Shown here: positions 1-64,000 of the stretch, piece by piece
How positions within the stretch are numbered: the first letter of the stretch is position 1
Layout of the letters: every line of letters starts with the position of its first letter
NCBI GenBank assembly: GCA_016795205.1
Contig: JAEUHZ010000024.1
Coordinates: 62,001-126,000 of the forward strand
Origin: Planctomycetota bacterium
GTDB taxonomy: Bacteria > Planctomycetota > UBA1135 > GCA-002686595
Reading direction: 5' to 3'
Length of the DNA stretch: 64,000 nt
Position numbers and translations under genes: made by a program
The notes under the pieces: model-generated
Seen by the model: only the letters and a program-made list of their open reading frames with translations
The model's database searches: none
What the model was told of the DNA's origin: nothing

Positions 1-159
1 CGCCGTGCGGCGCGACGGTCCCGCCGCGGGCTCGGGGCGGGCGGCGGCTGTCCAGCCAGGCTCCGGCCCCCGCTTGCGAGCCGGCTCGCGGAACAGCAAG
101 GCGATGGACATCCCCAGCGCGATCGAGAGGCCCGCGACGGCCACGACTGCGGGCTTCAC
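1..159 (-). CDS. Partial membrane-anchored protein, N-terminal 53 residues
   Basis: Only the first 53 codons are inside the window; the gene runs off the left edge. It starts with a GTG whose last two bases overlap the TGA of the upstream YkgJ-type gene (GTGA), the usual coupling pattern in this window. Residues about 4-23 form one hydrophobic segment (AVVAVAGLSIALGMSIALLF), then a stretch rich in Arg, Pro and Ala follows. This looks like a signal anchor with an extracytoplasmic or linker region after it. Function cannot be told from this fragment. It is the third gene of a minus-strand run behind the kinase and the Cys-cluster protein. Confidence 0.5.
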   Translation of the reverse strand, partial: MKPAVVAVAGLSIALGMSIALLFREPARKRGPEPGWTAAARPEPAAGPSRRTA

Positions 160-938
160 GATGCATCCTCCGCGAGGACTCCGCGGGCGACGAGCAGCGC
201 GCGCGCCGGGCCGTAGGCCACCGGGTGGCCGGTCTCGTGCTCGATCCGGCGCACGGCTTCGCGCGCGCGCTGGCCGGCTTCAGGCCCGGCTCCGGCGAGC
301 CGGCAGCACAAGGGGCGCGCGGGCCCCAGGCGGCAGCCCCCCCCGGGGCGACCGTGCCGGACGGCATAGTCGGCTTCGAGCGCGCTCATCCACAGTTCGT
401 CGGCACGATCGCCCTCCAGGCAACAGTCGAGCCTCGCGACCGGCCCCCCGTCCGCGAGCTCGGACGGGCCGGACGACGGCTCGAGGCCGGCGTAGAGCTG
501 CGCCAGTCGCTCGAAGGCCGGTGCGGCCAGCGCGGCGTCGACGTCGACCGCGATGCCGGGGCAGGTCGCGCGCGCCGCTTCGAAGGCGGCGCCGCCCGCG
601 TGGACGCGTGGCCAGTGCGGAAACGTCCGGCAGTGCACGGGGCGCGCGTGGTACGCCCGGCAGGTCGAGCTGCCCTCGAGCAGCGCGCAACGGCCGTCGG
701 CACGCTCGACGAGCGCCAGACGAGAGGCCCCGTCGCTGGGATCGGCGCAGCCGCGGACGTGGAGCGCGGTGAACGCCTCGAGCTCCATCCCGAGCGCCGT
801 GGCCAGCGGCCCCAGCTCGGACTCCTCCAGCCACACGTGGCCGGTGCCGCCCGAGCAGCAATGCCCGCAGCGGGTGCACGCGAAGCGGAACGGAACGGCC
901 GCCCCCAGTCCCGCCTCGCGCTCGCGAGCGGCGTGCAC
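156..938 (-). CDS. YkgJ-family cysteine-cluster protein
   Basis: A 260-residue protein of the YkgJ/UPF0153 family, thought to chelate a zinc or iron ion through conserved cysteines; its biochemical role is not settled. The signature CTRCGHCC lies at residues 21-28 and the second family motif, C-R-A-Y-x3-P-x2-C-R-x-F-P, at about 93-108, so the metal ligands are all there. The C-terminal half is longer than in small family members and contains further Cys residues (DCCLEGD, GGGCRLG, LCCRLAG). It starts 4 bp after the stop of the kinase gene and its stop overlaps the next start, so the three genes are probably one transcript. Family assignment is firm, function open. Confidence 0.85.
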   Translation of the reverse strand: MHAAREREAGLGAAVPFRFACTRCGHCCSGGTGHVWLEESELGPLATALGMELEAFTALHVRGCADPSDGASRLALVERADGRCALLEGSSTCRAYHARPVHCRTFPHWPRVHAGGAAFEAARATCPGIAVDVDAALAAPAFERLAQLYAGLEPSSGPSELADGGPVARLDCCLEGDRADELWMSALEADYAVRHGRPGGGCRLGPARPLCCRLAGAGPEAGQRAREAVRRIEHETGHPVAYGPARALLVARGVLAEDAS

Positions 939-942
939 GGCC

Positions 943-2028
943 TCAGAACCTCCGGCGCCGCGGCGGCGCCTTGCGCGAGGGCGCGTCGGCCGGCTCGTCC
1001 AGGGCGTCGAGCTTGGCCAGCGTCTCGCGGGTCTCCTCGACCTCGCGGCGCAGCTCCTCCCAGCTCTGGAAGCGGTGGTCCGGGTCCTTCGACATCATGC
1101 GCTCGATCAAGTAGTGCAAGTGCGGCGACACGCCGCGCGACTTGATCTCGGGCGAGCTCAAGGAGGCCATGACGTGCTGCCGGAGCAGCTCGTGGTCGTC
1201 CGTCGCGTCGAAGGGCAGCCGCCCCACGCGCAGATGGAACAGCGTGACGCCCAGCGAATAGACGTCCCCGCGCAGGTCCGCCGCGGCTCCGCCGACCGCG
1301 CGCTGGGGGTCCAGGTAGGCGCTCGTGCCGGCCGCCACGCCCTCCGCCGCGCGCTCGCCCGCGCCGGCAGCGAAGCCCAAGTCGATCAACTTGAGCACGC
1401 CGTCGTGGGTCAGCATCAGGTTCCCGGGCTTCACGTCGCGGTGCACGACTCCCTTCTGCGACAGGTAGTCGAGCGCGTCCGCGACCTGACCCACGATCCC
1501 GAGCAGCTCGTCCTCGCGAAAGCGCTCGCCAGCGTCGAGGCGTTCGAGCAACGTCGAGCCCTGGACCAACTCCAGCGCCGCGAAATACACGAACGCGCCC
1601 GGCGCGAAACCCGGGAACTTGGCCAGCCCGCGGCCCTTCACGATGTGCGGGTGATCGAGCTCTGCGAGGCGGCGCGCTTCGTTGACGAACGACTTGAGCG
1701 TCGCGGGGTTGCGCGCTGCGCTGGGGAACAGCACCTTGAGCGCCAGGCGCGCGCCCGTCTTGCGCTCGACCGCAGCGAACACGTCCGACGTGCCGCCGGT
1801 CCCCAGGCGTTCGCCCACGTCGTAGCCCGGGATCTCGGGCCGCGCGCCGGCCGCGGTGCGCCGCGCCCGTTGGACGGCCTCCCGGGACCAACCGGCCGTG
1901 CGCACGAGCAGCTCGTCGAGGGGCGCCCCGGAGCGCAGCTCGGGGTCGAGCGCGCGTGCCATCTCGAGCGGGAGATGGCCGCGCTGCACCAGGGCGGCGA
2001 GCAGGCGTGCGTCGGCGGCAGGGTCCAT
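943..2028 (-). CDS. Serine/threonine protein kinase, cytosolic Hanks type
   Basis: 361 residues with an N-terminal helical segment (about 1-65) before the kinase fold. Visible motifs: glycine loop GTGGTSDVF (76-84), VAIK-type lysine in LALKVL (K98), catalytic loop HRDVKPGN (196-203) and DLGF in place of DFG (216-219), a common substitution in bacterial kinases. YSLGV marks the F-helix. All catalytic residues are present. There is no membrane segment or sensor domain after the kinase, unlike PknB-type receptors; the tail is short and Arg/Lys-rich. Substrates are unknown. It leads a run with the YkgJ-type gene 4 bp behind and faces away from the Clp-type ATPase gene. Confidence 0.9.
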   Translation of the reverse strand: MDPAADARLLAALVQRGHLPLEMARALDPELRSGAPLDELLVRTAGWSREAVQRARRTAAGARPEIPGYDVGERLGTGGTSDVFAAVERKTGARLALKVLFPSAARNPATLKSFVNEARRLAELDHPHIVKGRGLAKFPGFAPGAFVYFAALELVQGSTLLERLDAGERFREDELLGIVGQVADALDYLSQKGVVHRDVKPGNLMLTHDGVLKLIDLGFAAGAGERAAEGVAAGTSAYLDPQRAVGGAAADLRGDVYSLGVTLFHLRVGRLPFDATDDHELLRQHVMASLSSPEIKSRGVSPHLHYLIERMMSKDPDHRFQSWEELRREVEETRETLAKLDALDEPADAPSRKAPPRRRRF

Positions 2029-2040
2029 CGGGTCCGGCGC

Positions 2041-2046
2041 ATCCTA
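2041..2046 (-). promoter_or_regulatory. -10-like TAGGAT element before the kinase gene
   Basis: TAGGAT on the minus strand, 12 bases before the kinase ATG. The same hexamer precedes fabI, tRNA-Ser(GCU) and rnpB. No good -35 partner is visible and the predicted transcript would be nearly leaderless, so this is tentative. Confidence 0.25.
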
Positions 2047-2181
2047 TCGGCCTCGACCTGCGGGCGCGCCAGGCTCCGGCCGGGCGAAACCGACACGGCG
2101 GTCAAGTCCCGGGGGCGGCCTTCCGATGCTCTCGACGTCGCCCTGCGGCGCGCCCAGCCTCGTGCAGCGACGGCCCCCACC

Positions 2182-3510
2182 GTGATCCCGATCCAGAGCC
2201 GCGCCGTCTGGCGCTACTTCGAGCCCGCCGACACCTTCGTGCGCATCGTGGTGTGCGACGCGGGCGCGCTGGCCGTCGAGACGCACGAGCGGCTCAATCG
2301 CCTGGCCTACCGACGCCTGGTGGTGAATGCCTGCGTGCCCGACTACCGCTCGGAGCTCGGCGCGCGCCTGCACGACCTCTGCCCGGACGATCCGCTCCTC
2401 GCCGAGGATCTGCTCTACCAGCTCTGCATCGAGGTCAATCCCTCGCTCGACATCCACACGGTGCGCCTGCGCAGCGAGCACCGGCCCGCCCCCGGCGCCG
2501 CCGAGGCGCAAGCCGAGGCCCAGGCCGCTCCCGGCCTGCCGGCCGACTTCCACGACCGGCTGGCGCAGCGCGCCCGCGGCCTCGCGCAACGTCTCGCGCG
2601 CCGCGTGATCGGCCAGGACGAAGCCGTCGGCAAGGTCGTACGCGCGGTCGAGAAGACCGCCGCGGGCCTGGCCGCGCCGGGCCGGCCGCTGGGCTGCTTC
2701 CTGTTCGTGGGCCGCACCGGCACCGGCAAGACGGAGCTGGCGCGCGCCCTGGCGGCCGAGCTCTTCGCCGACGCGAAGACCAATCCCAAGGGGCTGGTGC
2801 GTGTCGACTGCTCCGAGTACGGCTTGGCGCACGAGGCTTCCAAGCTGATCGGCGCGCCGCCGGGTTACGTCGGCCACGAGGACGGCGGCTTCCTGACCGA
2901 GGCGCTCACCAAGCATCCCGAGACGATCGTCCTGTTCGACGAGGTCGAGAAGGCGCACCCGCGGCTCCACAACCTGCTGCTCCAGATCCTCGAGGACGGG
3001 CTGCTCACGGATGGCAAGGGGCGCACGGTGAGCTTCGAGCGCGCGCTCGTGGTGCTCACGAGCAACGCCGGCGCGCGCGAGATGATCCAGGCGCGCCGCC
3101 GCCTGGGCTTCGAGCGGCACGTGACCATGGCGCACGAGGCGCTGTCCGACATCGCCGGGGAGGCGCTCGAGCAGAGCTTCAGCCCGGAGTTCCTGGGGCG
3201 CATCGACGAGACCGTCGTGTTCCGCGAGCTGGATGCGAGGACGGCCGTCGCGATCGCGCAGCGCCAGCTCGGCGAGTTGGCCGCCCGCGCGCGCAAGCGC
3301 GGCCTCAAGGTGGCCTTCACGCCGGCCGTCGCGAAGTGGGTCGTCGAGCGCGGCTTCTCGGCCGACTACGGCGCGCGCGAGCTGCGCCGCGTGATCACGC
3401 GCGAGATCGAGGGCCCGCTCTCCAGGATCCTGCTCGAGGGCCCCCCGCGCCGCGGACTGGTGCGTGCGCGGATCCACGACGACGCGCCGAACTTCGAGCT
3501 CGAGCGCTGA
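2182..3510 (+). CDS. Single-AAA ATPase of the ClpA/ClpB D2 type
   Basis: I take the GTG at 2182 as start, giving 442 residues; the frame is open far upstream but that stretch is antisense to the kinase. Residues 1-110 are a domain I do not recognise. A linker rich in Ala/Glu/Pro follows, then one AAA+ module: VIGQDEAV, Walker A GRTGTGKTE (about 177-185), the D2 hallmark [13 protein letters not shown], Walker B IVLFDEVEKAHP (about 249-260), sensor 1 VVLTSNAG and sensor 2 in GARELRRVI. This matches the second AAA domain of ClpA/B/C unfoldases with the first AAA absent. Whether it partners ClpP or acts as a stand-alone remodeller cannot be said; no IGF-type ClpP loop is obvious. Confidence 0.8.
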   Translation: MIPIQSRAVWRYFEPADTFVRIVVCDAGALAVETHERLNRLAYRRLVVNACVPDYRSELGARLHDLCPDDPLLAEDLLYQLCIEVNPSLDIHTVRLRSEHRPAPGAAEAQAEAQAAPGLPADFHDRLAQRARGLAQRLARRVIGQDEAVGKVVRAVEKTAAGLAAPGRPLGCFLFVGRTGTGKTELARALAAELFADAKTNPKGLVRVDCSEYGLAHEASKLIGAPPGYVGHEDGGFLTEALTKHPETIVLFDEVEKAHPRLHNLLLQILEDGLLTDGKGRTVSFERALVVLTSNAGAREMIQARRRLGFERHVTMAHEALSDIAGEALEQSFSPEFLGRIDETVVFRELDARTAVAIAQRQLGELAARARKRGLKVAFTPAVAKWVVERGFSADYGARELRRVITREIEGPLSRILLEGPPRRGLVRARIHDDAPNFELER

Positions 3511-3520
3511 GCGCCGCGCT

Positions 3521-4495
3521 TCAGCTCCCGACCCGGACCTGAGAGAGCGCCACGAAGCGCTGTGCACGCTCCGCGGCCTTCGTCCCGGCGAACTTCTCGG
3601 CCAGGCCCTCGGCGCGCTTCACGTTGGCGGGCTCGAAGGGCTTCTTCTTCGCGACCGCCTCGACGAACGTATCCCAGGCCTTGGCTGCCTCCTTCTCGCG
3701 GGCGCGCTCGGGCTCCGCGAGCCGGGCCGCCTCGGCGGCCACCTTGGACTCCAGCTCGGGGACGCCCTTGGTCTCCTTCGCGAGTTTGCCGACGAGCTCG
3801 CTGGCCTCGACCGGGAACCCCTGATCGACGAGCCACTTGGCCCGTGCGATGCGGCGTTCGACGCGCGCCACGAACTCCGCCCGCGCGAGCTGCGCGTCGT
3901 CGCTCCCGAGCTTGTCGCACTCGAGGAGCGCGGCGGCGACCTCTCCCTTGTGGAACGACTTCCAGGCGCCGCGCAGCGGCGTCGGCGTGCCTTCGGGCGC
4001 GTCTTTGGCCTTCTTGACCTCGGCCGCGATCGCTTCCTCGAGCTTCTTCCCGAATCCGCCCGGGTGGCCCTGCATGAGGATCGTGCCGTCGACGCCCACG
4101 AGCGCCGTCTCCGGCAGCCCGTTGCCGACCGTCGGGAAGGGGCGCTCCTCGGTCCACAGCGCGCGCCCGCCCATCCACTTCATCTTCCAGGCGAAGGCCT
4201 CGTACTGGTCGCGGCTGGCGCCCTGGCACTCGACGAAGATCACCTGCAGCGCGTCACCGTACTGTTCTTGCAGCTTGAGGGCGCTCGGCACGGAGCCCCC
4301 GATGCAGCCGGGTCAACGCGTGCCCCAGAAGTCGACGAGCACGGGCTTCCCGCGCAGGTCCTCCAGGCTCTTCACGCCCATCGCGTTCACGGGCGGCTGG
4401 CGGAACGTGTAGGACGGCGTGTCGCCGACGCCGGCCGCTGCGCGCGGCGCGAGGGCCAAGGTGGCGACGGTGAGGAGTGCCAGGGAACGGAGCAT
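3521..4495 (-). CDS. Candidate selenoprotein: TlpA-like thioredoxin with Sec at the active site
   Basis: Reading through one in-frame TGA (4313-4315) joins two open halves into a 324-residue exported thioredoxin-fold protein. Residues 1-22 are a signal peptide ending AAAG. The redoxin core follows with LVDFWGTR, the TGA, then PGCIGG, so the motif reads U-P-G-C at 61-64 where TlpA/ResA proteins have C-x-x-C after a conserved FW. Homology to the redoxin fold continues without a break (VIFVECQ, the cis-Pro region near NGLPETALVGVDG, GHPGG). The C-terminal 140 residues are Lys/Glu/Ala-rich helix. A hairpin fitting the bacterial SECIS rules starts 12 bases after the TGA. Likely role: periplasmic thiol/selenol redox. 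Alternatives are a nonsense mutation or a base error at a TGC/TGT codon. The start follows a GAAAGG-type ribosome site. Confidence 0.75.
4279..4300 (-). other. Candidate bacterial SECIS hairpin
   Basis: On the minus strand, 13-34 bases after the in-frame TGA: a 3-bp GGG/CCC lower stem, a G-G mismatch, a 4-bp GCUC/GAGC upper stem and a six-base loop CGUGCC. The loop begins 21 bases after the TGA and has G as its second base. This fits the general rules I know for bacterial SECIS elements (loop 16-37 bases from UGA, upper stem of at least 4 bp, a G in the first two loop bases). The hairpin lies inside coding sequence, as required in bacteria. Confidence 0.5.
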
Positions 4496-4531
4496 GGGGA
4501 GCCTTTCGATGCCTGCGTAGGCCGTCCAGGC

Positions 4532-4560
4532 ACGCTACGCCCGCGCCCGCGAACGCGCAA
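4532..4560 (-). promoter_or_regulatory. Putative promoter of the candidate selenoprotein gene
   Basis: TTGCGC (4560-4555) and TAGCGT (4537-4532) on the minus strand are separated by 17 bases and sit about 40 bases before the ATG. The -10 hexamer is identical to the one in the promoter proposed upstream of the NUDIX gene. Confidence 0.35.
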
Positions 4561-4581
4561 GCCGCGGGCAGCTCGCGGCCG

Positions 4582-6471
4582 TCAGCGACGGCGGAGCGCG
4601 ACGTCGAAGGGGACCGTGACGTCGCCGGCGCGCACGTCGATCTGGGCCTCTCCCGCGACCTCCAGGACCGGTCCCGCGACGGCGCGCCAGCGCCCCGGCG
4701 GGACGGCCAGGAACCGGAAGGAGCCGTCCGCGTCGATCGCGGTCGTGCGATGCACGCGACCGTCAGGCCACGCCAGGCCCAGTGTGGCGCCCCGCGGCCA
4801 GGCGTCGGGCGCGACCCCGAACGCGCGTCCGGCCACGACCGCGCCGGGAACGACGAGGTCGCGCTCGACGTCAGCGCTTCCGACCGCGTGCGTCCCAAGC
4901 TCCAGGGAGTCGGTGCGCTGCCCGGCGTTCGTCGTACTCAGCCGGACCCAGAACTCGACTGCGCCGGGCGCCAGGCGCAGATCGAAGGCCGCGTCCGGGC
5001 CGAGGTCGAGCTCGGAGTAGCCGCCCGAAGCGTCCTTCCAGGTCAGGCTCCCGCCCAGGGGCGGCGTGCTGCCGTCCACGAGCCGGAGGTGTCCGCGCCA
5101 GCGCGCGGACGAGGCCGGCTCGCCGAAGTCGACGCTGCGCGTTTCGCCTTCGGCCAGTGAACCGATCAGCCGCATGTTGCTCGTTTCCGAGGCCGGGCCG
5201 CGTCGGCCGGCGAGGTCCACGCTGACCCAGTACGCGCGCGGCTCGAGGCCGGCGACGTGGTAGTGCCCGCTGGCGTCGGTGAGGCCATGCACCTCGAGCC
5301 AGCCGGGGTCGTGATTGCATACGGCCCACACGGCGGCACCCTCGACCGGCACGCCACGAGCGTCCCAGACGCGGCCGGTGATCGCGGCCGAGCCCAGGAC
5401 GAGCACGAGCCGGCGCCCGCGCCGCTGCGCGTCGACGCGGACGAAGGTCTGGAGAGCGATCCCCGCGCCGACGTCCACGCCCAGCGAGTACGCGTCCGTC
5501 GCCAGCGGCCCGACCCGAAAGCGGCCGTCCGCGCCGATCGGCGCGCGCTCGAGGTCCTCGAATCCGACCGCGCCCAGTGCGGTCTCGGGCGCGGGCGGGA
5601 GCGGCCGCCAGTACCCGCGCCAGAACCAGAGCGTCCCGCCGGCGATCGGACGGTCGCCGCGCAGCACGAGGCCTCCCAGGAAGCCGGGCTCGCTCTGGCG
5701 CTGCTGCACGGCGATCTCGTCCTCGCCGAGCGCGACCTCCGCGGCCGGCGCGGCGAACCCGGAGCCCTCGCCGGCGGGCACGCCGCGTCCAGCGTCGGGG
5801 AGTTCCGGGCGCGTGAGCTCGGCGGCATGCTCGTCGGCACCCCGCGCCCCGCTGGGCGCGAGCGCGTGCTCCCGCGGGCCGGTCGGGGCTGGCGCGCCGC
5901 CGTCGACGGGCCAGAACCAAACCGCGAGTGCCAGCACGCCCGCGACGGCCACGCCGATCTTCGCGGCAGAGCTCATGACGAATCCCTTCGTGATCGTGGC
6001 GCCAACCCCGGCGGCGGTCGCGTCGACCGCACCGCGATCCAAGGCGACCGGCACCAGTGCGGCGATCCAGGCGCGGCCGTCGCGGCGGTCCAGTCGCGCG
6101 CGCAGCCGTGCCAGCCCGCGTTCGATCCGCGTGCGCACGGTCGAGGCGTTCGCGCCGGTGCGTCGCGCGATCTCGCCCGGTGCGAGCCCGTCGAGGTCGT
6201 GCCGGAGCAACGTCGAGCGATACGGCTCCTCCAGCTCCATGACGAGCTCCACGCTGCGCCGCGCGGCCTCGGCGCGCGCCACGACGTCGTCCTGTGAGGC
6301 CTCGGGGCGCGCCGCGGCGCGCTCGCGCTCGGCGCGGGAGGACTCGCCACGCGCACGGCGCCGCGCGAGGTTCAGGAGCACACGCGCGAGCCAGGCCCGC
6401 CGCGCGCGGCCGCCACGCTCGTGCGCACCCGGCACGGCCGCTCGCGCGCTGGGGACGTGCGCGACGAGCAA
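4582..6471 (-). CDS. ECF-type sigma factor fused to a membrane segment and carboxypeptidase-regulatory-like domain
   Basis: The intact frame is 629 codons if begun at a TTG (6471). Residues 1-160 are the rest of a sigma-70 family protein: the end of region 2, then region 4 with ELEEPYRSTLLRHDLDGL and helix-turn-helix APGEIARRTGANASTVRTRI. A hydrophobic segment (KIGVAVAGVLALAVWFW, near 170) is followed by a Pro/Ala/Glu linker and a C-terminal half rich in beta-sandwich repeats of the carboxypeptidase-regulatory/SpaA type (AITGRVWDARGVPVEGAAVW; TDASGHYHVAGLEPRAY). The layout suggests a membrane-tethered sigma factor with an outer sensing domain. The first part of region 2 lies upstream in two other frames (see the adjoining feature), so as assembled the sigma domain cannot be complete. 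Confidence 0.65.
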   Translation of the reverse strand: MLVAHVPSARAAVPGAHERGGRARRAWLARVLLNLARRRARGESSRAERERAAARPEASQDDVVARAEAARRSVELVMELEEPYRSTLLRHDLDGLAPGEIARRTGANASTVRTRIERGLARLRARLDRRDGRAWIAALVPVALDRGAVDATAAGVGATITKGFVMSSAAKIGVAVAGVLALAVWFWPVDGGAPAPTGPREHALAPSGARGADEHAAELTRPELPDAGRGVPAGEGSGFAAPAAEVALGEDEIAVQQRQSEPGFLGGLVLRGDRPIAGGTLWFWRGYWRPLPPAPETALGAVGFEDLERAPIGADGRFRVGPLATDAYSLGVDVGAGIALQTFVRVDAQRRGRRLVLVLGSAAITGRVWDARGVPVEGAAVWAVCNHDPGWLEVHGLTDASGHYHVAGLEPRAYWVSVDLAGRRGPASETSNMRLIGSLAEGETRSVDFGEPASSARWRGHLRLVDGSTPPLGGSLTWKDASGGYSELDLGPDAAFDLRLAPGAVEFWVRLSTTNAGQRTDSLELGTHAVGSADVERDLVVPGAVVAGRAFGVAPDAWPRGATLGLAWPDGRVHRTTAIDADGSFRFLAVPPGRWRAVAGPVLEVAGEAQIDVRAGDVTVPFDVALRRR

Positions 6472-6574
6472 GGCCTCCTGAGCGAGTCGTCGGCCGTCGA
6501 CGCGTCGGCCGCGAGCCGCGCCGCCAGCGCGCGTCGTGCAGGAGGACCGCCGGGTCGCTCGCGTCGTGGCTCAT
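6472..6574 (-). pseudogene. Frameshifted N-terminus of the sigma-factor fusion
   Basis: On the minus strand an ATG at 6574 opens MSHDASDPAVLLHDARW, a plausible ECF sigma start. The next recognisable piece, LAARLAADASTADD, is in a second frame, and LAQEALLVAHVP is in the frame of the 629-codon gene. The order matches region 2 of planctomycete ECF factors (LLxxxxW...LAxxL...ADDLxQExxL). Two one-base losses about 45 bases apart would explain it. Either the assembly has errors here or the sigma function is lost. The TPR gene ends 57 bases upstream. Confidence 0.5.
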
Positions 6575-6631
6575 CGGTGAGGGAATCCGCCCGCGGGGTC
6601 GATCGTCCCAGGAATCGCGCGAACATGCCCT

Positions 6632-7828
6632 TCAGGGCTGCGAGGCGCGCCGCCAGCGCTCGCCGGCCTCGATCTGCTTGAGGCGGTCCTGGCGCGCGGC
6701 GTGGAAGGCCTCCAGGCGCTTCCAGGCCGCGACGCTGTCGGCGCCCACCCGCTCCAGCTCGCGCGCGGCGGCCTGCGCCGCGGCGACGTCGCCGAGGCGA
6801 TCGAGGACGTCGAGAACCAGGATGCGCGTGGCCACGTCCGAGGGTCGCTCGGCCGCGAGACGCGCCAGCTCGCGACGTGCCGCCACGCGGTGGCCGACGT
6901 CGGCCCAGGCCAGCGCCAGCGCGCGCCGCGAGGCGAAGTCGCCCGGCTCGTACTCGAGTCGGGCCTCGAGGCGGCGGATCTCCTGGTCGGCGCGCGACAG
7001 CAGGCTGAAACGCTCGCGCGCCGCGCGTGCCTCGGCCTCGCGTCCCAGGTCCGCGAGCGCCGCGGCCAGCGCGAACCAGGCCCGAGGCGCCCACGGAGCG
7101 AGGTCGCGCGCGCGCTCCGCGGCCGACAGCGCCGCCTCGGGGCGTTCGAGCTCCAAGAGCACCTGCGACCTCCAGGTCCAGGCGTCGGCGTGCTGCGGCT
7201 CGCGCTCGAGCACGGCCTCCAGCCCGCGCAACGCAGCCTCGGCGTCGCCCAGGCGGTAATCCGCCAGGGCCAGCCCGCGACGCGCCTCGACATCCTCGGG
7301 CGCGGCGGCCAGCACGCGCTCGTAGTGTCGCTTCGCGAGCGCGTACTCCCCGAGCGAATAGAGCGCGTGCGCCAGACCGCGCGTGTCCGCCACGCGCGCT
7401 GGAACGACCTCGACGTAGCGCTCGAAGCAGACGCGCGCGTCCCCGTAGCGCTGGAGGCGGAAGTACACGACGCCCGCTTGGTGCAGCGCGGGCGGGAAGT
7501 CCGGCTCCGCGCGCAGCGCGGCGTGCAACGCGCCGAGGGCCGCGGGGAGATCGCCCGAGGCCAGCGCCGCGTGGGCCGCGACGAAATCGCGCGGTGCGTT
7601 CGCGGGACGTAGCGCGGCGGGGTCGAACTGCGCCCAGCGGCCGGCGGCGGCGCGCGGCAGGAGTCGCGGGTCCTGCGCCAAGGCCGCGCGGCGCGCGTCC
7701 TCGGCTGCGCTGCGCACGCCGGCCTGCGAGCCGGCCTGCGAGCCGGCGTCGGCGTGCGTCGCGGCCGTCGCCGGGCGCGCGAGCGCCGCGAGCAGCGCGA
7801 GCAGCGCGAGCCGCTGCGCCGGCCTCAC
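6632..7828 (-). CDS. Exported tetratricopeptide-repeat protein
   Basis: 398 residues from a GTG that overlaps the stop of the FG-GAP gene (GTGA). A signal peptide covers about residues 1-22 (LALLALLAALARPATA). The rest is a run of TPR-like helix pairs, e.g. PPALHQAGVVYFRLQRYGDARVCFE, GLAHALYSLGEYALAKRHYE, VEARRGLALADYRLGDAEAALRG and WFALAAALADLGREAEA. TPR arrays bind other proteins, so this is likely a scaffold outside the cytoplasm. Tight coupling to the CRTAC1 gene suggests the two work together; such FG-GAP plus TPR pairs are common in planctomycetes. No catalytic domain is visible. Confidence 0.85.
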   Translation of the reverse strand: MRPAQRLALLALLAALARPATAATHADAGSQAGSQAGVRSAAEDARRAALAQDPRLLPRAAAGRWAQFDPAALRPANAPRDFVAAHAALASGDLPAALGALHAALRAEPDFPPALHQAGVVYFRLQRYGDARVCFERYVEVVPARVADTRGLAHALYSLGEYALAKRHYERVLAAAPEDVEARRGLALADYRLGDAEAALRGLEAVLEREPQHADAWTWRSQVLLELERPEAALSAAERARDLAPWAPRAWFALAAALADLGREAEARAARERFSLLSRADQEIRRLEARLEYEPGDFASRRALALAWADVGHRVAARRELARLAAERPSDVATRILVLDVLDRLGDVAAAQAAARELERVGADSVAAWKRLEAFHAARQDRLKQIEAGERWRRASQP

Positions 7829-9468
7829 CGGGGTTCCTCCTGCTGCACGACGAGCAGGCGCTCCACGGCGACGTCCGTGAGCACCTGCTCGCGCCCGTCG
7901 GGCCAGCGGATCCGGAGCTCGTCGAGCCGCGCCGTCGCTCCCAGGCCGAAGTGCGCCTCGGCCGGACACGCGGCCTGGAAGCCGCCGCTCGTGCGGATCT
8001 CCGCGCTCCAACGCCGCTCGCCGGCGCGCGCCACGAGCGTGGCGCCCAGCGCCTCGCGGTTCGCACCGCGCGCCACGAGGCGCACGCGCAACCAGCGCCG
8101 GTCGGCCGCGCGCGGCGTGTCGTTGCGGAACACGCGCACCGGGCCCTCGACACCGAGCGCCACGATGTCCAGGTCGCCGTCGCCGTCGAGGTCCGCAGCA
8201 GCGCTGGCCCGCAGGACCAGGGGGCCCGCGGCGGACAGCGGCTCGGGCCGGAAGCGCCCGGCACCGTCGTTGCGCAGGAGCTGCGCCTCCTGCGCGTAGC
8301 TCGTGTCGGTGCCCGGCCGATCGGCCTCGGGGTACACGTGGCCGTTCACCACGGCGGCGTCGACGTCGCCGTCGAGGTCGAAGTCCGCGAGCTGCGTGCC
8401 CCAGCCGAGCAACGGCAGGCTCGGGCCGCCGATCCCCGACTGCGAGCTGCGGTCGCGGAAGCCCGCGCCGCGCGACGAGTACAGCGCGTTCGTCTCGCCC
8501 GAGAAGTTCGTGACGAGCAGGTCGGGGCGCCCGTCGCCGGTCACGTCCGCCGCGGCGAGGCCCATGCTGGCCTGCTCGCGCCCGTTCGCGTCGTGGCTCG
8601 CGCCGCGTTGGAAGGCGACCTCGCGGAACGTGCCGTCGCCCTGATTCTCCCACAGGAAGTTCGGGGTCGAGTCGTTGGCAACGTACAGGTCCGTGTCGCC
8701 GTCGAGGTCGTAGTCCAGCGTGAGCGCGCCCAGTCCGAACCCGGGCGCGGCGGGCACGAGGCCGGCCTGCGCCGTGACCTCCTGGAAGCGGCCACCGCCG
8801 AGGCCGCGGTACAGGCGGTCGTGCTGCGCGACGAGGCCCTCGGGCCCGCACATCACGTCGTGGCCCTTCCAGCGGCAGTTCCCCACGCCGCGCTTCCCGA
8901 TCTTCGAGGTCGAGAATTCGAGGTAGTTCACGACGAGGAGGTCGAGCACTCCGTCGCGGTCGTAGTCCAAGAAGGCGGCGCTCGTGCCCCACTCGAGCGC
9001 GCTCGCGAGTCCGGCCTCCGCCGTGACCTCGCGGAAGCCCTGCCCGCCCTCGTTGCGGATCACGCGCGTGCGGCCCCACTCCGTGATCACGAGGTCGAGG
9101 TCCCCGTCGCCCTCCAGGTCGGCGGCCGCGACGCCCATGCCGAAGCGCCCCGGCGCGATGCGCCAGGCCTCCCCGGCTGGCTCGAAGGTGCCGTCGCCGC
9201 GATTCAAGAACAGGCGCGGAGGGTTCCCGGGCTCCCCCTTCTCCGCACGCTCGACCGTCGAGCCATCGACGATCACGAGGTCGATGTCGCCGTCGCCGTC
9301 GAAATCGCCCAGCGCGAGCCCGCCGCCGTTGACCTCCAGGATCCAGTCCTTGGTCGTCGAGCCGCACAACGTGACGACGCCGGGGAGCGCCGCCGCGCCG
9401 ATCTCCGTGAACAGCGGCTGCGGCGCGGGGGCTGGGGCCTGCAGGACGATCGCGAGGAGCTGGATCAC
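7825..9468 (-). CDS. CRTAC1-family FG-GAP/ASPIC-UnbV protein
   Basis: 547 residues starting ATG with a short hydrophobic signal (MIQLLAIVLQAPAPAPQ). It carries many FG-GAP/VCBS blades with D-x-D-x-D-G calcium-site motifs, e.g. DFDGDGDIDLVIVDG, DLEGDGDLDLVITEWG, DYDRDGVLDLLVVNY and DYDLDGDTDLYVAND. The ASPIC/UnbV domain is C-terminal, with WLRVRLVARGANREALGATLV and ELRIRWPDGREQVLTDV. This predicts a secreted beta-propeller that binds calcium and perhaps partner proteins; its activity is not known. It heads a minus-strand unit with the TPR gene coupled behind it. The next upstream minus-strand gene (9506-11782) is another FG-GAP protein. Confidence 0.9.
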   Translation of the reverse strand: MIQLLAIVLQAPAPAPQPLFTEIGAAALPGVVTLCGSTTKDWILEVNGGGLALGDFDGDGDIDLVIVDGSTVERAEKGEPGNPPRLFLNRGDGTFEPAGEAWRIAPGRFGMGVAAADLEGDGDLDLVITEWGRTRVIRNEGGQGFREVTAEAGLASALEWGTSAAFLDYDRDGVLDLLVVNYLEFSTSKIGKRGVGNCRWKGHDVMCGPEGLVAQHDRLYRGLGGGRFQEVTAQAGLVPAAPGFGLGALTLDYDLDGDTDLYVANDSTPNFLWENQGDGTFREVAFQRGASHDANGREQASMGLAAADVTGDGRPDLLVTNFSGETNALYSSRGAGFRDRSSQSGIGGPSLPLLGWGTQLADFDLDGDVDAAVVNGHVYPEADRPGTDTSYAQEAQLLRNDGAGRFRPEPLSAAGPLVLRASAAADLDGDGDLDIVALGVEGPVRVFRNDTPRAADRRWLRVRLVARGANREALGATLVARAGERRWSAEIRTSGGFQAACPAEAHFGLGATARLDELRIRWPDGREQVLTDVAVERLLVVQQEEPR

Positions 9469-9505
9469 GCCTTGAGACTACGCAGCGCGCGCCGGCTTGG
9501 CGCGA

Positions 9506-11782
9506 TCAGGCTCCCCAAGCCACCTCCAGGCCGTTCGAGAGGTTGAACGTGTCCGCCGTGCAGAACGCGGCTGCGTTGCGGTACCAGACCTGATACGTGC
9601 GCGTGCCGGGGGCCCCGACCAGGCCGCGTGTCGCGACGCCGGGGTCGCCGGCCGCCGGATAGCCCGAGGCCCCCGCCACGTTCGACTTCGTCCCCAGCCG
9701 CACCACGGAGCCGCCCGCACAACGCAGACCGTCGCCGAACGCGCTGCCGAGCCCGCCGTTCGTGCGAACCGTGCCCTGGAAGTAGAGCGCCGAGCTGTTC
9801 GGCATGCCCGAGCCCGACAGGACCAGCGTGTCGGCGGACAGGCTGGCAGCGCCGGTCGCGGCCAGCCGCGCACCGTTCGCGTTCACCGAGCTCGCACAGC
9901 CGCGACCGGCGGCGCCACTGTTGCCGCAGGGGCAAGCCGCGGCGCTGCCGTCGCCAGCGCAGTAGGCGCTGCCGGTGGAGGTGGGCGTCAGGTCGAACCA
10001 GCCCGTGACGGCGCGCAGGTTGCCAGGCCAGTCGCGCGCGCGCAGCTCGTAGGCGACGCGCACTCCCGCACCGGCGAGCGTGTCGGACAGCGTGTAGCGC
10101 TGGATCTGCGGGCCGGCCTTGCGCCAGGCGCCGGCGGTCGTCGCGCCGCTGACGGTGACCGTCGTCGAGGTCGCGTTCGTCTGGTTCTGGAAGGTGTACG
10201 CGCCGGGCTCGACGAGCACGACCTCGAAGGTCCCGCCGTCGGGCAGCGTGCTCGCGAAGGCGTAGGGGGCGGTCTGGCAGGCGAGGCTCACGCCCGTTCC
10301 GGACGCGTTCGTGAACGTGAGCCGGGCACCGGCCCCCACGGCCAGGGAGGCGGAGGAGAATGCTCCCCCGGGCTGCACGGCGAGGGCGGCCTCGAGCGTC
10401 GCAGCGAGCACGACGTAGGAGGCCGAGCCGCTCACGTAGTCGACGCCGTCGTCGAGCACCTGGTCGCGGACCTTGGCCCGCACCACCCAGGGGCCGGTCG
10501 CCGGCGGGTTGGTCGGCGCCTGCGTCGCCGTGAAGACCGGCGGGAGCGTGTCGGCCGGGCCCGTGTTCTTGAGGAACTTGTTGACGAACGAGCCCGACTC
10601 GCCCTGGACGGTGACGAGGTCGTAGCGGCCGTCGTTGTCGAGGTCGGCCAGCGTCAGATCGAGCGTCGAGTCGGCCGTGTTCTGGACCTGCGCGCTCTGA
10701 TCCGTGAACGACAGCCCGCCGTTGTTCCGGTACAGCTTCTCGCTGCCGTTGCGCAGCGAGCCGACGAACACGTCGTAGTCGCCGTCGAGGTCGTAGTCGA
10801 ACAGCGCGATCTCGTTGTCGTCGTCCGCGCCGAACGTCGGCTGGCTGGCGAAGGAGAGCGCGCCATTCTGGGCCAGGTTGTTGCGCACCACGCCCTCGGC
10901 GAAGCCGGAGAGCGACGTGAAGAACAGGTCCAGGTCGAGGTCGCCGTCGAGGTCGCCGACCTCGGCCTCGTAGACCGAGCCGTTGCCCGCGGCGAGCAGG
11001 GCCGAGGCGTCCGTGAAGTTCGCGGCCCCGTCATTGCGCAGCAGGACCTGCCCGGCAGTGCCGCCGCCCTTGTTGATCAGCAGGACGTCGAAATCCCAGT
11101 CGCCGTCGACGTCGGCGAGCTGCACGTCCATCTGCAGGGAGCGACTCGGCGCGTTCAGCAGCGTCGGCTGCTCGGTGAAGAAGCCCGCGCCGTCGTTCAG
11201 GTACAGCCGCGCGGGCGCGGCGGTGGCGGAGTTGTAGCGGTCGTCGAGCACGAGGTCGAGGTCGCCGTCGTCGTCGAGATCGGCGAACATCCCCGCGCCA
11301 CTCGACATGCTCGTCGTCAGCCCGCGCGCCGGGCCCACGAAGTCGAAGACGCCGGGCTGCGCCGCTCCGCGGTTCACGTAGAGGTTGGGTGGCGAGGTGA
11401 AGAAGGCGTTGACGAACAGCGCGTCGTCCCAACCGTTGCCGTCGATGTCGCCGGTCGTGACCCCCTTGGCGTGCGAGGTGTGGACGCCCAGGCGTGCCAC
11501 GCTCTCGTCGACCAGCCCGAACGGGACGCCTTGGATGGTCTGGTTGATCCACAGCAGGTTCTGGCGCGCGACGCCCGCCGCGTTGAAGTTCCCGCCGTCG
11601 GCCACGAACAGGTCGAGGTCGCCGTCGCGATCGACGTCACACGCCTCCAGGCCCTCGCTCCACAGGGCGGTGCCCGGGAAGTTCGTGGCCTGCTGGAACT
11701 GCTGCGCGGTGACCGGCGCAGCGCACAGGAAAGGAGCGGCAAGGACGGCCAGGAGGCCGGTCGGGGAGGCCGGGGTGCGCAT
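9506..11782 (-). CDS. Secreted FG-GAP repeat protein with Cys-rich C-terminal tail domain
   Basis: 758 residues with a signal peptide (about 1-26, ending APVTAQ). Residues 30-390 hold FG-GAP/VCBS blades (DVDRDGDLDLFVADGG, DLDDDGDLDLVLDDR, DYDLDGDYDVFVGSLR). A beta-rich middle region follows. The last 140 residues are the module YCAGDGSAAACPCGN...ALYFQGT...GDGLRCAGG...YQVWYRNAAAFC...FNLSNGLEVAW. I recognise this from many large secreted planctomycete proteins, where it appears C-terminally on unrelated cores; a surface-attachment or sorting role is my inference. There is no ASPIC/UnbV domain here. The 205-bp gap to thiE is a divergent promoter region with no element I can name. Confidence 0.85.
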   Translation of the reverse strand: MRTPASPTGLLAVLAAPFLCAAPVTAQQFQQATNFPGTALWSEGLEACDVDRDGDLDLFVADGGNFNAAGVARQNLLWINQTIQGVPFGLVDESVARLGVHTSHAKGVTTGDIDGNGWDDALFVNAFFTSPPNLYVNRGAAQPGVFDFVGPARGLTTSMSSGAGMFADLDDDGDLDLVLDDRYNSATAAPARLYLNDGAGFFTEQPTLLNAPSRSLQMDVQLADVDGDWDFDVLLINKGGGTAGQVLLRNDGAANFTDASALLAAGNGSVYEAEVGDLDGDLDLDLFFTSLSGFAEGVVRNNLAQNGALSFASQPTFGADDDNEIALFDYDLDGDYDVFVGSLRNGSEKLYRNNGGLSFTDQSAQVQNTADSTLDLTLADLDNDGRYDLVTVQGESGSFVNKFLKNTGPADTLPPVFTATQAPTNPPATGPWVVRAKVRDQVLDDGVDYVSGSASYVVLAATLEAALAVQPGGAFSSASLAVGAGARLTFTNASGTGVSLACQTAPYAFASTLPDGGTFEVVLVEPGAYTFQNQTNATSTTVTVSGATTAGAWRKAGPQIQRYTLSDTLAGAGVRVAYELRARDWPGNLRAVTGWFDLTPTSTGSAYCAGDGSAAACPCGNSGAAGRGCASSVNANGARLAATGAASLSADTLVLSGSGMPNSSALYFQGTVRTNGGLGSAFGDGLRCAGGSVVRLGTKSNVAGASGYPAAGDPGVATRGLVGAPGTRTYQVWYRNAAAFCTADTFNLSNGLEVAWGA

Positions 11783-11987
11783 CGCGGATCTCCCCTCGCG
11801 GGCGAAGGGCGCTCGCCCGCACCCCCCATGGGCCGCAGCGCGTCACGCCCGGTTCGGTCGCCGACGGCCGGGGAGGAAGGTTGTCGAGAGAGCGTACCGC
11901 GTCGGCGCGGCAACGGGGACCCGAGCTGCGCGGTGCGGAAGTTCTTGCCGGGATCGAACTCCGGCGCGCTGCGGGTAGCCTCGCGGC

Positions 11988-12677
11988 GTGCACCCCGACC
12001 CGCTCGAGCTGCGCGCACGCCTGGCGCAAGCCCGCCTGCTGCTGCTCTTCACGCCGGAGCTGGCCGGCGGCCGCGAGCCGCTCGAGGTCCTGGAGGCCGC
12101 GGCGCCCTGGATCGACGTCGTCCAGATCCGGCCCAAGCCGCCCGGCGGCGCCAGCCGCGCACCGTGCGAGGCGCGCGCCACGCGCGACTGGGCGCTGCGC
12201 ACCCTGGAGCTCGACGCCGTGCGGCGGCACGCGCTGCTCGTCACGGTGGACGATCGTGTGGACGTGGCGCGCTGGCTCTGGGCGCAGGGCCTCGCAGGTG
12301 TTCACCTGGGCACCGAGGACGCGCCCCCGGGCGCGGCGCGTGCCTGCTTGGGGCCTGGGCCGCTCGTGGGTCTCTCGACGCACGACCTCGCGGCGGTGGC
12401 GGCCGCCAGCGACCTGCCGATCGACTACCTGGGCTTCGGCCCGGTCCACGCGACCGGGACGAAGGGCTATGCCCGCGGCCTGGGCGCCGAGGCCGCCTGG
12501 ATCGCCGCGGAAGCCGCCACGCGGCCGGTCTTCCCGATCGGCGGCGTGGACGCCGTGAACGCGGCCGAGCTCGCGCGCGTCGGCCGCGCGGCCGTCGGCG
12601 CGGCGATCCTCGGCGCGCCCGACCCGGCCGCGGCGGCGCGCGCGATCCGGGCCGCGCTCGCAGCGTCCAGGCCCTGA
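11988..12677 (+). CDS. thiE: Thiamine-phosphate synthase
   Basis: 229 residues from a GTG. ThiE joins hydroxymethylpyrimidine diphosphate to thiazole phosphate to give thiamine monophosphate in the cytosol. The TIM-barrel landmarks are there: VVQIRPK (44-50; the usual QLR/K phosphate-site strand), LLVTVDDRVDVA, GVHLGTED (about 104-111), VGLSTHDLAAVA, DYLGFGPVHATGTK and the C-terminal phosphate loop FPIGGVDAVNA. Length is normal. QLREK is replaced by QIRPK, so the Glu of that motif is missing; a TenI-like or divergent member is possible. It stands alone and converges with queA, 4 bp away, with no other thiamine gene nearby. Confidence 0.85.
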   Translation: MHPDPLELRARLAQARLLLLFTPELAGGREPLEVLEAAAPWIDVVQIRPKPPGGASRAPCEARATRDWALRTLELDAVRRHALLVTVDDRVDVARWLWAQGLAGVHLGTEDAPPGAARACLGPGPLVGLSTHDLAAVAAASDLPIDYLGFGPVHATGTKGYARGLGAEAAWIAAEAATRPVFPIGGVDAVNAAELARVGRAAVGAAILGAPDPAAAARAIRAALAASRP

Positions 12678-12681
12678 CAGC

Positions 12682-13758
12682 TCACGGCAGGAGCAGGAGC
12701 GCGTCGCCGTAGCTGAAGAAGCGGTAGCCGCGCGCCAGCGCCTCGGCATACAGGCGCAGGATCCGCTCGCGCCCGGCGAAGGCGCTGACCAGCATGAGCA
12801 GCGTGCTGCGCGGCAGATGGAAGTTCGTGAGCAGCGCGTCGACGACCTGGATCGGTGTGCCCGGGCGGACGAAGAGACGCGTCGCGCCGCGGCCGGCGTG
12901 CACGAGGCGCGCGGGTGCGGCGCAGGACTCGAGCACCCGGAACGCCGTCGTGCCGACGGCCACGACGCGCGCTCCGCGCGCGCGCGCGGCGGCGACCTGT
13001 GCGGCGGCTTCGGCGTCGAGCTCGTACTCCTCGGCGTGCATGGCGTGGCACTCGAGGTCCTCGACCTCGACCGGCTGGAACGTGCCGAGGCCGACGTGCA
13101 ACGTCACCGCCGCGCGCGCGACCCCCGCTGAGGCGAGGCGCTCGAGGAGCTCGGGGGTGAAGTGCAGGCCGGCGGTCGGCGCGGCGATGGCGCCCGGGAC
13201 GCGCGCGTAGACCGTCTGGTAGCGCTCGCGGTCGGTGGCGTGCTCGGGCGTGGCGCCGCGCGCCCTGCGCAAGTAGGGCGGGAGCGGCATGCGCCCGTGG
13301 CGTTCGAGGAGGTCGTCGACGCCGCCCGTCCGCCCCGCTCCCGGCTCGAGCCGCACGATCCACTCCGCCCCCAGCTCGCCGTCCGTGCGCGGCGGTCGTT
13401 CGATCGCGGTGCCGCGCAGCACACCCTCCTCGAGCTCGAACTGCGCGCCCGGCACGAGCCGCGCGGCGGGCTTGACCAGCGCGCGCCACAGCCCGTCCGC
13501 CCGTGGCTCGACGAGCAGGATCTCGAGCGCGCCGCCGGTCGCGCGCCGCCCGAGCAGACGGGCCGGCCGCACGCGGGTGTCGTTCACGACGAGCAGGTCT
13601 CCGGCCGCGAGCACCTCGGGCAGATCGCGCACGTGCAGGTGGCGCGTGCGATCGGCGGCGATCTCGTGGACCAGCAGGCGCGCCGCGTCGCGCGGCTCGG
13701 CCGGGTGCGCGGCGATCGCTGTCGGCGGGAGCTCGTAGTCGAAGTCGGAGGTCTTCAC
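12682..13758 (-). CDS. queA: S-adenosylmethionine:tRNA ribosyltransferase-isomerase
   Basis: QueA transfers and rearranges the ribosyl part of SAM onto 7-aminomethyl-7-deazaguanine at the tRNA wobble base, giving epoxyqueuosine. 358 residues with strong family motifs: TSDFDYELPPTAIAAHPAEPRDAARLLV at the N-terminus, VVNDTRVRPARLLG, GRMPLPPYLRR, YQTVYARVPGAIAAPTAGLHFT, VTLHVGLGTFQPV, and LLTNFHLPRSTLLMLVSAFAG near the end. The start is a GTG overlapping the stop of the upstream membrane glycosyltransferase gene. Length is typical. No other queuosine gene is nearby. Confidence 0.96.
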   Translation of the reverse strand: MKTSDFDYELPPTAIAAHPAEPRDAARLLVHEIAADRTRHLHVRDLPEVLAAGDLLVVNDTRVRPARLLGRRATGGALEILLVEPRADGLWRALVKPAARLVPGAQFELEEGVLRGTAIERPPRTDGELGAEWIVRLEPGAGRTGGVDDLLERHGRMPLPPYLRRARGATPEHATDRERYQTVYARVPGAIAAPTAGLHFTPELLERLASAGVARAAVTLHVGLGTFQPVEVEDLECHAMHAEEYELDAEAAAQVAAARARGARVVAVGTTAFRVLESCAAPARLVHAGRGATRLFVRPGTPIQVVDALLTNFHLPRSTLLMLVSAFAGRERILRLYAEALARGYRFFSYGDALLLLP

Positions 13759-15125
13759 GTGGCAGCACCCGGGGCAGGCCGGCGCGCGGATCGGGCATCG
13801 ACGCACAGCAAGACGGCGCAGGGCACGGCGAGGACCGGCCACAGCCAGGCGGGCTCGGTCCAGGCGCCGCCACGCTGCCATGCGGCGGCCGGCGCGAAGG
13901 CCAGCGGAGCAGCGCACGCCAGCCAGGCGAACGCGTGCGACCTGCGCAGCGCGAGCCACGGCACGGCCCACAGCGCGTACCAGGGGTGGAAGACGGGCGA
14001 GATCACGATCCAAGCTCCCAAGACGTCGAGCGCCGCGCGCGCCGGATCGCGCTCGCGCCGCCAGGTCCACAGCGCCCACAGCGACCAGGCACAGGCCAAC
14101 GCGAGGCGCGCCAGTCGCCGCGGGTCGGTCGCCGAGAGGTCGTAGGGGAAGCGCAGCGCGAGCGCGCCCTCGACGAAGCGGTGCACGAGGCTGGCGGCTT
14201 CCCAGCGCAGCGCGTACTCGGAGAGCCCCCCCAGGACTCCGCGTTCGGCGCCCACGACACCGAGGCTCGGCGCAACCCAGGGCGCGTAGGCCGCGCCGAC
14301 CGCCGCCAGCGCGACGCCGGCGCGCAACAGCCCGTGCGGTCCGCGCGCGAACCAGGGCAGCAGCACGATCGGCAGCAGCTTCGCCAGCACGGCCAGGCCG
14401 AAGAGCAGCCCCGCCCCGGCGTGTCCGCTCGGACCGCGCGCGCGTTCGGAGAGCGCCAGTGCGCCGAGCAGGGGCGCGAGCGCCAGGGCCTCGAGATGGC
14501 CGCCGCCCGCGATCTCGAAGGCGGCGAGCGGCGACCAGGCCCAGGCGACGGCCAGCCCCTCGGGGAGCGCACGCGCGCGCAGCAGCAGGACGAGCGGCAG
14601 CAGGAGCGCCAGGTCGCAGAGCGTGAACAGCGCGCGCACGATCCACGCTGCACGCCCGGGCTCGTCGCCGGGCTCCAGCCAGGCGGCCAGTGCGCCAACC
14701 GCGAGCACGAGCGGCGGGTAAGCCGCCGGGACGTCGGGGTGGTTCACCGCAGCGTGCTGCGCCGGACGCGCCGCCCGCAGGTCGAGGAGTTCTGGCGCGT
14801 CCGGCGCGAACGCGTACGGCGAGCGGCCCTCGAGCAGCACGCGCCCCTCCCACGGGATGCGGTGGACGTCATCCGAGGTCCCGGCGTCCGAGACCAGGGC
14901 CACGACCCGCAGGAGCACGGCGACGGCCACGACGAGCCGCAACGGCACGGCACCACGCCGCGCGACGCCGAGCGCCAGGAGCCAGCCCGCACCGGCGCAC
15001 AGGTAGGCTGCGAGGAACAGCGCGGGGCGCTCCGCGAGCGGTCCGGAGGCCGCGCAGGCGACGGCGCCGGCGAGGAGCAACGCGAGCGGCCCGCGCGTGC
15101 CCGGCGGGACAGGGCTCACGCGCAC
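13755..15125 (-). CDS. Polytopic membrane glycosyltransferase, GT-C/GT87-like
   Basis: 456 residues with roughly ten hydrophobic helices. Features of the DUF2029/GT87-type mannosyltransferases are visible: an early acidic pair in SDDVHRIPWEGRVLLEGRSPY after the second helix, a YPPL loop, LAVLAKLLPIVLLPW, and HPWYALWAVPWL late in the protein. These enzymes use polyprenyl-phosphate sugars and act facing outside the cytoplasmic membrane; the substrate cannot be told. Start GTG at 15125. Its stop overlaps the queA start, an odd functional pairing that seems only positional. The glycosyltransferase call rests on the overall pattern, the membrane topology on plain hydrophobicity. Confidence 0.7.
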   Translation of the reverse strand: MRVSPVPPGTRGPLALLLAGAVACAASGPLAERPALFLAAYLCAGAGWLLALGVARRGAVPLRLVVAVAVLLRVVALVSDAGTSDDVHRIPWEGRVLLEGRSPYAFAPDAPELLDLRAARPAQHAAVNHPDVPAAYPPLVLAVGALAAWLEPGDEPGRAAWIVRALFTLCDLALLLPLVLLLRARALPEGLAVAWAWSPLAAFEIAGGGHLEALALAPLLGALALSERARGPSGHAGAGLLFGLAVLAKLLPIVLLPWFARGPHGLLRAGVALAAVGAAYAPWVAPSLGVVGAERGVLGGLSEYALRWEAASLVHRFVEGALALRFPYDLSATDPRRLARLALACAWSLWALWTWRRERDPARAALDVLGAWIVISPVFHPWYALWAVPWLALRRSHAFAWLACAAPLAFAPAAAWQRGGAWTEPAWLWPVLAVPCAVLLCVDARSARRPAPGAAT

Positions 15126-15179
15126 CTGGCGCCGGCCGCACCAGCGACCGCCGAGACTCGAGACACAAACTTCACGTGG

Positions 15180-15341
15180 ACAGCACTGCTACTTCGGGCG
15201 CGAGCGTCGTAGAGGATGCCAGAGACCGAGAGGTTTCCCGACAGCGTCCGCGCCCGGGGGGGCCACGGAACGGGTCGGACCTTCCGACAGGGAAGGTGAA
15301 TCACGGCCGGTCGGCACTCGCCGACCGGCCCACTTTTTTTT
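15180..15341 (+). ncRNA. Candidate small RNA ending in an intrinsic terminator
   Basis: The 452-base gap between two minus-strand genes (15126-15577) holds no convincing reading frame. On the plus strand, a 7-bp hairpin (15279-15297, ACCUUCC/GGAAGGU, loop GACAG) is followed 7 bases later by a strong terminator. Nothing annotated on this strand lies upstream for more than 2 kb, so the terminator implies an unannotated transcript. The 5' end is a guess; I see no clear promoter. It does not match tmRNA, SRP RNA, 6S or tRNA-Sec motifs that I can recognise. The rest of the gap, 15342-15577, shows nothing I can name. Confidence 0.3.
15305..15341 (+). terminator. Rho-independent terminator
   Basis: An 11-bp perfect stem GGCCGGTCGGC / GCCGACCGGCC with loop ACTC, then CAC and eight T residues. 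It is the only textbook terminator with a long T-tract that I found in the window. Read on the minus strand it has no T-tract. Confidence 0.85.
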
Positions 15342-15577
15342 GGCCCCACTCCCGTGCGGGAGCTGCGTCCTGGGGTCGCCAGGAGGCGGGCCGCGCAGCG
15401 CGCGTGCGCACCGCGCCGGACTCGGATCCGCGGGCATGGAGGCGGCTCGCACGCGCGCGCGGGGACGGTGCGCTGGCGCGCGGCGGTGGCGCTCGAAGGG
15501 CCCCATTCCCCCGCCCGAGGTCCGTTCCCCGTCCGAGCCGGGCACCCGAGAGCTTCGGATCGCACCTCGGTCCCGGG

Positions 15578-18280
15578 CTACGCGGGCGATGGGGGTCGCG
15601 AGGGCGAATCCTGCAGCGTCGACGAACGCAGTGCGGCTGTCGCGGTCGGGAGGCGTGCGCCCGGCTCGCCGGCGAGTTCCCAGACCTGCGGCTCGCCGGC
15701 GCGCTCGTCGAGGCCGGCCGCGCCGAGGCGCGCGACGAGCGTGTCCGGGTCCCACCCCAGGTAGAGCGCCGCGCGGGTCTTGTTCGAGCGCCCGCCCTGG
15801 GTCCGCGTGGTCCACAGCGCCGCGGCGAGGTCGCGCGGATTCACGCGGCGCGTCGGTAGGCGGCGCACGAGCTCCAACCCCGCGCGGCACGCGACCGCCG
15901 TCACCTGCGGGGCAGCCAGGAGCTCGCCCGGGTGGGCGAGGACGAGCTCGAAGATCAGGTTCTCGAGCTCGCGCACGTTTCCCAGCCAGGGCTGCCGCCA
16001 CAGGAGGGCCAGAGCATCGTCCGCGAAGCGCGGCGGGGCGACCTGCTCCTCGGCGGCGAAGCGCCGCGCGAGTGCCTCGGCCAGGCCCGGGATCTCGGCC
16101 CGCCGCTCGGCGAGGCCTGGCACCACGATTCGCAGGCGCCCCAGCCGCAGCGCGAGGTCGGGGCGCAGGCCGCTGGGCAGCGCCGCGCCCAGGGACGTGA
16201 CGGCCCGCGTGCGCGCCGTCGCCAGGATGCGAGGCGTGCGCGCGAAGGCGGGATCCGCGCCACCCTCGAGCTCGGAGAGCAGCAGCTCCTGCACGCCCGG
16301 CTCGAACGCGTCGACGTCCTCCAGGAGCAACGTGCCGCCCGTGGCGCGCGCCAGGACACGCGGCCACTCGGCGCGGGCGGTCGCCGGACCGACCACGACG
16401 AGCGGTCCGCCGGGAGCGCCGGACTCGAAGTGCAGCCAGCGCGCGAGCACGAGCTTGCCAGCACCGGCGGGCCCCGCGAGCAGCGCCGCGCCGCGCGAGC
16501 GCGCGGCCCGCACGAGCCGCGCGACGAAGTCGCGGAAGCCGGGGCGTGCGAGCTCGAACCAGGGCTCGAACCCGAAGCGCTCGCGGTGCCAGGCGGCGAA
16601 GCGCGCGTGGAGGAGCTCGATCGCGGCGGCGTCGGCGCTCGCCGACCAGGCCTCCAGGTCGAGGCCCTGGAAGTCGCGACGGCGGCTGGACTCGATCGAG
16701 AGCAGCCCGATCGGCAGGCCCTCGAAGCCGAGCGGCAGCACGACGCCCGAGGCCGCGCCCGCGTGCACCGCGACGTGCGGGTCAGGTTCGTCGAAGTGAA
16801 TGGGCGCACGACTGGCGAGCGCCCGCGCCAGCCCGCGGGCACGCCCGGCCGGCGGGTCGTCGAAACCACGGCCTTCGCCGCCGCGCGCGACCAGGAGCGG
16901 TGTGCCGTCCTCGACCGCGTAGCCGCACCAACGGCGCTGCGCCGTCTTGAGCCCGAGCGCGGCGACGAGGCCGGCGAACACGGCGTCGTGAACCGGTGGC
17001 GTGCGCGGAGCGGGCGGTGCTTCGTCCACCGGGCGCGACCGCGCGGCGAGGACGGCGGCGCGCCAGTGCGACGCGCAGCGCGCGAGCCGCGGCCGGGAAG
17101 GCACGAGCTGGTGCTCGAACTCCAGGTGGACCCAGCCAACTGCGTCGCCCTCGTCGTCGAGGATCGGCACCAGCGCCACCGCGCGCGTCGCCCGGCCGCC
17201 CAGCACGCCGCGCAGCGCGCCGTCGCGCGGCGCGCGCTCCACGAGCGCCGAGGCGCGCGCGATGAGCGTCTGCTCGCGCTCGCCGGCCGCGGCGTGGGCC
17301 CCCTCGCGCTCCGCGAGCCACGTGCCGCACCCGCCGACCAGGGCCGGCGCGGCGTCGACGTGCACGGCCTGCGCGCTGCGGCCCGGGGCGAGCGCCAGGA
17401 CGGCGAGCACCGACGCGCCGCAGTCGCCGCGCTCGCGGATCGCTGCGACGCCCGATGGCGGCGGAGCGGTCGCAGAGCGGCCGGCGAGCGCGAACGCCCA
17501 CTCCGGACGCGCCTCGCGCAACTCGCACAGCGCCCCGGGCAGGACGCCGCCCCAGGGCGGCAGGCCCTGGAGCACGGCGCGCGCACCGGACTCGTCCTCG
17601 AGCAGGATGCGGGTCCAGGCGAAGAGCTGGCGCAGCCAAGGGTCGACGGAGACCTGGAGCGCGTGCTCGCCCAACCAGGCGCGCGCCTCGCGCACGGCGC
17701 CGCGCTCGAGTCGGCACGCCGCAACGCCGCCGATCGCGGCGCGCAGCACGGACGGGGCGGGCCGTGGGCGCGCGGTGGCCAGGACCTCGCGATGCAGCGC
17801 TTCGCCGGCGCGCGGGCCCTCGCAGGCCTGCGCCCAGCGGGCCCGCCACAAGCGCGCGGCGCCCGGATCGGCGTGCTCCGCGAGCGCCGCCAGCACGCGC
17901 GCGCCAGCCTCCGCCGCGGGTTCGCCCGGCCAGGGCAGGTCGGGAAGCGTGGTGTGCTCGCCTCGGGCGGCCTCGACCTCCCGCCAGGCCGCCGCCGCGG
18001 ACAGCGCCGCCTCGCCGGGCCACCCGCAGGAGTCGACGTCGCGCACGGCGATGAGGTGGTGGCGCAGCAGGTCTTCGAGCGCGCGCACCAGCGCCAGGCG
18101 GGACGCGGACTCGAGCGCGCCCCGTGCGCGCTCGAGGTCGAGCCCCACGGCCGGCGCGCGCGAGCGTCGCGCGTCGTCGACGAGCAGGCGTAGGAACTGG
18201 GTGAGGCCGCGTGCGCGGCGCAGCGCGGCCTCGTCCGCGCCGGGCAGCAGGAGCTCGAGGGGATCGTCGGGCCGGATCAC
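15578..18280 (-). CDS. Enhancer-binding-protein-like AAA ATPase with GAF region, lacking GAFTGA
   Basis: 900 residues from a GTG overlapping the preceding stop. The first 300 residues are Ala/Arg-rich helix. A GAF-like region follows (VLPLGFEGLPIGLLSIESS). An NtrC-type AAA+ module spans about 570-800: P-loop GPAGAGK (602-608), a Walker B-like GGTLLLEDVD with Glu-Asp instead of Asp-Glu, RPDLALRLGRLRIVVPGL, and the family hallmark QPWLGNVRELENLIFEL. The segment between Walker A and B is short and has no GAFTGA loop, so contact with sigma-54 is unlikely. The C-terminus has a Fis-like helix-turn-helix (GGRSNKTRAALYLGWDPDTLVARL). I infer a DNA-binding regulator acting without sigma-54. Third gene of a coupled trio. 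Confidence 0.75.
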   Translation of the reverse strand: MIRPDDPLELLLPGADEAALRRARGLTQFLRLLVDDARRSRAPAVGLDLERARGALESASRLALVRALEDLLRHHLIAVRDVDSCGWPGEAALSAAAAWREVEAARGEHTTLPDLPWPGEPAAEAGARVLAALAEHADPGAARLWRARWAQACEGPRAGEALHREVLATARPRPAPSVLRAAIGGVAACRLERGAVREARAWLGEHALQVSVDPWLRQLFAWTRILLEDESGARAVLQGLPPWGGVLPGALCELREARPEWAFALAGRSATAPPPSGVAAIRERGDCGASVLAVLALAPGRSAQAVHVDAAPALVGGCGTWLAEREGAHAAAGEREQTLIARASALVERAPRDGALRGVLGGRATRAVALVPILDDEGDAVGWVHLEFEHQLVPSRPRLARCASHWRAAVLAARSRPVDEAPPAPRTPPVHDAVFAGLVAALGLKTAQRRWCGYAVEDGTPLLVARGGEGRGFDDPPAGRARGLARALASRAPIHFDEPDPHVAVHAGAASGVVLPLGFEGLPIGLLSIESSRRRDFQGLDLEAWSASADAAAIELLHARFAAWHRERFGFEPWFELARPGFRDFVARLVRAARSRGAALLAGPAGAGKLVLARWLHFESGAPGGPLVVVGPATARAEWPRVLARATGGTLLLEDVDAFEPGVQELLLSELEGGADPAFARTPRILATARTRAVTSLGAALPSGLRPDLALRLGRLRIVVPGLAERRAEIPGLAEALARRFAAEEQVAPPRFADDALALLWRQPWLGNVRELENLIFELVLAHPGELLAAPQVTAVACRAGLELVRRLPTRRVNPRDLAAALWTTRTQGGRSNKTRAALYLGWDPDTLVARLGAAGLDERAGEPQVWELAGEPGARLPTATAALRSSTLQDSPSRPPSPA

Positions 18281-18723
18281 GGTGACTCCTGCAGCCGGCG
18301 CGGGTTCGGAAAGCCGGAGAGTCGCCCGGCCTCCGCGGCCAGCGCGCGCGTACCGGGCCAGAGGTGGACCGGTGCGGCGAGGCAGGTGCGCAGCGCGGCG
18401 GACAGCAGGTAGCCGTCGCAGGCCACGAGCAGCGCGCACTCCGTGGCCCGCGCGCGCCACGCGCGCAGCGCGGCCCGCCGCGCGCGACGCACCTCCGGGC
18501 CGTCCGGCGGGATCCGCAGCATCGCGGCTTCGGCCACGAGCTGCGCCTGCTCGCGGCGGTACAGCCCCCACAGCTCGATCTCGGCCTCCTCGAGGAACAC
18601 GCGCCGCGGGCGCCGCGCGGCGCAGGCGCGCAGCACGCGCAGCAGGCACGCGACTTGGCCACGGTCCATGGAGCGGAGCAGACCGGACGCGGGTCGCCCA
18701 GCGACGGGGAGGGCGGGCTTCAT
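18277..18723 (-). CDS. Hypothetical protein, middle gene of regulator trio
   Basis: 148 residues, not recognised. The centre has an acidic patch FLEEAEIELWGLYRREQ, then a helical stretch and ATECALLVACDGYLLSAALR, an alternating pattern loosely like a small Rossmann or PIN fold, but I cannot name a family. No signal peptide or membrane helix. Its ATG overlaps the stop of the 266-residue protein (ATGA) and its TGA overlaps the GTG of the large ATPase, so all three should be translated from one message. The close coupling argues for a joint role with the ATPase. Confidence 0.65.
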   Translation of the reverse strand: MKPALPVAGRPASGLLRSMDRGQVACLLRVLRACAARRPRRVFLEEAEIELWGLYRREQAQLVAEAAMLRIPPDGPEVRRARRAALRAWRARATECALLVACDGYLLSAALRTCLAAPVHLWPGTRALAAEAGRLSGFPNPRRLQESP

Positions 18724-19520
18724 CGGGATTCCTCGCGGGGTTCGGGGCGTGCGCGCGACACGGCGCCGGACGCCGGCGCGGGCGGGAGCGCGGGGTGGCT
18801 GGCGTGGAGCAAGGCTCCGAGCGCGCGCCGGGCGCGCCGCCCGACCTCACTCGGTGTGGCCTGCGTGGCGCGCGCGTGCGCCTCGAGGCCGACGCCCAGG
18901 ACGAGCAGCGCGAAGAACGCCGCGCGGTCCGGGTGCGGCAGGTGGTGGAACGCGGCGCAGCCGCGGCGCAGGGCCTCCGGGTCGAGGCCCAGAGGCCGCG
19001 CGAACTCCACGAAGGCCGAGCGCGGCTCCGCCTGCGGCGCCTCGGCCTCCTCGCGCAGGATCTCGGCCGCGGCGCCGGCCACTTCTGCGCCGAGCCAGCC
19101 GTCGAGGTGCGAGGTGCCCCGCCGCAGCGCGTGGCGCGCGATCCGCGCCAGCGCGCGCAGGTGGACGCGATCGGCGTCGAGAAACAGGCACTCGCTCCGC
19201 AGGTGCCCGCCCACGAGTTCGCGGATCCCGAGCGGGTCGCCGGGCACGATGCGCGCGAGGACCTCGCGCGGGCTGCCCGAGAGGAGTTCCGCCCGGCGAT
19301 CCACCGTCTCGAGAGCCCGGGGCGGATCCTCGCGGGGCGCATGGCCTGCGGGATCACGCGCCAGCGCTGCCTGGAGTGCCTCCGCGCCTTCGAATTCGTG
19401 CGCTGCACGCTGGGGCGCGGGCGGAGGCGCGCCGGGGATCGGCGCGCGCGGTTCCGGCGCACAGCCGGGGGAGCGTGCGGAGCTGGCCGTCCGGCGCGAG
19501 GCGCGGGTCCGGGGGGGCAT
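18720..19520 (-). CDS. Hypothetical protein, first gene of regulator trio
   Basis: 266 residues, not recognised. An N-terminal 45 residues rich in Arg, Pro and Ala look disordered. The rest appears helical: REVLARIVPGDPLGIRELVGGHL, LRALARIARHALRRGTSHLDGWL, AAFFALLVLGVGLEAHARAT and EVGRRARRALGALL. The repeated Arg/Leu helices are faintly like sigma-factor or DUF-type DNA-binding bundles, which I would not press. No signal peptide. It opens the trio that ends with the GAFTGA-less ATPase, and faces away from fabI across a 323-bp gap. Confidence 0.6.
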   Translation of the reverse strand: MPPRTRASRRTASSARSPGCAPEPRAPIPGAPPPAPQRAAHEFEGAEALQAALARDPAGHAPREDPPRALETVDRRAELLSGSPREVLARIVPGDPLGIRELVGGHLRSECLFLDADRVHLRALARIARHALRRGTSHLDGWLGAEVAGAAAEILREEAEAPQAEPRSAFVEFARPLGLDPEALRRGCAAFHHLPHPDRAAFFALLVLGVGLEAHARATQATPSEVGRRARRALGALLHASHPALPPAPASGAVSRARPEPREESR

Positions 19521-19763
19521 CGGTCTCTCCTCGCGTCGCGCCGGGACAGAGGCGCGAGCGCGGGGCCGAGTCTAGAGGCGGGTCCGATCCCGGGTGCCGC
19601 GCCCAGCACGCGAGCCCCAGCGGCGGCGGGAGCGATCGGCGGCAACGATCTTCCCGACAAGGCTTTCGAGCTCTCGCGGACACCCGGGCTCCGGCCCACG
19701 GCGGGCGCCCTGCGCGGGGCGCTTTCCCCACTTCGACGACCGGCCACGCCAGGGCGCTGGGCG

Positions 19764-19791
19764 TGGATCCCGCGCTCGCCACCGCTAGGAT
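19764..19791 (+). promoter_or_regulatory. Putative fabI promoter in a 323-bp divergent gap
   Basis: TAGGAT at 19786-19791, inside GCTAGGAT, lies 52 bases before the fabI GTG. A weak -35 (TGGATC, 19764-19769) is 16 bases upstream. The remainder of the gap 19521-19843 is GC-rich and shows no gene or named element. Confidence 0.3.
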
Positions 19792-19843
19792 CCCGCGTTG
19801 GTCCGGGCGCCGGGCCGTGTCCGAAGTCCCCCCGAGACCGCGC

Positions 19844-20617
19844 GTGCAGCACCTGCTCCAGGACAAGAAAGGCGTCGTCTTCGGCGTCGCGAACAAGCGC
19901 TCGATCGCCTGGGCCTGTGCCCAGTCTCTCGCGCGCGCGGGCATGCAGCTCGCCTTCACCTACGCCGGCGAGCGGCTCGAGAAGGGCGTCCGCGACCTGG
20001 CATCCGAGCTGCCGGGCTCGCTGTGCCTGCCCTGCGACGTGACGCAGCCGGATTCGATGGACAAGGTGTTCGAGGATCTGAAGTACGAGTGGGGCACCCT
20101 CGACTTCATGCTCCACGGCGTGGCCTTCGCCAAGCGCGAGGAGCTCCAGGGCGACTTCTTCAACACCTCGCGCGAAGGCTATGCGCTGGCGCACGAGGTG
20201 TCGGCCTACTCGCTCACGGCGCTGACACGGCGCGCGCTGCCGCTGATGGAGGGACGCGCGGGCTCGATCGTGACGCTCAGCTACATCGGAAGCGAGCGCG
20301 TGGTGCCGAACTACAACGTCATGGGCATCGCCAAGGCGGCGCTCGAGGCCTCGGTGCGTTACCTGGCGCACGATCTCGGGCCGCGCGGCATCCGCTGCAA
20401 CGCGATCAGCGCCGGCCCGATCCGCACGCTCTCCGCCAGCGGCGTCCAGGGCTTCACCGAGATCCTGGACCACATCGCCAGCCACTCGCCGCTGCGCCGC
20501 AACATCACGGCCGAGGAGGTCGGCGACACCTGCCTGTTCCTGGCCAGCGACCTCTCGCGCGGCATGACCGGCAGCGTGCTCTACGTCGACGCCGGCTACC
20601 ACGTCATGGGCGTGTGA
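19844..20617 (+). CDS. fabI: Enoyl-[acyl-carrier-protein] reductase (NADH)
   Basis: FabI carries out the last, NADH-dependent reduction in each cycle of type II fatty-acid synthesis. I choose the GTG at 19844 because it puts LLQDKKGVVFGVANKRSIA at the usual N-terminus and gives 257 residues, the family size; a GTG at 19817 would add nine. The FabI glycine motif GVANKRSIAWA (14-24), the LCLPCDV strand, and the catalytic pair Tyr157 and Lys164 in Y-N-V-M-G-I-A-K (Y-x6-K, typical of FabI rather than the YxxxK of FabG) are present, as is AISAGPIRTLSA near the substrate loop. The RNA methyltransferase start follows the stop directly. Confidence 0.95.
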   Translation: MQHLLQDKKGVVFGVANKRSIAWACAQSLARAGMQLAFTYAGERLEKGVRDLASELPGSLCLPCDVTQPDSMDKVFEDLKYEWGTLDFMLHGVAFAKREELQGDFFNTSREGYALAHEVSAYSLTALTRRALPLMEGRAGSIVTLSYIGSERVVPNYNVMGIAKAALEASVRYLAHDLGPRGIRCNAISAGPIRTLSASGVQGFTEILDHIASHSPLRRNITAEEVGDTCLFLASDLSRGMTGSVLYVDAGYHVMGV

Positions 20618-21757
20618 ATGGCGCGGGCACCGCGCCAGGAGTGCTTCGCGGTCTGCGCGCCGGGCCTCGAGCCCTGGCTGCACGCCGAGGTCAAGGCGCT
20701 CAAGCTCGCCAACGTCGAGCGCCAGGTCGCCGGCGTGCGCTTCGACGCGAGCTGGGAGGAGATCTGGCGCGCGAACCTGGAGCTGCGCACGGCGATTCGC
20801 GTGCTGCTGCGCGTCACGCGCTTCACGGCGCGTAGCGAGGCCGAGCTCGCGGCCGGCGTCGAGGCCGTCGACTGGTCGCGCTACCTGCATCCCGACGGGA
20901 CCCTGCGTGTCGACGCGCGCTCCAAGGAGTCGGCGCTCGACCACACGCTCTACATCGAGCAGCGCACCAAGGACGCCGTGTGCGACTCCCTGCGCGCGCG
21001 CTTCGCCCTGCGGCCGACCGTGAGCCTCGATGATCCCGATCTCGGGATCGACGTGCATCTGTACAAGGACCGCTGCACCGTGTCGGTCGACACGTCGGGC
21101 GATTCCCTGCACAAGCGCGGCTGGCGTCGCTACCAGGGCCGCGCGCCACTGGCCGAGACCTTCGGCGCCGCCTGCGCGCTGGCCTCCGGCTGGGACCGCC
21201 GCTCGCCGTTCGTCGACCCGTTCTGCGGCTCGGGTACGATCCTGATCGAGGCCGCGCGGCTCGCGGGCGACCTGGCGCCGGGCCTCTTCCGCGGACGCTT
21301 CGGCTTCGAGCGCTGGCCGGGCCACGACGCGCCGGGCTGGAGAGCGGTGCAGGATTCCGTGCGCGCGCGCGGCGCCGTGCCGAAGAAGCTGGTGCTCAAG
21401 GGCAGCGACGCCAACCCGGAAGCCATCGCCGGCGCGCGCGAGAACGCGCAGGCTGCGGGCGTGGCGTCGAACATCGTGTTCGAGGTCGAGAAGGCCGAGG
21501 CCGTGGCCTGGAAGCCGGGCTGGAACGCCTGGGTCGTCACGAACCCGCCTTGGGGCGAGCGCGTGGGCGACGAGCGCGGCGCGGACACGACGCTCAAGTC
21601 ACTGGGCGACCGCCTGCGCGTCCTGGCGCAGGGCTACCACTTCGGCTTCCTGCTCGGGAAGCCGGGCCTCGACCGCGCGCTCGGGCTCACGATCGCCCGG
21701 CGCGAGAGCTGGTTGAACGGCGGCGTGGACTGCGAGTTCGTGACGGGGACGATCTAG
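20618..21757 (+). CDS. THUMP-domain class I SAM-dependent RNA methyltransferase (RlmL N-half/YpsC-like)
   Basis: 379 residues. The N-terminal 165 residues fit the ferredoxin-like plus THUMP region (FAVCAPGLEPWLHAEVKAL; DVHLYKDRCTVSVDTSGDSLHKRGWR). The catalytic Rossmann domain has motif I PFVDPFCGSGTILIEAA (about 198-214), a motif II-III stretch GSDANPEAIAGARENAQ, and motif IV NPPWGER (about 309-315). NPPWGER is the (D/N)PP(F/Y/W) signature of base-N methylation, consistent with N2-methylguanine in 23S rRNA as in RlmL or YpsC. The ATG immediately follows the fabI TGA, so the two are cotranscribed. Confidence 0.88.
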   Translation: MARAPRQECFAVCAPGLEPWLHAEVKALKLANVERQVAGVRFDASWEEIWRANLELRTAIRVLLRVTRFTARSEAELAAGVEAVDWSRYLHPDGTLRVDARSKESALDHTLYIEQRTKDAVCDSLRARFALRPTVSLDDPDLGIDVHLYKDRCTVSVDTSGDSLHKRGWRRYQGRAPLAETFGAACALASGWDRRSPFVDPFCGSGTILIEAARLAGDLAPGLFRGRFGFERWPGHDAPGWRAVQDSVRARGAVPKKLVLKGSDANPEAIAGARENAQAAGVASNIVFEVEKAEAVAWKPGWNAWVVTNPPWGERVGDERGADTTLKSLGDRLRVLAQGYHFGFLLGKPGLDRALGLTIARRESWLNGGVDCEFVTGTI

Positions 21758-21859
21758 CTCGCCCGCCGCACGGCCTGCGGCCCAGACGCTCGGCGAGGTG
21801 CCGCGGGGGGCGATCCAGACCTGTCTCCCGGCGCGCGCGCGGTCCGCCCGGCCCCGGCG

Positions 21860-22099
21860 CTACTCCGCCGCGCCCCACACGCGCGCCGAGCCGTCGTCGG
21901 CGTCGAACTCGACGTGGACCACGTTCGGGCGACAGCACACGGGGCAGTCCTCGACGTAGCACTGCTCGAGCCCGGCACTGGGATCGAGCGGGACGACGAT
22001 CTCCTCGCCGCAGGCGTCGCAGACGTAGGTGCCCTCGGTGGGGACGCTACGGTCCGGGCGCAGGCGGCGGCGCGGGATCGGTGCGGGCTCGTCCCCCAT
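21860..22099 (-). CDS. CPXCG-motif cysteine-rich protein
   Basis: 79 residues with the small zinc-ribbon pattern YVCDACGEEI...EDCPVCCRPNVV. C27/C30 and C52/C55 are the likely metal ligands. This is the CPXCG family found in planctomycetes and proteobacteria; I know of no assigned function. It ends in a short acidic beta stretch (VHVEFDADDGSARVWG), as family members do. It sits 9 bases after the SlyD-like gene on the same strand and converges with the methyltransferase gene. Confidence 0.88.
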   Translation of the reverse strand: MGDEPAPIPRRRLRPDRSVPTEGTYVCDACGEEIVVPLDPSAGLEQCYVEDCPVCCRPNVVHVEFDADDGSARVWGAAE

Positions 22100-22108
22100 C
22101 GCTTGGGC

Positions 22109-22612
22109 TCAGTGGTGGTGACCGTGCGCGCCGTGGGCGTGGCCGTGCGCGAGCTCTTCCTTGGTTGCCGGACGCACGGTCGCGACCTGGACGTCGAAGT
22201 GCAGAGTCCGGCCGGCCAGCGGGTGGTTCTGGTCGATCACGACGTGATCGGCCTCGACGGCCGCGATCCACACGACGTGCTCCTCGCCGTTGGGGCCCTC
22301 GCCGGCGAACTGCATGCCCGGCTCGATCTCCATGTCGTCGGGGAACGAGCTGCGCGGGACCTTGCCGCGCCCGCGCGGATCGTGCTCGCCGTAGCCATCC
22401 TTGGGCGCGACGGAGACCTTCAAGGAGTCGCCGATCGACTTGCCCGCGAGCTCCTTCTCGAGCCCGGGCACGATGTTGCCGTGGCCGTGCAGGTACTCGA
22501 GCGGCTCGCCACCCGTGGAGCTGTCGATCACGGAGCCGCTGTCGTCGGTCAGGGTGTAGTGGATCGACACGACCATGCCGTCGGCGATCGGGGCGGGGTT
22601 CGGGAGAGCCAT
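22109..22612 (-). CDS. slyD: FKBP-type peptidyl-prolyl isomerase, SlyD-like
   Basis: 167 residues. SlyD proteins isomerise Xaa-Pro bonds, hold unfolded chains through an inserted flap domain and bind nickel through a His-rich tail. Seen here: VVSIHYTLTDDSGSVIDSS, PLEYLHGHGNIVPGLEKELAGKSIGD, the flap region KDGYGEHDPRGRGKVPRS, DQNHPLAGRTLHFDVQV, and a C-terminal GHAHGAHGHHH that would bind metal. The closest fit is SlyD without the long Cys/His tail of E. coli. It lies directly downstream of the ZIP-permease gene, so a metal-handling link is possible. Confidence 0.93.
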   Translation of the reverse strand: MALPNPAPIADGMVVSIHYTLTDDSGSVIDSSTGGEPLEYLHGHGNIVPGLEKELAGKSIGDSLKVSVAPKDGYGEHDPRGRGKVPRSSFPDDMEIEPGMQFAGEGPNGEEHVVWIAAVEADHVVIDQNHPLAGRTLHFDVQVATVRPATKEELAHGHAHGAHGHHH

Positions 22613-22629
22613 CGGGGTTCCTAGGGGTT

Positions 22630-24627
22630 TCAAGCGGGATTCGGGCCCTCCCGCAGCGTCGCGAGGAGGTCTCGCGAGCCGTGGGTGCGCACGAGGGAGA
22701 TGAGCAGCAGGGTGGCGAGGAGCGCCGCCGATCCCCACGCGAGCCACGGCGCGCCGTGCTCGTGGGCGGGAGCCAGCGAGGCGCTCGGGGCGATCGCCAG
22801 CGCGCCGTAGAGCGCGTCGACCGCGATCCCGAGCAGCACGGCGCAGACGGCCAGCGCCGCCACCTGGACCGCGACGATGCGGGGGCCGATCGCACGCGAC
22901 AGCACGACCAGCGAGGCGATGTTCGTCGCGGGCCCCACGAGCAGGTAGACGAAGGCGGCGCCGGGGGAGAGGCCCTTCAGGATCAGCGCCGCCGCGATCG
23001 GCGTCGAGGCCGCCGCGCAGACGTAGATCGGGACGCCGACCGCCAGCATGAGCAGGTAGCCGCCGATCCCGTGTACGGCCGGGTTTTCCAGCGCGGATGC
23101 GGGCAGCGCCGCGACGATCGCGCCGGAGAGCAGCAGTCCGAGCACGAGCGAAGGCGCCAGGTCGTCGAGCATGTCGACGAACCCGAAGCGCAGTGCGCGC
23201 CGCAAGAAGGGCTGCTCGGGCCGGGTCGCTGTCGGGCCCGTGTGAGCATGGCCGGCGTGCTCTTCGTCGGCGTGGACCGCAGCGGCGTCGACCGCGCCGC
23301 CCGCGGGGGTGGCGGTCTCTGGAGCGCGGCCCGCGGGCGACGACCCCTCGTGAGCGCAGCACGAGGCCGAGGCCCTGGCAGCCTGCTCCCCCGCGCCGGG
23401 CAGCGCGGCGTCGGCGAGCGGCCCGCGCCGCGGCTCGTCGAAGCCGCGCCGCACGAGCCAGTTCACCGCGCCCCCCGTCGCGATCGCCGACAGGACCGCG
23501 CCGATCGGTCGCGCGATCGTGATCAGCGGGTCGAGCAGCGCCCAGGTGACCGCGATCGAGTCGATCCCGGTCTCGGGCGTCGACACCGTGAACGCGCTCG
23601 TCGCGCCCTTGCTCGCGCCCGCCTTGCGCAGGGACAGCGCCACCGGGATCACCGAGCAGGAGCAGAGGGGCAGCGGTGCGCCCAGCAGCGAGGCCCACCC
23701 GACGGACTTCAGGTCGTTCCCGCCCAGGCGCGGGACCACGCGCTCGGGCTTCAGGACCATCCGCACGATCCCCGCCAGCGCGAAGCCCGCGAGCAGGTAG
23801 GGCGCCATCGCCAGGAACACGGACCACGACTCCAGGAGCGCCGCGCGCGCGAAGCCCGCCGCCAGCTCGACGCGCTCGAGCGTCAGCGTCGGGACGGCGA
23901 CTCCGAGGAGCACGGCGCCGACCTTGAGCCGCACGCTGCCGGCGCCGTGGAAGACCTCCGGGAGCAGGTCCCCGACCGCCACATAGAGGAAGGTCCCGGC
24001 CGCGAACCCGGTCAGGATCGGGCCCGCCGCAGGCAGCGCGGCGGCGATCTCGCCTCCCGCGAGCAGCCCGGCCGGCTCGATCAGCGCGAACAGTCCGAGC
24101 AGCAGGACCGAGCGCCCCAGGGGCAGCCCCGCGAGCCGCATGACCGTCGCCAGGGAGAAGCACTCGGTCGCCTTGTGAACCAGGATCGAGACCAGGAACT
24201 GCGCGCGGCCCTCGGGGATCGAGAGGATCCCCGCCAGCGCGATCCCGGCCGTCGCGGCGTGCAGCGCGAGGCCCAGGTACGTCGCCGTCCACAGCAGCGC
24301 GTGCGGGTTCGAGCCGGCCTCGCGCGTGCGCGCCGGCAGCCAGACCTTCTCGAGCAGGAACAGGAGCAAGATCCCCGCCAGGGCCGCGCCCCAGGGCCAG
24401 ACGGAATGCGCGACCTCCTCGGCCAGCCCGGAGTGCGCGTGCTCGTGCTCGACGCCGGCGAGGTGCGGCAGGAGGTGGAAGAAGATCGTCCCGAGGAAGA
24501 TCCCCGCCGCGAGCGCCACGAACAGGTGCAGGCCGCGCTCCGACCAGCGCCGGTAGAGCGGCAAGACGGCGCCCAGCGCGCTGGCCGCGACGAGCAGCAG
24601 GGCCGTGGTGGGGAGGATCGGATCCAA
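22630..24627 (-). CDS. ZIP-type metal transporter fused to an ArsP/DUF318-like permease
   Basis: 665 residues from a TTG at 24627, just before the first helix; an ATG at 24738 would add 37 non-hydrophobic residues. The N-terminal half (about 1-255) is a ZIP transporter: FFHLLPHLAGVEHEHAH with a His-rich loop, HAATAGIALAG and HKATECFSLATVM, matching ZIP helices 4 and 5. The second half is a two-part permease of the DUF318/ArsP type: APLPLCSCSVIPVALSLRKA, the STPETGIDS motif, a linker with CCAHEG and HADEEHAGHAHTG, then VYLLVGPATNIASLVVLS. The pairing suggests combined uptake and efflux or exchange of Zn/Cu-like cations, which is inference. The fusion is discussed in the findings. Confidence 0.85.
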   Translation of the reverse strand: MDPILPTTALLLVAASALGAVLPLYRRWSERGLHLFVALAAGIFLGTIFFHLLPHLAGVEHEHAHSGLAEEVAHSVWPWGAALAGILLLFLLEKVWLPARTREAGSNPHALLWTATYLGLALHAATAGIALAGILSIPEGRAQFLVSILVHKATECFSLATVMRLAGLPLGRSVLLLGLFALIEPAGLLAGGEIAAALPAAGPILTGFAAGTFLYVAVGDLLPEVFHGAGSVRLKVGAVLLGVAVPTLTLERVELAAGFARAALLESWSVFLAMAPYLLAGFALAGIVRMVLKPERVVPRLGGNDLKSVGWASLLGAPLPLCSCSVIPVALSLRKAGASKGATSAFTVSTPETGIDSIAVTWALLDPLITIARPIGAVLSAIATGGAVNWLVRRGFDEPRRGPLADAALPGAGEQAARASASCCAHEGSSPAGRAPETATPAGGAVDAAAVHADEEHAGHAHTGPTATRPEQPFLRRALRFGFVDMLDDLAPSLVLGLLLSGAIVAALPASALENPAVHGIGGYLLMLAVGVPIYVCAAASTPIAAALILKGLSPGAAFVYLLVGPATNIASLVVLSRAIGPRIVAVQVAALAVCAVLLGIAVDALYGALAIAPSASLAPAHEHGAPWLAWGSAALLATLLLISLVRTHGSRDLLATLREGPNPA

Positions 24628-24760
24628 GTCGTGGTGCAGGCCCGCGGGGCAGCGCTCTGGACCGCTCGTTATAGCCGCCCGCGGCGCACCTCCGACCCGC
24701 CAACGCGGCGCCGCCGGCTGCGTAGCCGACGATTCCATCCGGGCGCCGGCGGATCCGTGC

Positions 24761-24790
24761 TTGACCCACCGAGGCCCGGGCGGGTACCCC
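24761..24790 (+). promoter_or_regulatory. Putative promoter of the ABC/Gld cluster
   Basis: TTGACC (24761-24766) and TACCCC (24785-24790) with an 18-base spacer, about 100 bases before the ATG of the ATPase gene. The -35 is good, the -10 weak. Confidence 0.3.
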
Positions 24791-24893
24791 CTTTGCCCCC
24801 CATGCCGCGCCGGAGTGGCCCGACCGGGCCCGCGACGGCGTCCGACCGACCGGCGGCCGCCCCTCCCGCGCGGCCCCGAGGAGACCCCGCTCG

Positions 24894-25619
24894 ATGATCG
24901 AGATCCACAACCTGACCAAGGAGTTCGGCCCGCTGCGCGTGGTCGACTCGATCACGTTCACCGTGAAGAAGGGCGAGGTGCTCGGCTTCCTGGGCCCCAA
25001 CGGCGCCGGCAAGTCGACCACGATGAAGATGGTCACGGGCTTCCTGTCCCCCACCGCCGGCACGGCCCGCATCTGCGGGCACGACGTCGAGCGCGAGCCC
25101 ATGGCGGCCAAGCGCAAGCTCGGCTACCTGCCCGAGGGCGCGCCGGCCTACACGGACATGACGCCGGCGGGCTACCTGGACTTCATCGCGGACGTGCGCG
25201 GGCTCGCCGGGGACGCCAAGGCGGCGCGCCTGGCGGCCGTCGTGAAGCAGGTCCATCTCGAGCAGGTCCTGCACCAGCCCATCGAGACGCTCTCGAAGGG
25301 CTTCAAGCGCCGCGTGGGGCTGGCGCAGGCCATCCTGCACGACCCCGAGGTCCTGATCCTGGACGAACCCACGGACGGCCTGGACCCGAACCAGAAGTTC
25401 GAGGTGCGCGAGTTGATCAAGTCCATGGCCCGGGACAAGGCCATCGTGCTCTCGACGCACATCCTCGAGGAGGTCGAGGCCGTGTGTACCCGCGCGATCA
25501 TCATCGCCAAGGGCCGCGTGCTCTTCGACGGCACGCCCGAGTCGCTCGCGGCGGGCGGGCAGATCGACCGGGTCTTCCGCGAAATCACCCAGGGCGCCGC
25601 CGGCGCCGCGATGAGCTGA
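24894..25619 (+). CDS. ABC transporter ATP-binding protein, GldA-like
   Basis: 241 residues with all ABC motifs: Walker A GPNGAGKSTT (about 39-48), Q-loop replaced by LGYLPEGAPAY, signature LSKGFKRRVGLAQA (the K-G-F-K-R-R form of GldA/ABC-2 exporters), Walker B LILDEPTDGLDPNQ and switch STHILEEVEAV. The ribosome site GAGGAG precedes the ATG. First gene of four consecutive plus-strand genes with an ABC-2 permease and a GldG-like protein. In Bacteroidetes GldAFG is tied to gliding; in planctomycetes the same cluster is widespread and its substrate is not known. Confidence 0.93.
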   Translation: MIEIHNLTKEFGPLRVVDSITFTVKKGEVLGFLGPNGAGKSTTMKMVTGFLSPTAGTARICGHDVEREPMAAKRKLGYLPEGAPAYTDMTPAGYLDFIADVRGLAGDAKAARLAAVVKQVHLEQVLHQPIETLSKGFKRRVGLAQAILHDPEVLILDEPTDGLDPNQKFEVRELIKSMARDKAIVLSTHILEEVEAVCTRAIIIAKGRVLFDGTPESLAAGGQIDRVFREITQGAAGAAMS

Positions 25620-25628
25620 GGCGCTGCG

Positions 25629-26363
25629 ATGAAGAACACCTGGATCCTCGCCAAGCGCGAACTGTCGGGCTACTTCGCCACGCCGGTCGCCTACGTCTTC
25701 CTGTTCTTCTACTTGGCGCTCATGGGCTTCATGACGTTCTACGTCACGGGCTACTACGAGCGCGGAGTCGCGGACCTGCAGCCCTTCTTCGCCCTGCACC
25801 CCTGGCTGTACCTGTTCCTGATTCCCGCGATCTCGATGCGACTGTGGGCCGAGGAGCGCAAGAGCGGGACGATCGAGCTGCTCATGACCCTGCCGATCTC
25901 GCTGGGCCAGGCGGTCGCGGGGAAGTTCCTGGCGGCCTGGCTGTTCTCGGGGATCGCGTTGCTCCTGACCTTCCCGATGTGGATGACGGTCAACTTCCTC
26001 GGCAACCCCGACAACGGCGTGATCCTGGCGGCCTACGTCGGCAGCTTCCTCCTGGCCGGCGCCTACCTGGCGCTGGGCTCCTTCCTGTCGGCGGTCACGA
26101 AGAACCAGGTCATCGCCTTCGTGCTGACCTTCGTCCTCGGACTCTTGCTGGTGCTGTCCGGCACGCCGCTGGTCCTGGAGTTCGCCCGCCAGTTCCTGCC
26201 CGACGTGATCGTCGACTCCCTGCGCTCGTTCAGCTTCCTGACGCACATGAACGCGATCGGCAGCGGCGTCATCGAGGCCCGTAACCTGGCCTTCTTCGGC
26301 TCACTGATCGCCGCCTGCCTGGCGGCGTGCGTCGTCACACTCGACCTCAAGAAGGCGGCCTGA
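25629..26363 (+). CDS. ABC-2 type permease, GldF-like
   Basis: 244 residues with six hydrophobic helices. The start MKNTWILAKRELSGYFATPVAYVFLFFYL and the loop RLWAEERKSGTIELLMTLPIS are typical of ABC-2/GldF permeases (the amphipathic coupling helix precedes the second membrane helix). It lies 9 bases after the ATPase gene and 10 before the GldG-like gene. It should form the membrane pore of the complex with the GldA-like ATPase. Confidence 0.9.
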   Translation: MKNTWILAKRELSGYFATPVAYVFLFFYLALMGFMTFYVTGYYERGVADLQPFFALHPWLYLFLIPAISMRLWAEERKSGTIELLMTLPISLGQAVAGKFLAAWLFSGIALLLTFPMWMTVNFLGNPDNGVILAAYVGSFLLAGAYLALGSFLSAVTKNQVIAFVLTFVLGLLLVLSGTPLVLEFARQFLPDVIVDSLRSFSFLTHMNAIGSGVIEARNLAFFGSLIAACLAACVVTLDLKKAA

Positions 26364-26373
26364 GGCTCCCCCC

Positions 26374-28296
26374 ATGAAGCGCTTCTGGACCTCCATCGGC
26401 GGGCTCCTGACCCTGCTCGTCCTGTTCGTCGCGTTCAACGTCGTGGCGAACGCCTGGCTGCGCGGCGGCCGCGTCGACCTGACCGAGAACAAGCTCTACA
26501 CGCTCTCCCCAGGCACGCGGAACATCCTGGGCAACCTGTCGGAGCCGATCACGCTGCGCTTCTACTTCTCGAAGAAGCTGGCGCAGCGCGCGCCCGGCGT
26601 CGTGACCTACGCCGAGCGCGTCCAGCAGCTGCTCGAGGAGTACGTCTCGCTCTCGAAGGGCAAGATCCGCCTCGAGGTCGCGGATCCCGAGCCCTTCACC
26701 GAGATCGAGGACGCGGCCGTCGCCCACGGCCTCAAGGGCGTGCCGGCTTCCGCGGCCGGCGAGATGCTGTACTTCGGCCTGGTCGGCACGAACTCGACGG
26801 ACGGCAAGGACCTGATCCCGTTCTTCCACGACGAGCGCGAGGAGTTCCTCGAATACGACGTCACGCGCCTGGTGGACAACCTGCGCGACGAGTCGAAGCG
26901 CGTCGTCGGGATCCTCACCGCGCTGCCGCTGAACGGCAACCCCATGGCGCGCATGCTGAACCCGCAAGCCAATACGCAACCGTGGTACGTGACGGAGTCG
27001 CTGCGCGAGAGCTTCGAGGTGCGCATGATCGACGCCTCGACGACGCGCCTCGAGCCGGACCTCGACGTGCTGTTCGTCGTGCACCCGCAGGCGCTCGCGC
27101 CGCAGACGTTGTTCGAGATCGACCAATACGTGCTGCGCGGCGGCAAGCTGGTCGCCTTCCTGGACCCCTACTGCGAGGCCCAGGAGGTGCGGCAAGATCC
27201 GCAGAACCCGCTGCAGTCGATGATGGCTGACCGCTCGTCGAGGCTGGACCCGTTGCTCGGAGCCTGGGGCCTCGAGATGCCGGCCGAGGACCTGGCCGGA
27301 GACAAGGACCTGGCGCTGCGCGTCGGCTGGCAGAACTCGGCCGTCGACTACGTGCTGTGGCTGGGGTTGCGCAAGGACAAGGACGTGTTCGGCAAGGACG
27401 ACGTGGCGACCAGCGAGCTCGACAACGTGCACCTGGCCTCGGCCGGTTTCCTGCGCAAGAAGGACGGCGCGACGACCACGATCACGCCGCTCATGGAGAC
27501 CACGCGCAACGCGATGCGCATCCCGAAGACGCGCATCCAGTTCGGCCCCGACCCGGCCGAGCTCCTGACCACCTACGCATCCCAGGGCGAGCGCCTGATG
27601 CTCGCGGCGCGCGTCACGGGACCCGCCCGGACGGCGTATCCGGAGGGACGGCCCGCCGCGCAGCTCGGCGACGGGGAGACGGCGCCGAACCCCGCCGAGC
27701 AGGTCCTCCAGGAGTCGCGGGGGCCGATCCAGGTCGTGGTCGTGGCCGACGTCGACTTGCTCGCGGACCGGATGTGGGTCCAGATGCTGAACTTCTTCGG
27801 CCAGACCGTGGCGCGCACCTCGGCCGACAACGGCGCGTTCGTGGTGAACCTGGCCGACAATCTGTCCGGCTCCAGCGACCTGATCTCCCTGCGCAGCCGC
27901 GGCCGCTCGATCCGGCCCTTCGAGAAGGTCGACGAGCTGCGCAAGGCGGCCGAGACGCGCTCGCGCCAGAAGGCCAAGGACCTCGAGGCTGCGCTGCGCG
28001 AGGCGGAGCGCAAGATCAACGAGCTGCAGGGCAGCTCGGACGCTTCGAACGCGCTGATCATCACGCCCGAGATGAAGGCCGAGCTCGAGAAGTTCCAGGC
28101 CGAGCGCAACAAGACCCGCAAGGAGCTGCGCGCCGTGAAGGCCGACCTGAACAAGGACATCGAGGGCCTCAAGACCCGGCTCGTGCTGATCAACGGGCTC
28201 TCCGTTCCGTTCCTCGTGGCGCTGGCCGGCATCGCGGTGTGGAGCGTGCGCCGCCGGAAGATGATCGATGCGCGGCTCGGCCGCGCCGGGAGTTGA
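26374..28296 (+). CDS. GldG-family ABC auxiliary protein
   Basis: 640 residues. An N-terminal membrane helix (about 9-28, LLTLLVLFVAFNVVANAWL) precedes RVDLTENKLYTLSPGTRNIL, the start of the GldG/Gldg-DUF4350-like extracytoplasmic region. Segments LRFYFSKKL, VAFLDPYCEAQ and VVVVADVDLLADRMW follow the family pattern of an IFT52-like sugar-fold domain. A coiled coil rich in Arg/Glu/Lys at about 515-600 precedes the C-terminal helix (VPFLVALAGIAVWSVRRRKM). Likely anchored at both ends with the bulk outside the cytoplasmic membrane. It belongs to the ABC cluster; substrate unknown. Confidence 0.88.
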   Translation: MKRFWTSIGGLLTLLVLFVAFNVVANAWLRGGRVDLTENKLYTLSPGTRNILGNLSEPITLRFYFSKKLAQRAPGVVTYAERVQQLLEEYVSLSKGKIRLEVADPEPFTEIEDAAVAHGLKGVPASAAGEMLYFGLVGTNSTDGKDLIPFFHDEREEFLEYDVTRLVDNLRDESKRVVGILTALPLNGNPMARMLNPQANTQPWYVTESLRESFEVRMIDASTTRLEPDLDVLFVVHPQALAPQTLFEIDQYVLRGGKLVAFLDPYCEAQEVRQDPQNPLQSMMADRSSRLDPLLGAWGLEMPAEDLAGDKDLALRVGWQNSAVDYVLWLGLRKDKDVFGKDDVATSELDNVHLASAGFLRKKDGATTTITPLMETTRNAMRIPKTRIQFGPDPAELLTTYASQGERLMLAARVTGPARTAYPEGRPAAQLGDGETAPNPAEQVLQESRGPIQVVVVADVDLLADRMWVQMLNFFGQTVARTSADNGAFVVNLADNLSGSSDLISLRSRGRSIRPFEKVDELRKAAETRSRQKAKDLEAALREAERKINELQGSSDASNALIITPEMKAELEKFQAERNKTRKELRAVKADLNKDIEGLKTRLVLINGLSVPFLVALAGIAVWSVRRRKMIDARLGRAGS

Positions 28297-28300
28297 TGCG

Positions 28301-29773
28301 ATGAACGCCAGGAACCTGACCCTCCTCCTCCTCGCGGCGGGCGCCGCCGTCGCCGCCGCGGCGATCGCGCTCAAGGGTGCTGGCTCGCACGCCGAGGCCC
28401 CGGCCACCGCGGGAGAGCTCCTGCCGGGGCTCGAGGCGCGCGCCAACGACGTGGTCGCGATCCGCATCCAGCGCGCCAGTGGCGGCTACACGCTGAAGCG
28501 TTCCGGCGACCGCTGGACGCTCGAGGACCGCGGCGGCTACCCGGTCCAGATCGAAGCGGTGCGCAAGACCGTGAACGCGCTGCTCTCGGCCTCGCTCGTG
28601 GAGCCCAAGACCGCGGATCCGGCGCGCTACGCCAAGCTGGGCGTCGAGGACTTCGACGCGCCGGACTCGAAGTCGACGCTCGTGACGCTGCTCGACGCGT
28701 CGGGCCGGGACGTCGCGCGGCTCGTCGTGGGCAAGGAGGCCGAGGCCAGCGGGGTCCAAGGCTCCGGGCAGCGCTACGTGCGACGCGCCGGCGAGGCGCA
28801 GTCCTGGCTGGCGAACCTCAAGCTCGACCTGCACGAGAAGCCCACGGACTGGCTCGCGAAGGAGATCCTCAAGATCACGCAGGATCGGGTGCGCGCCATC
28901 GAGGTGCGCCAGCCCGACGGCGAGACGCTGCTCGTCGACCGCGCTTCCCCGGACCAGCGCGACTTCCTGCTGCACGGGATCCCCGAGGGCCAGGAGCCCA
29001 CCTACCCGACGGTCGCGAACTCGCTCGGCACCGGCCTCGAGTACGTGAACCTCGAGGACGTCCTGCCAGCCAACGAGGTCGACTTCTCGAGCGGCACCGG
29101 CCCGATCGCACGCTTCGACACGTTCGACGGGTTGGTCGTGACGGTCACGACGAAGGACCAGGACGGCAAGTCCTTCGCGACGTTCAGCGCGAGCTACGAG
29201 GAGCCGCCGGCCGCGAGCCCGCCGACGTCCGACGGCGCGGACGCTCCGCCGGCTCCCGTGCGCCGGCCGGCCGACGAGGTCCGCGCCGAGGTCGAAGCCC
29301 TGAACGCGCGCCTCGCGCCCTGGGTCTTCCAGATCTCCTCCTACAACCGCTCCCAGTTCGGCAAGAAGCTCTCCGAGGTCGTGAAGGCCAAGGCGCCTCC
29401 GCCCTCGATCGCGGCCCCGGGGGACGAGGACGGCGGCGAGTCCGACGCGGAGCGGCCGATGATCATCCCCGGCGATCTGCCCCCGGCGATCCAGGAGCAG
29501 ATCAAGGCCGACCTCGAGTCGCGCGGCGAGAAGGCCGTGATCGGACCGCCGCGCAAGCAGTCCGAGCCCGACCCGGGTGCCAGCCCGGACGACGGCGGCG
29601 AGCGGGACGACGGCGGCGAGCGGGACGGGGGCGCTGGCGGGTCGGATGCGCCGCGTGACGAGTCAGCGGACGAAACGGCCGACGAGCCGGCCCCCGACGA
29701 CGGCCCGGGTGCGCCGGCAACCGACGGATCCGTCGGCCCGAGCGCCCCGACTGCAGACCTCCTCGCGCGCTAG
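28301..29773 (+). CDS. DUF4340 domain-containing protein
   Basis: 490 residues from the ATG at 28301, 4 bases after the GldG-like stop. An N-terminal signal anchor ([20 protein letters not shown]) is followed by repeated beta-rich units with the DUF4340 look: [80 protein letters not shown]. This family regularly follows GldG genes and probably completes the complex on the outer side. The last 100 residues are acidic and low-complexity (DDGGER repeats, Pro/Ala/Asp). Its TAG overlaps the stop of the convergent glycosylase gene. Confidence 0.85.
29588..29623 (+). repeat. Two tandem 18-bp copies inside the DUF4340 gene
   Basis: Two perfect copies of an 18-base unit that begins GACGACGGCGGC, encoding DDGGER twice, in the acidic low-complexity tail. 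Likely slippage-prone, not a mobile element. Confidence 0.7.
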
Positions 29774-30507
29774 GGCCGCGCCAGGGACGCGCGCGCCGAG
29801 CTCGCCCGGACGCCGCGTGCACCGCAACCCCGCCCCCCCGGCGCTGCGCCCAGGGTGGGCTGCCGCCCGCGCGCAGGCGACCTCCCGGCGACGGCGCGGG
29901 ACGCGAACGCGCTGCCCGCGAGCAGGAAGCGCAATGGCAAGTGCGCGTCCCGCGAGACGCCGACGCGCGGCGTGACGGCGATCGCGCTGACCGGCCCGCG
30001 CGGGAGCCACAGCCGCAGGCGGCCGCGCGTGAGGTCGGCGCCGTCGTGCGCCAAACCGATCGCCAGCGCCTGGCAGAGTCGCCCGGGCCCGGCGCACAGC
30101 GAGCGCGACGCGCCATGACCGCGCCGGGCGCGCATCAGATCGAGTCCCGCGAGCGGCTCGAGCGCGCGGACGAGCACGGCTTCGCCGACGCCGCGCGCTG
30201 CGCTGACCACGTTGAAGCAGCAGTGCACGCCGTAGGACAGATAGACGTACGCGCGCCCGGGCGGGCCGAACATGGACGCATTGCGCGCCGTCGGGCCCGA
30301 GCGGCTGTGCGAGGCCGCATCTCCGGAAGCGAGGTAGGCCTCGGTCTCCACGATGCGCCCCGCGGCGAGACCTTCCTCGGTCTCGTGGACGAGCACGGCG
30401 CCGAGCAGCGCCCGCGCGAGCTCCGGCGTCGAGAGCCGGAGGTCTGCGGCACACGGCGCGCGGAGCCCGGCCCGCCAGGGATCACGCCCGCCGGCGCGCG
30501 CTGCCAC
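29770..30507 (-). CDS. 3-methyladenine DNA glycosylase, AAG/MPG family
   Basis: 245 residues. The AAG fold removes alkylated purines such as 3-methyladenine and hypoxanthine in base-excision repair. Conserved elements: [11 protein letters not shown], the catalytic Glu in [48 protein letters not shown] (intercalating Tyr and active-site Tyr/His region), and [11 protein letters not shown] with the C-terminal dipeptide motif. The last 45 residues are Arg/Ala/Gly-rich and outside the family core. It overlaps the next upstream gene's end by 26 bp, so the true start may be slightly downstream. Confidence 0.92.
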
Positions 30508-31222
30508 GGGACACCGGCTGCGGCGCGGACGGCCGCGTGTGCTTGAAGATCAGCAGGTGCTGGAACCCACGCAAGAAGAAGTTGCCTTCGCCCGCCGCGC
30601 GGTGGTGGGACTCCGCGCCCAGCTTGCGGTTGCCGCGCGCCACGACGCAGTGGTCCACCGCGCTGAAGCGCCGCTCCAGGAGCGCGAAGAAGCGCGCACC
30701 GATCCCGACGAAGCCCTGCTTGTGCCGGTAGGTGTCCGAGCAGTACACGGCCAGGTAACGGCGAGCCTTGAGCACGCGCGCGACCTCGGCAAACGTCGCG
30801 TCCATGGCCTCGAAGTACCCCGACTCGAACGCGTCCAGCTCTCCGATGCACTCCGGCCGCCCCGAATAGCGGATGTGCGTCGAGTACGGGGGGTCGAGAA
30901 AGGCGAAGTCGGCCGCCGCGTCCACGAGCGGCAACCGCCGCGCGTCGGCCAGTGCGATCCCGACTGGCTTCTGCGGCTGGAGGTCGAAGCCCAGGGCGCG
31001 CCGCCCGAGGCTCTCCGCGACGTCGTTCGTGGTCCCCCCGCCCGCGAAGGGGTCGATCACGAGATCACCCGGCCGCGTGTAGCGCTCGAGGAGGTTCCAC
31101 ACGACCCAGGCCGGCGTCGCGCCCGGGTAGCCCGGCACGCCCATGGGCCGGTCGCCGTACTGCCCCGAAGGATGCGCCCACAGGGTCGTGGTCTGAAGCC
31201 TGGGGGGCGGGAGCGGCCGCAT
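30482..31222 (-). CDS. DNA methyltransferase of the N4/N6 amino-group type
   Basis: 246 residues from the ATG at 31222; further upstream the frame collides with the neighbour. SAM-binding motif I is [28 protein letters not shown] and motif IV is DPPY in [16 protein letters not shown], diagnostic of methylation at an exocyclic amino group. Motif I precedes motif IV, the gamma-like order. The C-terminal half ([34 protein letters not shown]) is a normal methylase ending. No restriction enzyme gene is adjacent, so it may be an orphan regulatory methylase; an RNA substrate cannot be excluded. Confidence 0.8.
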
Positions 31223-31278
31223 CGGCGGCAGTCTACGGGCTCGGCGCGCGGCGGCCGCGCACCGGCTGCTCGAGCTCC

Positions 31279-31644
31279 TCAGGCGCCGTCGGCGCCGGGG
31301 CGGTAGGCGGCGGGGGCCGGCTCGGAGGACGGGGTCGCGCCACCCGAGCACCCGCGCAGCGCCTCCGTCCAGCTGGCGCCCGTCGAGTAGGCCGGCCCGG
31401 AGCGCCGGGCCCCGCCCGAGAGCTCCCGCCAGGGGCCTGCGGGCTGGCCCGGGTCGGGACCGGGCACTCGCCCCTCGACCCGCGGGAGGACCTGGGAGGC
31501 GGGAGCAGCCTCGACCTTGGTCGCCGCGGACTCCAGGAAGCGCGCCACGGCCACGCCGGTGCCCAGGACGACGAGCGCCACCAGGGCCGCCAGGGCCGGG
31601 GTGCTCAGCTGTCGGGGCAGCGGATCGAGCAGGGAACGCTTCAC
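31279..31644 (-). CDS. Small single-span membrane protein, hypothetical
   Basis: 121 residues from a GTG. One membrane helix (about 13-34, LSTPALAALVALVVLGTGVAVA) precedes a Pro/Gly/Ser-rich tail with a single Cys. I recognise no family. It lies 38 bases after the inositol-phosphate synthase gene and 57 bases before the methylase start in a same-strand run. Codon use matches the neighbours; there is little else to go on. Confidence 0.45.
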   Translation of the reverse strand: MKRSLLDPLPRQLSTPALAALVALVVLGTGVAVARFLESAATKVEAAPASQVLPRVEGRVPGPDPGQPAGPWRELSGGARRSGPAYSTGASWTEALRGCSGGATPSSEPAPAAYRPGADGA

Positions 31645-31682
31645 GGGGGGATCTAGCGCCGGCTTACGCGCTGGATACGGGG

Positions 31683-32966
31683 TTATTCCTGGGTTCGTTG
31701 GGCTTGGATTCGCGAATCCCGCTCCGCGCTTCCCCCGGCCGGGACGGCGGCCGCCCGCGCGTAGGCGTGCAGGGCCTCGACCTGGGCATGGAAGTCGTGG
31801 GTCCCGCCGCCCACCGGCGCCTTGAAGTACGCGGCGGTGTGGAGCATCTCGCCCCCCTCGCCGCGCTCTGCCGCCAGGTCGGCGAGCCGCACGAGGTCGA
31901 GCACGAGTGGCGCCGCGAGCGCCGAGTCGCTCCCCGACCAGGTGAACTGGAGCGACATCCGCACGCCCAGGAAGCCGCGGAAGTGGATGAAGTCCCAGGC
32001 GGTCTTCCAGTCCTGCAGGGACGGCACGTAGTCGATCCCGACGTGCGTGTGGACGGCCTCGTCGCCCAGCAGGGTACGCAGCGCCTCGTCCTTGTTGCGC
32101 ACCTTGGCCTCCTTGTGGGCCGGGTCCGCGAGCACCGCGCCGTCGCGGTTGCCGAGCATGTTGTAGCCCTGCCAGGCGAGCACCTGGAGCGCGCGCGCGC
32201 GGAACAGCGGCGCGAGCGCGGTCTTGACCAGGGTCTCGCCCGTCTTGCCGTCGCTGCCGGCGTGCGGGACGTTGCGCGCGCGGGCGAGCTCGCGCAGCGC
32301 GGGAATCGAGGCGCCCAGGCTGGGCGTGAAGTTCACATAGGGTGCGCCCGACTCGAGCGCGGCCGCGGCGTAGACCACGGATGCAGGCTGGGCCTCGCCG
32401 CGGTCCAACGCGCGCCTGAAGGCTGCGAGATCCTGCCACTCGGGGCGCGGGGCGCGCTGCGCCTCCGTGCTCGCGAGGTTCACGACGACGACGCGCGCCA
32501 GGCCGTGGGCGGAGCGGAACGCGGCCAGGTCGGCCACGAGCGCGTCGATCTGCTCGCGCGGAGGCAGCGCGCCGAGGCGCGCGGCGCTCGGATCCAGGTC
32601 GGCCAGTCCCACGTCGGCCTGATCGAGCACGCCCGGCCGCAGGCGCGTCTCGTACTCGGCCGCGTCGCGCGCGGCGGCGGCCAGGAGCTCGGGGGAGAGC
32701 ACGCCCTGCGCAGCCAGCTCCTCGGCCCCCGTGCGGACCGCGCGCGTGCAGACGTCGTGCCCGCCCAGGACGAGGTCGCCGAGTCCGACGAGGGGCAGTC
32801 GCGCGAGCGGCTCCGCCTCGGTCGCGATGCCGAGCGGCTCCAAGAGTCCCTCGCGCAGCCCCGCGAGACCGTGCACGAGGCAGGTCGAGATCGCGCCGCG
32901 GGCGCCCACGCACCACACGCCGACGCGGCGGGCGGTCGGCTTCTCTCGGGTTCGTTCCGGACGCAT
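31683..32966 (-). CDS. ino1: Inositol-3-phosphate synthase
   Basis: 427 residues, the short bacterial/archaeal form. It converts glucose 6-phosphate to 1L-myo-inositol 1-phosphate with bound NAD. Visible motifs: GVWCVGARGAISTCLVHG (NAD Rossmann loop), VVVNLASTEAQ, YVNFTPSLGASIPALRELA, HAGSDGKTGETLVKTALAP, WQGYNMLGNRDGAVLADPAHKEAKVRNKDEAL, and HVGIDYVPSLQDWKTAWDFIHFRGFLG. These cover the active-site Lys, Asp and Asn positions of the family. The product could feed inositol lipids or solutes. No partner phosphatase gene is adjacent. Confidence 0.95.
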   Translation of the reverse strand: MRPERTREKPTARRVGVWCVGARGAISTCLVHGLAGLREGLLEPLGIATEAEPLARLPLVGLGDLVLGGHDVCTRAVRTGAEELAAQGVLSPELLAAAARDAAEYETRLRPGVLDQADVGLADLDPSAARLGALPPREQIDALVADLAAFRSAHGLARVVVVNLASTEAQRAPRPEWQDLAAFRRALDRGEAQPASVVYAAAALESGAPYVNFTPSLGASIPALRELARARNVPHAGSDGKTGETLVKTALAPLFRARALQVLAWQGYNMLGNRDGAVLADPAHKEAKVRNKDEALRTLLGDEAVHTHVGIDYVPSLQDWKTAWDFIHFRGFLGVRMSLQFTWSGSDSALAAPLVLDLVRLADLAAERGEGGEMLHTAAYFKAPVGGGTHDFHAQVEALHAYARAAAVPAGGSAERDSRIQAQRTQE

Positions 32967-32987
32967 GCGAGGTGACCCCAGCGCAGT

Positions 32988-33959
32988 TCAGGGAGCCAGG
33001 TAGCCCTCGACGACGGCGTCGTAGCGGCTCGGCCACCAGCGCGCGGAGCGTGCTCCGCGCCCGGTCCCGCCAGCGACGGGCGTCCCGATCACAGGACCCC
33101 CGGCACCCGGTGCGGGCTCCCCTCCGGCAGGAGGGCCGAACATTCTGCCGTCAGCGCCCCGGTTTGCGAGTCCTGTCCCTTCAGGCCGTGCGCTGCCCGC
33201 GGGCGCTCCACCGGGGGCGGCCCCGGTTTCCAGCGCGGCCCGGGCCGCCTCGAGCTCCGCGCGCAGCGGATCGCTGGGACCCCGCTCACGCCCGAGCCGC
33301 TCCAGCGCGCGAGACGCCTCGGCGACGGCGCGCGCCTCGGCCTGATGCCCCGGCGGGGCGGCCTCCAGCCGCGCCAGCGCGGCTTCGAGCACGGCCACCG
33401 CCTCGGGGTCCCCGAGGTCGCGGCCCAGCGCCGCGGCGGCGCGCAGGGCGCCGACGCCCGCCCGCACCGGGCCGGCCTCGCCGGGACGGCGCTCGAGCGC
33501 GAAGAGGACGAGCGCGGCGCCGGCCAGCGGCGCGACCAGGAACAGCGGCGTGCGCGGCAGGGCGGCCCGCACGAGGTCCGGCGCACGAACCGCCGCGCGC
33601 ACGCGCTCGACGAGCAGCGCCGCGAGTTCAGCGGCCGGCGCGCGCGGCCGGCGCGCGGCGTCGAGCGCGGCCGCCAGCGCCCCGTCGAGCCGCGCGGCGC
33701 GGTCGGCGCGCTGCACGACGTCCGCCGTACGCGGCGAACGCTCGCGCCAGGACAGCAGGACGGCGAGCAGCGCGACGAAGGCGGAGGCCAGGATCAGGTC
33801 GCGTGCGAGCTCCGCGCCGCTCGCCAGGCCCGCCGCGAGGACCAGCGCGCCGGAGGCGAGTCCGACCGCGACGCACTCCAGCGCGCGCACGACGGCGTGC
33901 ACGCGCCCCGCACGGCGCTCCAGCGCCAGCAGCTCCGACGCGGCCCGCGACGCGCTCAC
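32988..33959 (-). CDS. Membrane protein, hypothetical
   Basis: 323 residues from a GTG overlapping the upstream stop. An N-terminal pair of helices (about 28-75: CVAVGLASGALVLAAGLASG and LILASAFVALLAVLL), then TADVVQRADRAARLDGALAAALDAAR, and a third helix (TPLFLVAPLAGAALVLFAL). The rest is an Ala/Glu/Arg helical region and a Gly/Pro-rich tail. The first part recalls DUF4175-like membrane proteins of planctomycetes and proteobacteria, only by layout. Coupled behind the YdjY gene. Confidence 0.6.
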   Translation of the reverse strand: MSASRAASELLALERRAGRVHAVVRALECVAVGLASGALVLAAGLASGAELARDLILASAFVALLAVLLSWRERSPRTADVVQRADRAARLDGALAAALDAARRPRAPAAELAALLVERVRAAVRAPDLVRAALPRTPLFLVAPLAGAALVLFALERRPGEAGPVRAGVGALRAAAALGRDLGDPEAVAVLEAALARLEAAPPGHQAEARAVAEASRALERLGRERGPSDPLRAELEAARAALETGAAPGGAPAGSARPEGTGLANRGADGRMFGPPAGGEPAPGAGGPVIGTPVAGGTGRGARSARWWPSRYDAVVEGYLAP

Positions 33960-34795
33960 CGCGACTCGCGCGGCGCGACGCGGATCGCCTCGCGCAGGCG
34001 CGCCTCGATGCCGGGTGGGCAGGCGGCGAGCCGCTCGCGCGCGAAGACGATCTCGACCGGGCTCTCGCGCTCCGGCAGCAGCCAGAAGTTCGACTGCCAG
34101 ATGGTCTGGTCCGCGCACTCCAGCAGCGCGCCCGTGAGCAGCGTGTTGCCGGCCTCGAAGAAGGCGATGCTCACGAGGTTGCCCTCGAGGTCGGCTGCGA
34201 AGGCCTCCTCGCCCGTGCGCAGCTTGACCAGGCGCGAGCCCAGGAAGACCCAGCGGTGGCGCCGCATCGTGGCGCCCGTCCGGAGGTCCAGGATCAGGTC
34301 CTCCATGCGGTGGAAGTGGACCTCGCCGTCGAGCTTCCAGCCGACGTAGAGGTAGAAGCCATCGCCCTCGGGCGGCGTGACGTCCCAGGCCGGCACGCCG
34401 TCGCGCAGCTCCTCGGGCGTGGGTGGCGGATCGCGGCGCGACCAGCGCGCGTTGCGCCCGGGCTCCGCGCCCAAGGCCAGGAGCGCGGCGTGGATCCGGC
34501 TGGCCGAGATGCTCGTCAGGAAGGCGCTCTCGTGCGCCGCGCCGCGCGGGCTCACGATCAGGTACTCGAGCAGCTCGCCGCGCTCCAGGACCTCCGCGGG
34601 CACCGCAGCCAGGCCGGCCGCGACGTCGAGCAGGATGCCCTCGGCCGCGAAGGCCTCGGCGAGCTTGGCGGCGACGTCCGTCCCCGGAGCTTGTGCGGCG
34701 GCTTGGGCCGGTGCGCGGGGCGCCCAGCTGCTCGCCGCCCCCAGCGCGCAGGCCGCCAGGAGTGTCAGGCCGGGGACCGCGCACAAGGCCTTCAT
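33956..34795 (-). CDS. YdjY-domain exported protein
   Basis: 279 residues with a signal peptide (about 1-20, LTLLAACALGA). The YdjY-type domain fills the rest: ELLEYLIVSPRGAAHESAFLTSISASRIHAALLALGAEPG, DGFYLYVGWKLDGEVHFHRMEDLILD, HRWVFLGSRLV, and the end motif AADLEGNLVSIAFFEAGNTLL. The family is common in planctomycetes, has no known activity and is predicted extracytoplasmic. The ATG overlaps the thyX stop (ATGA) and the stop overlaps the next GTG, so the three genes should be coupled. Confidence 0.8.
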   Translation of the reverse strand: MKALCAVPGLTLLAACALGAASSWAPRAPAQAAAQAPGTDVAAKLAEAFAAEGILLDVAAGLAAVPAEVLERGELLEYLIVSPRGAAHESAFLTSISASRIHAALLALGAEPGRNARWSRRDPPPTPEELRDGVPAWDVTPPEGDGFYLYVGWKLDGEVHFHRMEDLILDLRTGATMRRHRWVFLGSRLVKLRTGEEAFAADLEGNLVSIAFFEAGNTLLTGALLECADQTIWQSNFWLLPERESPVEIVFARERLAACPPGIEARLREAIRVAPRESR

Positions 34796-35607
34796 GCCCC
34801 CGGTCCTACCCCGTGCGCGCCGGCGGTCGCCACGGAGACGCCGACCCTTTCCAGATCGGTACGGACCAGGGCCTGGACGGCCTCGGCATAGCGGCGGATC
34901 TCGTACTGCGCGTCGGGCTTGAGGCGCTGCTCGAGGAAGTGCAGCACGCCCTGCAACGAGACGGTCCAGTAGGCTTGGCTGTAGAGGCTCTGCGGCAGGC
35001 ACATGCGCGCGATCTCCTTGGCGACGCCGCGCCGGATGCGCGCCTCGTAGCGTTCGAAGGCCTCGCGACACTCCTGGAGCATGAGCTCGCGCTCCTGCGC
35101 GTGGTCGAACGACGCGCCCAGGTCCACCGAGGCCTGCTTGTTCCCGTGCGGTGGGTTCGAGCGCAGCACGCGCGGCACGTAGAACTCGCTGGCCCACTCG
35201 ACGTAGCGCCCCGAGACCTCGTTCCACGAGCAACCCTTGTCCGTGTCGAACAGGACGTCGAAGACCTCGAGCGAGACGCTCGTGCCGTCGACCTCGTATT
35301 CACGCCAGCCGCTGCCCACCTGGTACTTGAACGCCTGGCGGAAGACGAACAGCGGCGCCTTCCAATGGAAGGTGTAGAAGCTGTGGCGGAACGGCGAGGT
35401 GTGGCCGTGCTCCCACAGGAAGGAGCACAACGCGCGGTCCTTGTCGTCGAACCCGTGCTTCTGGCGCTCGTAGGAGATGCGCGCCGCGTTCACGACCTTG
35501 AGCGCGGAGTCGTGCTGCATGCGGTCGACGAGCGCGACGAAGCCGATCCCGTCGTCGAGCGTCTCGACCGCGCCGGGCGGCATGCGGAGGGCATTGGCCT
35601 TGGACAT
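34792..35607 (-). CDS. thyX: Flavin-dependent thymidylate synthase with altered signature
   Basis: 271 residues. ThyX makes dTMP from dUMP using FAD, NADPH and methylenetetrahydrofolate. Family features: NAARISYERQKHGFDDKDRALCSFLWEHGHTSPFRHSFYTFHWKAPLFVFRQ, NEVSGRYVEWASEFYVP and the C-terminal RRGVAKEIARMCLPQSLYSQAYWTVS...FLEQR...AQYEIRRYAEAV. The ThyX motif RHRx7S is not normal: after FRQ the sequence reads AFKYQVGS where FRHRxAS is expected, and about 27 extra residues separate this from WNEVSGRY. The nucleophile-bearing SGRY is kept. Whether this is a functional variant subgroup needs comparison. Its stop is coupled to the YdjY gene. Confidence 0.85.
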   Translation of the reverse strand: MSKANALRMPPGAVETLDDGIGFVALVDRMQHDSALKVVNAARISYERQKHGFDDKDRALCSFLWEHGHTSPFRHSFYTFHWKAPLFVFRQAFKYQVGSGWREYEVDGTSVSLEVFDVLFDTDKGCSWNEVSGRYVEWASEFYVPRVLRSNPPHGNKQASVDLGASFDHAQERELMLQECREAFERYEARIRRGVAKEIARMCLPQSLYSQAYWTVSLQGVLHFLEQRLKPDAQYEIRRYAEAVQALVRTDLERVGVSVATAGAHGVGPGA

Positions 35608-35619
35608 GGACGTCCCACT

Positions 35620-36450
35620 CTAGCCCCGCTGCGCGGCGGGAAGGAACGTCACCAGGTCCGAGGCCACGACCGCACGCGAGCCGAGCTCGGCCGCGGCCAG
35701 GTCGCCGGCCCGCCCGTGGACCCAGACCGCGCGCGCCACGGCGTCGAGCGCGCTCCAGCCCGGCTGCGCGAGCGTGACCGTCTGCGCCAAGTACGCCACG
35801 AGGATCCCGGCCAGGACGTCGCCCGCGCCCGCGGTGGCCAGTCCGGGGTTCCCGGTGTCGTTGATCAGCACGCGCTCGCCGTCCGTGACCACCGTTCCGG
35901 CCCCCTTGAGCACGACCAGCGCGCTGAAGGCGCGCGCGATGGCGCGCGCGGCCTCGCTACGGCCGGCGGGGTCGGCGGGGATCTCGCGGCCGAGGAGTCG
36001 CGCGGCCTCGCCCGGATGCGGGGTCAGCACCAGGGGCGCGGCGCGCTCGGCCAGGGGCCGCGGCTCGCGCGCGAGCAGGCTGAGGGCGTCGGCGTCGAGC
36101 ACCAGCAGCACGCTGGCGCGGGCCAGCGCCGCGCGCGTGATCGCCAGTGCGTCGTCGTCGAGCCCCAGGCCGGGACCGGCGAGCGCCGCGTGCTGGTCCC
36201 CCGCCGCGAGGGCGTCGAGCGGGTCGGGCAGGAACACGCACTCGGGCGCGGCTACCGCCACGATCGGGACCAGTTCGGGCTCGCGGCAGGCGAGCCGCAC
36301 CAGCCCGGCGCCGGCGCGCTGCGCGGCCCGCGCCGCGAGCAGCGCGGCTCCGGGCATCCAGGCGCTGCCGCAAGCCAGGAGCACGCGGCCGGCGACGCCC
36401 TTGTGCGCGTCGCGGGGCAGGTCGGGGGGCGGTCGCGGGGCGCTGCTCAC
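35620..36450 (-). CDS. nnrD: ADP/ATP-dependent NAD(P)H-hydrate dehydratase
   Basis: 276 residues of the ribokinase-like NnrD (YjeF C-terminal) domain, which repairs hydrated NADH/NADPH. Motifs: HKGVAGRVLLACGSAWMPGAALLAARAAQRAGAGLV, LVLDADALSLL, VLTPHPGEAARLL, and the phosphate-binding anion hole GLATAGAGDVLAGILVAYLAQ. The epimerase domain (NnrE), often fused in front, is missing, so it must be encoded elsewhere if present. The GTG start overlaps the asparaginase stop. Confidence 0.92.
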   Translation of the reverse strand: MSSAPRPPPDLPRDAHKGVAGRVLLACGSAWMPGAALLAARAAQRAGAGLVRLACREPELVPIVAVAAPECVFLPDPLDALAAGDQHAALAGPGLGLDDDALAITRAALARASVLLVLDADALSLLAREPRPLAERAAPLVLTPHPGEAARLLGREIPADPAGRSEAARAIARAFSALVVLKGAGTVVTDGERVLINDTGNPGLATAGAGDVLAGILVAYLAQTVTLAQPGWSALDAVARAVWVHGRAGDLAAAELGSRAVVASDLVTFLPAAQRG

Positions 36451-37532
36451 GACCCGCGGGCGAAGACGACTTCGGTGCGCCCCACCGGGTGCCCGGCGAG
36501 ATCGCTGATGCGGCGCTCCTCCCAACTCTCGAGCGCAGCCAGCTCCTCGCCAGTGGCGAACCCGAAGCGACGCAGGAGCGCGACGACGACCGGGTGCATG
36601 CCGCGGTAGTTCCCGTCGTCGATCTTGATCGCCAGCGCGCGGTCCTGGCCGCGCACGCCGATGGCGTAGACGGCCTCCGCGCCGACCTTGGGGAACAGCC
36701 GCCCGCGCGTGACGCGCGCGATGTCCGTGCAGATGCGCTGGTGGTGACCCGCGAGCATGATCGGGTTGGCCGCGACGGCGGACAGCATCCGCTCGCAGGC
36801 CGCGCGGCGCGGTGCGGCCAGACCCGCCGGGTTCGAGACGCGCGCGAAGGCCGCCGCCAGCGCGCTGAGCGGGATCTGGAAGGTCGGCGCGCTGCAGCCG
36901 TCGACGGCCGTGTAGATCTGCTCCTCGGCGAGGCCGGTCATCTCGAGCACGGCGCGGCGCACCAGACGCTGGGCCGGGCTCTCGGGGTCCAGGTAGTGCT
37001 CGGGATCCGCGCCCAGGTGGCACGTCAGCGCCAGGAACCCGGTGTGCTTGCCCGAACAGTTGTTGTGCAGCCCGGTCGGCTTCTCGCCCCGCTCGCGCAG
37101 CGCATTGCGCACGTCGGGATCGCCCGGTGCCTGGGGGCCGCACTGCAGCGCGCCCGGCGAGAGACCGATGCGCGCCAGCACCGCCTTCACGGCCTCGGTG
37201 TGCAGGGCCTCGGCATTGTGCGACGAGAGCGCCAGGGCGATCTCCGCGTCGGAGAACCCGAAGTGGTCGGCCGCGCCGGTCTCGAGCAGTGGCAGCGCCT
37301 GCAGGCACTTCACCGAGCTACGCGCGAAGATCGGGACCTTCCACGAGCCCATGCCGTCGATCACGGTCCCGTCCGGGTCGCACAGCACCCACGCCCCGCG
37401 GTGCTGCGACTCGACGCGCTCTCCGCGCCACACGCGCACGAGGACCGGGTTCTCGGGGTACAGGTCGCCGCGCTCGGCCTCGTCGCGCCGGGCGGCGGAC
37501 GCGGGGGGCTTCGTCCGGGTCTGGGTTTCCAT
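36447..37532 (-). CDS. L-asparaginase, Rhizobium etli (class 3) type
   Basis: 361 residues from the ATG at 37532; an in-frame start eight codons earlier is possible. This family hydrolyses asparagine to aspartate and ammonia with a Ser-Lys tandem and a zinc site, unrelated to the E. coli enzymes. The catalytic SxxK is in ARSSVKCLQALP; the zinc ligands appear as NNCSGKHTGF (Cys and Lys) and DGCSAPTFQIP (second Cys). The rest (SSHNAEALHTEAV, SNPAGLAAPRRAACERML, GQDRALAIKIDDG) follows the family. First gene of the long minus-strand run; it faces away from the bifunctional-nuclease gene. Confidence 0.9.
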   Translation of the reverse strand: METQTRTKPPASAARRDEAERGDLYPENPVLVRVWRGERVESQHRGAWVLCDPDGTVIDGMGSWKVPIFARSSVKCLQALPLLETGAADHFGFSDAEIALALSSHNAEALHTEAVKAVLARIGLSPGALQCGPQAPGDPDVRNALRERGEKPTGLHNNCSGKHTGFLALTCHLGADPEHYLDPESPAQRLVRRAVLEMTGLAEEQIYTAVDGCSAPTFQIPLSALAAAFARVSNPAGLAAPRRAACERMLSAVAANPIMLAGHHQRICTDIARVTRGRLFPKVGAEAVYAIGVRGQDRALAIKIDDGNYRGMHPVVVALLRRFGFATGEELAALESWEERRISDLAGHPVGRTEVVFARGS

Positions 37533-37606
37533 CGCGGGAGCCGCGGAGGATACCACGGGACGGCGCAGAGCTTCCGGCGACGCGCCGCGCGTGGCATCCT
37601 CCCGGC

Positions 37607-38077
37607 GTGGGAATCGAGGATCCGTCCGCGGGCGTCGCCATGGTGCCGGTCGAGCTGGCGCGGCTCGTCCAGTACGACAACGCCGAGCAGCAGTTCATCC
37701 ACCTGCGCGAGGTGGGTGGAACGCGCGGCTTCCCGATCGTGATCGGCGAGAACGAGGCCAACGAGATCCGCCGCGTCGTGACCGGCCAGCGCACCGAGCG
37801 GCCACTGACCCACCAGCTCGCCTACCAGGCCATCCGCGAGCTGGGCTGTGACCTGCTGCGGGTCGACATCGTCGATCTGCGCAGCAACACGTTCTTCGCG
37901 CAGATCGTGCTGCACGACGGACAGGGCGCGATCCGCACCGTGCTCGACGCCCGGCCCAGCGACGCGTTGGCGCTGGCGCTGCGCGCGAAGTGCCCCGTGC
38001 GCGTGGCGGAATCCGTGCTCGCCAGCTTGCGCCCCGACCAGGGTCCAGAGCCCGAGGAGAAGCCCGAGAAGGAGTAG
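37607..38077 (+). CDS. Bifunctional nuclease family protein (DUF151)
   Basis: 156 residues from the GTG at 37607; an ATG at 37640 before VPVELARLV is an equally possible start. Family landmarks: FIHLREVGGTRGFPIVIGENEANEIRRVV, RPLTHQLAYQAIRELGCDLLRVDIVDLRSNTFFAQIVL and LDARPSDALALALRAKCPV, which is the core of DUF151 proteins described as DNase/RNase in plants and found as UVR-linked proteins in bacteria. Enzyme activity in bacteria is poorly proven. A tRNA-Ser gene follows 42 bases after the stop. Confidence 0.85.
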   Translation: MGIEDPSAGVAMVPVELARLVQYDNAEQQFIHLREVGGTRGFPIVIGENEANEIRRVVTGQRTERPLTHQLAYQAIRELGCDLLRVDIVDLRSNTFFAQIVLHDGQGAIRTVLDARPSDALALALRAKCPVRVAESVLASLRPDQGPEPEEKPEKE

Positions 38078-38119
38078 CGTGGGGCGCGTGCTCGTGCGCT
38101 ACGCTCAACGTGTTCGCCC

Positions 38120-38207
38120 GGAGGCGTGGCAGAGCGGCCGAATGCGGCGGTCTTGAAAACCGCTGTGCCGCAAGGCACCGGGGGTTCGAATCCCTCCGCC
38201 TCCGCCA
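38120..38207 (+). tRNA. tRNA-Ser (anticodon UGA)
   Basis: Class II tRNA of 88 bases. Acceptor GGAGGCG pairs with CGCCTCC, discriminator G and an encoded CCA follow (38205-38207). Anticodon stem GCGGT/ACCGC with loop CTTGAAA gives UGA. A long variable arm and GGTTCGAATCC in the T arm support Ser. Reads UCA-type codons. Confidence 0.95.
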
Positions 38208-38247
38208 CGCACGATCCCCGCTTCCGACCCGAGCGAGGCGCCCAGCG

Positions 38248-38727
38248 CTAGGGTTGCGCCTCGACCGCGCGCAGGCGTGCGAGCTCGACACCGGTGCCGT
38301 CCAGCAGGACCAGCTCGCCTCCGCCCAGGCGGATCGCGCGCACGGCGTGGAGCGCGGCGGTGAACGCCCGCTCCTGCTCCATGAGCTCCGGCGGCCCGGC
38401 CATGCGGGTCAACGCCAGGGTCTCGACGCGCAGTCCCGCGCCGTCGGCCGCGTAGGGACCGAAGAAGCTGTTCACGCCGCCGTGGCCGTGCAGCATCGAC
38501 TCCTCGGCGTCGAAGCGCAGGAACGCGGCGCGCGTCCCGACGGCGGGCGCCACCGGGCTGCCACCCACGTCGACGAGCCGCCACTCGACGCCAGTCAGCG
38601 CGAGTCCGCTCGGCGCAGGTGCCTCGCTCGGGCCCGGCGCTGCGCCGACAGGACCTGGCGCGGAGCCCTGGGCGGTGCAGGCGACGACGATCAAGGGCAC
38701 GACGAGGAGCGCGAGGGTGGGCTGCAT
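38248..38727 (-). CDS. META-domain lipoprotein (HslJ-like)
   Basis: 159 residues. A lipoprotein signal ends at LIVVACTAQ (lipobox-like VAC, Cys 17), then a Pro/Ala/Gly linker. The META domain follows: LTGVEWRLVDVGGSPVAP, AAFLRFDAEESMLHGHGGVNSFFGPYAADGAGL and LALTRMAGPPELMEQERAFTAALHAVRAI, matching the W-x-L, GCN-like (here GGVN) and TxMACP-like (here TRMAGPP) marks of the family. HslJ-type proteins are linked with heat or drug tolerance; here the role is unknown. It converges on the tRNA gene. Confidence 0.85.
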   Translation of the reverse strand: MQPTLALLVVPLIVVACTAQGSAPGPVGAAPGPSEAPAPSGLALTGVEWRLVDVGGSPVAPAVGTRAAFLRFDAEESMLHGHGGVNSFFGPYAADGAGLRVETLALTRMAGPPELMEQERAFTAALHAVRAIRLGGGELVLLDGTGVELARLRAVEAQP

Positions 38728-38887
38728 GGCGGTGGAGCGGAGCGCGACGAGGCGCTCGGCACGCTCAGGATGCCGGTTCGACCGCGCAGCGCGCCAGCCC
38801 GTTCCGCCGCACGCCGCAGCCTTCCGCGCCCTGCGGCTGGACGCGGCCGGGCCGGACGGCGAGGATCTCGCGCTTCAAGGCCACGGC

Positions 38888-39277
38888 ATGATCCAGAAGG
38901 CGAACCCCAAAGCACGCAATGTGCTCGGCGGCGAGCTCGCGAGCTGCTCGCGGGAACCGCTCACGGGTTTCCTGCGCACGGGCTGCTGCGAGACCGGGCC
39001 CGAGGACCTGGGCGTCCACACGGTCTGTGCGCGGGTCACGGCCGCCTTCCTGGAGTTCAGCCGGCAACGTGGGAACGACCTCGTGACGCCGCTCCCCGAG
39101 TTCGGCTTCCCGGGCCTCAAGCCCGGCGACCGCTGGTGCCTGTGCGCCGCGCGCTGGCGCGAGGCGCTCGAGGCCGGCTGCGCGCCGCCCGTCGACCTGG
39201 CCGCCACGCACGAGGCGTCGCTCTCGATCGTGAGCCTCGCGGAACTCAAGGCGCACGCGCTGGAGCCCGCCCCGTGA
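38888..39277 (+). CDS. DUF2237 family protein
   Basis: 129 residues from the ATG at 38888. The whole family pattern is present: KARNVLGGELASCSREPLTGFLRTGCCETGPEDLGVHTVCARVTAAFLEFSRQRGNDLVTPLPEFGFPGLKPGDRWCLCAARWREALEAG. The conserved Cys residues (GCCETGPED, HTVC, WCLCA) suggest a structural or metal role. No function is known. Its TGA overlaps the GTG of the methyltransferase gene. Confidence 0.93.
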   Translation: MIQKANPKARNVLGGELASCSREPLTGFLRTGCCETGPEDLGVHTVCARVTAAFLEFSRQRGNDLVTPLPEFGFPGLKPGDRWCLCAARWREALEAGCAPPVDLAATHEASLSIVSLAELKAHALEPAP

Positions 39278-40113
39278 GCGGGCGCAAGCAGCGTCCGGCC
39301 GCGACGCGCGGTTACGTGCACGGGTTCACGCGCGAGGAGCAGGACCGGCTGTACCGGCAGGCGCGTTTCCTGGAGCACCGCGTCCACGAGGGGCTGCCCT
39401 TCCGGCGCACGAAGCAGCTCGTCGAGATCGGCTGTGGTGTGGGCGCGCAGACCGACATCCTCCTGCGGCGCCACCCCGCGATGCACGTGACGGGCGTGGA
39501 CGCATCGGCCACGAACCTCGCGCGCGCCAAGCGCCACTTGGGCCGGCTGCCGTGGGCCCGCGGGCGCTACGCGTTGCGCGCCGGCGACGCGGGCAGCCTG
39601 GAGTTCGAGGCCGACTCGTTCGACGGCGCGTTCTTGTGCTGGATCCTCGAGCACGTCGCCGACCCGATGCTGGTCTTGTCCGAGGCGCGACGGGTGCTGC
39701 GGCCGGGCTCTCCGATCGTCGTGACCGAGGTCCTGAACGCGACGTTCTTCCTGCAGCCCTACTCGCCGAACACCCTGAGCTACTGGAAGGCCTTCAACGA
39801 GCACCAGATCGCGCTGCGCGGCGACCCGTTCGTGGGCGCGAAGCTCGGGAACCTGCTGCAGGCCGTGGGCTACCGCGACATCGAGGTCGCCGTGAAGCCG
39901 ATCCACCTCGACAACCGCGCGCCCGGCGAGCGCGCCGAGTTCCTGGCGTACTGGACCGAGCTCTTGCTGTCGGGGGCTCCCGCGCTCGGCCAGGCGGGCA
40001 AGGTCGGAGACAAGGTCGTGGAGGGCATGAAGCGCGAGCTCCTGCGCGTGGCCCACGATCCCGATGCCGTGTTCTTCTACGCCTTCGTCCAGGCCCAGGC
40101 CGTGGTCCTGTGA
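39274..40113 (+). CDS. Class I SAM-dependent methyltransferase
   Basis: 279 residues from a GTG coupled to the DUF2237 gene. Motif I is QLVEIGCGVGAQTDILLRR (about 48-66), followed by VTGVDASATNLARAKRHL, DSFDGAFLCWILEHVADPMLVLSEARRVLRPGSPIVVTEV and a C-terminal substrate cap. It belongs to the Methyltransf_11/25 class that acts on small molecules or natural-product-like substrates; which one cannot be read from sequence. No membrane segment. Confidence 0.85.
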   Translation: MSGRKQRPAATRGYVHGFTREEQDRLYRQARFLEHRVHEGLPFRRTKQLVEIGCGVGAQTDILLRRHPAMHVTGVDASATNLARAKRHLGRLPWARGRYALRAGDAGSLEFEADSFDGAFLCWILEHVADPMLVLSEARRVLRPGSPIVVTEVLNATFFLQPYSPNTLSYWKAFNEHQIALRGDPFVGAKLGNLLQAVGYRDIEVAVKPIHLDNRAPGERAEFLAYWTELLLSGAPALGQAGKVGDKVVEGMKRELLRVAHDPDAVFFYAFVQAQAVVL

Positions 40114-40142
40114 CCGCGCGCTCGACGCGCTCCGGCCTCGCC

Positions 40143-40171
40143 TTGCCGGCCCCCGGGGCCAGGGCTAGGAT
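40143..40171 (+). promoter_or_regulatory. Promoter of tRNA-Ser(GCU)
   Basis: TTGCCG (40143-40148) and TAGGAT (40166-40171) are 17 bases apart, and the mature tRNA begins 17 bases after the -10 element. Spacing and context make this one of the best promoter calls in the window. Confidence 0.55.
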
Positions 40172-40187
40172 TCCCCGCCCCACTCGC

Positions 40188-40279
40188 GGAGAGATGGCTG
40201 AGTGGCCGATAGCGCCGGCTTGCTAAGCCGGTGTACTCCGCAAGGGGTACCGAGGGTTCGAATCCCTCTCTCTCCGCCA
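40188..40279 (+). tRNA. tRNA-Ser (anticodon GCU)
   Basis: Class II tRNA of 92 bases. Acceptor GGAGAGA pairs with TCTCTCC, discriminator G, encoded CCA (40277-40279). Anticodon stem CCGGC/GCCGG with loop TTGCTAA gives GCU. Long variable arm and GGTTCGAATCC T loop. Reads AGC/AGU. Confidence 0.95.
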
Positions 40280-40327
40280 CCTTGTCCGCCCTTGCGGCGG
40301 CGCGCGCGCTCCTCTAGACAGCAGGCG

Positions 40328-40819
40328 ATGCGGACGACGCTCGCAGAGGGCTGGAGGGCGCTGCTGCTCGCCGCTCTGGCGGCGGGGCTGGTCGGCCTGG
40401 CCGGCTGCGCCACGGACCGGCGCTTGATCGTGACCTCCACACCGCCCGGCGCGCTGGTGCGGCTCGACGACACGGTCGTCGGCTCGACGCCCTACGAGAT
40501 TCCCTTCGACGCCTACGGCGTGCGGCGCGTGACGCTCTACAAGCAGGGCTTCGCCACGGCCTCGCAGCAGGTCGTGCTCGACGCTCCGTGGTACTTGGCG
40601 TTCCCCTTCGACATCGTGAGCGAGGTGCTGCTGCCCTTCGGCTGGAAGGACGTGCACCGGGTCGACATCACGCTGCAGCAGGACACGGGTCCCGTCACGC
40701 GGCCCGACCTGGCCGCGGTCCTGCGGCGCGCGGAAAGCCTGCGCCTCGCCGAGCCGTCCGGGCCGCGGCCGTCGACGATCCCCCCGCCGCCGAAGCCCAC
40801 CCGGCCCAGCGAGGACTGA
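40328..40819 (+). CDS. PEGA-domain lipoprotein
   Basis: 163 residues from the ATG at 40328. A lipoprotein signal ends LVGLAGCATDR (Cys 27). The PEGA domain follows at once: LIVTSTPPGALVRLDDTVVGSTPYEIPFDAYGVRRVTLYKQGFATASQQV, the surface-layer-like beta sandwich that gives the family its name. The tail is Pro-rich. Probably attached to the outer side of a membrane; function unknown. The tRNA-Ser gene is 48 bases upstream and murD follows by 74 bases. Confidence 0.85.
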   Translation: MRTTLAEGWRALLLAALAAGLVGLAGCATDRRLIVTSTPPGALVRLDDTVVGSTPYEIPFDAYGVRRVTLYKQGFATASQQVVLDAPWYLAFPFDIVSEVLLPFGWKDVHRVDITLQQDTGPVTRPDLAAVLRRAESLRLAEPSGPRPSTIPPPPKPTRPSED

Positions 40820-40893
40820 CGGGCGCGCGCCGCCGGGCGCGCGCGGAACGACGCACGATCGAACGACGCACGACCCAGCGCACGAGGACGAGC

Positions 40894-42321
40894 ATGAGGA
40901 GCCTCCTGGATCTCGATGGCCGCCGCGTGACCGTGCAGGGCCTGGGCCTGTTCGGCGGCGGCGCGACGGCGGCGCGCTTCCTCGCCCGCCGCGGCGCGCG
41001 CGTCACGGTCACCGACACGCGCAGCGCCGAGGACCTGGCGCCCGCGGTCGAGAGTCTCGCGGGCGTCGACGTGCGTTTCGTCCTGGGCGAGCACCGCCCC
41101 GAGGACTTCGACGCGGCGGAGCTCGTGGTCGCGAACCCCGCGGTCCCCCCGGCGAACCCCTGGCTGGCGCGCGCGCGCGCGCGCGGCGCGCGCGTGACGA
41201 GCGAGACCGAGCTGTTCCTGTCCGTGTGTCCGGCGCGCATCGCGGCGGTCACCGGCACGCAGGGCAAGAGCTCGACCTGCAACGCGCTCCACCAGCTCCT
41301 CGGGCTGGCAGGATTCCGCGCGCACCTGGGCGGGAACATCGGCCACTCCCTGCTCGAGGCTGCCGCAGGGATGGGCGCAGAGGACGTCGTCGTGCTCGAG
41401 CTGTCCTCCTACCAGCTCGAGGCCCTCCCCGAGCGGCCGTTCGAGCCGGGTGCCACGCCGCGGGTCGAAGTGGTGTGCGTGACGAACGTGCTCGCCGACC
41501 ACCTCGACCGGCACGGTTCGCTCGAGGCCTACGCGTCCGCGAAGCGTCGCATCCTCGATCTCGTGGCCCTGCCGGGCGGCACCGCGGTGCTCTCGGCCGA
41601 GGACCCGCGGCTCGCTGCCTGGCGCAGGGCGGGCGTCTCGCGGCTCGACGCCTGGCCCACGCGGCCCTCGGAGCGGGGACTCAACCTCCGCGACGGGCAC
41701 TTCCGCCTGGACCGAGAGCTGCTCGGACACGTCGAGGACGTGCACCTCCCCGGTCGCTTCCAGCTCGAGAACGTGCTCTTGGCGTTGGGGCTCGCCCGCA
41801 CGCTGGGAGCCGGACCCGAGGCGCTTTCGGCAGCCCTCCCCGAGCTCACGGCGCTCCCCCATCGCATGCAGGACCTGGGCCTCTTCGGGGGCCATCGCGT
41901 GTGGGACAACGGCGTGTCGACCACGCCCGACTCGACGCTGGCCGTCTTCGGATCCCTCGCCCCGGGCTTCACGCTGATCGCCGGCGGCAAGCCCAAGGAC
42001 CTGCCGCTCGAGCCCCTCGTCGCCGCCGCCCGCGGCCGCGCCCGCCGAGCAGTCACCTTTGGTAAGGGCGCTGAGGCCCTGCGCGCGGCCCTCGCGGCGG
42101 GGGGACTCGAGGCCCGTGCCGTGGAAACGGTCCACGAGGCGGTCGAGGCGGCCTTCGCGGGCCTGGCCCCGGGTGAGGAGGTCCTCTTCTCCCCGGCCTG
42201 CGCGAGCTACGACCAGTACCGCAACTTCGAGGAACGGGCCCGGGACTTCCGACAAGGTCTGGAGCGGTACCGGACCCCGGCCGGAGACCGCCGTCTCGAC
42301 AAGCCGGGTCGCGGGGGCTAG
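40894..42321 (+). CDS. murD: UDP-N-acetylmuramoylalanine-D-glutamate ligase
   Basis: 475 residues. MurD adds D-glutamate to UDP-MurNAc-L-Ala in peptidoglycan synthesis. The N-terminal Rossmann domain has VTVQGLGLFGGGATAARFL; the ATPase domain has VTGTQGKSSTCNALHQLLG (the family loop is normally GTNGKTT, so Asn is Gln and the last residues shift), ELSSYQLE, TNVLADHLDRHGSLEAYASAKRRIL; the C-terminal domain has DNGVSTTPDSTLAVF and LIAGGKPKDLPLEPLV. The ordering and length fit MurD better than MurC/E/F. No other mur gene is adjacent. Confidence 0.9.
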   Translation: MRSLLDLDGRRVTVQGLGLFGGGATAARFLARRGARVTVTDTRSAEDLAPAVESLAGVDVRFVLGEHRPEDFDAAELVVANPAVPPANPWLARARARGARVTSETELFLSVCPARIAAVTGTQGKSSTCNALHQLLGLAGFRAHLGGNIGHSLLEAAAGMGAEDVVVLELSSYQLEALPERPFEPGATPRVEVVCVTNVLADHLDRHGSLEAYASAKRRILDLVALPGGTAVLSAEDPRLAAWRRAGVSRLDAWPTRPSERGLNLRDGHFRLDRELLGHVEDVHLPGRFQLENVLLALGLARTLGAGPEALSAALPELTALPHRMQDLGLFGGHRVWDNGVSTTPDSTLAVFGSLAPGFTLIAGGKPKDLPLEPLVAAARGRARRAVTFGKGAEALRAALAAGGLEARAVETVHEAVEAAFAGLAPGEEVLFSPACASYDQYRNFEERARDFRQGLERYRTPAGDRRLDKPGRGG

Positions 42322-42363
42322 ACCTCTAAGGAAGCGCGACGAGGCCCGCTCGCGCAGAACAGG

Positions 42364-42918
42364 ATGATCTGCCAGAACTGCCTGAAGAACGCCGCGACGG
42401 TCCACGTGACCGAGGTGTCGCCCGAGGGCCCGGCGCCCGAGACGGCCCCGGTGCCTGGCTTCCAGGAGCAGCATCTGTGCGAGGTCTGCGCCCAGAGCCT
42501 CGACCTGCCCCATGCGCCGTCGCTCCAGAAGGCCCAGATCGACATCTGGAAGCTGCTGCAGTTGACGGCCAAGCCGACGCGTCGCAAGGGCGGCCCGACC
42601 TGCGCCGGGTGCGGCCTGCACCTCGAGGAGTTCCGCCGCAAGGGGCGCCTGGGCTGCCCGCACTGCTACGAGGCCTTCGCCGCGCACCTCGCCGAGGTCT
42701 TCGAGCGCGTGCACGGCGCCCGGCAGCACGTGGGCCGATTGCCCGGCTCCGACGCGAAGGCCGCCTCCCCTGAGGTCGACGAGGTCGAGCTGGAGCGCGA
42801 GCGCCGGCTGGTGGACTTGAGACAGAAGCTCGAGATCGCGATTCGCGAGGAAGCCTACGAGAACGCCGCGCGCCTGCGAGACGAGCTGCGCCAGCTCGAA
42901 GAGCCGCGCGCCTCCTGA
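42364..42918 (+). CDS. mcsA: McsA-like zinc-finger/UVR-motif protein
   Basis: 184 residues with four CxxC pairs: MICQNC (3-6), LCEVCA, TCAGCG and GCPHCYEAF, then a C-terminal UVR motif, LVDLRQKLEIAIREEAYENAARLRDELRQLE. This is the McsA layout; in Firmicutes McsA activates the arginine kinase McsB and controls ClpC and CtsR. Here clpC follows 151 bases downstream, but no mcsB or ctsR gene is next to it. A role as ClpC adaptor or redox/metal sensor is the natural inference. murD ends 42 bases upstream. Confidence 0.88.
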   Translation: MICQNCLKNAATVHVTEVSPEGPAPETAPVPGFQEQHLCEVCAQSLDLPHAPSLQKAQIDIWKLLQLTAKPTRRKGGPTCAGCGLHLEEFRRKGRLGCPHCYEAFAAHLAEVFERVHGARQHVGRLPGSDAKAASPEVDEVELERERRLVDLRQKLEIAIREEAYENAARLRDELRQLEEPRAS

Positions 42919-42966
42919 GGCGTCCGCGAGCAGCACGCGCCGCGGTCCGGCTTCACTCCGCCGACC

Positions 42967-42994
42967 TTGAAGGCCGAAAGGCCAAGGTTAGCTA
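42967..42994 (+). promoter_or_regulatory. Putative clpC promoter overlapped by an inverted repeat
   Basis: TTGAAG (42967-42972) and TAGCTA (42989-42994) are 16 bases apart, about 75 bases before the clpC ATG. The spacer and -35 contain the inverted repeat CCTTgaAGGCC-GAAA-GGCCAAGG, which could be an operator or an RNA hairpin. Confidence 0.35.
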
Positions 42995-43069
42995 CCATCA
43001 CCGGACCGGTGGGCGTCGGCTCGTCGCCCACCATCCTCGTCCCCACCGCGCACGGGCCCCGGAGACACC

Positions 43070-45598
43070 ATGTTCGACCGCTTCACGGACCGCGCCAAGA
43101 AGGTGATGAACCTGGCCCGTCAGGAGGCCCAACGGTTCAACCACGAGTACCTGGGCACCGAGCACATCCTCCTGGGCCTCGTTCAGGAGGGCAGCGGGGT
43201 CGCCGCGAACGTGCTCAAGAACATGGGGATCGACCTGGCCAAGATCCGCAGCGAGGTCGAGAAGATCGTCAAGACCGGCTCGACGATGGTCTCGGTCGGG
43301 AACCTGCCCTTCACTCCGCGGGCCAAGAAGGTCCTCGAGCTCTCCATGGAGGAGGCCTCGAACCTGGGGCACAACTACATCGGGACGGAGCACCTGCTCC
43401 TGGGCCTGATCAAGGAGAACGAGGGCATCGCGGCGCAGGTGCTCCTGAACCTGGGCGTCAAGCTCGAGGACGTCCGCGAGGAGGTCCTCGACTTCCTGGG
43501 CGCCGAGTCCAACGACGAGGAGGAGGACGAGGGCTCCGGCTCGCAGGAGGGCAGTGAGAAGCCGGCCGGCTCCGGTCAGGGCCAGGGCAAGAGCAAGACC
43601 CCGGCGCTCGACAGCTTCGGGCGGGACCTCACCGAGCTGGCGCGCGAGGGCAAGCTCGACGTCGTGATCGGCCGTGCGAACGAGATCGAGCGCGTGATCC
43701 AGATCCTCTCCCGCCGGACCAAGAACAACCCCGTGCTGCTCGGGGAGCCGGGCGTCGGCAAGACCGCGATCGTCGAGGGCCTGGCCCAACAGATCATCGA
43801 GAACCGCGTGCCCGACATCCTGCGCAACAAGCGCATCGTGGTGCTCGACCTGGCGCTGATGGTCGCCGGCACCAAGTACCGCGGCCAGTTCGAGGAGCGC
43901 ATCAAGGCCGTGATGACCGAGGTGCGGCGCGTGCGCGACGTCGTGCTGTTCATCGACGAGCTCCACACGCTGGTGGGCGCCGGCGGCGCGGAAGGCGCGA
44001 TCGACGCCAGCAACGTGTTGAAGCCGGCGCTTTCGCGCGGCGAGATCCAGTGCATCGGTGCCACCACGCTGGACGAGTACCGCAAGCACATCGAGAAGGA
44101 TGGCGCGCTCGAGCGCCGCTTCCAGGCCGTCAACGTCGAGCCGCCCAGCCCGAGCGAGACGATCGAGATCCTCAAGGGCCTGCGCGACAAGTACGAGGCA
44201 CACCACCGCGTGCGCTTCACGGACGAGGCCTTGGAGACGGCGGTCGAGCTGTCCACGCGCTACATCAACAACCGCTTCCTGCCGGACAAGGCGATCGACG
44301 TGATCGACGAGGCCGGTGCGCGCGTGCGCATCAAGGCCATGGTCGCGCCGCCCGACCTGCGCGAGGTCTCTACCGAGATCGAGCGTCTCGAGCGCGCCAA
44401 GGACGAGGCGGTCAGCGCCCAGGACTTCGAGAAGGCCGCGAAGCTGCGCGACCAGGCCTACCAGCTCAAGAAGAAGCGCGAGGAGATGCAGAACCGCTGG
44501 CGCGCGGAGCAGGCCGACAAGGAGCAGGTCGGGGAGGTCACGGCCGAAGTCATCGCCGAGACCGTCTCCAAGATGACTGGCGTGCCCTTGACGCGCCTGG
44601 AGAAGGCCGAGGCCGAGCGTCTCCTCCAGATGGAGAAGGAGCTCGGCGGCGTCGTGATCAACCAGAACGACGCCGTCACGGCCATCGCACGCGCCGTGCG
44701 CCGCTCGCGCTCGGGGTTGAAGGACCCGAAGCGCCCGATGGGCTCGTTCATCTTCCTGGGCCCCTCGGGCGTCGGGAAGACGTTCCTGGCGAAGCAGCTC
44801 GCGAAGTTCATGTTCGGCAGCGAGGACGCGCTCCTCACGATCGACATGAGCGAGTACATGGAGAAGCACAACGCGTCCCGCTTGGTCGGCGCGCCGCCAG
44901 GCTACGTCGGCTACGAGGAGGGCGGGCAGCTCACCGAGAAGGTGCGGCGCCGTCCGTATTCGGTCGTGCTGCTCGACGAGATCGAGAAGGCGCACCCGGA
45001 CGTGTTCAACATGCTCCTCCAGATCATGGAGGAGGGTCGCCTCACGGACTCTTTCGGCCGGCACGTCGACTTCCGCAACGTGATCCTGATCATGACCAGC
45101 AACCTGGGGTCGCAGCAGATGAAGTCGGGCGCCAAGCTCGGCTTCGATCGGCTCTCGCAGGCCACGAAGCCCAGCGACGAGGAGCGCCGGACACGCATGC
45201 GTGCCGACGTCATGATCGAGGTCGAGCGCTACTTCCGTCCGGAGTTCCTGAACCGGCTGGACGAGTTGGTCGTGTTCAACCCGCTCACGAACGACGACCT
45301 CGCGCGCATCGTCCACCTGCAGCTCGACGAGGTGAAGAAGCGCCTGGGCGACAAGGGCGTCAAGCTGGAGCTCGATCCGCAGGCCATCGAGTTCCTGATC
45401 ACGAAGGGGTACAGCGAGGACTACGGGGCCCGGCCGCTGCGCCGCGCGATCGAGCGCTTCGTCGAGGACCCGCTGGCTGAGCACATCCTGCGGACGGGTT
45501 CCGGCGGATCGGGTCCGATCCAGGTGCGGGTCAGCGCGGATGGCGCCAGCCTGTCCTTCGACCAGACCCACCCGACGGAGCCGGTGGCCGCCGGCTGA
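43070..45598 (+). CDS. clpC: ATP-dependent Clp protease ATP-binding subunit ClpC
   Basis: 842 residues, full-length ClpC. Two Clp-N repeats ([70 protein letters not shown]), an acidic linker, D1 with Walker [10 protein letters not shown] (about 225) and [13 protein letters not shown], a middle domain with a UVR-like [31 protein letters not shown], and D2 with GPSGVGKT (about 564), [27 protein letters not shown] and [19 protein letters not shown]. It unfolds substrates for ClpP and may act with the McsA-like protein upstream. A GC-rich terminator hairpin follows. Confidence 0.97.
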
Positions 45599-45622
45599 GC
45601 GGGGATCAGGAGGCGCTTCTCG

Positions 45623-45651
45623 ACGGAGGCCGCCCATCGGGCGGCCTCCGT
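45623..45651 (+). terminator. Hairpin terminator after clpC
   Basis: A perfect 13-bp stem ACGGAGGCCGCCC / GGGCGGCCTCCGT with loop ATC, 25 bases after the clpC stop, followed by CTCGTTCGG, so U-poor. The rest of the gap to 45809 holds another GC-rich inverted repeat (GGCCGAGCCC...GGGCTCGGCC) and nothing coding that I can see. Confidence 0.6.
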
Positions 45652-45809
45652 CTCGTTCGGAGGCAAGCGTCCGGCGCGCCGGGTGCGGATGCCACCGAGG
45701 CCGAGCCCCGCGCGCGGCCCGCGGGCTCGGCCCGGCTCGGCCGCCCTGCAGGTCGGGCCGAGCCCGCGGCGCGCCACTGGCTCGTCTCGGCGGGACTGCG
45801 AGCCGGGGG

Positions 45810-46163
45810 TCAATCCTGCCAGGACTTCTTCACGACCCTGTCTTGGAACTCGACGTACGTCGCACCATCGACGCGCTGCGACTCGTCGCCCGAGAAGACG
45901 AAGATCAGCCGTCCTTCGCGCCGGCGTGTTTCGCTGTACGTCCACTTCCAGATCTCGATGCCATTCTCGAGTTGCGACTTCGAGCTCGGGTCGCCGATCA
46001 GGGCCAGGACGTAGTCCTGAGTGCGGCCCGGCTCGATCTGCCGGAGGGTCTCGGCGCTCACGTAGCGCCCCGTCCGCACGCTGTGCGAGTCGACGTTGAT
46101 GATGCAGGCCGAGAGGACGCTGGCGGCGATCAGGGTGGAGGCGAGGGGCAGGAGGCTCTTCAT
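45810..46163 (-). CDS. BamE/SmpA-like lipoprotein
   Basis: 117 residues with a lipoprotein signal ending SVLSACIINV (Cys 20). The rest matches the SmpA/OmlA (BamE) layout: GRYVSAETLRQIEPGRTQDYVLALIGDPSSKSQLENGIEIWKWTYSETRR, that is, the L-x-x-I-x-x-G-x-T pattern, the GxPS turn and the beta hairpin. BamE is an accessory of the outer-membrane protein assembly complex; many stand-alone homologues have other or unknown roles. Divergent from dprA across 170 bases. Confidence 0.75.
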   Translation of the reverse strand: MKSLLPLASTLIAASVLSACIINVDSHSVRTGRYVSAETLRQIEPGRTQDYVLALIGDPSSKSQLENGIEIWKWTYSETRRREGRLIFVFSGDESQRVDGATYVEFQDRVVKKSWQD

Positions 46164-46307
46164 GGTTGGGTGCCCGGTCGCGGGCGTGGGAGGGGGAAGC
46201 CGGGCGCGCTGCTGACTGCGTCCCGAAGACCGCGCGAGACCCTTGCGGGTCGCACCTGACCTTGCCGAAACTCGCGCGCAGGATTCTCACAGCGCGCCCT
46301 GCGACCG

Positions 46308-46322
46308 GTACGGCTTCCGTAC
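46308..46322. promoter_or_regulatory. Inverted repeat 11 bp before dprA
   Basis: GTACGG-CTT-CCGTAC, a perfect 6-3-6 palindrome ending 11 bases before the dprA GTG, where it could be an operator or a hairpin near the ribosome site. Its geometry equals the palindrome before iscR. Confidence 0.35.
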
Positions 46323-46333
46323 GTCGTCCTGGC

Positions 46334-47218
46334 GTGAGCACCTTCACCGAGCTCCTGTGCCTCGAGCGCGGGTCGGCGACGTGGCCGGACGAGCTGTCCC
46401 GGATCGATGGGCCGCCCGAACGGCTCTGGCTGCGCGGCGAGCTGGGGATCCTGGCGCGGCGCCCGCGGGTGGCGGTCGTCGGGACGCGGGGACCGAGCCC
46501 CTACGGCGAGGCCCAGGCGGCTCGGTTCGCGCGCGAGATCGCGCGTGCCGGGGCGGTCGTCGTCTCGGGACTGGCGCGGGGGATCGACCAAGCCGCGCAT
46601 CAGGCCGCGCTCGACGCGGGCGGGGCGACGATCGGGGTGCTCGGCAGCGCGGTCGACCGGCCCTGGCCGGATGGGCCGGTCGCGCGACGGGTCGCCGAGC
46701 GCGGACTCCTGCTCAGCGAGTACCAGCCCGGAACCGACCCGCGTCCCCACCACTTCCCGCTGAGGAACCGCCTGATCTCCGGCCTCTGCGCGGGCGTGCT
46801 GGTCGTCGAGGCGGCCGCGGCGTCCGGCTCGCTGATCACGGCGCGCTGGGCAGCGGACCAGGGCCGCCTGGTCTGGGCCATCCCAGGACGCGTGGATCAC
46901 CCACTCTCGCGCGGCACGCACAAGCTCCTGCGCGAGGGTGCGCAGCTCGTCGAGACCCCCGAGGAGGTCCTGCGCGAGGTCCTGGGAGGGGTGGGCCCGG
47001 AGCGACAGCCTTCCGACGCGGCGCAGGGCGAGGTCGCGCCCACGGAGCCGGGCGCCTCGATCCTGCGCGCGCTCGTCGGCGAGACGCTCGACGCGAGCGA
47101 GATCGCCGCGCGGGTCGGGTACGACCCCGCCGAGGTGCTCGCCGCGCTCGTCGAACTCGAACTCGCCGACCGCGTCGCACGTGGACCCGGCGGGCTCTAC
47201 CGGCGCCGCACGACTTGA
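46334..47218 (+). CDS. dprA: DNA-processing protein DprA
   Basis: 294 residues from a GTG. DprA loads RecA onto incoming single-stranded DNA during transformation. The Rossmann-like core shows RVAVVGTRGPSPYGEAQAARFAREIARAGAVVVSGLARGIDQAAHQAALDAGGATIGVLGSAVDRPWP, LLSEYQPGTDPRPHHFPLRNRLISGLCAGVLVVEAAAASGSLITARWAADQGR and AIPGRVDHPLSRGTHKLLREGAQLV. A C-terminal winged-helix region (ILRALVGETLDASEIAARVGYDPAEVLAALVELELADRV) is also present. The N-terminal SAM domain is very short. No other competence gene is near. Confidence 0.95.
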   Translation: MSTFTELLCLERGSATWPDELSRIDGPPERLWLRGELGILARRPRVAVVGTRGPSPYGEAQAARFAREIARAGAVVVSGLARGIDQAAHQAALDAGGATIGVLGSAVDRPWPDGPVARRVAERGLLLSEYQPGTDPRPHHFPLRNRLISGLCAGVLVVEAAAASGSLITARWAADQGRLVWAIPGRVDHPLSRGTHKLLREGAQLVETPEEVLREVLGGVGPERQPSDAAQGEVAPTEPGASILRALVGETLDASEIAARVGYDPAEVLAALVELELADRVARGPGGLYRRRTT

Positions 47219-47331
47219 TTTCGAAAGGCGACCGGCGCGGTCCCAGACCGGCCCGGACGCGCAGGGACGCGCGCCTCGCGACCGTTCCACCCCGGCGGAA
47301 GCCACCGAACCGTGGGCTCTCGGCTCGCGTC

Positions 47332-47532
47332 TCAGCGCACGCTGGCGACCGTGTACTGCGCGAGGACGAGCAGGAGCGCGACGATCCCGCAACCGATCAC
47401 GAACGCGACGAAGCGCCGCGGGATCGCCGCGAGCGCCTTGCAGTCCTCGGGCTCGGAGTAGAACGACGCCAGCACGACGATGCCGACGCCCATGAGCGCG
47501 AAGAGCAGCAGGTGGATCGGCAGGTCGCTCAC
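47332..47532 (-). CDS. Small two-helix membrane protein
   Basis: 66 residues from a GTG overlapping the DUF6677 stop. Two hydrophobic helices (LPIHLLLFALMGVGIVVLASF and FVAFVIGCGIVALLLVLAQY) flank a short polar loop YSEPEDCKALAAIPRR. I recognise no family; its tight coupling to the DUF6677 membrane protein suggests they act together. No stop of a convergent gene interferes: dprA ends 113 bases away. Confidence 0.6.
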   Translation of the reverse strand: MSDLPIHLLLFALMGVGIVVLASFYSEPEDCKALAAIPRRFVAFVIGCGIVALLLVLAQYTVASVR

Positions 47533-48350
47533 GCGGGCACCCTCGCCGCCGGAGGCTCGGCCGGCTCGAGGTGCGCGAGGGCCTCCCGTTCGCCGCTGCC
47601 GTAGACATCCAGCCAGGCCAGGATGTTCAGCAGGCCACCCACCGCTCCGAAGGCCAGCCCGGCGTCCCCGTAGCGGAGGTCGGAGCGCACGAGCTCCCCG
47701 CCCCAGAAGGCCTCGAGGATCCAAGCGGGCGAGCCGGCCAGGAACTGCGCGCTCCAGTAGTAGAAGTGCCGCTCGCGGTCCAGGTTCGCGCCCTGCGCCA
47801 GCGCCGTGCCGAGCGCCACGAAGCCCGCGACGCACGAGAACACGAGCACGCCGCGCAAGCGGCGCCCCTGCAACCAGTGGCCGAGGCCCGGCAGGACCCA
47901 GCCCGCCAGGACCAAGAGTCCGGGTGCAGGGCGGGTCGACCGCATCCCGCGCGGCAGCCGCGCGTCGAAGTGCGCCTTGCAGGCCAGACAGACGTTGAGC
48001 ACCCCACTGGCGGCCGTCAGGAAGGTGCCGAGCTCAATGTGCTCGGGCCACGGCCGCGGGAACGGCGGGCCGAATCCATACGTGCGCATGTGCCAGATGA
48101 CCGCCGAGAGGTTGCCGACCTCGGGGGTCAGGACCGGCGCGATCAGGGAGCGCAGGTCGGTCTGGAGGAACTCGAACGCCATGCCCCCGGAAAGGCGGAT
48201 GCCCAGCACGTAGAGGCCCGTCACGACGAGGAAGGCCGCGATGCCGAAGATCGGAGCCCCCAGGTAGACGTGACCCGCGCCGGGGACCACCCAGGTCAGG
48301 GCGGCAGCGACGTTGGCGTCGCCTCGTCCGGTTCGTTGCGCTGCATCCAT
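47529..48350 (-). CDS. DUF6677-like multispan membrane protein
   Basis: 273 residues from the ATG at 48350. Hydrophobic helices include ALTWVVPGAGHVYLGAPIFGIAAFLVVTGLY and LLVLAGWVLPGLGHWLQGRRLRGVLVFSCVAGFVALGTAL; the twice-seen WVxPGxGHxxLG motif marks TM2-like/DUF6677 proteins. A single Cys pair (NVCLAC) lies in the middle. Function unknown. The small membrane protein gene is coupled at its 3' end; the thioesterase gene is divergent, 80 bases away. Confidence 0.75.
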   Translation of the reverse strand: MDAAQRTGRGDANVAAALTWVVPGAGHVYLGAPIFGIAAFLVVTGLYVLGIRLSGGMAFEFLQTDLRSLIAPVLTPEVGNLSAVIWHMRTYGFGPPFPRPWPEHIELGTFLTAASGVLNVCLACKAHFDARLPRGMRSTRPAPGLLVLAGWVLPGLGHWLQGRRLRGVLVFSCVAGFVALGTALAQGANLDRERHFYYWSAQFLAGSPAWILEAFWGGELVRSDLRYGDAGLAFGAVGGLLNILAWLDVYGSGEREALAHLEPAEPPAARVPA

Positions 48351-48430
48351 CGGGCGGGGCGCGGTTCTACCAGCACGCACCCCCGCCGCGCCACGAGCCG
48401 CCGCCCTGGTGCCTGCGCCCCGCTCCTGCC

Positions 48431-48862
48431 ATGCTCGCCGCGATGGACCCTCGGCCGGCCCCCCACGTCCTGCGACTCCGCGTCCGCTACGGCGAGACCG
48501 ACCAGATGGGCGTCGTGCACCACGCGAACTACGCCCTCTACGTCGAGGAGAGCCGAACCGCGCTCATGCGCGAGCGCGGACTGTCCTACGCCGAGCTCGA
48601 GCGGCGCGGCATCGGCCTGCCCGTCCGCCGGTTCGAGGCCCGCTACCGCTCCCCGGCGCTCTACGAGGACGAGCTGGCCGTGACCACGGAGGTCGGCCGC
48701 GTCGGAGCGGCCTCGGTCGTCTTCACGTCCGAGATCACGCGCCCTGCGGACGGGGCGCGCATCGCCAGCCTCACCGTCGAGCTGGCCTGCATCGATCTCG
48801 TGAACCGCGCACGGGGGCCGATTCCATTGCCCGCGGAGCTCCGCGCGCTCCTCGGGGGCTGA
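48431..48862 (+). CDS. Acyl-CoA thioesterase, YbgC/4HBT type
   Basis: 143 residues; an in-frame ATG four codons downstream (48443) is also possible. Hot-dog fold with the 4HBT signature LRLRVRYGETDQMGVVHHANYALYVEESRTALMRERG, in which the Asp of ETDQMG and following His are the catalytic pair of YbgC enzymes. Then FEARYRSPALYEDELAVTTEVGRVG and ARIASLTVELACIDL. It hydrolyses acyl-CoA or acyl-ACP; the substrate is not predictable. Alone on its strand, converging with a zinc-ribbon gene 15 bases away. Confidence 0.92.
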   Translation: MLAAMDPRPAPHVLRLRVRYGETDQMGVVHHANYALYVEESRTALMRERGLSYAELERRGIGLPVRRFEARYRSPALYEDELAVTTEVGRVGAASVVFTSEITRPADGARIASLTVELACIDLVNRARGPIPLPAELRALLGG

Positions 48863-48877
48863 CCCGCGGTGCGCGAC

Positions 48878-49135
48878 TCAGGAGGCGAGACCCGGCGGGG
48901 GCCAGGGCCGCTGCCCGCCGTCCGCGTCGGCCTGGTGGCGGGATTCCTCCTCGACGGAGCTCCCCGCCCCCATCTCCGGGATCGCCCGCGGGCTCGGAAG
49001 CGCGGCCGGGATCCCGTCGAGCAGGCGATCGCGGCAGGCGGGACAGACCTGACCGTTCGGGAGGCGGTTGAACTGGAGCGTGTTCGCGCTCGGCAGACCG
49101 CAGGTGAAACACAGAGGAGCCGATCCGTCGACCAT
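48878..49135 (-). CDS. Small zinc-ribbon-like protein
   Basis: 85 residues. Two CxxC pairs, CFTCG near the start and CPACR at about 31-35, with FNRLPNGQ between, predict a zinc ribbon; the second half is Pro/Gly/Glu-rich and likely unstructured. I do not know the family. It is divergent from the iscR gene across 227 bases, a placement that could link it to iron-sulfur or redox control, though this is only position. Confidence 0.65.
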   Translation of the reverse strand: MVDGSAPLCFTCGLPSANTLQFNRLPNGQVCPACRDRLLDGIPAALPSPRAIPEMGAGSSVEEESRHQADADGGQRPWPPPGLAS

Positions 49136-49286
49136 GGAAGTCCGGATCGGACGCTGGGGCGACGGCCTTGAGCGCGCGGCGGTTCTGGTCGCTCGGGCGG
49201 CCCTGCCATCAGAACCTCCCGTGAACGGCAGATTCTGGCCGATGAGGCTTGGCGGGCGGAGCTGCCGCCCCTAGACTTCGGGCACA

Positions 49287-49306
49287 GGAGGCCCTCTGGG
49301 GCCTCC
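49287..49306. repeat. GC-rich hairpin upstream of iscR
   Basis: GGAGGCCC-TCTG-GGGCCTCC, a perfect 8-bp stem with a four-base loop, 57 bases before the iscR start. It may be an RNA leader hairpin or a weak terminator from upstream. Confidence 0.4.
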
Positions 49307-49323
49307 CCCTTGGCCTTCAAAGA

Positions 49324-49338
49324 GCACCATTCTGGTGC
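49324..49338. promoter_or_regulatory. Candidate IscR/Rrf2 operator
   Basis: GCACCA-TTC-TGGTGC, a perfect 6-3-6 palindrome 24 bases before the iscR GTG and near the expected promoter. Rrf2 regulators bind short palindromes in their own promoters, so self-control of the ISC operon is plausible. No other copy was noticed in the window. Confidence 0.45.
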
Positions 49339-49362
49339 GATTTGAGACCCCGACGACCCGCC

Positions 49363-49863
49363 GTGCTCCAACTCACGAAGCGCACCGAATACGGCCTCAT
49401 CGCCCTGATCCATCTCGCGGATCGGGGTGGCGTCGTCGTCAGCGTGCGGGAGATCGGGGAGAGCTACCCCGTTCCGCGGCGGCTGCTGGCGGAGGTCCTC
49501 AAGGACCTCGCCCGCGCCGGGCTCGTCGAATCCCAGCGCGGTGCGACCGGCGGCTACACCCTGACCCGCCCGGCCGACCGGATCACCCTGGGTGACGTCG
49601 TCGCGGCGCTCGAGGGCGCACCGCTTCTGACCGGCTGCGAGGGGCACGACGAGCACGCCGGGACGGCGTGCGAGGTCCAGCCCGTCTGCCCCATCCGTTC
49701 CCCGCTCCAGCGCCTCCGCGAGGGGCTCTGGCGGCTCCTCGAGCGCACGACGCTCCAGTCCCTCTCCACGCCGGGCGTCCTGCTCGAGTTCGACGGTCGC
49801 TCCGCGCGGATCCCGTCCACCCTTCCCGGCCCCGCGCTCTCCGAGCGGGCCCCGGCCCAGTGA
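49363..49863 (+). CDS. iscR: Rrf2-family regulator, IscR-like
   Basis: 166 residues from a GTG. Winged helix-turn-helix [20 protein letters not shown]...[59 protein letters not shown], then three cysteines C92, C103 and C109 in the loop after LLTGC that should ligate a [2Fe-2S] cluster; the first gap is wider than in E. coli IscR (10 residues between the first two). The C-terminal 50 residues are an extra helix and Pro/Ala tail. First gene of the ISC operon, iscS beginning 7 bases after its stop. Confidence 0.92.
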
Positions 49864-49870
49864 CCCTGCC

Positions 49871-51088
49871 ATGAAGCTCCCGCTGTACTTCGACTACCAG
49901 GCGACGACGCCGCTCGATCCGCGTGTGCTCGAGGCCATGCTGCCCTACTTCACCGAGGAGTTCGGCAACGCCGCGAGCCGCAGCCACCCCTTCGGCTGGC
50001 GCGCCGAAGAGGCTGTCGAGCACGCCCGAGCCCAGATCGCGAGCCTGATCGGCGCGAACCCGAAGGAGATCGTCTTCACGTCGGGCGCGACGGAGTCGAT
50101 CAACCTCGCCATCAAGGGCGTGGCCGACATGTACGGCGAGAAGGGTCGCCACATCGTCACCAGCCTGATCGAGCACAAGGCCGTCCTCGACACGTGCAAG
50201 CACCTCGAGAAGCAGGGCTTCGAGGTGACCTACCTCGAGCCGACGACCACCGGCCGCGTCACCGCGGAAGCCGTCGAGAAGGCCCTGCGGCCGGACACGA
50301 TCCTGGTCAGCGTCATGTGGGCCAACAACGAGGTCGGCACGCTGAACCCGATCCGCGAGATCGGAGCCCTGTGTCACGCGCGCGGCGTCTTGTTCCTCAC
50401 GGACGCGACCCAGGCGGTGGGCAAGATCCCGGTCGACGTCGAGGCCGATCACGTGGACCTCCTGTGCCTGTCGGGCCACAAGCTGTACGGCCCCAAGGGC
50501 GTCGGCGCGCTCTACGTGCGCCGCAAGAACCCCCGCGTGCGCCTCACCGCGCAGATGGACGGCGGCGGCCACGAGCGCGGCATGCGCTCGGGCACGCTGA
50601 ACGTGCCCGGGATCGTCGGGCTCGGTCGCGCCTGCGAGATCGCTCGCGAGGAGCGTGAGCAGGACTACCGGCACACGAGCGCCCTGCGCGACCACTTCGA
50701 GCGCCGGGTGCTCGCGGAGGTCGGCCACGTGAAGCTGAACGGCGATCCGGAGCAGCGCCTGCCGAACAACTCGAACCTGTCCTTCGCGTTCGTGGAGGGC
50801 GAGTCGCTCATCATGGGCATCAAGGACCTGGCCGTGTCCTCGGGCTCGGCCTGCACGTCCGCGAGCCTCGAGCCGAGCCACGTGCTGCGCGCCATGGGCG
50901 TGGGCGAGGACATGGCACACAGCTCGATCCGTTTTGGCTTCGGCCGGTTCACCACGCGAGAGCAGGTCGATTTCGCCGTCGACCAGCTCGCCGCCGCGGT
51001 CAAGCGCCTGCGCGAGCTCTCGCCGCTCTACGAGATGGCCCAGGAGGGCATCGACCTGTCCACGGTGAAGTGGCAGTCGGCCCACTGA
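49871..51088 (+). CDS. iscS: Cysteine desulfurase
   Basis: 405 residues, IscS (group I NifS) type. It takes sulfur from cysteine using PLP and hands the persulfide to IscU. Motifs: [91 protein letters not shown], the PLP lysine in [17 protein letters not shown] (about 205) and the mobile loop Cys in [21 protein letters not shown] (about 328). All needed residues are present and the loop length is that of IscS rather than SufS. It lies between iscR and iscU. Confidence 0.96.
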
Positions 51089-51156
51089 GCAGCGACTGCC
51101 GCCGGAAACCCGCCACACCCCGCACACCCGCATCAGAGGATCACAGGAAGACCCCC

Positions 51157-51567
51157 ATGGCCTACAGCGACAAGGTCATCGACCACTACAACAACCCGCG
51201 CAACGTGGGCTCGCTCGACAAGGCGAAGCCCACGGTCGGGACCGGCGTCGTCGGCGCGCCCGAGTGCGGCGACGTGATGAAGCTCCAGATCCAGGTCGAG
51301 GGCGACCGGATCGTGGACGCCAAGTTCAAGACCTTCGGCTGCGGGTCGGCGATCGCCTCGAGCTCGCTCGCGACCGAGTGGATCAAGGGTCGCACGATCG
51401 ACGAGGCCCTCGGCATCCGCAACACCCAGATCGTCGAGGAGCTCTCGCTCCCTCCGGTCAAGATCCACTGCAGCGTGCTGGCCGAGGACGCCATCAAGGC
51501 CGCGATCGCGGACTACAAGGCCAAGCAGGCCGAGCCGGTCAGCGCCCCGGAGGCCTCGAAGTCGTGA
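51157..51567 (+). CDS. iscU: Iron-sulfur cluster scaffold IscU
   Basis: 136 residues from the ATG at 51157. The three cluster cysteines C37 (PECGD), C62 (FGCGSAIASSS) and C105 (KIHCSVLAEDAI) and the Asp next to C37 are present. The HscA-binding motif LPPVK (about 98-102) precedes the third Cys as in E. coli IscU, which fits the hscA/hscB genes downstream. The C-terminus is a short Lys/Ala/Glu tail. Its stop overlaps the iscA GTG. Confidence 0.96.
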   Translation: MAYSDKVIDHYNNPRNVGSLDKAKPTVGTGVVGAPECGDVMKLQIQVEGDRIVDAKFKTFGCGSAIASSSLATEWIKGRTIDEALGIRNTQIVEELSLPPVKIHCSVLAEDAIKAAIADYKAKQAEPVSAPEASKS

Positions 51568-51890
51568 TCCAGCTCACCGAACGCGCGACGAAGGAGATCC
51601 GGCGCATCATCGCCGAGCAGAACATGCCGCAGGCGACCGCGCTGCGCGTGGGGGTCAAGGGCGGCGGCTGCTCGGGCTTCTCCTACACCCTGGGCTTCGA
51701 CGACCAGATCAGCGAGGTCGATCAGGTCAGCGAGGTCGAGGGCGTGCGGGTCGTGTGCGACCCCAAGAGCTTCCTGTACCTGAACGGGACCCAGATCGAC
51801 TTCGAGGACAACCTGATGGGCCGCGGCTTCAAGTTCGGGAACCCGAACGCCGCCAAGAGCTGCGGCTGTGGCGAGTCGTTCGCAGTCTGA
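51564..51890 (+). CDS. iscA: A-type iron-sulfur carrier IscA
   Basis: 108 residues from a GTG coupled to iscU. HesB/IscA family: LTERATKEIRRIIAEQN, VGVKGGGCSGFSYTLGFDD with C36, PKSFLYLNGTQIDFEDNLMGRGFKFGNPNAAKSCGCGESFAV with C100 and C102. These three Cys bind iron or a cluster. IscA helps form [4Fe-4S] clusters and passes them to apoproteins. Length and motifs are normal. Confidence 0.94.
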   Translation: MIQLTERATKEIRRIIAEQNMPQATALRVGVKGGGCSGFSYTLGFDDQISEVDQVSEVEGVRVVCDPKSFLYLNGTQIDFEDNLMGRGFKFGNPNAAKSCGCGESFAV

Positions 51891-51912
51891 GACACGCAGA
51901 CGTGCCGGACCG

Positions 51913-52536
51913 ATGACGAAGTGCGAGGCCTGCGGCGCGGCACTCGAAACGCCCGTGGCCTGCGCGGCCTGCGGCGCGCTGCGCGAGGTGCCCGACGGTG
52001 CTTCACCGTTCGAGCTCCTGGGGCTGGAGCCGGCCATCGTCGTGGACGAGCGCACGCTGCGCGGCCAGCTCACGCGCTTCGCGCGCCTCGTGCACCCCGA
52101 CTTCTTCGCCGCGGCCGAACCCGTCCTCCGCGAGCGGGCCGGACGCAACAGCGCGCGCCTGAACCACGCCTTCGAGGTGCTGGCGGACAGCGCGCGGCGG
52201 GCGGACTGGCTGGTCACGGCGCTCGGCGGGCCGGCCGAGGACACCGAGCGCGCCATGCCCCAGGCCTTCCTGGCCGAGGTCCTCGAATGGAACGAGGTGC
52301 TCGAGGAGGCGCGCGCAGAGCCGGAGCCCGATCCGCGCGTGGCACGGCTCGCCGTCGAGCTCGCCGCGCGCCGGGCCTCCAGCCTCGAGCGTATTGCCCG
52401 CGCCCTGGAGCCGCTGCCCGAGCACGGATCGCCCGCGCTGGCCACCGTCCGGCGTGAGCTCAATGCAGTCCGCTACCTCGATCGCGCGCTGGGCGAGATC
52501 GAATCCCTGCGGCTCGCCCGATCCGAGCGCCGCTGA
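51913..52536 (+). CDS. hscB: HscB-type J-protein with N-terminal zinc finger
   Basis: 207 residues from the ATG at 51913. HscB delivers IscU to HscA and stimulates its ATPase. The J-domain runs from [35 protein letters not shown] with the HPD triad at 61-63; the C-terminal three-helix IscU-binding domain is visible ([22 protein letters not shown]). Ahead of the J-domain are CxxC pairs C4/C7 and C17/C20, absent in E. coli HscB but like the zinc finger of eukaryotic HSC20. Between iscA and hscA. Confidence 0.9.
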
Positions 52537-52565
52537 GACCCGCTCCGAACGAGACCCCGCGTCCG

Positions 52566-54448
<1,883 letters not shown>

Positions 54449-54452
<4 letters not shown>

Positions 54453-54658
54453 GCGCGCGCCTCGGCTGGACCGACGTGCGCGAGATCGCGCGGCTGCTCG
54501 CCGCGCGCCACGCCGGCGTGTCGCCCCTGAGCCTGCGCTTCACGGACCTGCACCGTTGGATCACCGAGCTCCCCGGGTTCGCCGACGACCCGCGGCGCAG
54601 CAACGAGCAGGTCCTCGAGGCCATCCAGATGGCCTGGATCGACGAGCTCGAGGACTGA
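54449..54658 (+). CDS. iscX: Iron-sulfur assembly protein IscX
   Basis: 69 residues from a GTG coupled to hscA. The full IscX pattern is seen: [57 protein letters not shown]. IscX binds IscS and iron and tunes the rate of cluster assembly. The operon ends here: no fdx gene follows, so the ISC ferredoxin must be elsewhere or replaced. Confidence 0.94.
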
Positions 54659-54773
54659 GGTCCAGTCCAGCGGCGACGCGCAGCACGCGCCGCGCACGAG
54701 TTGGTGCTCGCGGGTCCTGATCGCGCACGGCCGCGCCTCGCACTCCGCGCCTTGGACCACTACGCTCCGCGCG

Positions 54774-55217
54774 ATGTCGAGCCGCAAGGCGGGCGTGTTG
54801 GCGATCGACCACGGCACGAAGCGCACGGGCTTCGCGGCCGTCGACCCGCTGCGCCTCGCGGCGCTGCCCCTCGATCCATGCACGACGCCTGGCGACGGGG
54901 AGCCGCTGCTGGCGTACGTCGCGCGGCTCGTCGACGAGCGCACGATCGGCGTGCTGCTCGTCGGCCTCCCACGCAACGCGGACGGCAGCGAGGGGGCCCG
55001 TGCGGCGGAGGTCCGTGAGTTCGCCGCACGGCTCTCGAGGCGCTTCCCCTCGTTGTCCGTCGTCCTGCACGACGAGCACCTGACGACGAAGGCCGCCGAG
55101 GAGTTGCTGCGTGAGTCGGGCGCGCGGCGCTCGGAGTGGAAGGCGCGCCGCGACAGCCTCTCGGCGCTCGTTCTGCTGCGCGATTGGCTCGAGTCCGGCG
55201 AGCCACGCGGCGCCTGA
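54774..55217 (+). CDS. ruvX: Putative Holliday junction resolvase / pre-16S rRNA nuclease RuvX
   Basis: 147 residues. RNase H-like YqgF/RuvX family: AGVLAIDHGTKRTGFAAVDP with the first catalytic Asp, VLLVGLPRNADGSEGARAAEVREFAARL, the second acidic motif LHDEHLTTKAAEELL, and the last in RRDSLSALVLLRDWLE. In E. coli YqgF matures the 5' end of 16S rRNA. Stands alone behind the ISC operon and converges with the hydrolase gene, 27 bases away. Confidence 0.92.
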   Translation: MSSRKAGVLAIDHGTKRTGFAAVDPLRLAALPLDPCTTPGDGEPLLAYVARLVDERTIGVLLVGLPRNADGSEGARAAEVREFAARLSRRFPSLSVVLHDEHLTTKAAEELLRESGARRSEWKARRDSLSALVLLRDWLESGEPRGA

Positions 55218-55244
55218 GCCACGCGGGCCCGCGCTGGCGCCCGC

Positions 55245-56129
55245 TCAGCGCGGCAACTTCGCGTCGAGCCAGCGCACGAGCGCCTCGGCGACATCGCCCG
55301 CGCGCGCGTCGTGGAACAGGTCGTGGCGCGCGCCGGCGAACTCGCGCACCTCCAGGCGCGGGCCGGCGAGCGCACGCGCCCGCGCGGCCGGCGCGATGCG
55401 GTCGTCGACGCCCACGAGGACCAGCACCGGCATCGGCAACTCCGCCAGGCGCGGCAGCACGTGGGCCGCCGCGGCGCGCGCCTCCTCGCTCGTGCGGACG
55501 GTGACGACGTCGTGCGCCGGCGCGGCGGCGAGCTGCGCGCGGCCGGCGGCGTCGCTGCTGCGCTGCAACGGATCCCAGCCCGTGTGGCCGGGCGCGTCGG
55601 GCCCGACCTTCTTGAAGAGCTTGAGCAGGCCGCCGGCCGGAGCGGGCACTTCGAAGGTCGGGGCGACGAGGGGCGCGACGAGCACGAGCGCGGCCACGCC
55701 GTCGGGTTGCTCGGCCGCGAAGGCCAGGCACCACAGGGCGCCGAGCCCCTGGCCCACGAGCACCCGCGGGGCGTCGGGTTGGCGGTACGCGACGTGATCT
55801 TGGACGTCGCCCAGGTCGCGCAGGACCTCGCGCAGGCCGTGCGTGTGCCCGCGCGGACCCTCGCTGCGGCCATGGCCGCGCAGGTCGGGGAGGGCCACCG
55901 CCCAGCCCGCCTCGGCCAGGCGCCGCCCGACGCCCAAGAAGAGCCCTCCGTGACCGCCGGCGTCATGGACGATCGTCACGGCCCCGCGCGGCACACCGCC
56001 GGCGGCGAGTTCCTGGACGTGGAGCAGGACGAGGCCCTTCCCCGCATGGGACAGGCCAGCCGCCGCGCTGCCGTCGGGGTTCGACTCGCGCAACTCGAGG
56101 TAGGTGACGGTGGGCTCCGACGTCGCCAT
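55245..56129 (-). CDS. Alpha/beta hydrolase-fold protein lacking the nucleophile serine
   Basis: 294 residues from the ATG at 56129. The fold is that of lysophospholipase/monoacylglycerol-lipase hydrolases: AVTIVHDAGGHGGLFLGVGRRLAEAGWAVALPDLRGHGRSEGPRG, then the elbow PRVLVGQGLGALWCLAFA (124-136), acid residue in LVLVGVDDRIAP and His in FAGARHDLFHD. In active members the elbow is GHSxG; here it is G-Q-G-L-G, with Gly128 in place of Ser. The Asp and His of the triad remain. It may be a non-hydrolytic binder or use another nucleophile. Single gene between convergent ruvX and the divergent rnpB. Confidence 0.82.
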   Translation of the reverse strand: MATSEPTVTYLELRESNPDGSAAAGLSHAGKGLVLLHVQELAAGGVPRGAVTIVHDAGGHGGLFLGVGRRLAEAGWAVALPDLRGHGRSEGPRGHTHGLREVLRDLGDVQDHVAYRQPDAPRVLVGQGLGALWCLAFAAEQPDGVAALVLVAPLVAPTFEVPAPAGGLLKLFKKVGPDAPGHTGWDPLQRSSDAAGRAQLAAAPAHDVVTVRTSEEARAAAAHVLPRLAELPMPVLVLVGVDDRIAPAARARALAGPRLEVREFAGARHDLFHDARAGDVAEALVRWLDAKLPR

Positions 56130-56232
56130 GCGGCCAGGGTAGGCAGGTGCGGCCACGGATCCCAGAGCGACCGCGGCGCCCCCGCGGCCCGAGCAGGCTG
56201 CACGCGCGCACCCCACGGGCTAGGATGGCGAA

Positions 56233-56638
<406 letters not shown>

Positions 56639-56727
56639 CGCCCGCGTCCGACGGTGGGTCGCGCAGGGCTCCACGCACGACCGACCCCCAAGATGTTGGG
56701 GTCCCGGATGTGGGAAGACTCTCCATC

Positions 56728-56756
56728 TTGACGCTTTTGGGGGCTGCCCTTAGCGT
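56728..56756 (+). promoter_or_regulatory. Putative promoter of the NUDIX gene
   Basis: TTGACG (56728-56733) and TAGCGT (56751-56756) with exactly 17 bases between. The same stretch forms an inverted repeat TGACGCT...AGCGTCA (56729-56758), so it could also be a regulatory palindrome. Predicted leader to the ATG at 56896 is about 130 bases; I see nothing else in this gap. Confidence 0.45.
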
Positions 56757-56895
56757 CAGCACCTTCCTCAGGGCGTGCGGATCGCACCCGAACGGCCCTG
56801 GGACCCCCGCCGGGGCCGCCACCCGGCCTCACCGTTTTCGCCCGACCGCCGCCCGACCCAGCCGGCCCCCACCCGGCTCCTGGCTCGCACCGCAC

Positions 56896-57540
56896 ATGGA
56901 GTTCGTCTTCGTCGTCCCCCGGGACGCCTTGTTTCCGGAGTCCTACCCCCACGGCTTCCAGCCGTTCGGCAGCGGCCCGGGATCCGCGGACGCGGCGCAC
57001 TTCCAGCGCGTGGTCGAACGCGAGGGCTTCTTCGTCGAGCGCGCCCGCGCCGAGCGCGCGCCGCAGTGGAAGCAGGTCATCCCCTACGGTGTCGTCGCCG
57101 TGGGTGGCCGCGTGCTCCGTGTGCAACGCACGAAGCGCGGCGGGGACGCGCGACTCCACGACAAGCACTCGATCGGCATCGGGGGCCACCTCGAACCGCG
57201 CGACTTGGTCCCCGAGCACGGGCGCGACCCGTTGCCGGCGGGCACGCGGCGCGAGCTCGAGGAGGAGCTCCTGGTTCGAGGTGTGTACGAAGTCCGCCCC
57301 ATCGGCTGGATCAACGACGACTCGAACCCAGTCGGAGCGGTACACGTCGGCGTGGTCCAACTCGTGACCGTCGACGGCTCCGTGGAAGTCCGCGAAAGAG
57401 AACAGCTCGAGGGGCGTCTGTCGTCCCTCGAGGAACTCGACGCCCTCCTGGATCGGGGCGCCGACTTCGAAACCTGGTCCAAGCTGCTCGTCCCGCGCCT
57501 CCGCGAGCTGCTCCCAACACCCACGGCCGCGCGCGTCTGA
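56896..57540 (+). CDS. NUDIX-fold hydrolase-like protein
   Basis: 214 residues from the ATG at 56896. The central part resembles a NUDIX box, GIGGHLEPRDL...GTRRELEEELLV, where the REx2EE-like RELEEEL carries the metal-binding Glu residues, but an insertion (VPEHGRDPLPA) splits G-x5-E from RE. Flanks fit the fold: VIPYGVVAVGGRVLRVQRTKRGG before and VHVGVVQLVTVDGSVEVRE after. Similar proteins are annotated as phosphoesterases or NUDIX hydrolases of unknown substrate. Separate promoter; the Sm-like gene follows 58 bases later. Confidence 0.75.
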   Translation: MEFVFVVPRDALFPESYPHGFQPFGSGPGSADAAHFQRVVEREGFFVERARAERAPQWKQVIPYGVVAVGGRVLRVQRTKRGGDARLHDKHSIGIGGHLEPRDLVPEHGRDPLPAGTRRELEEELLVRGVYEVRPIGWINDDSNPVGAVHVGVVQLVTVDGSVEVREREQLEGRLSSLEELDALLDRGADFETWSKLLVPRLRELLPTPTAARV

Positions 57541-57598
57541 ACCGATCTCCTGTCGGCAGAAACGTCACGGCGAGGCGTCGCACAGAAGGCGAACCTTC

Positions 57599-57826
57599 AT
57601 GAGTACGGCAAGCAAGAAGAACCGCGAGCTCGTCCCCGAGCGCATCTACGACATGCTGCTCTCGGCCCGCACGGCCGACAAGGTGACGATGCACTTCAAG
57701 GACGGCCGCGTCGTGGCCGGCGCCCTGATCTTCAACCCGTTCAAGGGCACGGGCCGCGTGATCAACATCGACCAGGAAGTCAGCATCGACTTCGCGATCG
57801 ACGACATCCGCGACCTGAAGATCTGA
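57599..57826 (+). CDS. Small conserved-looking protein with Sm/Hfq-like pattern
   Basis: 75 residues. After a short basic start (MSTASKKNRELVPERIYDML) the sequence KVTMHFKDGRVVAGALIFNPFKGTGRVINIDQEVSIDFAIDDIRDLKI alternates like five beta strands with a V-x-F-K-D-G-x-x-x-x-G turn. This recalls the Sm1 motif of Hfq/LSm folds and of small beta-barrel PilZ-like proteins. I cannot name a family; RNA binding is a guess. Codon use is as elsewhere, and a long hairpin follows its stop. Confidence 0.7.
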   Translation: MSTASKKNRELVPERIYDMLLSARTADKVTMHFKDGRVVAGALIFNPFKGTGRVINIDQEVSIDFAIDDIRDLKI

Positions 57827-57874
57827 AGCACGAAGCCGGCCGCGCCGCGCGCCCCGAGCGCTGCGCTGCCCGCC

Positions 57875-57914
57875 CCGCGCGCCCCGCGAGACCACGGTCC
57901 CGCGGGGCGCGCGG
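57875..57914 (+). terminator. Long GC hairpin after the small Sm-like gene
   Basis: CCGCGCGCCCCGCG pairs perfectly with CGCGGGGCGCGCGG (14 bp) around a 12-base loop that can itself pair (GAC/GTC). No T-tract follows. Likely a U-less terminator or mRNA-stabilising end, 48 bases after the stop. Confidence 0.5.
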
Positions 57915-57986
57915 CATTCCGGCTCCGCGCGTGCGGGGTACGCACCCGCCTTGCCGGCAGACGCAGCGCGTGCGAGTCTCCGCGCC

Positions 57987-60569
57987 ATGCTCCGCGCCCT
58001 CCTCGCCGTCGTCGCCATCCAGGAGGATCCCGAGTCGGCGGCGCCGCGCGCCCCCGTGCTCTACGTGCGAACGAGCGAGGATTGGGCGCCCCTGCGCTCG
58101 GGCCCCGTCGACCGCGAAATCGTGCCGCTCAATTCGCGCTCGGAGCGCTTGGCGTGTGCGGCGCTGACGAAGGATGGGATCGGATTGCGGCTGTGGGCCG
58201 GCGACGTCCCGATCGAGGGCCTCGACTGGATCGAAGTCACCGCGGTCGAGCACGCGCTCGACGAGTTCGTGGTCGCGGTCGAAGGCGAGCGTTGGATCCT
58301 CGGCCCGGCGACGCTGCCACCTGCGGCGCGCCTGGGGGGCGAGAGCGGTCTGGACGTGCTCCCCCACCTCGCGCGCCTGGATGGGAATGCGATCCATCTG
58401 GATGCGGCCCTCTGGCTGTCCCCACTCTCCGGCGGGTCGGGCAGCGAGCGCTGGGCCGTGCTCGCGGAGAGCCTCGAGGCGCCGCGTGCACCCGGCGAGG
58501 CCCACGTCCTCCACACGCCCAAGGCTTGGCGCGGTCGCACGGCCGCGCTGCGACTGGGCCAGGGGCCCTGGCCGCGGCTCGCCGTCGACTGGATCGTCGA
58601 CGCCCCAGGTCGTCGCGTCGACTCCGCCCAATGCACCCCGTTGCGGCTCGCGCGCGCGGCCATCCACGGCGCCCGGATGAGCGCCTGGGAACCGTGGCGT
58701 CACGTGGGTCCATCCTGGCCGGTCCTCGCCAGCGCGGAGGCGCAGGGACGGGACGTGACAGCGGCGCTCGCAGCACGGGACGACCAGCACGTCCGCGCCA
58801 GTCGCGCGGAACTCGTCGAGGCCTGGTTCCAAGTGCCGGCCTCGGCGCCGGAGGGACGGACGCGAACCCTGTGCGTGTCGGTCCACGGTGCGGATGCCTG
58901 GTCACCCGCGACGGGCGCGCCGCGCGCCGCGCGGACCCAGTCGGTGCGTCCGGCGCGCTTCGTCGACGTCGCGCGCGAGCTCGGAATCGACGTGGTCCAC
59001 TTCGAGGGCCCCGACCTGCAGCTCGACATCCGTCCGACGATGGGCCCCGGCGCGGCGTGGGGCGACGTCGACGGCGACGGGTGGGTCGACCTGTTCCTGC
59101 CGCAGGGCGGCGGGCGCGAGGGCTGCACGCCGCCGACGAGCCGTTTCTTCCGCAACCTCGAGGGACGGCGCTTCGTCGACGAGAGCGAGGCGCGCGGACT
59201 CGCGCTCGAAGGCGCCGGGATGGGAGCCTTGTTCTACGACGCGGACGGCGACGGGGACCTCGACCTGTTCGTGGCGAACTACGGACGCAATCGCTTCCTG
59301 CTGAACGACGGCGCAGGGCACTTCACCGACGCGAGCGCGCAGGTGGGGCTCGACACCGACCGCTGGCACGCGGCGGTGTCCGCCGCCGACTACGACGGGG
59401 ACGGGGATCTCGACCTGTACGTGACGAGCTACCTGCACTACGACCCGGCGCAGATGCCCGGCGACGGGGAGCTGGGCCGCTACCAGCGCGAGGATCCGGT
59501 CGAGATGCTCCCGTTCGCGTTCCCGGGCGAGTCGAAGCTCCTCCTGCGCTGTGAGCCGGCCGCCGTGCGCGCGACGACGCCAGCGCTCCCTCAGCCCGGC
59601 ATGCGCTACGTCGACGTCGCCCGCGAGCTGGGTCTGGACGACCCCGGGGGCCGGGGCATGCAGGCGATCTGGTGGGACTTCGACGCCGACGGCGACCTGG
59701 ACCTGTACCTGGCGAACGACGTCTCGCCCAACCGCTTCTGGCGCAACGAAGGCGGCGGAGAGCTCAAGGACGTCGTCTTCTCGACCGGGCTCGACGACCC
59801 CCGCGGCTCCATGGGGCTGGCGGTCGGCGACGTCGACGGCGACCTCGACGAGGATCTGTTCGTCACGAATTGGCAGCTCGAGAGCAACGCGCTCTACGTG
59901 AACAACCTGCGGCACACCAGCACGAAGAGCCGCGTCTCGACCTTCCGCGATCGCGCGGTCGAGGCGGGGCTCGCGCAGCGCTCGGTCGGTGTCACGGGCT
60001 GGGGGTGCGAGCTCGCCGACTTCGACCTCGACGGGGATCTCGACCTGTTCTATGCGAACGGCTACACCTCGCCGGACTACGAGTCGACGGGCATCTGCGT
60101 GGGTCAACCCTGCCATTACTTCGTGAACGACGGCGCAGGGAACTTCCGGCCCGCGCTCGACGAGGCCGGCTCCGACGTCGCGCTCCCGCTCGCCGCGCGC
60201 GCGGCGGTGGCCTGCGACTACGACCAGGACGGCGACCTCGACCTGGTCATCACGGCCAACAACGGGCGGGTGCGCCTGCTGCGGAACGAGGGGCCGCGCG
60301 CGGGCCGCTGGCTGGGCGTGCGCCTCGCGGGCCGCGGCACGAACACGCGCGCGATCGGCGCGCGTGTCGTGGTCGAGGCGGGCGGCAAACGCTTCCTGCG
60401 CACGCTGCGCGCCGGCACGGGCTACCTGTCGGGCAACGCGCCCGAGCTGCATTTCGGGCTCGGGAACGTGCAGTCCGCGACGTGTACGGTGACCTGGCCT
60501 GCGGGCCGGTCGAGCACGCACACGCTCGAGGCGCTCGATCGGTTCGTGACCCTGGCGGAGCCCGAGTGA
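57987..60569 (+). CDS. Large CRTAC1-family FG-GAP/ASPIC-UnbV protein
   Basis: 860 residues from the ATG at 57987. A short hydrophobic start (MLRALLAVVAIQ) precedes about 310 residues that I do not recognise, beta-rich with some Trp (VDWIVDAPGRRVDSAQ). Then FG-GAP blades: DVDGDGWVDLFLPQGGG, DADGDGDLDLFVANYG, DYDGDGDLDLYVTSYL, DFDADGDLDLYLANDV, DFDLDGDLDLFYANGY, DYDQDGDLDLVITANN. The ASPIC/UnbV end is RWLGVRLAGRGTNTRAIGARVVVEAGGKRFLRTLRAGTGYLSGNAPELHFGLG and CTVTWPAGRSSTHTL. Probably exported and calcium-binding. Coupled to the DUF1990 gene by GTGA. Confidence 0.9.
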   Translation: MLRALLAVVAIQEDPESAAPRAPVLYVRTSEDWAPLRSGPVDREIVPLNSRSERLACAALTKDGIGLRLWAGDVPIEGLDWIEVTAVEHALDEFVVAVEGERWILGPATLPPAARLGGESGLDVLPHLARLDGNAIHLDAALWLSPLSGGSGSERWAVLAESLEAPRAPGEAHVLHTPKAWRGRTAALRLGQGPWPRLAVDWIVDAPGRRVDSAQCTPLRLARAAIHGARMSAWEPWRHVGPSWPVLASAEAQGRDVTAALAARDDQHVRASRAELVEAWFQVPASAPEGRTRTLCVSVHGADAWSPATGAPRAARTQSVRPARFVDVARELGIDVVHFEGPDLQLDIRPTMGPGAAWGDVDGDGWVDLFLPQGGGREGCTPPTSRFFRNLEGRRFVDESEARGLALEGAGMGALFYDADGDGDLDLFVANYGRNRFLLNDGAGHFTDASAQVGLDTDRWHAAVSAADYDGDGDLDLYVTSYLHYDPAQMPGDGELGRYQREDPVEMLPFAFPGESKLLLRCEPAAVRATTPALPQPGMRYVDVARELGLDDPGGRGMQAIWWDFDADGDLDLYLANDVSPNRFWRNEGGGELKDVVFSTGLDDPRGSMGLAVGDVDGDLDEDLFVTNWQLESNALYVNNLRHTSTKSRVSTFRDRAVEAGLAQRSVGVTGWGCELADFDLDGDLDLFYANGYTSPDYESTGICVGQPCHYFVNDGAGNFRPALDEAGSDVALPLAARAAVACDYDQDGDLDLVITANNGRVRLLRNEGPRAGRWLGVRLAGRGTNTRAIGARVVVEAGGKRFLRTLRAGTGYLSGNAPELHFGLGNVQSATCTVTWPAGRSSTHTLEALDRFVTLAEPE

Positions 60570-61138
60570 GCCTGTTTCGCCTGACCAGGCCGTCCGCCGA
60601 CGAGATCGAACGCTTCGTCGCCGAGCAGGCGCTGCTACCGCACTCCTACGCCCCCGTCGGCATGACGCGCGACGAGCAGGCGCCCCCCGACTGGACCGAA
60701 GACCGCTACCGGACCGTGCTGGGCCCCGGGCGCGAGGCGTTCGAGCGTGCCAAGCAGCTCGTGCGGCGCTGGGTCATGTTCGAGCTCGGCTGGATCGAGC
60801 TCCAACGGCCCGAAGCCCCGATTCGCGAGGGCACGTGCGTCGGCGTGCTGGCCCGCTCGGCAGGCCTGTGGGTCCTGAACGCCGCCCGCATCGTGCACGT
60901 CATCGACGAGCGCGACCGCTTCGGATTCGCGTACGGCACGCTGCCCGGCCACGTCGAGGCCGGCGAGGAGCTGTTCCTGGTGGAGCGCACGCCCGAGGAT
61001 CTCGTGGCCTACTCGATCCGCGCACTGTCGCGCCCGCGCGCGCTGCTGGCCCGCGCGGCGTATCCCTGGGTGCGCCGCGAGCAGGCACGCTTCGGCGCCG
61101 ACTCGCTGGCGGCCATGCGTCGCGGAATGCTCGCCTGA
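60566..61138 (+). CDS. DUF1990 family protein
   Basis: 190 residues from a GTG coupled to the CRTAC1 gene. DUF1990 landmarks: LPHSYAPVGMTRDE, YRTVLGPGREAFERAKQLVRRWVMFELGWIELQ, VGVLARSAGLWVLNAARIVHVIDERDRFGFAYGTLPGHVEAGEELFLVER and FSRP-like LSRPRALLARAAYPWVRREQARFGADSLAAMRRG. The fold is a START/SRPBCC-like lipid-binding cup, as far as is known; function not assigned. It converges with the peroxiredoxin gene. Confidence 0.9.
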   Translation: MSLFRLTRPSADEIERFVAEQALLPHSYAPVGMTRDEQAPPDWTEDRYRTVLGPGREAFERAKQLVRRWVMFELGWIELQRPEAPIREGTCVGVLARSAGLWVLNAARIVHVIDERDRFGFAYGTLPGHVEAGEELFLVERTPEDLVAYSIRALSRPRALLARAAYPWVRREQARFGADSLAAMRRGMLA

Positions 61139-61183
61139 GCGCTCGTGGGGGGCCACCAGCCCGCGGGCGAGTGGCTGCGTGCG

Positions 61184-61203
61184 GGCGGCCCCGGAGGGCC
61201 GCC
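61184..61203. terminator. Bidirectional hairpin between convergent genes
   Basis: GGCGGCCC-CGGA-GGGCCGCC, a perfect 8-bp stem with a four-base loop, between the stops of the DUF1990 and peroxiredoxin genes. U-poor on both strands. Confidence 0.45.
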
Positions 61204-61212
61204 TCCACGCCC

Positions 61213-61860
61213 TCAGAGCGACTTCTTGTTCAGGTAGAAGTCGTAGCGCTCGTACTCCTTGTGGGACTCGCGCTCCTTGACGTCGTTCACGTTCTTGGGC
61301 GGTGGCACGATGACCTTGTCGCCCGGCTTCCAATTCACCGGGGTGGCGCAGGCGTACTGGTCCGCCGTCTGCAGCGCGGTGAGCAGCCGCAGGACCTCGT
61401 CGACGTTCCGCCCCACGTTCATGGGGTAGTACACGAGCGCGCGCACGGTGCGCTTGGGGTCGATCACGAACACGGCGCGCACGGTGGCCGTGGCGGACGT
61501 GTTCTCGTGGAGCATTCCGTAGAGCTTCGACACCTTCATGTCGATGTCCGCGACCAGCGGATAGTCGATCTCCGTGTCGAGGATCTGCTTCAGGTTCTCA
61601 CGCCACGCCAGGTGGCTGTGGATCGAGTCGATCGAGATCCCCATGAGCTCGGCCCCGCGGGCCCGGAACTCGCCCGAGCGGCGCGCGAACTCGGTCAGCT
61701 CCGTGGAGCACACCGGCGTGAAGTCCGCCGGGTGGCTGAACAGGATGACCCAGTTCTTCTTCTGCCAGTCGCTGAACGTGAGCTCACCGTGCGTCGTCTG
61801 CGCCGTGAAGTCGGGGGCCGCGTCGCCGATCCTCGGCATGCGGTTCGCGGACTCGTTCAT
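61213..61860 (-). CDS. 1-Cys peroxiredoxin (Prx6/AhpC-TSA)
   Basis: 215 residues from the ATG at 61860, chosen because AGGAAAGGA lies upstream. The catalytic motif is FSHPADFTPVCSTELTEF with C51 as peroxidatic Cys; Pro, Thr and Arg of the site are there. The Prx6 layout is clear: MPRIGDAAPDF, ELMGISIDSIHSHLAW, YPLVADIDMKVSKLYGML, FVIDPKRTVRALVYYPMNVGRNVDEVLRLLTALQ, TPVNWKPGDKVIVPP. No resolving Cys in the usual 2-Cys position. It reduces peroxides. The helical protein gene ends 57 bases upstream on the same strand. Confidence 0.94.
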   Translation of the reverse strand: MNESANRMPRIGDAAPDFTAQTTHGELTFSDWQKKNWVILFSHPADFTPVCSTELTEFARRSGEFRARGAELMGISIDSIHSHLAWRENLKQILDTEIDYPLVADIDMKVSKLYGMLHENTSATATVRAVFVIDPKRTVRALVYYPMNVGRNVDEVLRLLTALQTADQYACATPVNWKPGDKVIVPPPKNVNDVKERESHKEYERYDFYLNKKSL

Positions 61861-61916
61861 GGGATGCGCGTCCTTTCCTGGGGGTTTGGGCACGTGTTCA
61901 TCGTAGCGCGCCCGGG

Positions 61917-62363
61917 TCAGCGCGGCACCCAGGCCCGCAGCGCGCGGGCCCGGCGGGACTTGGCCCCCGAGAGCTCGCCGCAGATGCGGGCCTCGTGCTC
62001 GCGACCCGTGCGCGCCAGCCAGTCCGCGAATCCGGCATAGCGACGCGCCAGGGCCTCCTCGGACTCCACGCCCAGGCGCAGGCCCGGATCACGGATCCCC
62101 GCGCGCGCCGCCAGGCCCAGCACCCGGGCGGAGACCCAGCGCGACGGGCTCCATTCACGCGCACGCACCGCCAGGCCGTGCGCGACGCGCCGCAGGCTGT
62201 CCTCGATCGCCGGCCCCTGCTCGGCGAACGCCGCCAGCAGGCGCGCGAGTTCCTCGTCACGCGCGGCGGCCGCCAGGCGGCGATAGAGCGAGCGCGCGCC
62301 GATCTCGTCGCGCAGGGAGCGTCCGAGCTCGCAGGCGAAGCGCGGGTCGACCGGCGAGCTCAC
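61917..62363 (-). CDS. Helical, ferritin-like hypothetical protein
   Basis: 148 residues. The pattern RDEIGARSLYRRLAAAARDEELARLLAAFAEQGPAIEDSLRRV has E-x-x-A-x-x-x-Y spacing seen in ferritin-like and rubrerythrin-like four-helix bundles, but the metal Glu/His set is not complete enough to be sure. The rest, SARVLGLAARAGIRDPGLRLGVESEEALARRYAGFADWLARTGREHEAR, is also helical. The ATG overlaps the stop of the M1 peptidase gene. Possibly a small redox or rescue partner of the peroxiredoxin gene downstream; that is inference from position. Confidence 0.65.
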   Translation of the reverse strand: MSSPVDPRFACELGRSLRDEIGARSLYRRLAAAARDEELARLLAAFAEQGPAIEDSLRRVAHGLAVRAREWSPSRWVSARVLGLAARAGIRDPGLRLGVESEEALARRYAGFADWLARTGREHEARICGELSGAKSRRARALRAWVPR

Positions 62364-64000
62364 GGTGCTCCCGCGAGGACGCGCAGCGCGGCTACCCGTT
62401 CACGCGCATCGTGCGTCGTGCGCGCGTGGAGGCGGACCCGCGCCTCGACGTCGGAGGCGCGCGCCTGTCCCAGGGCAGCGAGCGCCTCGAGCCGCAGCGC
62501 GGACCGTGGCGTGTCGAGGATCGACAGGAGGTCCGCACGCACGCCTGCGTCCCGCGCAGCGCGCGGGCCGAGCGCCGCGAGCGCCGCTCGGCGCGCGGGG
62601 TCGGGGAGCGACTCGTCGAGGGCCGCAGCGCGCAGCACCGCCGTCGCGCGCGGGTCCGGGAGTCGACCGATCTCTGCCAGCACGCGCGCGGCGCGCTGGC
62701 CGTGAGCGGAGGGCACCGCGAGCTCGGCGACGAGGAACTCCAGCGCAGCGGCGCGCTCGGCCCGCACGAGCGCCCCCAGCGCCGCACCCGTGGCGGCGTG
62801 GCTCACGGCCCGCGCGATCTCGGCCCGTGCCACCCGGGCCAGCTCGGCGAGCGTGCCGGGGTCCGCCGCGTCGGTGCCGACGGGCTCGAGCGCGCGGAAG
62901 GCCGCGGCGCGCACGGCCGCGTCGGGGTCCTGCTCGGCCCGCAGCAGGAGCCGCTCGCGTTCGACGGCCGTGCGTGGGCGGCCCAGGGCCTCGAGCGCAG
63001 CGCGGCGCACGGCCGGGGAGGCATCGCCCTCCAGAGCGAACGCCAGCCCGTGCGCGAGTGCGGCGCGAACCCCGGCGTCGGCGTGATCGCGCACGTGCCG
63101 GGCCAGCACGCGCGCCGCGTTGCGACGGCCGGCCGCGTCCGGCGCCCAGCGCAGGAGTTCGAGCCACTCCGCGAAGGTGCGCGTCTCGACGATCGTCCCG
63201 GGCAGCGCGCAGGCAGGGTCGAGGCGCGCCCAGCGGGGCGCTGCGAGCTGCGGCACGCGCAAGCGCCCGGCGCGCTCCGCGAGCTCGAAACGCTCGACAC
63301 GCACGCCGGCGGCAGTGGCGACCTCGACCTCCAGGAGCAAAGGGAACGGCGCATCGTCCTGGACCTGGCGCACCTCGATCACGAGCTCGCCGCGGACGGC
63401 GTCGTGCCGCGCGGCGAACTCGACGCGCGCATGACCCAGTCCCTCGAACCAGCGGCGGAAGTGCGCGGCGAGGTCGCGGCCCGACGACTCCTCGAGCGCT
63501 CGGCGCAGGTCGTCCGTGACCACGCTGCGCCCGGCGTTCAAGCCCACGAAGCGCCGCACGCCACGGTCGAAGGCCTCGTCCCCGAGCAGCCGCCGCAGGT
63601 GGTGCAGCCGCACGGCGCCCCCTTGGTAGACGTGCCCCGAGAGGAACGAGAGGATCGGATCGCCCGGACCCAGGTGGACCAACGGACGGCGGTTCGCGCC
63701 GATGTCGCGAGCCAACCACCCCGCGCGATGGTCATCCATCTCGAGCAGGAACTCGTCTGCGCCGCGCGCGTGCGCCGTGTAGCGACTCGCGTAGTAGGTC
63801 GCGAAGCCCTCGTGGAGCCAGGCGTGCGACCAGTCGGCGCACGTCACCAGGTTCCCGAACCACTGGTGCGCGGCCTCGTGGGCCACGAGCCCCGTCGGCG
63901 GATCGTCGAGCAGCCCAGCCGGGTCGCTGACCGCGCCAGCGTGCAGGGTGGTCGCCGACAGGTTCTCCATGCCGCCGTAGAGGAAACCGTCGACTGCGGT
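62360..64000 (-). CDS. M1-family metallopeptidase with HEAT-like repeats, C-terminal part
   Basis: The gene runs off the right edge; 546 codons are visible. Aminopeptidase N signatures: YGGMEN (substrate N-terminus site) near the edge, zinc motif HEAAHQWFGNLVT, and the third ligand Glu in WLHEGFATYYASRYT. An M1 catalytic tail follows (PILSFLSGHVYQGGAVRLHHLRRLLGDEAFDRGVRRFV). After a beta sandwich (VEFAARHDAVRGELVIEVRQVQ) the C-terminal 280 residues are HEAT-like helix pairs such as AVRRAALEALGRPRTAVERERLLLRAEQDPDAAVRAAAFRAL. It trims N-terminal residues from peptides. Coupled to the helical protein gene. Confidence 0.93.
   Translation of the reverse strand, partial: TAVDGFLYGGMENLSATTLHAGAVSDPAGLLDDPPTGLVAHEAAHQWFGNLVTCADWSHAWLHEGFATYYASRYTAHARGADEFLLEMDDHRAGWLARDIGANRRPLVHLGPGDPILSFLSGHVYQGGAVRLHHLRRLLGDEAFDRGVRRFVGLNAGRSVVTDDLRRALEESSGRDLAAHFRRWFEGLGHARVEFAARHDAVRGELVIEVRQVQDDAPFPLLLEVEVATAAGVRVERFELAERAGRLRVPQLAAPRWARLDPACALPGTIVETRTFAEWLELLRWAPDAAGRRNAARVLARHVRDHADAGVRAALAHGLAFALEGDASPAVRRAALEALGRPRTAVERERLLLRAEQDPDAAVRAAAFRALEPVGTDAADPGTLAELARVARAEIARAVSHAATGAALGALVRAERAAALEFLVAELAVPSAHGQRAARVLAEIGRLPDPRATAVLRAAALDESLPDPARRAALAALGPRAARDAGVRADLLSILDTPRSALRLEALAALGQARASDVEARVRLHARTTHDARERVAALRVLAGAP

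Follow-up and report, generated by a model that had tools for sequence, protein, structure and literature searches.

An In-Frame UGA at the Active Site

The window, a 64,000-nucleotide stretch of planctomycete DNA, contains on its minus strand a gene (3521..4495) whose reading frame is interrupted by one TGA codon, which raises the question of whether this codon is a stop or specifies selenocysteine (Sec). From the ATG at 4495-4493, the frame comprises 60 codons 5' of the internal TGA (4315-4313, read directly as TCA at 4313-4315 of the plus strand) and 263 codons 3' of it, with no further stop until the final TGA at 3523-3521, giving 324 residues with U61. Translation across the UGA reads KPVLVDFWGTR-U-PGCIGGSVPSALKLQ. 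In this context (FWGTR-U-PGCIGG) the U occupies the first CxxC position of TlpA/ResA-like proteins, and the second residue of the UxxC motif is Cys64, encoded by TGC (4304..4306, minus strand). The preliminary description of this DNA had placed an in-frame TGA at the catalytic first Cys of CxxC (FWGTR-U-PGC), and this was exact, with a single internal stop.

GC content at third codon positions was 0.90 in the open stretch before the UGA and 0.96 in the 80 codons after it. Judged by eye, the N-terminus resembled a signal peptide (likely residues 1-22; 4430..4495, minus strand), a region in which the confidence of the structure model was low. Six other in-frame TGAs of the window passed the composition filter, none of them located beside a UxxC, CxxU or UxxS motif.

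Conservation of the UGA/Cys Column

The read-through protein was searched against 154 genomes of the window's order (E <= 0.001), of which 143 contained some match, ranging from close orthologues to distant thioredoxin relatives. We retained 90 loci corresponding to the upper part of the match list, leaving out the weaker matches and some in between (e.g., G034, G132, and G142) as well as eight named loci whose contigs were taken to be identical, or nearly so, to those of loci already included. The codon at the U column was TGA in 81 loci, TGC in four and another codon in five. These last five (L099, L100, L101, L115, and L116) were paralogues without either active-site residue, the second Cys being absent as well, that kept the remaining fold. 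All 81 UGA loci, by comparison, had the second Cys, and none of them had a further TGA, TAA or TAG within the aligned span. They came from 79 genomes and fell into five families (f1, 44; f7, 18; f8, 14; f3, 2; and f4, 1). Among 26 diverse members, with identities to the window protein down to 30%, 12 columns were invariant, and both active-site positions, that of U and that of the second Cys, were among them. The codons following the UGA are under purifying selection, dN/dS after the UGA being 0.08-0.53 and below 1 in all 16 pairs of relatives compared (Nei-Gojobori). The suggestion that a chance nonsense mutation on this very codon was improbable is thus borne out by the TGA found in the same column of 81 of the 90 related loci.

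We also searched 5.8 billion database proteins, scoring the best 7998 word-sharing candidates. Among the candidates scored, 103 matched, 91 as fragments and 12 as full-length proteins, and the latter had Cys (10), Ser (1) or Thr (1) at the U column, so that the Cys or TGA anticipated in relatives was found in both searches. The closest Cys form among these candidates (P0003) was 67% identical to the window protein. All 91 fragments aligned from residue 69 or later, 85 of them exactly at Val69, whose GTG codon (4289..4291, minus strand) is the start of a 256-aa stub (ORF 3521..4291). This GTG is also the GUG in the loop of the hairpin described below, which would explain a systematic truncation in databases, where the family is mostly kept as a truncated, unnamed protein.

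The window's genome also encodes a full-length Cys paralogue (L098, G000:C30:6972-7904; FWGPN-C-SGC) that branched within a clade of Cys forms. L117 and L118 represent a further TlpA sub-family, whose UGA lies within FFAYW-U-GPC and FWATW-U-GPC; the main family is present in these genomes as well.

A Candidate SECIS Hairpin Downstream of the UGA

Codon choice along the gene was ordinary, with a median divergence from background of 0.07 bits over 137 columns. The three highest columns all lay just after the UGA: +5 (Gly GGG, 1.52 bits), +7 (Ser TCC, 1.41 bits; 61 of 64 codons) and +8 (Val GTG, 1.36 bits; 79 of 80 codons). The +6 Gly column (1.43 bits) fell just below the 50% residue filter of that ranking.

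These codons coincide with a putative SECIS upper stem-loop (4280..4299, minus strand), with arms at 4299-4293 and 4286-4280 and a CGUGCC loop at 4292-4287 whose first base is 21 nt past the UGA. It was analysed on an alignment of 77 ungapped sequences, 72 of them distinct, which omits four of the 81 UGA loci (two with a one-codon deletion and the two of FWATW/FFAYW type). The 7-bp stem and CGUGCC loop were formed in 85.1% of cells, with changes on both sides at all seven pairs. The covariation score of the stem was 0.439 versus 0.153 +/- 0.018 for shuffles, a value reached by none of 500, and dropped to 0.07-0.18 when the stem was shifted by one to three columns. The coarser counts were reached more often by shuffles (22/500 for both-side-changed pairs and 13/500 for pair types). 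In the nine sequences with GCG as the +7 codon, the stem was re-phased by three columns, with 7.0 of 7 positions paired and a GGU loop exposed. An uninterrupted stem of at least 7 was present at 55 of the 81 UGA sites versus 7.2% of the 2962 control windows taken elsewhere in these genes, although two of the four Cys forms also reach this length by the same loose measure of the longest uninterrupted stem. The window's own stem has one G-G mismatch, its longest uninterrupted stem being only 4.

Hairpin energies had a median of -11.2 kcal/mol, the weakest being -7.4 kcal/mol. Single-sequence folding energy was no better than that of shuffles in the four sequences compared (z from -0.57 to +0.50), RNAalifold alone recovered three pairs in the alignment, and in 35 of the 77 sequences the local minimum was a competing register whose loop is UGC. 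Section 5 of a recent review describes bacterial SECIS elements by a G within the first two bases of the loop, a distance of 16-37 nt after the UGA and a minimum free energy of -7.5 or lower (PMC13188914). The window family conforms to this description, with a covariation-supported stem and the CGUGCC loop at 21 nt; its single-sequence energies are no better than those of shuffles. At the sequence level, the RNA after the UGA thus behaves like a bacterial SECIS, as indicated by covariation and by the synonymous-codon constraint at +5 to +8.

Selenocysteine Machinery of the Genome

The genome of the window (4.6 Mb, 84 contigs, 90% complete) encodes a tRNA-Sec with a UCA anticodon (73.9 bits, above the cut-off) together with selA, selB, and selD, each matching above its cut-off; the complete set by which the preliminary description proposed to check the candidate is thus present. 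Across the order, selA was matched in 145 of 154 genomes (139 above the cut-off). Among the 79 genomes that carry the UGA form, 76 had a selA match; those lacking one (G033, G059, and G108) are draft MAGs of 76-90% completeness. Since selA is nearly universal there, its co-occurrence with the UGA form is uninformative within the order.

Other genes of this genome relate to Sec or to its tRNA. Its SelD (L018, G000:C4:92350-93294) is predicted to be a selenoprotein as well, the in-frame UGA lying in CAGUAAK. In a second redoxin-type gene (L220, 5787-6155 of the minus strand; G000:C19:28328-28705), the active site (DFWGHW-U-PPCRAMY) likewise contains an in-frame UGA. There is also a tRNA-Cys of 96 bases with a GCA anticodon and a long variable arm (L002, G000:C57:10224-10316), which scored 50.5 bits on the tRNA-Sec model (cut-off 47) and resembles the selC* tRNA-Cys reported from four other phyla in the parts of PMC7609411 consulted. 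Two tRNA genes of the window (38120-38204 and 40188-40276, plus strand) scored 42-43 bits on the same model, below this cut-off.

Predicted Fold and Domains

The structure model of the window protein (pLDDT 93) comprises two domains. The first, approximately residues 24-162 (4010..4426, minus strand), is predicted from the model and its structural matches to be a TlpA/ResA-like thioredoxin domain, resembling ResA, CcmG, and DsbE, and the top matches of the protein were of TlpA/ResA/CcmG/DsbE type. Pro128 of NGLPET (4112..4114, minus strand), which was invariant in all 26 diverse members, is presumably the expected cis-Pro of thioredoxin folds. The second domain, defined by the model and structure searches, consists of eight helices (residues 172-318; 3542..3982, minus strand) and had no confident match in the PDB, the best Foldseek E-value being 0.3 among weak TPR matches. 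The redoxin fold had been thought to continue through all that follows the UGA: the 263 codons are indeed open in the same frame, but this fold stops near residue 165 and the remainder is an all-helical domain.

The window protein reached no Pfam or NCBIfam cut-off (Pfam Redoxin, 18.8 versus 26.6 bits; NCBIfam ResA, 20 versus 170 bits, and TlpA, 17.7 versus 230 bits), and no NCBIfam model reached its cut-off in ten further relatives. By its modelled structure it would nevertheless act like TlpA/ResA oxidoreductases, without being classified as ResA or TlpA in the strict sense.

Gene Neighborhood

No clear conserved partner gene was found in the neighborhood of the family. By tblastn, the neighbors of the window gene were recovered only in a genome of the same genus, the flanks being mostly 0.3-1.5 kb long. 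Among 22 longer loci, an upstream ORF cluster recurred loosely in seven, with YjeF_N in all five members scanned, and the clusters holding the window's protein kinase and its FG-GAP gene were each found in four. The ORF just upstream of the gene (4582-6471, minus strand) combines sigma-70 region 4 and a carboxypeptidase-regulatory-like domain in one protein; judging by position, it is missing between the neighbors in the same-genus locus (L051). Elsewhere, the window encodes a class A RNase P RNA (56236-56635, plus strand).

Distribution, Sec/Cys Pairs and Phylogeny

The UGA form of the family was present in at least 79 of the 154 genomes of the order. A 26-row profile (E <= 1e-15) had matches in 164 genomes of a phylum-wide sample of 392, and many of the matches listed carry exactly one internal TGA. 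In another planctomycete family (f30), a UGA copy is followed by a Cys copy on the same strand in seven of 11 loci (L202, L204, and L206-L210), the UGA copy is doubled or tripled in L212, L213, and L214, and in L203 a UGA copy lies beside a copy in which no CxxC was found. Downstream of the UGA, the f30 pairs show a clear hairpin that differs from the one described above, e.g., GAAGGC-GUU-GCCUUC.

A third, more diverged family member was matched nearby in six of the seven tandem f30 loci, and two or three UGA-containing copies stand side by side within single loci in L211-L214. In L205 (G310:C34), a UGA copy and a Cys copy of the closest sub-family are divergently transcribed, a natural pair for tests of selenium regulation.

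In a tree built from 134 rows, of which 103 are labelled U, 23 C and 8 other, the distribution of the Cys label required at least 10 changes, and some Cys forms (P0003, L113, and the P0097 group) were placed next to or within Sec clades. Under a midpoint root, this suggests that Sec was repeatedly replaced by Cys, the direction of the changes being dependent on the root.

We tentatively extend this to a picture that we hold to be possible, if somewhat doubtful: Planctomycetota may have a phylum-wide, selenium-based redox system of the cell envelope, built on a two-domain TlpA-like family that was ancestrally Sec-containing in the window's order and underwent repeated Sec-to-Cys switches, adjacent Sec and Cys copies often being kept to serve as a relay or as a switch that responds to selenium, all of this hidden by gene callers that place starts inside the SECIS loop.

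Discussion

The UGA/Cys column, the Sec machinery and the selection acting after the UGA support what the preliminary description had offered as a candidate, a selenoprotein of TlpA-like thioredoxin type with a UxxC motif. In our opinion, the gene at 4495-3521 (minus strand) probably encodes a Sec-containing, predicted-exported TlpA/ResA-like oxidoreductase, the UGA being read as Sec via tRNA-Sec, SelB and the hairpin. An ordinary stop, leaving either a broken gene or a separate 256-aa protein starting at GTG 4291, would agree with the 91 of 103 database matches that appear as such stubs, but it is highly improbable: the TGA is kept at the same column in 79 genomes, homologues have Cys there, the thioredoxin fold requires both halves, selection acts in frame after the UGA, and GTG 4291 is accounted for by the SECIS loop. 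We thus rejected both a nonsense mutation and a separate downstream gene, given the conserved column, the Cys homologues and the in-frame purifying selection; the latter, together with the stub start lying within the SECIS loop, settles negatively the earlier question of whether the downstream half is a gene of its own. Translation of the UGA as Cys or another standard residue, by means of a suppressor tRNA or an altered genetic code, might be invoked given the tRNA-Cys with a tRNA-Sec-like shape, but the anticodon of this tRNA is GCA, and tRNA-Sec(UCA), SelA, and SelB are all present, which makes this reading less probable still, close to negligible. A general reassignment of UGA was rejected because UGA terminates this same gene and a second internal UGA occurs in none of the 81 relatives.

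A different question is whether this could be a real selenoprotein whose main activity is the reduction of peroxides or sulfoxides and not of disulfides. In Pfam, the window protein matched Redoxin, Thioredoxin_8, and AhpC-TSA best, all below their cut-offs, and the lower structural matches include GPX7, GPX8, and GPX4 chains. The UxxC motif, whose resolving Cys is present in all 81 UGA loci, is, however, a trait of thiol-disulfide oxidoreductases, as are the top matches of TlpA/ResA/CcmG/DsbE type, and we consider a peroxidase or reductase of this sort unlikely.

For the disulfide oxidoreductase that we favor, the following mechanism can be proposed. The genome's own tRNA-Sec and SelB would read the UGA as Sec, aided by the RNA hairpin just after it. 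The selenolate of Sec61 would attack a disulfide or an oxidised thiol in the cell envelope, Cys64 would resolve the intermediate to a selenenylsulfide, and a DsbD-type membrane transporter, for which the window's genome has one match, would re-reduce the protein. The helical C-terminal domain may hold the substrate or a partner. The residue directly before Sec61 is R, N, H, K or Q in place of the usual Trp, which is absent there in 79 of the 81 loci. Export, the reducing direction, the reductant and the substrate of the Sec61 protein are what we infer, substrate and direction solely so because a conserved partner gene was not found.

The family supplies natural Sec/Cys pairs and a SECIS that is informative in that a single codon shifts the register of its stem, and it points to a concrete correction of the annotation for stubs starting inside the SECIS loop. 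The sections of PMC13188914 consulted, a 2026 review, describe Sec-to-Cys replacement as rare in bacteria, a statement on which the Cys forms nested in Sec clades have a bearing.

Comparison with Known Selenoproteins and Thioredoxin-Fold Proteins

The TlpA-like UxxC kind of selenoprotein is already known, since Table 1 of the same review lists UxxC selenoproteins of the thiol-disulfide isomerase-like (cd02966) and Redoxin (PF08534) families. As described there, these share with the window family the TlpA/redoxin-type thioredoxin fold and Sec at the first CxxC position, and the window family, compared with them by description only, may already fall within these entries. The review text, in the parts consulted, does not mention planctomycetes. 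In passages of its main text, PMC4807772 reports Sec genes in two planctomycete isolates and two cultured species, with several selenoprotein candidates that are detailed in its supplement and with which our family may overlap. The word planctomycete is absent from the main-text portions consulted of PMC1088965, PMC2398784, PMC5029168, and PMC12013277, and our literature search did not find a paper on this planctomycete TlpA-like selenoprotein family. The gene very likely encodes, on present sequence evidence, a real selenoprotein, a new representative of the known TlpA-like UxxC kind and one of unusual prevalence.

Two NCBIfam selenoprotein models are among the closest in kind. The UGC-containing TlpA disulfide reductase listed in Table 1 of the review (PMC13188914; NF041054, WAxxUGC_long) is, as far as the entry describes it, also a TlpA/ResA-like selenoprotein, but its motif is U-G-C instead of U-x-x-C, and NF041054 matched two of the 26 diverse members weakly (best E-value 0.0073). 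The model NF041382, for type 1 of the VPGUxxT family of thioredoxin-like (seleno)proteins, matched seven of the 26 at E <= 0.01 (best 6.5e-10) and the window protein not at all at E <= 0.1. For the two rows inspected closely, the matched segment (L047, 142-311; P0099, 162-328) falls within the C-terminal helical domain, which therefore looks shared with NF041382, but the scores were 21 and 29 bits against a cut-off of 350, the active-site part was unmatched and the motif differs. With ResA, TlpA, and CcmG (DsbE), the window family has in common the fold, the position of the CxxC and the GLP loop; it differs from them by Sec in place of the first Cys, by the added helical C-terminal domain and, in each of the three alignments compared, by an additional residue separating the active site from the helix-1 Pro.
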